A model generated the notes under the pieces. It saw only the letters and a program-made list of their open reading frames with translations. It had not been told where the DNA came from and ran no database searches. A stretch of DNA of 20,185 nucleotides from a virus: IMG/VR virus record IMGVR_UViG_3300035698_005499, positions 1-20,185 of that record. One strand, written 5' to 3'. Made by a program: the position numbers and the translations under genes. Shown in pieces: positions 1-20,185 of this stretch; position 1 is the first letter of the stretch, and each line of letters begins with the position of its first letter.

Positions 1-4
1 CCGG

Positions 5-22
5 CGAGGCTTGACGGCCTCG
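5..22 (+). terminator. Possible short hairpin at window start
   Basis: The arms CGAGGC and GCCTCG form a 6-bp stem around a 6-nt loop and are followed by a weak pyrimidine run rather than a true T-tract. It resembles the other GAGGCC/GGCCTC hairpins in the intergenic regions here. It may end an upstream transcript, but the left flank is cut by the window edge. Confidence 0.3.
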
Positions 23-32
23 TCGTCTCTTC

Positions 33-91
33 GCCGGCAACGTGCCGGCACGACGATCACCACCGCCGCAAGGCAAACCAGGAGCAACACC
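33..91 (+). promoter_or_regulatory. Hairpin plus extended start-associated leader
   Basis: GCCGGC, loop AACGT, GCCGGC form a perfect 6-bp stem at 33-49. A leader follows whose last part carries AGGAGC (80-85), six bases before the ATG at 92. Bases 53-95 recur at 16808-16850 with one mismatch in 43. The same AACGT-loop hairpin, with a longer stem, precedes the start at 314. This looks like a translation-initiation module rather than a chance ribosome binding site; its function is inferred. Confidence 0.55.
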
Positions 92-577
92 ATGAACGAC
101 AGCACCATCGCCAACAGCATCATCGGCACGCTCGCCGACGACCGCGTCAAGCTCGAGCAAGAGCTCGCGACCGTCAAGGCCGAGCTCGCCCGGCACGAGC
201 GACTCGAGCTTGCGAGCGAGGCCGCGCACCGCAACGCCAACAAATGGGCAGCAACCACCAGGCCGGCGGCAACGTGCCGCCGGCATGACGATCACCAACC
301 AGGAGCGACGACAATGTCATCACCATCGACCACCCGCACCATCTTGAGCGGCGCCGATCTCGCCAACGCGATCGACGCGCAACTCGAGAGCAACCGGCTC
401 GCCGGCACCGTGCCAGCAACGCGGCAAGAGCTCGCCCGTCACGCGATCGACGCCGACATCGCCGGCCGCTCGGCCGTGCTCGAGTTTCTACGAGGCGCAC
501 GCGACACCACCACCGAGAAAGCGATCAGCCTGGCGATGCTCGCCGGCCTCGATCTCATCGCCATCGTCACCAAGTAA
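92..577 (+). CDS. Unknown small phage protein, reading through into the next gene
   Basis: The start at 92 has an excellent Shine-Dalgarno (AGGAGC, 6-nt spacing). The first ~51 residues are strongly coding by codon use and include a charged helical stretch that could form a short coiled coil (about residues 15-40). After about residue 52 the frame crosses what looks like an intergenic leader (hairpin 262-284, AGGAGC 301-306) and joins the next start at 314 without a stop, giving 161 residues. Either this is a natural fusion or the first gene lost its stop. A stop in another frame (TGA 286-288) would end a shifted version. I do not recognise a family. Its neighbours are small genes left of the head operon. 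Confidence 0.5.
   Translation: MNDSTIANSIIGTLADDRVKLEQELATVKAELARHERLELASEAAHRNANKWAATTRPAATCRRHDDHQPGATTMSSPSTTRTILSGADLANAIDAQLESNRLAGTVPATRQELARHAIDADIAGRSAVLEFLRGARDTTTEKAISLAMLAGLDLIAIVTK
262..284 (+). promoter_or_regulatory. Perfect 9-bp hairpin upstream of start at 314
   Basis: The arms GCCGGCGGC (262-270) and GCCGCCGGC (276-284) are exact reverse complements around the loop AACGT, the same loop as at 39-43. GACGATCACC follows both hairpins. It sits 29 nt before the ATG at 314, so it probably belongs to the start-associated leader of that gene. No T-tract follows, which argues against an intrinsic terminator. Confidence 0.55.
314..577 (+). CDS. Unknown small protein (87 aa), own start inside a longer open frame
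   Basis: A strong AGGAGC (301-306) seven bases before this ATG, together with the upstream hairpin, supports independent initiation here. The product is Ala/Leu-rich and mostly helical, ending in a hydrophobic stretch (AISLAMLAGLDLIAIVTK). That stretch is too short and too charged nearby to call a membrane segment with confidence. No family is recognised. It is the last gene before a terminator at 606-641, so it closes the operon that enters from the left. The frame is continuous with the gene starting at 92. Confidence 0.6.
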   Translation: MSSPSTTRTILSGADLANAIDAQLESNRLAGTVPATRQELARHAIDADIAGRSAVLEFLRGARDTTTEKAISLAMLAGLDLIAIVTK

Positions 578-605
578 CAAGCACCCCGGCACCGCCCGCG
601 CAAAT

Positions 606-641
606 AAAAAGGCCGCCGAGCAAAGGCTCGACGGTCTTTTT
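606..641 (+). terminator. Rho-independent terminator
   Basis: AAAAA is followed by arm GGCCGCCGAGC (611-621), loop AAAG, arm GCTCGACGGTC (626-636) and TTTTT. Ten of 11 positions pair, counting one G-U, with a single mismatch. The A-run and T-run also pair, as in bidirectional terminators. It lies 28 nt after the stop at 577 and separates the left genes from the head operon. Confidence 0.85.
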
Positions 642-820
642 CACGTCGCCAGGAGCAAACCCGACAACGATCACCGCGAGCATCATAGGCGAGGCCGCTC
701 AACAGCGCCTAACGGCCTCGGCACCGCCGGCGACGTATCTGGCACCCAAGCAAACCGCACGCGGCACGGCTCACGCTTGCCGGCAATGCGGCCCAAATAT
801 GAGCACGCGGCCGCCTCAAA
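642..820. other. Non-coding stretch with a relic leader and a hairpin
   Basis: I see no supported gene between 578 and 913. CCAGGAGCAAAC at 649-660 matches the leader motif used by many genes here but has no start codon at the right distance, so it may be the remnant of a deleted gene. The arms CGAGGCCG (690-697) and CGGCCTCG (713-720) form an 8-bp stem with a 15-nt loop and no T-tract. Confidence 0.4.
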
Positions 821-852
821 GCGGGCGCACGGCCGAGGCGCCCGCACTTTTT
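821..852 (+). terminator. Second terminator-like hairpin before the head operon
   Basis: The arms GCGGGCGC (821-828) and GCGCCCGC (838-845) are perfect reverse complements around a 9-nt loop and are followed by AC and TTTTT. This is a convincing intrinsic terminator. It means the head operon needs its own promoter between here and 914, or antitermination. A 14-bp GC palindrome at 863-876 lies in that gap. No clear -35/-10 pair was found. Confidence 0.75.
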
Positions 853-913
853 CACCTCAAGACCGCCGGCCGGCGGCAAATGCGGCGACGTCGTCGGCTA
901 GTCTTTCGAGCGC

Positions 914-1216
914 ATGCCAGTCGTCAACGCCAACACAACCGACGACGAGCTCTTTGACGAGCTCGAAAATACGGCGACGTATGAGTCGTCGGCGTCGCTA
1001 CCGATTGCCAAGCGATACCGCGACGCTTTGCAAGTGCTACTCGCTTCACCTCGCCGCGTTTCCAAGTCAGCGAGCAAGGGCGGGCTCAAGGTCGACGCCT
1101 ATGTCGAAGGCCTCGAAGCCAGGCTCGCCGAAGTCAAGCAATGGATCGCGGCCAACGACATCGGCACCACCGGCGGCGGCACGGCCGCGATCAGCTTTAA
1201 CGAGTTCCGCTCATGA
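914..1216 (+). CDS. Small head protein at the gpW position
   Basis: This 100-residue, mainly helical protein lies immediately before the portal gene and overlaps it by ATGA, which is where lambda keeps W. Lambda W is about 68 aa and completes the head by binding under the portal. This product is longer and sequence similarity to W is not obvious, so the call rests on position and size. It has an acidic N-terminus (TDDELFDELENTATYES) and two likely helices. The start codon has no clear Shine-Dalgarno, unlike most genes here, so the true start could differ. It could instead belong to another small family found upstream of portals. Confidence 0.55.
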   Translation: MPVVNANTTDDELFDELENTATYESSASLPIAKRYRDALQVLLASPRRVSKSASKGGLKVDAYVEGLEARLAEVKQWIAANDIGTTGGGTAAISFNEFRS

Positions 1217-2850
1217 AACCCGAGCCAACCTATGGCGAAGCCTGGCAAAGCCTCAAAGCCGACTATGCGGCGGCGCGGCCGTCTCGCTTTCGACGCACGC
1301 GCACCGGCTTGTCGCCAATGGGCTCGGGCGCCGATTATCACATTCGCTCCGATTCGGATTATCTGCGCGTGCTCGAGTACGCTCGAGACATGGCACGCAA
1401 TGACGCGCTCATCGGCCAAGCGATCGAGACCGCCGTCAATAACATCGTGCAACTCGGATTCGCCTACGACCCTCGCACCGGCAACGACGACGTCGATCTC
1501 GCGCTCAAGGCCGAGTTCAAACTATGGGAAGACGACCCCGACCGCGTCAGCACCGACGGCGAGACCAATTGGCCCGAGATGCAAGAGCAGGCCATGCGCG
1601 CAATCTTGCGCGACGGCGACGCTTTCGTGCTTCCGTCAACCGAAGGGCGGCTCGAGATCATCGAGAGCCATCGCGTGCGCACGCCGACCAACACCTCGCG
1701 CAGAGTCGTCAACGGCGTCTTGCTTGACGATCACCGCAAGCGCCTCGAGTATTGGATCACGCACGACGACCTCGACCCCATGATGCCATTGTCTCGCGTC
1801 GGCGACATCGAAGCCGTGCCCGCACGCGACGGCAACGGCGAGCGCTTGGTCATGCACCTCGTCGACCGCAAGCGAATATCGCAGACCCGAGGCATCACGC
1901 ACATCGCGCCATGCTTCGACCTGGCCGGCATGTTCGAAGATGTCAACTTCGCCAAGGTCGTCCAACAACAAATCATCTCGTGCATCGCATTCTTTCGCAC
2001 GCGGCCCGAGAGCTCAGCGCCACCAGCACCAGGCGGCGGCCTCGGCGGCACGACGTCGACCGAGTCACAAAGCGACGGCTCGACGAGATTGCTCAAAGGC
2101 ATCGCACCAGGCATCGAGCTCACCGGCGCACCTGGCGAAGACATCAAAGGCTTTTCACCGCAAGTGCCCAACGCCGGATACTTCGAGCACGTCAAGCTCA
2201 TCGTGACGCTCATCGGCCTCAACCTCGGCGTGCCGCTTGTCATGATGCTCAAAGACGCGAGCGATACCAACTTTTCGGGATGGCGAGGCGCCATCGATCA
2301 AGCTCGTATCGGATTCAAACGCAATCAGCGCTTGCTCAAAGATCGCATGCACCAGCACGTCGCGCGGCACGTGATCAAAGACTTGCTCGCCACCAACCGC
2401 CCACTCTTTGAGCTCGTGCGCAAGCACGGGCTCGTCGAGACGTCAGGCGGCAAGCTCGTCGGCGCCGTCTTCAATCACGCATGGACGGCGCCGCGTTGGC
2501 CTTACATCCAACCCTTGCAAGACGCGCAAGCCGAGGCGCTCAAGATCGAAAAGCGATTGACGAGCCCAACACGCGCAGCGCGTGAGCGCGGCGAAGATTA
2601 CAACGAAGTCATCACCGAGATCATTCGCGACAATTACAAAGCGGTCGAGATGGCAATCAAAGAGAGCAAGCGGCTCGAGGCCGACACCGGCACGCTCATC
2701 GACTGGCACGAGCTCTTGCATCTTTACATGGCGCCTATCGCGATCGTCTCACAAAAAGAGATCGACGAGCCCGAGCCATTGCCACCGCTCACGTCGAAGC
2801 CTGGCGGCAACGGCACCAACGGCGCCGGCCGCATGCGAGGTTTAACATGA
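1213..2850 (+). CDS. Portal protein, lambda gpB family
   Basis: The portal forms the dodecameric ring at one head vertex through which DNA is packaged and to which the tail joins. The 545-aa length matches the lambda-type family. Family-like features seen are an N-terminal segment with RDMARNDALIGQAIETAVNN (about residues 58-77), the NWPEMQEQAMRAILRDGDAF block (119-138), a DASDTNFSGWRGAI segment near 345-360, and the C-terminal block with QAEALKIEKRLTSPTRAARE and GEDYNEV (about 437-466). It overlaps the preceding gene by ATGA and the following protease gene by ATGA, indicating translational coupling. The start is fixed by the overlap. A proline/glycine-rich insertion near residue 265 is variable sequence. 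Identity as a portal is secure. Confidence 0.93.
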   Translation: MKPEPTYGEAWQSLKADYAAARPSRFRRTRTGLSPMGSGADYHIRSDSDYLRVLEYARDMARNDALIGQAIETAVNNIVQLGFAYDPRTGNDDVDLALKAEFKLWEDDPDRVSTDGETNWPEMQEQAMRAILRDGDAFVLPSTEGRLEIIESHRVRTPTNTSRRVVNGVLLDDHRKRLEYWITHDDLDPMMPLSRVGDIEAVPARDGNGERLVMHLVDRKRISQTRGITHIAPCFDLAGMFEDVNFAKVVQQQIISCIAFFRTRPESSAPPAPGGGLGGTTSTESQSDGSTRLLKGIAPGIELTGAPGEDIKGFSPQVPNAGYFEHVKLIVTLIGLNLGVPLVMMLKDASDTNFSGWRGAIDQARIGFKRNQRLLKDRMHQHVARHVIKDLLATNRPLFELVRKHGLVETSGGKLVGAVFNHAWTAPRWPYIQPLQDAQAEALKIEKRLTSPTRAARERGEDYNEVITEIIRDNYKAVEMAIKESKRLEADTGTLIDWHELLHLYMAPIAIVSQKEIDEPEPLPPLTSKPGGNGTNGAGRMRGLT

Positions 2851-4433
2851 GCACTAAGCTACGCCTCGACCAATACGTTGGCCTTTGGTCGATGCTCGAG
2901 CACCAGGCCGAGAGCTTGCGCACCTTTGCCACCGAGCTCGATCTCGCTCGGCACTTGGTCGACCCGCAAATCTTCGACGCTCAGCAACCGGCCGCGCGTA
3001 GCGTGCCAGGCTTGCGAGCCAGCGCCGGCGCCGACGACGGCCGCCCGTACCAGGTCACGCAAGAGGGCGTCGCCGTCATCGAGGTGAGCGGCACGCTCAG
3101 CAAGCACGGCGCATCCTGGTCGTCTTGCCCTGGCACCGTGAGCTTGCGGCGTCAAGTGCGACAAGCTCGAGATGACCAGGCCGTGCGCGGCATCATGCTC
3201 TTGATCGACTCACCAGGCGGCTCGACCGCCGGCGTCACCGATCTCGCACAAGACATCAGACAAGCGGCCGACGTCAAGCCCGTCGAAGCCTACATCGAAG
3301 ACACGGGCGCGAGCGCCGCCTACTTGCTCGCGTGCCAGGCCGACCGCATCACATGCAACCGCTCGGCCTTTGTCGGCTCGATCGGTACTTACATGGTCGT
3401 CACCGACTCGAGCAAGGCCGTCAACGCGGCCGGCATCAAGGTCGACGTTATCAAAGCGGGCGAGTTCAAAGGCACCGGCGAGCCCGGCACGCCAGTCACC
3501 GACGACCAGCGCGCCGAGTATCAAAGAGTCGTCGACCAATTCAATTCGCTATTTGTTCAAGCCGTCGCCGAGAGCTTCGAGCGACGGCTCAGCATCGGCA
3601 AGGCCTCGGCCTCGGCCAAAGCAACGGCAGCCAATGACGGCCGCGTCCACGTCGGCACGATCGCCCGCGACCTCGGTCTCGTCGATCAGGTCGCAACCCT
3701 CGACGCGGCACTTGCGTCGCTCAGCGACACCATCATCAACAGGAGCATCACCATGAGCACACCGAGCACAACGACCAAGCCAACCAAGGCCAAGCGGCGC
3801 ACGCGCCTCAAAGGCCAGGCGGCGCCCAATTGGGCAGACGACACGCACCCCGATGACGAGGAAGTCGTCGACGCCGCCGACGAGGAAGTCGTCGACGCCG
3901 CCGATGAGGAACACCCCGACGCCGCCGATGGCGATGAGGATGACGCCGGCGAAGACATGCCGGCCGATGACGATGAGGGCGATGACGATGACGATGAGGC
4001 CGATGACGATGACGATGAGGCCGATGACGGCGTCGCCGCCGCGAGCTTCGCTCATCTCGATGCTCGCTATACCAACGACCCGCACGCCGGCACCAACTTT
4101 GTCGCCGATTGCTTGCGGCAAGGATTCACCAAGGCGCAAGCGCACCGGCACTACACGGCGACCTTGCAAGCCAAGCTCGAGGCTCGCGACAAAGAGCTCG
4201 AGGCCGCCAACACGCAACCGAGACGACCAGGTCACAAGCCAATCGGCACGAAAAAGCTCGAGGCAAGTGCCGGCTTTGACCCGCGTGAGTTCTTTGAGAC
4301 AGAAAAGGCCAAGCTCGTCGCACGCGGCAATCGACCAGACATTGCATCGCGCGCCGTCTTCACCAAGCACCCCGGCTTGCGCGAGGCGCTCATCGAGCAA
4401 CACAACGCCGTGCACCGCTCGAAAGTTCAATAG
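2847..4433 (+). CDS. S49-family head maturation protease with C-terminal scaffold region (gpC-like)
   Basis: The product resembles lambda gpC: an SppA/S49 serine protease that acts inside the prohead and carries the scaffold as its C-terminal part. The protease domain spans roughly residues 70-290. DSPGGS lies at 121-126, the likely nucleophile Ser156 in TGASAAY, and the likely general base Lys208 in KAGEFKGT; the 52-residue spacing matches the Ser147/Lys199 pair of Bacillus SppA. From residue 303 the sequence becomes a charged scaffold-like region with a long Asp/Glu stretch (about 331-394) and a helical C-terminus. It is coupled to the portal gene by ATGA. The 528-aa length is somewhat more than lambda C (439 aa). 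A nested in-frame start at 3753 should produce the scaffold alone. Confidence 0.92.
   Translation: MSTKLRLDQYVGLWSMLEHQAESLRTFATELDLARHLVDPQIFDAQQPAARSVPGLRASAGADDGRPYQVTQEGVAVIEVSGTLSKHGASWSSCPGTVSLRRQVRQARDDQAVRGIMLLIDSPGGSTAGVTDLAQDIRQAADVKPVEAYIEDTGASAAYLLACQADRITCNRSAFVGSIGTYMVVTDSSKAVNAAGIKVDVIKAGEFKGTGEPGTPVTDDQRAEYQRVVDQFNSLFVQAVAESFERRLSIGKASASAKATAANDGRVHVGTIARDLGLVDQVATLDAALASLSDTIINRSITMSTPSTTTKPTKAKRRTRLKGQAAPNWADDTHPDDEEVVDAADEEVVDAADEEHPDAADGDEDDAGEDMPADDDEGDDDDDEADDDDDEADDGVAAASFAHLDARYTNDPHAGTNFVADCLRQGFTKAQAHRHYTATLQAKLEARDKELEAANTQPRRPGHKPIGTKKLEASAGFDPREFFETEKAKLVARGNRPDIASRAVFTKHPGLREALIEQHNAVHRSKVQ
3741..3752 (+). promoter_or_regulatory. Internal ribosome binding site for nested scaffold gene
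   Basis: AGGAGC at 3741-3746 sits six bases before an in-frame ATG at 3753, inside the protease gene. The preceding bases CATCAACAGGAGCATCACC match the leader used by true gene starts elsewhere in the window, for example at 4986-4998. This strongly indicates a real internal start. Confidence 0.8.
3753..4433 (+). CDS. Nested scaffolding protein (Nu3-like)
   Basis: The in-frame ATG at codon 303 of the protease gene would give a 226-residue protein identical to the protease C-terminus. Lambda has the same arrangement: Nu3 starts inside C and supplies the internal scaffold for prohead assembly. The product has a basic N-terminal tail (TKAKRRTRLKG) and a highly acidic region built partly from DEEVVDAA-type and DDDDEA-type repeats. 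It ends in a helical region with QAKLEARDKELEAANTQ and a conserved-looking FDPREFF segment. Support comes from its strong Shine-Dalgarno and from position between protease and decoration protein. Abundance relative to the full-length protease cannot be judged from sequence. Confidence 0.82.
   Translation: MSTPSTTTKPTKAKRRTRLKGQAAPNWADDTHPDDEEVVDAADEEVVDAADEEHPDAADGDEDDAGEDMPADDDEGDDDDDEADDDDDEADDGVAAASFAHLDARYTNDPHAGTNFVADCLRQGFTKAQAHRHYTATLQAKLEARDKELEAANTQPRRPGHKPIGTKKLEASAGFDPREFFETEKAKLVARGNRPDIASRAVFTKHPGLREALIEQHNAVHRSKVQ
3855..3926 (+). repeat. Tandem 24-bp repeats in the scaffold region
   Basis: Two identical 24-bp units (3855-3878, 3879-3902) and a diverged third (3903-3926) encode DEEVVDAA, DEEVVDAA and DEEHPDAA. 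A second small repeat block, units encoding DDDDEA, follows at about 3976-4026. These lengthen the acidic arm of the scaffold and are likely to vary in copy number between relatives. Confidence 0.85.
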
Positions 4434-4514
4434 CAAATATGCAGGCGGCGACGCCGCAAACAACACCCGCACCCCCGAGCTCATTGCGAGCCATCACCAA
4501 CAGGAGCGACAGCA
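4434..4514 (+). promoter_or_regulatory. Leader of decoration gene with short hairpin
   Basis: This gap after the protease/scaffold stop holds a perfect 5-bp hairpin (GCGGC, GAC, GCCGC at 4445-4457) and the leader motif ending with AGGAGC at 4502-4507. No promoter is apparent. Confidence 0.35.
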
Positions 4515-4889
4515 ATGTCACAAACCAACAACAACGGCGTCAAGAGCTTCACGGCCGGCGCCGCTATCGCAATCCACACCCGCGTCAAGATCGCGAGCGG
4601 CGTGCTCGCCGCCGCCGGCATCGACGACAACGATATCGGCGTTATGGCCGAGGCGAGCTTCGCCTCGGGCGACGTCGTCGCCGTGCACCTCAAGACCAAG
4701 CCAGGCACGCACAAGGCAATCGCGGCCGCCGCAATCGTCGCCGGCGCCGAGGTCTTCACCGCCGCCGCCGGCAAAGTGAGCACGACGGCCTCGACCTCGT
4801 TTGTTCGAGGCGTCGCGATGGAAGCGGCCGGCGCCGATGGCGACGTCATCGAAGTCATGCCACGCGACTCGCACACCGCCGTCTCATAA
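4515..4889 (+). CDS. Capsid decoration/cement protein, DUF2190-like (gpD position)
   Basis: The 124-residue, Ala/Gly/Val-rich beta protein lies between the scaffold and major capsid genes, the place of lambda D, and has the look of the DUF2190 capsid-cement family. The core pattern is an early hydrophobic strand (AGAAIAIHTRVKIASG), a central DIGVMAEASFASGDVVAVHL block and a GVAMEAAGADGDVIEVMP block near the C-terminus. Such proteins bind the outside of the expanded capsid and stabilise it against internal DNA pressure. The start has AGGAGC seven bases upstream. Family membership is recognised from pattern, not from a search. Confidence 0.8.
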   Translation: MSQTNNNGVKSFTAGAAIAIHTRVKIASGVLAAAGIDDNDIGVMAEASFASGDVVAVHLKTKPGTHKAIAAAAIVAGAEVFTAAAGKVSTTASTSFVRGVAMEAAGADGDVIEVMPRDSHTAVS

Positions 4890-4998
4890 CACAACCCACA
4901 AGCAACCGACCAGGACAACCACCAGGCCCCCCCAACCAACGACCCGACACTCGGCCGGCCAACGGCGGCACCGGCAATGAACAACAGGAGCATCACCA

Positions 4999-5979
4999 AT
5001 GCCATCACCGTCTACAAGTTTGGCGACACTTCGCCCCGACCTGGCCGAGAGCTTGCAAGAGTTCGACTTCGCAATGAATCGTCGCGGCTTTATCGCAAAT
5101 CGCGTATTGCCGACGCTCGAAGTCATGGCGCAAGCCGGCGTCTTTGGCAAGATTCCGCTCGAGCAACTGCTCAAGGCGGCGACCACCGCCCGCGCTTCGA
5201 AGAGCGGCTACCCTCGCGGCGAGTGGGATTTCACCACCGACAGCTTCGCGACCAAAGAGCACGGCTTCGAAGAGCCCGTCGACGATCGTGACGCCAACAT
5301 CTACAGCGAGTATTTCGACGCCGAGCTCATCTCGGCCGAGATGGCGCTCGACACTGTCTTGCGCAACGCCGAGCAACGCGCGGCCGATCTCATCTTCAAC
5401 GCGACGACGTGGACGGGCGCAAGCCTCACGACCGCGATCACGAATGAATGGGATGACCTCGTGAATGCGGTACCGATCACCGACGTCGAGGGCGCCGCTC
5501 AAAAGGTCTTTGACAATTCGGGCATGTGGCCCAACGCTTTGATCATCTCGCGTAAGGTCTTCCGCAACTTGCGACGCACCGATCAAGTCACCGCCGCCAT
5601 CGAGTCAGCGGGCGCCGGCGACAAGTCGACGGCCGGCACAGTGACCGAGCAAATGATCGCCGACGTTTTCGACCTCGAGCACGTCATCGTCGCCGGCAGC
5701 GCCAAAAACAGCGCGACCGAAGGGCAAGCCGCCAGCATCGCGGAAATCTGGTCAGGCGAGTATGCAATGGTCGCTCGCGTCGCCAACACCAACAACATCA
5801 AAGAGGCTTGTGTTGGTCGCACGTTCCACTACGCCGGCGACGGCTCGAGCCCGCTCGGCCTCGTCGAGACGTACCGCGACGAGTCGACACGCGCCGACAT
5901 CGTGCGCGTGCGGCACGAGGTGCAAGAAAAGGTCTTGATCACCGAATGCGGGCACTTGCTCAGCAACGTCACAACCTAA
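4999..5979 (+). CDS. Major capsid protein, HK97 fold (gpE-like)
   Basis: This 326-residue protein follows the decoration gene and precedes the head-tail connector genes, matching lambda E (341 aa) in position and size. Features typical of HK97-fold coat proteins are an N-terminal arm with RRGFIANRVLPTLEV, the E-loop-like region around KSGYPRGEWDFTTDSFATKE, a helical spine around ISAEMALDTVLRNAEQRAADL, and a C-terminal beta region with TRADIVRVRHEVQEKVLITE. It assembles the icosahedral shell on the scaffold and would be among the most abundant late proteins. Start choice: AGGAGC at 4986-4991, seven bases before the ATG. A terminator-like hairpin follows the stop. The 109-nt gap before it holds only the leader. 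Confidence 0.9.
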   Translation: MPSPSTSLATLRPDLAESLQEFDFAMNRRGFIANRVLPTLEVMAQAGVFGKIPLEQLLKAATTARASKSGYPRGEWDFTTDSFATKEHGFEEPVDDRDANIYSEYFDAELISAEMALDTVLRNAEQRAADLIFNATTWTGASLTTAITNEWDDLVNAVPITDVEGAAQKVFDNSGMWPNALIISRKVFRNLRRTDQVTAAIESAGAGDKSTAGTVTEQMIADVFDLEHVIVAGSAKNSATEGQAASIAEIWSGEYAMVARVANTNNIKEACVGRTFHYAGDGSSPLGLVETYRDESTRADIVRVRHEVQEKVLITECGHLLSNVTT

Positions 5980-5991
5980 ACAAGCGCGGCC

Positions 5992-6060
5992 GCCTCGGCC
6001 GTTTACAAACCTGGTTTGCGCCGTGCGGCCGAGGCCGCCGCCTCGGCCGTTCGGTCTTTT
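5992..6060 (+). terminator. Terminator with a competing upstream arm
   Basis: CGGCCGAGGC (6026-6035) can pair perfectly with GCCTCGGCCG at 6040-6049, a 10-bp stem with a 4-nt loop followed by TTCGGTCTTTT. An identical copy of the 3' arm lies upstream at 5992-6001 and could pair with the same middle arm instead, breaking the terminator. A near-palindrome (CAAACC, T, GGTTTG at 6006-6018) sits in between. This follows the major capsid gene and would reduce read-through into the connector and tail genes. Confidence 0.7.
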
Positions 6061-6106
6061 CCAACGGCAACGCACCACCACCAACCGCAACAGGAGCGCG
6101 GCAACT

Positions 6107-6538
6107 ATGCCAGAACGAACCACCAAAACAAACCCGCCCAAGTCGCCCAAGGCCTCGGCCTTGATCGATCTCGGCGATGCCAACGCCATCGGCGGCGTCG
6201 TCGTGCTCAAGCGAGCGCAACCCATCGGCAAGGCCGGCGCCGTGCTCGGCAAGATCAGCAAGCTCAAAGGCGGCGTGAGCGTCTCGGCTTTGCTCGGCGC
6301 TTTGCGTGACAAGGCGGCGGCGCCCGATCGCGACAGCAAAGCCAAAGTGCAACCCGCCGACGATCTCACGAGCGACACCACCGTCACCATCAAAGCACGC
6401 CGAGACAACGTCGGCGGCACCGGCACCGGCGTCGTCAATGATGGCGACAGCCTGGCCGTCATCGACATCGTCAAAGAGTGCAACCTCAACTACCTCGTCG
6501 ACGCGATCATCACCGGCGTTGCCGAGCTTCGAGCTTGA
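6107..6538 (+). CDS. Unknown protein at the lambda FI position
   Basis: The 143-residue product lies between the major capsid gene and the FII-like gene. Lambda FI, a 132-residue protein that helps DNA packaging, occupies this place, but I see no convincing sequence similarity. The N-terminus is basic and Lys/Pro-rich (TTKTNPPKSPK); the rest alternates short hydrophobic strands with charged turns and ends in a likely helix (YLVDAIITGVAEL). The chosen start has AGGAGC nine bases upstream; the upstream ATG at 6023 in the same frame lies inside the terminator region and is rejected. It could equally be a minor head or connector protein. Confidence 0.65.
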   Translation: MPERTTKTNPPKSPKASALIDLGDANAIGGVVVLKRAQPIGKAGAVLGKISKLKGGVSVSALLGALRDKAAAPDRDSKAKVQPADDLTSDTTVTIKARRDNVGGTGTGVVNDGDSLAVIDIVKECNLNYLVDAIITGVAELRA

Positions 6539-6541
6539 TCA

Positions 6542-6865
6542 ATGAGTCGACTCGACCGCCAGGCCGCTCACGCAATGAATAGCGCATTCAAGTCGCATCT
6601 CGGCGAAGTCGTGCGCTACACGCCGGCCGGCGGTCAATCGAGAACGATCACCGCCGTCGTCGATCGCGAGCCGCTCGCACCTCAAGGCGAGCGGCTCGAG
6701 CACCAGGTCGAGCTCTATGTCGATATGGCCGACGTCAACGAAGTCAACGAGGGCGGCGATTATGTGCAAATCAAGAGACGGCAAACCGACGCCGACTTCA
6801 CGACGTTCAAGGTCACGCGAATCATCAGCCAGGCCGGCGCCAATTGGCAACTCGGCCTCGGTTAA
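6542..6865 (+). CDS. Head-tail joining protein, FII-like
   Basis: The 107-residue, beta-rich product matches lambda FII (117 aa) in position, size and general pattern: an N-terminal helix (RQAAHAMNSAFKSHLGE), then strands with RYTPAGGQSRTITAVVDREP and a late VELYVDMADV segment. FII binds the filled head's connector and forms the docking site for the tail. The start lies 3 nt after the previous stop with no AGGAGC, so translation is probably coupled. It could alternatively be a structurally similar head-closure protein from another family. Confidence 0.7.
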   Translation: MSRLDRQAAHAMNSAFKSHLGEVVRYTPAGGQSRTITAVVDREPLAPQGERLEHQVELYVDMADVNEVNEGGDYVQIKRRQTDADFTTFKVTRIISQAGANWQLGLG

Positions 6866-6874
6866 AAGGCCGAT

Positions 6875-7570
6875 ATGTCAAACGTGATACAACTCGACCT
6901 CGTTGCTCTTGCCGATCTCGAAGAGACGCTCGCGCACATCAACAACGGCGCCGAGCGTGCGCTCGCCACCGCGATCGGCAAGACCGCCCGCACCATCAAG
7001 AGCCGCGTGCTCAAAGCGATCACGAGCGAGATCAACGTCAAACGCAAAGACATCGACGGCGACAAGATCACCAAGCGACAACGGCGAGAGCGAGGCGGCG
7101 TCTTTCTCGACAAGATGGGAAAGGGCAAGATGGCCGTGCGCGTCGGCGGCGATCGCTTGCGGCTCTTACAATTAGGCGCCAAGCCCGACACGCCTCAAAG
7201 CACAGAGGGCGTTAAGTACGGCCCAAAAAAGAAAGGATTGCACGACAAGCGCAAGCGCAGGCCCGCCGGCAAAAAAGTCAAATACAAGATCGACAAGTCA
7301 GGCCCGCGCGTGACACTTGCGTCGGCCTTTATCGCCAAGATGAGCAGCGGTCACGTCGGCGTCTTTGTTCGATCGGATAGAAAGAAAATGAAAAGCGACC
7401 CCAAGCGGCCGGCACTTGTCGAGCTACTTGGCCCGAGCCTACCGCACGTCGCACTCGAAAGCGACGACGTCAAAGTCATCATCGAGAAAGAGGCACCGGC
7501 CGTGCTCGCGAAAAATCTCGCGAGCCAGGTCGATCGCCTACTCGCCAAGCAACCGCCCGAGACGATTTAA
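6875..7570 (+). CDS. Minor tail protein Z-like (tail completion)
   Basis: The 231-residue protein sits between the FII-like gene and the tail terminator, the place of lambda Z (192 aa). It begins with LDLVALADLEETLAHINNGAERALATAIGKTARTIKSRV in two pieces typical of this family: an initial strand, then a long helix. It continues with a basic central region (KRQRRERG, then the Lys/Arg-rich KKKGLHDKRKRRPAGKK around residues 115-133) and closes with a beta segment (GHVGVFVRSDRKK) and a C-terminal helix. Z-type proteins complete the tail end that meets the head. The gap to the previous gene is 9 nt, consistent with coupling. The basic insertion is larger than in lambda. Confidence 0.72.
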   Translation: MSNVIQLDLVALADLEETLAHINNGAERALATAIGKTARTIKSRVLKAITSEINVKRKDIDGDKITKRQRRERGGVFLDKMGKGKMAVRVGGDRLRLLQLGAKPDTPQSTEGVKYGPKKKGLHDKRKRRPAGKKVKYKIDKSGPRVTLASAFIAKMSSGHVGVFVRSDRKKMKSDPKRPALVELLGPSLPHVALESDDVKVIIEKEAPAVLAKNLASQVDRLLAKQPPETI

Positions 7571-7573
7571 GCA

Positions 7574-8368
7574 ATGCCAAGCAAGAGCACCATCTCGAGC
7601 ATCGACACCGGCACCGACGTCTTGACAACGTCGGCCGCTCACGGCCTCACCGCCGGCGACGCTATCGGCTTTCACGCCGGCAAGCACATCAACGGCGACG
7701 GCACCTTGCCGGCGGCCGCGATCACGCTTTCAACCAACGGCGCCTACTTTGCCGGCACGATCACGAGCTCGACTTTTAAGCTCTATCAAAGCAAGGCCAC
7801 CGCCGTCGCCGGCACCTCGCCCGTCACGATCTCGGCGGCCGGCCTCGGCACGCTTTACATCACCCGGCTCAGTGTCAAAGAGCGAATCGAGCGACGGCTC
7901 AAAGACATCATCGAAGCCGACGCCGAGGTCAACGAGTGCCAGCGCGTCGAGCGACGCGGCAACACGCTCAGCGTCGGCACCAAAGACGACAACGTCATCG
8001 ACGCCTTGCTCATCAGCGAGACCGAGCCCGCCGATGCCGACTCGGCCAACGCCGACAACGCCGGCGACGGCATCACCATCAAGACCGCGAGCTATCAAGT
8101 CGTCATCATCGTGCACCAGGCCGACGACGATCTCGAGCCGACGCAAACCATCGTCAACCGATGGCTCGCCAACCTCGAGAACATCATCACCGCCGACCCG
8201 AAAATCGCCGAAGCCTCGCCGAGCGGCGAGCGTCTCGCCGTCGACCTGGCAATCACGGCCACGCTCGACGTCGATCTCGAGCAAGGGCAACGCGAGCTCG
8301 CCATCGGCGTCGAGCTTGAAATTGAATACCAGCACCGGCGTAACGACGCCTTTGCTTTGACCTACTAA
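7574..8368 (+). CDS. Tail terminator (gpU-like) with extra N-terminal beta domain
   Basis: Residues from about 97 onward (LSVKERIERRLKDIIEADAEV, then a QVVIIVHQADDD strand, WLANLENIITADP, and a final LEIEYQHRRNDAFAL strand) look like a tail terminator, the ring that caps the tail tube at its head end; lambda U is 131 aa. The first ~95 residues form a separate Gly/Thr-rich beta domain with a DTGTDVLTTSAAHGLTAGDA opening, a pattern I have seen in other phage structural proteins but not normally in U. The gene lies 3 nt after the Z-like gene and just before the tail tube gene, which supports the call. The fusion roughly doubles the usual length. Confidence 0.72.
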   Translation: MPSKSTISSIDTGTDVLTTSAAHGLTAGDAIGFHAGKHINGDGTLPAAAITLSTNGAYFAGTITSSTFKLYQSKATAVAGTSPVTISAAGLGTLYITRLSVKERIERRLKDIIEADAEVNECQRVERRGNTLSVGTKDDNVIDALLISETEPADADSANADNAGDGITIKTASYQVVIIVHQADDDLEPTQTIVNRWLANLENIITADPKIAEASPSGERLAVDLAITATLDVDLEQGQRELAIGVELEIEYQHRRNDAFALTY

Positions 8369-8383
8369 ACAGGAGCGATAAAT

Positions 8384-9340
8384 ATGGCCGAGCCCCTCAT
8401 TGCACGCAAGCGACTCGTCGGCGCCGCCGAAGAGTCAACCAAAGGCACAGCCGTCGCCGTCACCACCGCGCTCGCCGGCACCGTCGTCTACAACTCATCG
8501 CTCACCATCGGCGACATCTTTGGCGGCGGCGAGCGCATGCCCGACGGCCACTACGGCGGCCAGTTCGACGCCGAGCGCGGCGCTCTCGCCGGCGAGCTCA
8601 CCTTTCAAACCGAGTGGCGCTATGGTGACCAGACGCAATTGTTGCTCAGCGCGTGCGGCTTGTATGAATACGACGCCGGCGGCAACCCCGACGACATGCG
8701 GCCGACGCTCGGGCTCAGCAATCACAAAACGCTCACGATGAAATTGTGGGAAGACGGCCGCGTCAAAGAGCTCTCGGGATGCATGGGCACCTTCACCATG
8801 CAAGCCACGAGCGGCGGCCGCATCTTTTTCAACTGGCGCTTTGTCGGCGTGCCCGAGCTCGTCGCCATCTCGACCGATTTCGGTTGGCCGATCGATGAGG
8901 CGATGCCCGCGCTCGCGCCGCTTAATGGCAGCCAATACGTCGCACGCGGCAACACGCTCACGCTCGCGAGCTTTACGCCGCTTGTCGCCTCGGTCAATTT
9001 CGACCTCGGCGGCACGATCGAGCTACGCGAAGACGTCACGCAAGCCGAAACGGCATTCTTGCACGCCGTCGTCACCGACTTCAACCCGACGCTCACGCTC
9101 GACCCCGAGGCCAACTTGATCGCCAATCAAGACGAATGGCGCAAGGCTTTGAGCAAGACGACCGAGGCTTTGACCTGGACAGTCAGCAACGGCACAAAGA
9201 CGGCTCAGCTCGTCGCGCCTCGAGCTCAGCGTCGCAACCTCACGACGAGCGCACGCGGCAAGCGCGCCATCGACACCGTCGTCTTGACACTCAACGCATC
9301 GGCCGGCGACGACAACTTCACGATCGTCTTGCCCGCATAG
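8384..9340 (+). CDS. Major tail tube protein
   Basis: The 318-residue, beta-rich protein directly after the tail terminator occupies the lambda V position. Features fitting tail tube proteins are an opening RLVGAAEESTKGTAVAVTTA motif, a GDIFGGGERMPDGHYGGQ segment, and a long alternation of strands ending in TVVLTLNASAGDDNFTIVLPA. These proteins stack as rings around the tape measure to form the DNA conduit. The longer-than-lambda length (V is 246 aa) suggests an added surface domain. The start has AGGAGC seven bases upstream. A long leader of about 100 nt follows, before the chaperone gene. Confidence 0.82.
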   Translation: MAEPLIARKRLVGAAEESTKGTAVAVTTALAGTVVYNSSLTIGDIFGGGERMPDGHYGGQFDAERGALAGELTFQTEWRYGDQTQLLLSACGLYEYDAGGNPDDMRPTLGLSNHKTLTMKLWEDGRVKELSGCMGTFTMQATSGGRIFFNWRFVGVPELVAISTDFGWPIDEAMPALAPLNGSQYVARGNTLTLASFTPLVASVNFDLGGTIELREDVTQAETAFLHAVVTDFNPTLTLDPEANLIANQDEWRKALSKTTEALTWTVSNGTKTAQLVAPRAQRRNLTTSARGKRAIDTVVLTLNASAGDDNFTIVLPA

Positions 9341-9443
9341 TCTTCGACTCTTCCCGTCTCGCCGATCGGCCGCAACCTGGCCGGCGAGATTTCATCGACA
9401 CGGCGGCGGCCGTTTACCCGACACGCAAACCAGGAGCAACACC
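9341..9443 (+). promoter_or_regulatory. Intergenic leader before the tail chaperone gene
   Basis: This 103-nt gap holds short GC inverted repeats (GGCC ... GGCC near 9369-9383) and ends in a leader with AGGAGC at 9432-9437. GCAAACCAGGAGCAACACC before the ATG at 9444 is identical to the bases before the ATG at 92. I see no clear promoter or T-tract terminator. Confidence 0.4.
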
Positions 9444-9932
9444 ATGATCGCACTCGACCCACAAGCCACGTTCGAAGTCACCGTCGAAGACCTCGGCGAC
9501 GACCACCAGGCCAGTAACGGACACGACGCCGCTCGCCTCGTCTTCAAATTCGCAACGGCCCGGCAATGGGCGAAGCAACACGAGCTCGCCGAGGCGGCGA
9601 TCGCGGCCGGCTCGCGCACGCTCGAGGGCATGCGCCTCGGCCTCTTGTCGACCTTGTGCAACCTTGTGACCTGGCACGGCTTGCCCGAGGCTTGCCCGCT
9701 CGACGACTCGACCGACTCGAGCGACGCCGTCGACGCCGCCGTCGATCTCTTGCTTGATTGGATTGCACCAAGTGAGCTATGGTCTTTGCTCGAGCGGCGC
9801 ATCATCGCCGAGAGAATGACAGCCGACGAAAAAAAGCCATCCGGCTCGCGCTTTGTCGAAGATGGCGACTCATCTGCAGCGAGTGCAGAGCCGGCAAATG
9901 TGTCGACCGACCAAGCGCTCGCGAGCCGATGA
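9444..9932 (+). CDS. Tail assembly chaperone G-like
   Basis: The gene lies between the tail tube and tape measure genes, where nearly all long-tailed phages encode the chaperone pair that coats the tape measure during tail assembly. The 162-residue product has a beta start, a central helical region (FATARQWAKQHELAEAAIAA, then LEGMRLGLLSTLCNLVTWHG) and an acidic Asp/Ser tail. Size fits lambda G (140 aa). The A AAA AAG heptamer at 9830-9836 allows part of the ribosomes to shift -1 into the T frame; the in-frame product continues 31 residues past it. Start: AGGAGC, 6-nt spacing. Confidence 0.82.
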   Translation: MIALDPQATFEVTVEDLGDDHQASNGHDAARLVFKFATARQWAKQHELAEAAIAAGSRTLEGMRLGLLSTLCNLVTWHGLPEACPLDDSTDSSDAVDAAVDLLLDWIAPSELWSLLERRIIAERMTADEKKPSGSRFVEDGDSSAASAEPANVSTDQALASR

Positions 9933-10186
9933 GCATGTTATGCCCGGCGTGCGAGGGCTCGGGATGCGGCGAGTGCGATGACGGCCGCGTCGAGTTCACC
10001 GATTGCCCGATGCACCTGGTGACGTCAGACACGATCGCGGCTTTGCAGGCCACCGACCTCGCCAAGCTCGGCACCTGGCCCGTCGTTGGTGGATGGCTCG
10101 ACCAGACCAAGGCCGCGCTCGACGTTGTGCAGTTTGTCGAGGCCGAGTCAGCACGCGCCGAAGCGGCGACGAAAGTGAGCGATTGA
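9444..10186 (+). CDS. G-T fusion by -1 frameshift, Cys-rich T domain
   Basis: Slipping one base back at A AAA AAG (9830-9836) joins 131 residues of G to 116 residues encoded from 9836 to 10186, giving about 247 aa. The T part begins AIRLALCRRW and holds nine Cys within its first 57 residues, including C-x2-C pairs and CPACEGSG, which fits the CxxCxGxG repeat of DnaJ-type zinc domains. The C-terminal half is helical (LDQTKAALDVVQFVEAESARA). In lambda, G and GT bind the tape measure and recruit tail tube subunits. Frame geometry is correct for -1. The alternative is that the T frame is translated only by reinitiation at the ATGA of 9929-9932. In 9836-9929 codon use looks at least as coding in the -1 frame. 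Confidence 0.7.
9830..9836 (+). other. -1 ribosomal frameshift site A AAA AAG
   Basis: Within the G frame the codons AAA (9831-9833) and AAG (9834-9836) are preceded by A9830, making the classic slippery heptamer also used in E. coli dnaX. It lies near the 3' end of G, and the -1 frame runs open to 10186, exactly as expected for a tail chaperone pair. Confidence 0.78.
9841..9894 (+). other. Possible stimulatory stem-loop after the slippery site
   Basis: CCGGCTC (9841-9847) and GAGCCGG (9888-9894) are perfect 7-bp complements beginning four bases after the heptamer. A smaller stem (CTGCA at 9874-9878 with TGCAG at 9884-9888) competes or nests at the 3' side. Downstream structures of this kind stimulate -1 slippage; the loop here is long, so this is tentative. 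Confidence 0.45.
9929..10186 (+). CDS. T domain, possible separate reinitiation product
   Basis: The stop of G (TGA 9930-9932) overlaps an ATG at 9929 in the T frame, the ATGA coupling used repeatedly in this window. Translation from here would give an 85-residue protein starting MSMLCPACEGSGCGEC, with a zinc-binding Cys cluster and a helical C-terminus. It ends 2 nt before the tape measure start. This can coexist with, or replace, the frameshift fusion; sequence alone cannot decide. Confidence 0.5.
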   Translation: MSMLCPACEGSGCGECDDGRVEFTDCPMHLVTSDTIAALQATDLAKLGTWPVVGGWLDQTKAALDVVQFVEAESARAEAATKVSD

Positions 10187-10188
10187 CA

Positions 10189-11490
10189 ATGGTCGACAAG
10201 CTACTCAATATCATATTCGGCGGCCGCGACGAGACCGAGGGCGTCACCAACGAAGTCAAGAGCAATCTCGACGGCGTCAAAGATTCCGCAAAAGGCGCCG
10301 GCGGCTCGTTTGTCGAGTTCGCCGCCAAAGGTCTCGCCGCCGCCGGCGCTATCGAGTCAGGCTTTAAGGCACTCGAGGGCGTCACCAAGGCGCTCAAAGG
10401 CGACCTCGACGGCGCGCTCGATGTCTTGCAAACGCTACCGTTTGGCATCGGCCCCGTCATCGGCGCGATTCGAGGCGTCGCCAACGAGCTCATCGGCGTG
10501 AGCGAGTCGATGCTCGCCGTCGCCGAAAGCGAGCGCAAGGTCGTCGAGGCGACGCAAGACATCGAGCTCAAGATCAAGCTCGCCCGCGCTCAGCAAGGCG
10601 GCAACGGGCGCGAGTCGGCTTTCCTGGCGAATACCGCAAACGACGACGCGGCCAAGCGGCGATTCTCGGGCGAGATCAGTCGCTTGCACGGCCTGGCGAA
10701 AGAGGGCGATACGACTTTTAGCGCGACATTGAGCCCCGACCAGGACGAGGCCGGCCGCCGCATCACCGAGCAATTCCAACAAGTGCAATCGAATTTCTTG
10801 CGCGAGCTCGAGATCAATCAAATGGCGCTCGATGACGCGCTCGCCGCGCTCGCCGCCAAAGAGACCGAAGAGACAGCCAAGCGCATCAGCGACAAAGAGA
10901 AAGCGGCCGAGCTCGAGACGGCCTCGGCGCTGAAGAGCATACGCTCACGCATGACAGCGATCGCCGCCGAGCAAGCGGCCGCCGAGTCAGATTGGAAAGC
11001 CGGCGAGCAAGAGATCGCCGACACGCGACGCAAGCGGCTCGAGCTCACACGCGGCGCCCGCATCGCCGAGCTCGAGCAACAAGGGCAAGGCCCGGCCGCC
11101 GCCGTGCAAAAGATTCTCGACGAGTTCGAAGACGCCGTCGCCGCCGACCCCGACAACGCCGACTTGCTCGCTCGCATCAGATCAGCCAAAGGCAACAAGA
11201 TCATCGGCGACGATCGCAAGCGCAAAGAGAAAGAGGCCGAGGCTCAAGCCGACAAGCTACGCAAGGCGCGACAAGTCACCGGCAGCCTCGGCGCCGCGAG
11301 CGGCATCTTGAGCGGCGACCTCATTGGCGCCGGCGATCTCGTCGGCCGCACCACCGCCGACGCCGCCAAAGAGACGGCACGCAACACGCGAGACATGGTC
11401 TCAAAAATGGACAAGCAAGCCGAGGCGACCAAGCTACTCGCCGAAGCACTCAAGAGCGGCCGCCGTATCAGCCTCAACTTGCCAGGATAA
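10189..11490 (+). CDS. Tail tape measure protein (short)
   Basis: The gene follows the chaperone pair, the invariant place of the tape measure protein, which sets tail length and is released during DNA ejection. The 433-residue product is overwhelmingly helical, Ala/Glu/Lys-rich, with an N-terminal VDKLLNIIFGGRDETEG, a mildly hydrophobic section (about residues 45-110, including LPFGIGPVIGAIRGVANELI), long coiled-coil stretches (about 110-370), and a C-terminal AAKETARNTRDMVSKM segment of the kind that often ends these proteins. At about 1.5 angstrom per residue the tail would be near 65 nm, short for a siphovirus (lambda H is 853 aa). The start at 10189, 2 nt after the T stop, is preferred to upstream in-frame starts that overlap T. 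Confidence 0.8.
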   Translation: MVDKLLNIIFGGRDETEGVTNEVKSNLDGVKDSAKGAGGSFVEFAAKGLAAAGAIESGFKALEGVTKALKGDLDGALDVLQTLPFGIGPVIGAIRGVANELIGVSESMLAVAESERKVVEATQDIELKIKLARAQQGGNGRESAFLANTANDDAAKRRFSGEISRLHGLAKEGDTTFSATLSPDQDEAGRRITEQFQQVQSNFLRELEINQMALDDALAALAAKETEETAKRISDKEKAAELETASALKSIRSRMTAIAAEQAAAESDWKAGEQEIADTRRKRLELTRGARIAELEQQGQGPAAAVQKILDEFEDAVAADPDNADLLARIRSAKGNKIIGDDRKRKEKEAEAQADKLRKARQVTGSLGAASGILSGDLIGAGDLVGRTTADAAKETARNTRDMVSKMDKQAEATKLLAEALKSGRRISLNLPG

Positions 11491-11499
11491 AGCAACACC

Positions 11500-12399
11500 A
11501 TGAGCGACACGCCAATCATCACCGAGATGCGACCGCCGAGTGCGATGAGCGAAAGCCGCGACGGCGGCCTCACTTTTTCGCGTGCTTGGCAAATCATCGC
11601 CGACGACGAGCTCGATGCTCGCGCTATTCTGCTCGCGCAAAAGGCCGTCGCCATCGGCGCGATATATCGCAACCTGCGCGGCAAGGTGCCCGACGCATCG
11701 GTCGTTTGTCAAAGCCTCAACATCGCCGGCGCACCGCATGCCACGATCGCGAGCCAAGGCCTCTACACGGCGACGGCCAACTATTCGAGAGCGTCAGGCG
11801 GCGGCGCCCGCGACCCCGAGCCAGGCGGCGCCCCCGTCTTCTATGTCGAGGACACCATGCAAAGCCGAGCCGTCGACATCGACGTCGACGGCACCGCGAT
11901 CGCCAACTCGGCCGGCGAGCCATTCACGACGCCGCCGAGCACCAGGCTCAAGCCGCAAGAGATTCTTGTTGCCGAATGGTATGTCGCCGGCAACTCATGG
12001 CTCGAGGTTTATGCCAAGGTCCGACCTTTTCGCGAGATGACCAATGGGTCGGTATGGTTCGGCGCCGCGATCGAGAGCTTGTTATGCCTCGGCATCAAGC
12101 CCATCGAAGAGAGCGAAAAGCTATTCCGTGTCAAAGGTCGATTCCAATACCGGCCGCCGTTTACGATTCTCGGCACGACCTACAAGGGATGGCGCGAGGT
12201 GCGCGTCGACAAAGGCTTGCGCGCCAAAAACGCCGCCGGCAAGCTCGAGCACATCGTCGGCGATGACGGTCAGCGCGTGAGCCAACCGCAACTACTTGAC
12301 GGCGCCGGCAAGGCTCTCGGCGCCGCCGGCAATCGCAAGCTCTTAGAGTTCAAGCACTACGACACGATCGACTTTCGAGGCCTCGGCATCGGCGGCTAA
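11500..12399 (+). CDS. Tail-tip protein of unknown family
   Basis: The first gene after the tape measure normally encodes a distal tail or tip component, and this 299-residue product is probably one, though I do not recognise its family. It is a mixed alpha/beta protein with a helical N-terminal region (FSRAWQIIADDELDARAILL), a Gly/Ala-rich centre with GGGARDPEPGGAP, a WYVAGNSWLEVYAKVRPF strand, an ESEKLFRVKGRFQYRPPF segment, and a C-terminal LLEFKHYDTIDFRGLGIGG. AGGA with nearby AAAG lies upstream at 11484, a weaker variant of the usual leader. It precedes another unknown tail gene by 3 nt, so the two are probably co-translated and act together. Confidence 0.6.
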   Translation: MSDTPIITEMRPPSAMSESRDGGLTFSRAWQIIADDELDARAILLAQKAVAIGAIYRNLRGKVPDASVVCQSLNIAGAPHATIASQGLYTATANYSRASGGGARDPEPGGAPVFYVEDTMQSRAVDIDVDGTAIANSAGEPFTTPPSTRLKPQEILVAEWYVAGNSWLEVYAKVRPFREMTNGSVWFGAAIESLLCLGIKPIEESEKLFRVKGRFQYRPPFTILGTTYKGWREVRVDKGLRAKNAAGKLEHIVGDDGQRVSQPQLLDGAGKALGAAGNRKLLEFKHYDTIDFRGLGIGG

Positions 12400-12402
12400 T
12401 CA

Positions 12403-12924
12403 ATGGCAGACGACAGCAACAAAGCGACGCTCGAGCTCACGCCGACCGAATGGCGCAAGGTCATCGCGCGCATCTTTCGGCGCGTCAACGTGCAAAGCCC
12501 GCTCGCACTTGTGACCGACAGCGACGACGAGCTCGCCATCGGCTTCGAGCTCAACGAGGCCGGCTTGTATTTCCGCGACCCTCGCGTGCTCACCGTCACG
12601 GCCGTGCTCACCGATTACGTCAACGGCAAGATCGACGGCGAGGGCGACATCGTGCCAGCGTCGAAGCCTCGGCACTTGCGACCAGGCGACGCCGCCACCG
12701 CCGCCATCACCTACGACACCAGCGACGCCACCGGACAGACACGCACCTACAACGCCGGCGAAAGCGATGAGGAAGTGCACAGCGTCGGCCCCGATCTCTA
12801 CGCCGTCGGCGACTTGCTTGTCGTCTTGCCGATCACGCTTGGCAAGAAAGACGCCGACGACAAGGTCATCACCTGGCTCGACAGCAACATCGAGCACGCG
12901 CGAAGGTGGGTAGAACAATGCTAG
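12403..12924 (+). CDS. Unknown tail-associated protein
   Basis: This 173-residue protein starts 3 nt after the previous stop. It has a helical N-terminus (LELTPTEWRKVIARIFRRVN), an acidic middle, several beta strands (VLTVTAVLTDYVNGKIDGEG, DLYAVGDLLVVLPITLG) and a C-terminal helix (NIEHARRWVEQC). No family is recognised. Position between a presumed tip protein and a Cys-rich surface protein suggests a baseplate or tip role. Its last codons overlap the following start. Confidence 0.6.
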   Translation: MADDSNKATLELTPTEWRKVIARIFRRVNVQSPLALVTDSDDELAIGFELNEAGLYFRDPRVLTVTAVLTDYVNGKIDGEGDIVPASKPRHLRPGDAATAAITYDTSDATGQTRTYNAGESDEEVHSVGPDLYAVGDLLVVLPITLGKKDADDKVITWLDSNIEHARRWVEQC

Positions 12925-13655
12925 CGGCGCCGCTCATCTTGACGCGGCCGCGATGGCTCGAGCGATTGCACCCTTTGCTCATGAGCATCGTCGGCGGCGG
13001 CGCACCGCAAAGCGGCGGCGGCGCCGAGATCACGACGCCAGGCATGGCGGCCGCTTGCGAATGCTGCGGCGGCTCGAACATCTGCACCGAGTGCGCCGAC
13101 GGCTTGCCCGACACCATTACGCTCGACGTCGCCGGCATCACCGTCGGCACTTGTTGCAACGTCAGCACCATTACCAGCACCGACATGAAGGTGACGCACG
13201 ACCCTAACGGCATCTACACGCTCGACAACGAATCTCTCGCCGCCTCGAATACTTGCTTGCTTGGCGGCCACGAGGGTTGCGGCTATTGCTACAAGGAAAA
13301 CGCCACCGTCACGGCGATCACGTACAACAGCACGTCAGCGTCGGCGGCATGCGACACGACACCCTTTCCGTCGACCTTGCATTTCTATGCCGAAACCACT
13401 TTCCATGATGACGGCGGCGGCATCCGTTTATATGTTGCCGTCATGGGCGACAATAGCTTCGCCGACCTCGATCACTACTTTTTCCATGGGCGGTCAGGCG
13501 TCTTGAACGCTTGCGCCGACGTCGACGGCGAGGTCATCAGCAACAACTTGAGCACGGCGTGCACGCGAATACTCGCCTCGACGGACCCTTTTACCTTGAC
13601 CCAAAATAACGCGCGATATCAAACCACCACCGGCACCGTCACCGTCACGCTATGA
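12918..13655 (+). CDS. Cys-rich presumed tail surface protein
   Basis: The 245-residue product carries 13 Cys, starting with a CECCGGSNICTECADGLPD cluster near residue 46. It continues with a Thr/Asn/Gly-rich beta sequence with scattered Cys (TCCNVSTITST, NTCLLGGHEGCGYC). I associate such a Cys-cluster followed by LPDTITL and a beta domain with proteins of planctomycete-type genomes; this is recollection, not a search result. Disulfide- or metal-stabilised exposed domains would suit a virion tip or adhesin. The ATG at 12918 overlaps the previous stop; a GTG at 12906 in the same frame is a less likely start. It ends with ATGA overlap to the next gene. Confidence 0.62.
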   Translation: MLAAPLILTRPRWLERLHPLLMSIVGGGAPQSGGGAEITTPGMAAACECCGGSNICTECADGLPDTITLDVAGITVGTCCNVSTITSTDMKVTHDPNGIYTLDNESLAASNTCLLGGHEGCGYCYKENATVTAITYNSTSASAACDTTPFPSTLHFYAETTFHDDGGGIRLYVAVMGDNSFADLDHYFFHGRSGVLNACADVDGEVISNNLSTACTRILASTDPFTLTQNNARYQTTTGTVTVTL

Positions 13656-13978
13656 AATTAATACGCAACAAAGACGGCACGACCACGCTCACCGGCGACA
13701 ACTCGATCGCCCGCTTTCACATCGTGCACGCTCAAGACGGCACCGTCATCTCGCACGAGTGGCATGACAAGCGGCACGGCAGGCCCGCCGATTGGCCGCT
13801 CGCGTGCCAGCTTCGAGGCGATCTCAAGGCGACGATCAAGTGCGCGACGTGCAAAGGCAGCGTCGGCGTCAAGCTCTACGAGTGCCGCGAGCTTGTGTCT
13901 TGTACGATAAGCACCAAGCTCGAAGACGTGCCGACGTGCGAGACGTGCGACCACTACCAACCAGGAGCAACGACATGA
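13652..13978 (+). CDS. Small zinc-ribbon-like protein
   Basis: The 108-residue product begins with a beta segment (KLIRNKDGTTTLTGDNSIARFHIVH) and has seven Cys, including C-x2-C pairs in IKCATCKG and PTCETCDHY with single Cys between (YECREL, VSCTI), a zinc-ribbon-like layout. The function is unknown; position suggests a partner of the preceding Cys-rich protein. It is coupled at both ends by ATGA. Its last six residues, QPGATT, are encoded by the Shine-Dalgarno leader of the next gene, so the C-terminus is probably dictated by that element. Confidence 0.62.
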   Translation: MKLIRNKDGTTTLTGDNSIARFHIVHAQDGTVISHEWHDKRHGRPADWPLACQLRGDLKATIKCATCKGSVGVKLYECRELVSCTISTKLEDVPTCETCDHYQPGATT

Positions 13979-14190
13979 GCATCACCGACCGATTCTTCAC
14001 GCGAGCGACGGCGAGCGGCGCCGACGTGCTCGAGCTCGTCGATCGTCTCAACGGCGGCCGCATCGCCGACACCGGCGCCGCCGCCTACATCGTCGACAAG
14101 TGCGAAGCACTCAACAAGCAAAGCCGGCCAACGATCGAGGCGGCGGCGGCCGAGGTCGAAGCCAACACGCCAACCAGCGACGACGCATAG
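13975..14190 (+). CDS. Unknown small acidic helical protein (71 aa)
   Basis: The start has AGGAGC at 13963-13968 with six-base spacing and overlaps the previous stop as ATGA. The product is helical and Ala-rich with DVLELVDRLNGGRIADTG and an acidic Ala/Glu tail (TIEAAAAEVEANTPTSDDA). No family is recognised. It lies directly before the fibre gene and could be a tail or chaperone accessory, but nothing in the sequence proves this. Confidence 0.58.
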   Translation: MSITDRFFTRATASGADVLELVDRLNGGRIADTGAAAYIVDKCEALNKQSRPTIEAAAAEVEANTPTSDDA

Positions 14191-14255
14191 GCACAAGCAA
14201 TCGATGAAAAGATATCGAGCATAGGCTCAAGCTATAAGAAACAGGAGCGACACCA
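14191..14255 (+). promoter_or_regulatory. AT-richer leader of the fibre gene
   Basis: This short gap is visibly richer in A/T than its surroundings. It contains TCGAT ... ATCGA and GAGC, ATAG, GCTC inverted repeats and a TATAAG, but no matching -35 element at 17 nt. AGGAGC at 14243-14248 sets the start at 14256. A promoter here is possible, not shown. Confidence 0.35.
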
Positions 14256-15575
14256 ATGGCAACCAAGCACCTCATCGGCAAAGCCGTCGACGTCAAGCAA
14301 GTCACGACAGTACAAGTTTCAGGCTTCGACGCGACGACCACCTACATCATCACCATCAACGGCATCGTCGTGTCAGTCGTCGGCGACACCGATGCCGACA
14401 CCACCGCCGCCAACTTGCGCACCGCGCTCGAGGCTTCGACTCACGTCTATTTCTCGTCGATCGACTGGACAGTCGCCACCGACACCATCACCGCGACCGG
14501 CGGCGTCGCCGGCATTCCCTTCACCTTTACGCCGTCAGTCACCGGCGGCGCCGGCACGATTGGCTCGGCGACGACGACGACGGCGGCAACGGGCGCCAAC
14601 CATTTCGACGACGGCGACAACTGGAGCGACGGCAGCGCACCAGGAGCGAGCGACACCGTGCTCTTGCGTGACGTCACCGAGCCGATGCTCTTTGGATTGG
14701 ACAACAACAGCATCACGCTCACCAACTTAGAGATCGACTTGAGCGCACTAGGCGACGTCGGCTTGCACGTCGACCAGTTCCAAACCAGCGAGACCGGCGC
14801 CGACATCACCGCCAACGAATACCGCGAAGACTATCTCAAGATCAGCGCGACCGATGCCCGCATCGGCGGCCACGAGGGCAGCGGCGCCCCCGTCGGCGCT
14901 CAACGTCTCAAGCTCGACACCGGCGCCAACGCTTGCGCCATGGTCATCGAAGCGACCAATGCGACGCCGACCGACGGCAACCTCAACAGCGTGCGCGTGC
15001 TCTTCAATCACGCGAGCAGCACGCTCGAGGTGCGCTCGGGCAGCGTCGCCGTCGCCGCCGATCAGCCTGGCGAGACGTCGACGCTATCGAGCATCACCCT
15101 CATCGACGGCATCTTGCGCGTCGGCGCCGGCGTCACGCTCACCAATCTCTACCAGGCCGGCGGCGTCGCAACACTTGGCGCGGCCGCGACCTTGATCGAC
15201 CAGGCCGGCGGCACGCTCACCGTGCACGGCGCCGGCGCCGTCACGACCTTGCGAGCGATCGCATCGGCCGTTTGTAATTATCAAAGCACCGGCAACATCA
15301 CCACGGCAACCATCGGCAAAGAGGCGACGCTCAACCTCGACAGCGGCATCACCATCGCCACGCTCAACGCCGCCGGCAAGGTCGACTTGTCGGGCGGGCA
15401 CGCCGGCGACGCCGTCACCGTCACGACGTTCAAAGTGCAAAGCGAAGACTTTGAGCTCGACGACAGCAACAGCCGGCTCGTCGACGACACGACGCTCGTG
15501 CCGTCGGCCGGCGTCAACCTCGCCGAGTGCTCGATCAATTGGGGAACGGGCGAGAAAATGAAAAAGGTCGCGTAG
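14256..15575 (+). CDS. Tail fibre or receptor-binding protein, beta-helix type
   Basis: The 439-residue product is almost wholly beta, rich in Thr, Gly, Ala and Asn. Residues about 20-100 form an immunoglobulin-like or fibre-shaft domain (TYIITINGIVVSVVGDTDAD, a run ending IPFTFTPSVTGGAGT). Then comes TAATGANHFDDGDNWSDG, followed by repeated short strand-turn units such as LILRVGAGVT-like segments (DGILRVGAGVTLTNLYQAGG, LGAAATLIDQAGGTLTVHG) that suggest a right-handed beta-helix. Such proteins decorate the tail tip and bind host surface polysaccharide. A diverged partial copy of residues 107-172 exists at 17431-17583. It is preceded by the usual AGGAGC leader and followed by a hairpin at 15575-15612. 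Confidence 0.7.
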   Translation: MATKHLIGKAVDVKQVTTVQVSGFDATTTYIITINGIVVSVVGDTDADTTAANLRTALEASTHVYFSSIDWTVATDTITATGGVAGIPFTFTPSVTGGAGTIGSATTTTAATGANHFDDGDNWSDGSAPGASDTVLLRDVTEPMLFGLDNNSITLTNLEIDLSALGDVGLHVDQFQTSETGADITANEYREDYLKISATDARIGGHEGSGAPVGAQRLKLDTGANACAMVIEATNATPTDGNLNSVRVLFNHASSTLEVRSGSVAVAADQPGETSTLSSITLIDGILRVGAGVTLTNLYQAGGVATLGAAATLIDQAGGTLTVHGAGAVTTLRAIASAVCNYQSTGNITTATIGKEATLNLDSGITIATLNAAGKVDLSGGHAGDAVTVTTFKVQSEDFELDDSNSRLVDDTTLVPSAGVNLAECSINWGTGEKMKKVA

Positions 15576-15612
15576 CACTTTCGCGCTATTTATTCGAGAG
15601 ATCGCAAAGTGC
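15575..15612 (+). other. Hairpin after the fibre gene
   Basis: GCACTTT (15575-15581) pairs with AAAGTGC (15606-15612), extended by three more G-C pairs after a one-base bulge. The loop is AT-rich. There is no T-tract, so it may be an RNA-stability or operator-like element rather than a terminator. It overlaps the last base of the fibre stop codon. Confidence 0.4.
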
Positions 15613-15625
15613 CGAGGTCGATGAC

Positions 15626-16159
15626 ATGGACAGCGACAACAATGACAACGCCAGCCTCGCCGCGTGCCGCAAGGAACAAGACCGCCGGCTCGATCGAATT
15701 GAGCTTTGCGTCTTTGGCGACCTCATCACCGACGGCCTCAAGGTAAGGGTAGCACTCATGGAACAATCGCTTTCTCGCATCAAGCGCCTCGAGTGGCTCG
15801 TCATCGCCGCGATCATCACCGCGCTCGTCGGCGTCGGCTCGACTTGGTTCTTGTCGCACTTCAAGGCGGCGGTGGCGACCAACACCAACAGCGTCGAAGT
15901 AGGCCAACCCGACGCCGGCGTCGTGCCGATTTACATGACGGCCGACGAGGTCGCCGAGCACCTCGCCGTCGACCGCGATCGAGTTTATGAGATGACCAAA
16001 GACGGGCGATTGCCGGCCGAGCTTTACGAGCCGCGTGAGCACGGCCGCGAGCTGTACCGATTTCACCGCGCTCAAGTCAAGGCCTGGCTCGTCTCGAAGC
16101 CCGAGCACGATCGAGCACCACCGAGCACGATCAAGCACGATCGAGCACCCGACTCATGA
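15626..16159 (+). CDS. XhlA-like membrane protein fused to an excisionase-type helix-turn-helix
   Basis: The 177-residue product has three parts. An N-terminal region (1-55) contains CRKEQDRRLDRIELCVFGD and a coiled-coil-like EQSLSRIKRLEW. A single membrane segment lies at about 57-77 (LVIAAIITALVGVGSTWFLS), a layout like XhlA-type lysis proteins. A C-terminal domain (about 103-157) runs YMTADEVAEHLAVDRDRVYE to RFHRAQVKAWLVSK, matching the excisionase/MerR-like helix-turn-helix (HTH_17). I know of no usual family with both. The in-frame upstream start at 15527 overlaps the fibre gene and is rejected; the start at 15626 lacks a clear Shine-Dalgarno. The last 19 residues are encoded by short GAGCACGATC-type repeats. 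The stop overlaps the next start as ATGA. Confidence 0.65.
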   Translation: MDSDNNDNASLAACRKEQDRRLDRIELCVFGDLITDGLKVRVALMEQSLSRIKRLEWLVIAAIITALVGVGSTWFLSHFKAAVATNTNSVEVGQPDAGVVPIYMTADEVAEHLAVDRDRVYEMTKDGRLPAELYEPREHGRELYRFHRAQVKAWLVSKPEHDRAPPSTIKHDRAPDS

Positions 16160-16581
16160 GCGAGAGCAAGACCAACGTCAACCAGGTCGTGCAATGGGTA
16201 GCGATTGCGGCTATCGGTCTCGTCGGCACCATCGCCGGCTTTGTCGTGAGCCGTGAGCTCGGCCGCGTCGACGCGATGGCCGAGAGCCAGGCCGAACAAA
16301 GCAAGGCAATCAAGTCGCTCGAGCTCGAGCTCAAGCTCAAGCTCACCGGCATCGCCAAAGACCTCGAGAAAATTGCGACCGCGAGCGGCGCCGACGAGCG
16401 CCAAGATGCGACGCTCGGCCGTCATTGGACATTGCACCGCACGGCGAGCACCGAGATCAATCAACTCATCACCAAGATCAACGCCACCGTGCGCACCGTC
16501 AACCGGCTCGAGCCCGACGCCAGGCTCACCGAGCTCGGCCTCTTCACCTGGCCGACCGACTTGAGCCCGCGCTTGCCATGA
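16156..16581 (+). CDS. Single-pass membrane protein with coiled coil, possible lysis or spanin-like role
   Basis: The 141-residue protein has a short polar N-terminus, one membrane segment (about residues 13-33, QWVAIAAIGLVGTIAGFVVS), then a charged coiled-coil (ESQAEQSKAIKSLELELKLK) and a soluble C-terminal domain. An N-terminal anchor with a coiled-coil outside the membrane is the topology of inner-membrane spanins, but many phage membrane proteins look alike. It is coupled by ATGA to the helix-turn-helix membrane gene. The Leu/Glu/Lys run is encoded by a CTCGAG/CTCAAG simple repeat around 16318-16347. No endolysin is seen beside it. Confidence 0.6.
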   Translation: MSESKTNVNQVVQWVAIAAIGLVGTIAGFVVSRELGRVDAMAESQAEQSKAIKSLELELKLKLTGIAKDLEKIATASGADERQDATLGRHWTLHRTASTEINQLITKINATVRTVNRLEPDARLTELGLFTWPTDLSPRLP

Positions 16582-16631
16582 GCGTCGCCTATAATCAAGC
16601 GAGCACCACCTCAACAGGAGCAACAGCATGA
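16578..16631 (+). CDS. Possible 17-residue coupling peptide
   Basis: An ATG at 16578 overlaps the upstream stop (TGA 16579-16581) and this tiny frame ends at TGA 16629-16631, overlapping the next ATG at 16628. The encoded MSVAYNQASTTSTGATA is probably not a functional protein, but it could carry ribosomes from one gene to the next. The double ATGA overlap is the only support. Confidence 0.3.
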   Translation: MSVAYNQASTTSTGATA

Positions 16632-16984
16632 TCACCAAGCTCGTCACGCTCGCCATTTGCGCCGCCGTCTTGACGGCCTTGCTCATGGATTCAAGTAAGG
16701 CCGCCGCCTCAGCCGATGACATGATCAGGAATAAAACGAGGCCGTTTATTGCACGCGCAACGGCCTATCTTGACGCCGGCCGACGGCCCGGTCACAATAT
16801 CGACGCAACGATCACCACCGCCGCAAGGCAAACCAGGAGCAACAACATGACCAAGCTACCGCCCGACCTCGTCAATGCCGGCCGCGATCGCAAGCCCGGC
16901 GACCTCATCTTCACCAGCATCATCGTCGCCGCCGCTTGGCTCACCTGGCTCGTCGGCGTCGCCATCTTTATCGCAAACAAATAA
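16628..16984 (+). CDS. Signal-peptide-like small protein reading into a second gene
   Basis: The start has AGGAGC at 16616-16621. Residues 1-21 form a hydrophobic N-terminal segment (MITKLVTLAICAAVLTALLMD) followed by SKAAASADD, resembling a signal peptide with an Ala-x-Ala cleavage site, or a membrane anchor. No lipobox is present. After about residue 38 the frame crosses a hairpin (16739-16766) and a leader shared with the window start, then joins the gene starting at 16847 with no stop, 118 residues in all. As at 92-577, this may be a fusion or the loss of a stop. No family is recognised. Confidence 0.45.
   Translation: MITKLVTLAICAAVLTALLMDSSKAAASADDMIRNKTRPFIARATAYLDAGRRPGHNIDATITTAARQTRSNNMTKLPPDLVNAGRDRKPGDLIFTSIIVAAAWLTWLVGVAIFIANK
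16739..16766 (+). terminator. Hairpin inside the open frame, possible weak terminator
   Basis: AGGCCGTT (16739-16746) and AACGGCCT (16759-16766) form a perfect 8-bp stem with a 12-nt loop, preceded by AATAAAA and followed by only a weak ATCTT. It resembles the intergenic hairpins elsewhere here and suggests that this part of the frame was once non-coding. Confidence 0.4.
16808..16846 (+). promoter_or_regulatory. Duplicated leader before start at 16847
   Basis: Bases 16808-16850 match 53-95 at 42 of 43 positions, including AGGAGC at 16835-16840 and the start codon. The genes behind the two copies are unrelated, so the leader itself has been copied. Confidence 0.75.
16847..16984 (+). CDS. Small single-pass membrane protein (45 aa)
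   Basis: The strong leader supports a start here. The product is 45 residues: a polar N-terminus (TKLPPDLVNAGRDRKPGD), then one hydrophobic helix (about residues 19-42, LIFTSIIVAAAWLTWLVGVAIFIANK). Small single-span proteins of this type occur in phage lysis cassettes as holins or accessory proteins, but the sequence gives no proof. The next gene starts 14 nt after its stop. Confidence 0.6.
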   Translation: MTKLPPDLVNAGRDRKPGDLIFTSIIVAAAWLTWLVGVAIFIANK

Positions 16985-16998
16985 CCGAGGGCGAATCG

Positions 16999-17286
16999 AT
17001 GACACCTCAAGCCGCAACGGCGAAAGTGCGCCGCATGCTTTCGAGTGCCGGCACCAGGCCGTCGCTCATTGTCGACGTCGCCGTGCTCAAGTCTTTGCTC
17101 GACAGTCAAGTCAACACCGTCGCCGGCCTCGCCGAGCGCAAGGTCGACGACGAGGTGCTCGGCGAGATCGAGCTCGCCTTCACCGAGCAACCCATCGCCG
17201 CACTCTTGCCAGGCGCCCGCGCCGACCTGGTCGAGATCGTCAAGACGTACCGGCGCACCACCGCCAAACCAGGAGCAACGACATGA
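16999..17286 (+). CDS. Unknown small helical protein (95 aa)
   Basis: The product begins MTPQAATAKVRRMLSSAGTR and contains an alternation of helices (VAVLKSLLDSQVNTVAGLAE, IELAFTEQPIAALLPGA, DLVEIVKTYRR). It ends in KPGATT, residues encoded by the leader of the next gene. Only a weak purine-rich stretch (CGAGGGCGAA) precedes the start. The stop overlaps the next ATG as ATGA. No family is recognised. Confidence 0.55.
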   Translation: MTPQAATAKVRRMLSSAGTRPSLIVDVAVLKSLLDSQVNTVAGLAERKVDDEVLGEIELAFTEQPIAALLPGARADLVEIVKTYRRTTAKPGATT

Positions 17287-17492
17287 ACATCAACGACCCC
17301 GCGCGGCGAAGCGGCCGCACGCAAAAGCTCATCGACGACATCATCACGCACGCGCTCGCCGTGCCAGGCGATCACATCTTGCTCGTCGTTCATGATCACG
17401 CGGCCGCGCGTGAGATCGGCCGCCGACTCTACGACGACGGCGGCAACGGGCGCCAATCACTTCGACACCGCCCGCTACCGCGACATCAATGA
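17283..17492 (+). pseudogene. Truncated P-loop-like protein, 3' end replaced by a fibre fragment
   Basis: The start has AGGAGC at 17271-17276. The first ~52 residues look like the opening of a small phage NTPase: ARRSGRTQKLIDDIITHALA with a degenerate P-loop (GRT), then a strand-helix unit (HILLVVHDHAAAREIGRRLY). From 17431 the DNA matches the fibre gene instead (26 identical bases with 14574-14599), and this frame then yields a short nonsense-like tail (GGNGRQSLRHRPLPRHQ) and a stop at 17492. It is therefore best read as a recombination-broken gene. No Walker B region remains in frame. Confidence 0.55.
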
Positions 17493-17637
17493 GCCGATTC
17501 TCTTTGGCCTCGACAACAACAGCGTCACGCTCACGCGCCTCGAGATCGACTTGAGCTCGCTCGGCGACATCGGCTTGCACGCGGCCGACGCCGAGCAATG
17601 TGTCGCCGCCGTGCTTTCTCGCATCATCAACACATGA
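17392..17637 (+). pseudogene. Fragment of a tail fibre gene, fused out of frame
   Basis: In the +1 frame relative to the P-loop-like gene, this stretch encodes STTTAATGANHFDTARYRD followed by EPILFGLDNNSVTLTRLEID and SSLGDIGLHA, clearly related to fibre residues 107-172. Over 105 ungapped bases (17479-17583 against 14667-14771) I count 85 matches, and 27 of 35 residues agree. The fibre's intervening DGDNWSDGSAPGASDTVLL segment is mostly missing. The last 18 residues (ADAEQCVAAVLSRIINT) do not match the fibre. The level of divergence, with many silent changes, suggests it came from a different fibre allele. The in-frame ATG at 17392 has no Shine-Dalgarno. Confidence 0.6.
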
Positions 17638-17651
17638 ACAGGAGCAACACC

Positions 17652-17987
17652 ATGACGAGCGACAACCTCTTCGACGATCACCAACCGACGCGCAAGCGCC
17701 ACATGCCCGACCCATTTCAACCCGAGCCCGAGACCTACAAAGAGCGAGCGGCCGTCGACCTGGCCGACGCGAAGACGGCGCACTATTCAGCCGACGCCAT
17801 CATGCACCGTATGCACCGTATTCGATGGCACTACGAAATCGACTACTACGAGCTCGGCCGCTTCAAGATTAACGACCACTACGCGAGCCGCTACGCTCGC
17901 AAGCTCATGAAGGAGCGGCCCAAGTTCGATGGATTCTTCGAGCTTCGCATGCTCAAGAGTGAAGGCGAAATCGAGGCGAGCTCATGA
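17652..17987 (+). CDS. Unknown phage protein (111 aa)
   Basis: The start has AGGAGC six bases upstream. The product is rich in charged and aromatic residues: MPDPFQPEPETYKERAAVDL, then HRMHRIRWHYEIDYYELGRF and HYASRYARKLMKERPKFDGF before FELRMLKSEGE. The final segment looks like a conserved helix pair, a kind of tail I associate with genes near phage replication modules, but I cannot name the family. It overlaps the next gene by ATGA, placing it in the operon that leads to the initiator. Confidence 0.6.
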   Translation: MTSDNLFDDHQPTRKRHMPDPFQPEPETYKERAAVDLADAKTAHYSADAIMHRMHRIRWHYEIDYYELGRFKINDHYASRYARKLMKERPKFDGFFELRMLKSEGEIEASS

Positions 17988-18214
17988 GCGGCAACTACCT
18001 CACCGGCAAGACGTGCGCGTGCTCGCTTTGCGCCAAGCCCATCGTCGGGCACAAGACGTGCAAGCCGTGCATGAACAAGACACCCGACGCCGACGTCATC
18101 AGCGCGAGCATGGACGTCGCCGGCGACGAGCGCTTGCTCGACCTCAAGCTCGCCAACTTTCTCAGCCATCAAAGCCGGCTCGCCGGCACCTTTGACCAGG
18201 AGCGACGAGCATGA
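17984..18214 (+). CDS. Small zinc-finger protein (76 aa)
   Basis: Cys13-x2-Cys16 and Cys26-x2-Cys29 (CSLCAKPIVGHKTCKPC), with Cys11 nearby, form a compact zinc-ribbon candidate at the N-terminus. The rest is an acidic helix-rich tail (DERLLDLKLANFLSHQSRLA). DNA or protein binding is plausible but unproven. Both ends are ATGA-coupled, and it sits two genes before the replication initiator. Confidence 0.6.
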   Translation: MSGNYLTGKTCACSLCAKPIVGHKTCKPCMNKTPDADVISASMDVAGDERLLDLKLANFLSHQSRLAGTFDQERRA

Positions 18215-18441
18215 GCAAACCAACGCAACCTAAAAAGGGCATGATGATACGCGACCCCTGGCAAGGTGAAACGCACATGGTGCTCGGCAGCGCTCGCGTC
18301 GTGCTCGGCCTCGACATCGTCGACACTTGGGCAATCATGAACACCGAAGAGCCGGCGGCCAAGCCTCGCGTCGTAGAAACAAAATGGATTCAGCTATGCG
18401 AGCAAGTCGGCAAGGCCGCGTCGACGCGAGGCCAGTCATGA
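18211..18441 (+). CDS. Unknown small protein (76 aa)
   Basis: AGGAGC at 18198-18203, inside the previous gene, sets the start. The product has a basic N-terminus (SKPTQPKKGMMIRDPWQGET), a beta-like middle (HMVLGSARVVLGLDIVDTWA) and a charged C-terminus (VVETKWIQLCEQVGKAA). No family is recognised. It overlaps the initiator gene by ATGA, so the two are probably translated together. Confidence 0.58.
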   Translation: MSKPTQPKKGMMIRDPWQGETHMVLGSARVVLGLDIVDTWAIMNTEEPAAKPRVVETKWIQLCEQVGKAASTRGQS

Positions 18442-19457
18442 CCGAGGGCGACCGATCACAGCAACCGAGCGAGGCCGCGTCTTGGTTCGACGTCTTTGAC
18501 GAGGTGCGCACGCTCGTCTTGTCGAAGACATGGGCGAGGCTCACGCCATCGGCGCGAGCGACATACATGGTCATCTATGTGCACGCAAGCCGCTCGCGCC
18601 GGGAATGTTGGGCGAGCAATGGCACGCTCGCCAAGCTCGCCGGCATGAGCGTCTCGTCGGTCAAGCGAGGGCTCGACTCGCTCATCTCGGCCGGCGTCGT
18701 CGCACGATACGACGGCCAGGTCAAAGGCCGAGACATGCGCATTTTGCGCCTCACCGAGCCGCCCGGCGTGCGGCCGCAACGTCTTCGCCTGGCGAGCGAC
18801 GACCCGGCTCAAGGCCCGAACCGCACCCGGTTCACCAGTGAGCCAGGCCGGCCCACCAGTGAGCCAGGCCGGCCCACCAGTGAGCCGGCACCCGGTTCAC
18901 CAGTGAGCACCGAACAGAAGAGACAGAACAATAACGACGTCGGCGCAAAGCCCGAGCACCTCTTCACCGCCGAGGAACATGGCGCCGCCGCCCGCGAGCT
19001 AAGGGCTCGCGGCTTCGAGGAACGTGACAGCCGCGCGCTCGTCGCCAAGTTTGGCGCCAAGATCATCACGCAACAGATCGCCAACACCGACTACAAGCAC
19101 CAGGCCGGCGAGATCACCAAGAGCTATCGCGGCTTTTTCGTCCGAGCTTGTGCCGACAATTACCCGCTCGACCCCCGCATCACTCGAGATCACGCCACAG
19201 CGGCCGCCACGTCCGCGAGGATGGCAGCAAAAGCCGAGGCCGATGAGGTCGTCGCTCAAGATTCGAGACGCTTACAAGCGACTCAGGCGGCTTGGGCGGC
19301 TTTGTCCGAGGCCGAGCAAGAGCGTCGGATCGAGAAAGAGATCGACAAGATGCCAGAAGAGGCGCTCAAATGCGGGCGCCTCGTCACGAGATTGACAGCC
19401 AAAGCGGCCGCGCGTGCGGCACTTATTGACAACCCCAAACCAGGAGCAACGACATGA
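18438..19457 (+). CDS. Replication initiator candidate with winged helix and internal origin
   Basis: The 339-residue product has a winged helix-turn-helix at about residues 32-92 (WARLTPSARATYMVIYVHAS, WASNGTLAKLAGMSVSSVKR, GLDSLISAGVVAR), typical of phage and plasmid replication proteins. A linker of repeats follows (about 129-159, FTSEPGRPTSEPGRPTSEP), encoded by four DNA iterons, then a helical C-terminal region. This order (DNA-binding domain, origin-encoded linker, C-terminal domain) is that of lambda O, which binds the iterons in its own gene and recruits the helicase loader. The upstream in-frame start at 18327 is rejected because the ATGA overlap at 18438 fits the local pattern. The end, NPKPGATT, is encoded by the leader of the following gene. 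It could instead be a transcription regulator of similar fold. Confidence 0.7.
   Translation: MTEGDRSQQPSEAASWFDVFDEVRTLVLSKTWARLTPSARATYMVIYVHASRSRRECWASNGTLAKLAGMSVSSVKRGLDSLISAGVVARYDGQVKGRDMRILRLTEPPGVRPQRLRLASDDPAQGPNRTRFTSEPGRPTSEPGRPTSEPAPGSPVSTEQKRQNNNDVGAKPEHLFTAEEHGAAARELRARGFEERDSRALVAKFGAKIITQQIANTDYKHQAGEITKSYRGFFVRACADNYPLDPRITRDHATAAATSARMAAKAEADEVVAQDSRRLQATQAAWAALSEAEQERRIEKEIDKMPEEALKCGRLVTRLTAKAAARAALIDNPKPGATT
18823..18908 (+). repeat. Four iterons, probable phage replication origin
   Basis: The core CACCAGTGAGC occurs four times, at 18833, 18854, 18875 and 18898 (spacing 21, 21 and 23). The outer units (18823-18843 and 18888-18908) are identical 21-mers beginning GCACCCGGTT; the inner units (18844-18864 and 18865-18885) are identical 21-mers beginning CAGGCCGGCC. 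A purine-rich, AT-richer stretch (18910-18935) follows directly, as the A/T-rich unwinding region follows the four iterons in lambda ori. All lie inside the initiator gene. The spacing of 21 bp is two helical turns, so bound proteins would line up on one face. Confidence 0.75.
18909..18936 (+). other. Candidate DNA unwinding region beside the iterons
   Basis: A strongly A-rich, purine-biased run (ACAGAAGAGACAGAACAAT and neighbours) stands out in this GC-rich window and lies immediately 3' of the fourth iteron, as expected for an origin melting site. It is short and less AT-rich than lambda's. Confidence 0.45.
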
Positions 19458-20185
19458 CCATCGAAAAGATTATCGACAGCGACGGCGGCCGCGAGGTGCC
19501 TAGTGAGATCATCACCGACATGCCCGTCGATCTCGACGACATCGCCCGCCCGGCGGCGGCCGGCGCCGTGCTCAAACTCGACCACCGTCACGAGATCACC
19601 GTCGACGGCGTGCGCGTCGCCGTCAACCGCGACGGCAAGCTCAACGTCGGCGACATCGTCGCCATCAGGCACGACGACGGCGGCGGCTTGAAATACCGAC
19701 TCGGCCAGGCCGTCAACTTGTGGCCGGATTCTTTCGACGTCGAGATCAAAAGCGGCCGAGCCGATAGCCTCAATTGGCACGGCGCCATCATGCGGCGCTA
19801 TTTCATCAATCGCGGCGAGCTCAACAAGCTCGGCGCATGGCACGCGCTCACGCCAGTCACCGACACCATCGCCGGCATCGAGCACATGCCCGGCGACACC
19901 ATTGCCGAAGCGATCGAGCACGCGGCCTTTGAGTCGGCGCCCCGGCTCAGCACGCACCAGTCGACGACGAGCATCGACGCCGCGCTCACTCGCGCCCGCG
20001 CTTACCACCGGCAATCGCTTGACCTGGCCGGCATCAAGCAGACCGACCTCGACATCAGAGTCGTGCAAGCGATGTGCGAGCCCGTCAACGCCGTAGACCT
20101 CAGCGTCGATGAGCTCACGCACGAGCTCAGCCTATGGCGACACTTGCGAGCGATGGCCGAGACACTCGACCCCGAGAAAGCGGCG
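19454..20185 (+). CDS. Unknown protein, cut by the window edge
   Basis: Translation from the ATG at 19454 (AGGAGC at 19442-19447, ATGA overlap with the initiator stop) is open for all 244 codons to the end of the window, so the gene is partial. The N-terminus is acidic (SDGGREVPSEIITDMPVDLD), followed by a beta region (LDHRHEITVDGVRVAVNRDG, LNVGDIVAIRHDDGGG), a segment with WPDSFDVEIKSGRADSLNWH and RRYFINRGELNKLGAWHAL, and a helical C-terminal part. The place after the initiator suggests a replication or accessory role, but no family is recognised. Confidence 0.65.
   Translation, partial: MTIEKIIDSDGGREVPSEIITDMPVDLDDIARPAAAGAVLKLDHRHEITVDGVRVAVNRDGKLNVGDIVAIRHDDGGGLKYRLGQAVNLWPDSFDVEIKSGRADSLNWHGAIMRRYFINRGELNKLGAWHALTPVTDTIAGIEHMPGDTIAEAIEHAAFESAPRLSTHQSTTSIDAALTRARAYHRQSLDLAGIKQTDLDIRVVQAMCEPVNAVDLSVDELTHELSLWRHLRAMAETLDPEKAA

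Follow-up and report, generated by a model that had tools for sequence, protein, structure and literature searches.

Four iterons and an adjoining A-rich tract inside a winged-helix initiator gene: a candidate phage replication origin with counterparts in distant phages

The window, meaning the whole stretch of DNA analysed here, is an incomplete viral fragment of 20,185 bp (record IMGVR_UViG_3300035698_005499). Structural genes, among them those for a lambda-family portal and an S49 protease, lie upstream of a plus-strand gene for a replication-initiator candidate of 339 amino acids (18438..19457), whose ATG overlaps the stop codon of the ORF at 18211-18441. The next ORF runs from 19454 to the point where the window stops, at 20185, and gave no convincing family match. 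Helicase, loader and primase genes were looked for, and none was recognised within the incomplete 20,185-bp fragment. Neither viral contigs nor plasmids yielded a close relative of the initiator or of a structural protein encoded nearby, and conservation was therefore assessed on distant relatives alone; for an alignment-based scan, no stretch proved sufficiently conserved.

The gene product had been called an initiator candidate in the initial annotation, and profile searches bear this out. HTH_36 (PF13730) matched with an E-value of 5.2e-11 and a score of 42.6 bits, above the cut-off of 25, making the protein a member of that family. PHROG 270, annotated as replication initiation, matched residues 31-172 with an E-value of 4.5e-13. 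This alignment spans positions 37-170 of the 383 in the PHROG 270 profile and leaves the C-terminal part, beyond about 170, unmatched; that part is not defining for HTH_36, and C-termini differ within the group. The initial annotation had also seen no obvious similarity to lambda O. This held at the level of the Pfam O domain (Phage_rep_O, PF04492), where the initiator scored 14.5 bits (E 0.051), under the gathering score of 28.7, but not at greater remove, where weaker matches to "O-like" profiles appeared (PHROG 391, E 1e-7; PHROG 678, E 1e-6). The initiator therefore resembles lambda O but is not classed in the Pfam O family.

A winged-helix domain (residues ~30-118; 18525..18791, plus strand) holds the HTH_36 match at residues 34-86, and is recovered both in an AlphaFold model and in matches to solved structures. 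The model, built from an 11-sequence alignment, has wHTH secondary structure and a pLDDT of 83-96 across residues 31-90. The top matches in the PDB were generic winged-helix regulators of the MarR, CRP and ArsR types. Inside the domain, the recognition helix S-V-S-S-V-K-R-G-L is encoded at 18648-18674 on the plus strand. The model then passes into a disordered linker that takes in the iteron-coded residues, and from there into a C-terminal helical region (residues ~178-331; 18969..19454, plus strand), which is modelled partly at low confidence. The C-terminal half had no family match in Pfam or PHROG profile searches; judging from the model, its helical region is a candidate contact for a helicase or loader.

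Four exact copies of CACCAGTGAGC are present in the gene, at 18833-18843, 18854-18864, 18875-18885 and 18898-18908, all on the plus strand, and the word is absent elsewhere in the 20,185-bp record. They belong to four plus-strand iterons of 21 bp. Iteron 1 (18823..18843) and iteron 4 (18888..18908) are identical and of an outer type, GCACCCGGTTCACCAGTGAGC; iteron 2 (18844..18864) and iteron 3 (18865..18885) are exact repeats of an inner type, CAGGCCGGCCCACCAGTGAGC. The dyad TCAC-CA-GTGA is perfect in the outer iterons, while the inner ones have extended arms and a single dyad mismatch, at position 4 of the arm (CCAC...GTGA). The array falls between the winged helix and the C-terminal part, in the predicted disordered linker. 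The number of copies, the pairing of outer and inner units and the placement between the two protein parts were all as first described. The spacing, given there as two helical turns, fits the first two steps of 21 bp; the last step, of 23 bp from iteron 3 to iteron 4, is 2 bp longer. With it comes a change of reading frame, a point absent from the initial annotation: iterons 1-3 share one frame and read TSEP (in full TSEPGRP), and iteron 4 is shifted and reads GSPVS instead. When the gene was shuffled 5000 times with dinucleotides preserved, one shuffle contained some 11-mer four times, in whatever arrangement.

An A-rich stretch was said to come directly after the repeats, and the segment 18912..18941 (plus strand) is indeed the least stable 30-mer of the gene. 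It is 57% AT, vs 36% across the gene, stands at the 99.4th percentile of the window for instability, is A-rich on its coding strand and contains two GAAC words. We regard it as a candidate DNA-unwinding element. A switch in GC skew, which had been proposed as a further sign of an origin, was not found in the 20-kb fragment; skew is mostly negative and merely flattens at 18-19.5 kb.

We searched for distant relatives at the DNA level, scanning viral contigs for pairs of CACCnGTGAnC words separated by 8-14 nt. This gave 53 loci, in 18 of which the pair lies inside a winged-helix initiator ORF, representing about ten distinct families. Domain identity among these families is mostly 12-41%, with one pair at 57%, and the window's initiator is 20-32% identical to them in the DNA-binding domain. 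One member (L045) has the 16-nt GGGTCACCAGTGAGCC four times, at steps of 24, 24 and 23, with copy 4 in a different frame. Another (L015) has GGGTCAC(CA or TG)GTGACCC four times at the same steps, and its palindrome is kept while a central change turns Ser into Gly. A final step of 23 bp together with a frame change is common to L045, L015, L017, L024, L028 and L025. Relatives had been expected to show free silent variation if the repeat mattered only as Ser-Glu-Pro units; none was found, and L045 and L015 keep the DNA. The order of identical outer and identical inner units at 18823-18908 recurs in the distant L015 (ORF nt 440-528), not in L045. In Pseudanabaena phage Pam5 (L060), GGGGTCAGAATGTGACCCC iterons occur at 742-1345, where no gene is annotated and a translated initiator match covers the region.

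A scan of genome contigs for TCACCnGTGAnC pairs returned 60 matches, one only of them in an HTH initiator (L122/L173); the TCACCnGTGAnC pattern is thus a useful guide in viral contigs but not in whole genomes. As a control, the viral scan was run with the motif reversed, and 10 of its 35 matches, plus L033, again fell inside HTH initiators. This control is not neutral, because one half of a palindromic iteron will also match the reversed core AGTGNCCAC. It therefore gives no measure of how specific the 18/53 count is, and enrichment was judged instead by surveys blind to iterons.

For the exploratory survey, initiators came either from genomes, where PHROG 270 was used to find them, or from named phages, where protein similarity was used, and an ORF was scored as iteron-bearing if some 11-mer, with up to one mismatch, occurred three or more times inside 200 bp. 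In-gene repeats were found in 29 of 36 domain ORFs, vs 25 of 164 other ORFs at the same loci (Fisher 7e-14). A separate validation set, from Bacillota and Alphaproteobacteria genomes, gave 16 of 21 initiators vs 23 of 133 other ORFs (Fisher 1.5e-7). The rate for neighbouring ORFs was thus 15-17% over both surveys, while the in-gene iteron plan occurs in ~80% of the winged-helix initiators sampled blind, which came from genomes of Pseudomonadota, Actinomycetota, Planctomycetota and Bacillota and from named phages. Iteron copies occupied more than one frame in most arrays (22/29 exploratory, 13/16 validation). The first iteron began 5-104 bp past the HTH domain in 26 of the 29 exploratory arrays. 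Exploratory steps cluster at 21-24 bp, and the last step is the most regular, at 21-25 bp in 25 of 29 arrays vs 28 of 63 for the other steps (Fisher 2e-4).

The 45 nt past the last iteron were AT-richer than the gene in 25 of 26 exploratory and 14 of 15 validation initiators, and in the exploratory set they are A-rich on the coding strand. GAAC words in the 60 nt past the iterons numbered 45 in the exploratory set, vs a shuffle maximum of 22. This enrichment was weak in the validation set, with 10 words vs a shuffle mean of 4.5 and maximum of 12, and we treat it as a lead only. At a number of loci (L190, L192, L164, L176, L194, L066, L202 and others) the A-rich tracts contain short direct repeats that include GAACC or GAACA, fall in several frames and are often spaced by 11-12 nt. 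Three Bacillota loci (L292, L300, L301) have AAGAATACCCA repeats in place of the GAAC type.

Eight of the ten DNA-scan families share a Lys-Arg pair at two matching positions in the recognition helix, vs 1 of 36 iteron-blind initiators, although the Fisher value of 1.5e-6 overstates independence in that the DNA-scan families may share descent. The sole Lys-Arg initiator of the iteron-blind set (L173) has three copies of TCACnnGTGA. In a profile match, the Arg of this pair aligns with the Arg of Vfr; in CRP-type proteins, the equivalent Arg serves to read a GTGA half-site. There are exceptions in both directions. Several Lys-Arg winged-helix proteins are without a TCACnnGTGA site, mostly lack iterons altogether and are probably regulators; Gingerbug and DelaGarza combine Lys-Arg with GGTCAG..CTGACC-like sites; and the TCACnnGTGA site accompanies Arg-Arg in L251 and Thr-Arg in L033. 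Lys-Arg is therefore associated with TCACnnGTGA, and is neither sufficient nor necessary for it.

We interpret 18438-19457 as the replication initiator gene of the phage and 18823-18941 as its origin, with a probability of roughly 0.85. The candidate origin is thereby narrowed to about 120 bp. The winged helix would bind each iteron, probably as a dimer given the dyad symmetry of the core TCAC-CA-GTGA, and four occupied iterons would build a nucleoprotein core. Strain from this core would open the A-rich tract at 18912-18941 beside iteron 4, after which the C-terminal part would bring in a helicase or loader. Placed among the codons of a flexible linker, the origin would sit where coding constraint is weak, and initiator and origin would travel as one module.

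One alternative is that the repeat is kept for the protein, as a Thr-Ser-Glu-Pro-Gly linker produced by tandem duplication. Such a linker would agree with iterons 1-3 being in frame as TSEPGRP in a region predicted to be flexible, but iteron 4 lies out of that frame, which argues for selection at the DNA level. Four copies of any linker 11-mer survived in none of 20,000 synonymous recodings, and AGT, which makes up 4.5% of the Ser codons in the window's genes, is nonetheless present in all three TSEP units. In relatives the palindrome is read in two frames and survives amino-acid substitutions. Nor do the steps in 45 iteron-bearing initiators keep to multiples of three, those of 20-26 bp dividing 23:15:15 over the three mod-3 classes in the exploratory set and 7:12:10 in the validation set. 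We judge a repeat kept for the protein very improbable, and rejected it on the recoding test and the relatives' palindromes in two frames. A neutral tandem repeat was also rejected, in view of the frame change, the recoding test and the palindromes kept by relatives. Seen in the window, the pattern suggests either selection on the DNA or a very recent duplication, and the distant relatives argue for selection.

It is also unlikely that the repeats are operators, by which a winged-helix protein would mainly regulate its own gene or operon while replication starts elsewhere. HTH_36 and the structural matches (MarR, CRP and ArsR types) are regulator folds as well, and an initiator bound to its own gene might autoregulate in addition. 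Against a mainly regulatory role, the sites are ~390 bp inside the coding sequence and not at a promoter, the family annotation is replication initiation, and the DNA immediately past the repeats is AT-richer, in the window's gene as in 39 of the 41 other iteron-bearing initiators tested. Iteron arrays can serve partition in phage-plasmids (B83 phage, PMC6669507), and this one could by extension be a centromere-like partition array or an incompatibility array, bound by the initiator or by another protein. We hold this to be extremely unlikely: the window proteins tested included no recognisable partition protein, the array sits within an initiator gene and adjoins an unstable tract, and its recurrence in other phages is tied to initiator genes.

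By analogy, the origin candidate joins the known in-gene origins of lambda O, SPP1 gp38 and P1 RepL. Lambda has dyad-symmetric iterons about two turns apart and an initiator, O, of winged-helix type. Its four iterons lie within the initiator gene and are followed by an AT-rich tract (PMC7466680); the two iterons beside that tract suffice in vitro, according to work cited in the same paper, and the constrained last step of our exploratory survey fits this result as it is cited there. The window's gene likewise has four in-gene iterons and then an AT-rich tract. The lambda-type plan first proposed, of a winged-helix initiator gene with in-gene iterons and an adjoining unstable A-rich tract, was largely right on the points to which the fragment can speak. 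It differs from lambda in its iteron sequence, in scoring below the Phage_rep_O cut-off, and in that no P-like loader was recognised beside the initiator in the 20,185-bp fragment. In SPP1, gp38 binds to direct repeats located in its own gene, 38, next to an AT-rich unwinding element (PMC6316719). The likeness to gp38/oriL is one of layout, namely repeats in the initiator gene and an adjoining AT-rich element; SPP1 has a second, distant origin, oriR, and none was seen in the window's fragment. P1 has its lytic oriL inside the RepL initiator gene, where synonymous changes in an A/T-rich part impair replication, as given in the cited sections of PMC9948254. The location within the initiator gene is shared, and the difference is that those sections describe no such iterons for RepL.

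PHROG 270/HTH_36-type initiators, among them L045, L015, L024 and those of Burkholderia phage Bcep176, Corynebacterium phage phi16 and Gordonia phage Chickadee, have in common with the window a winged helix, in-gene iterons 21-24 bp apart, an A-rich tract and a variable C-terminus. Most have other iteron sequences, TCACnnGTGA occurring in a subset only. We found no description in the open-access literature of in-gene iterons as a rule for this group. We put at about even odds the broader proposal that in-gene iterons are the default for HTH_36-type phage initiators across bacterial phyla, with a readable link between helix and iteron (Lys-Arg and the GTGA half-site), together with a last step confined to 22-24 bp beside an A-rich tract that often has short GAAC-type repeats. 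If that were so, the origins of thousands of uncultured phages could be located by sequence alone. A frequency of ~80% implies that sequence alone could place origins in such phages and pair initiators with their binding sites, and helix-to-site specificity would become testable through swaps between natural initiators. The wide spread of the plan and the possible helix-to-iteron link are the points of interest here.

Two further repeats were noted in the window. Six near-identical gene-start leaders, (A)AACCAGGAGCAACRMCATGA, each with an ATG, occur at 78, 9430, 13961, 16833, 17269 and 19440. The pattern resembles duplication of a ribosome-binding site with its start, and several of the leaders double as code for the C-terminal PGATT of the upstream protein. 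Separately, 17431-17581, within a short ORF (17392-17637), repeats part of a gene of the structural region (14574-14769), with 119 nt at 81% and 36 nt at 94% identity.
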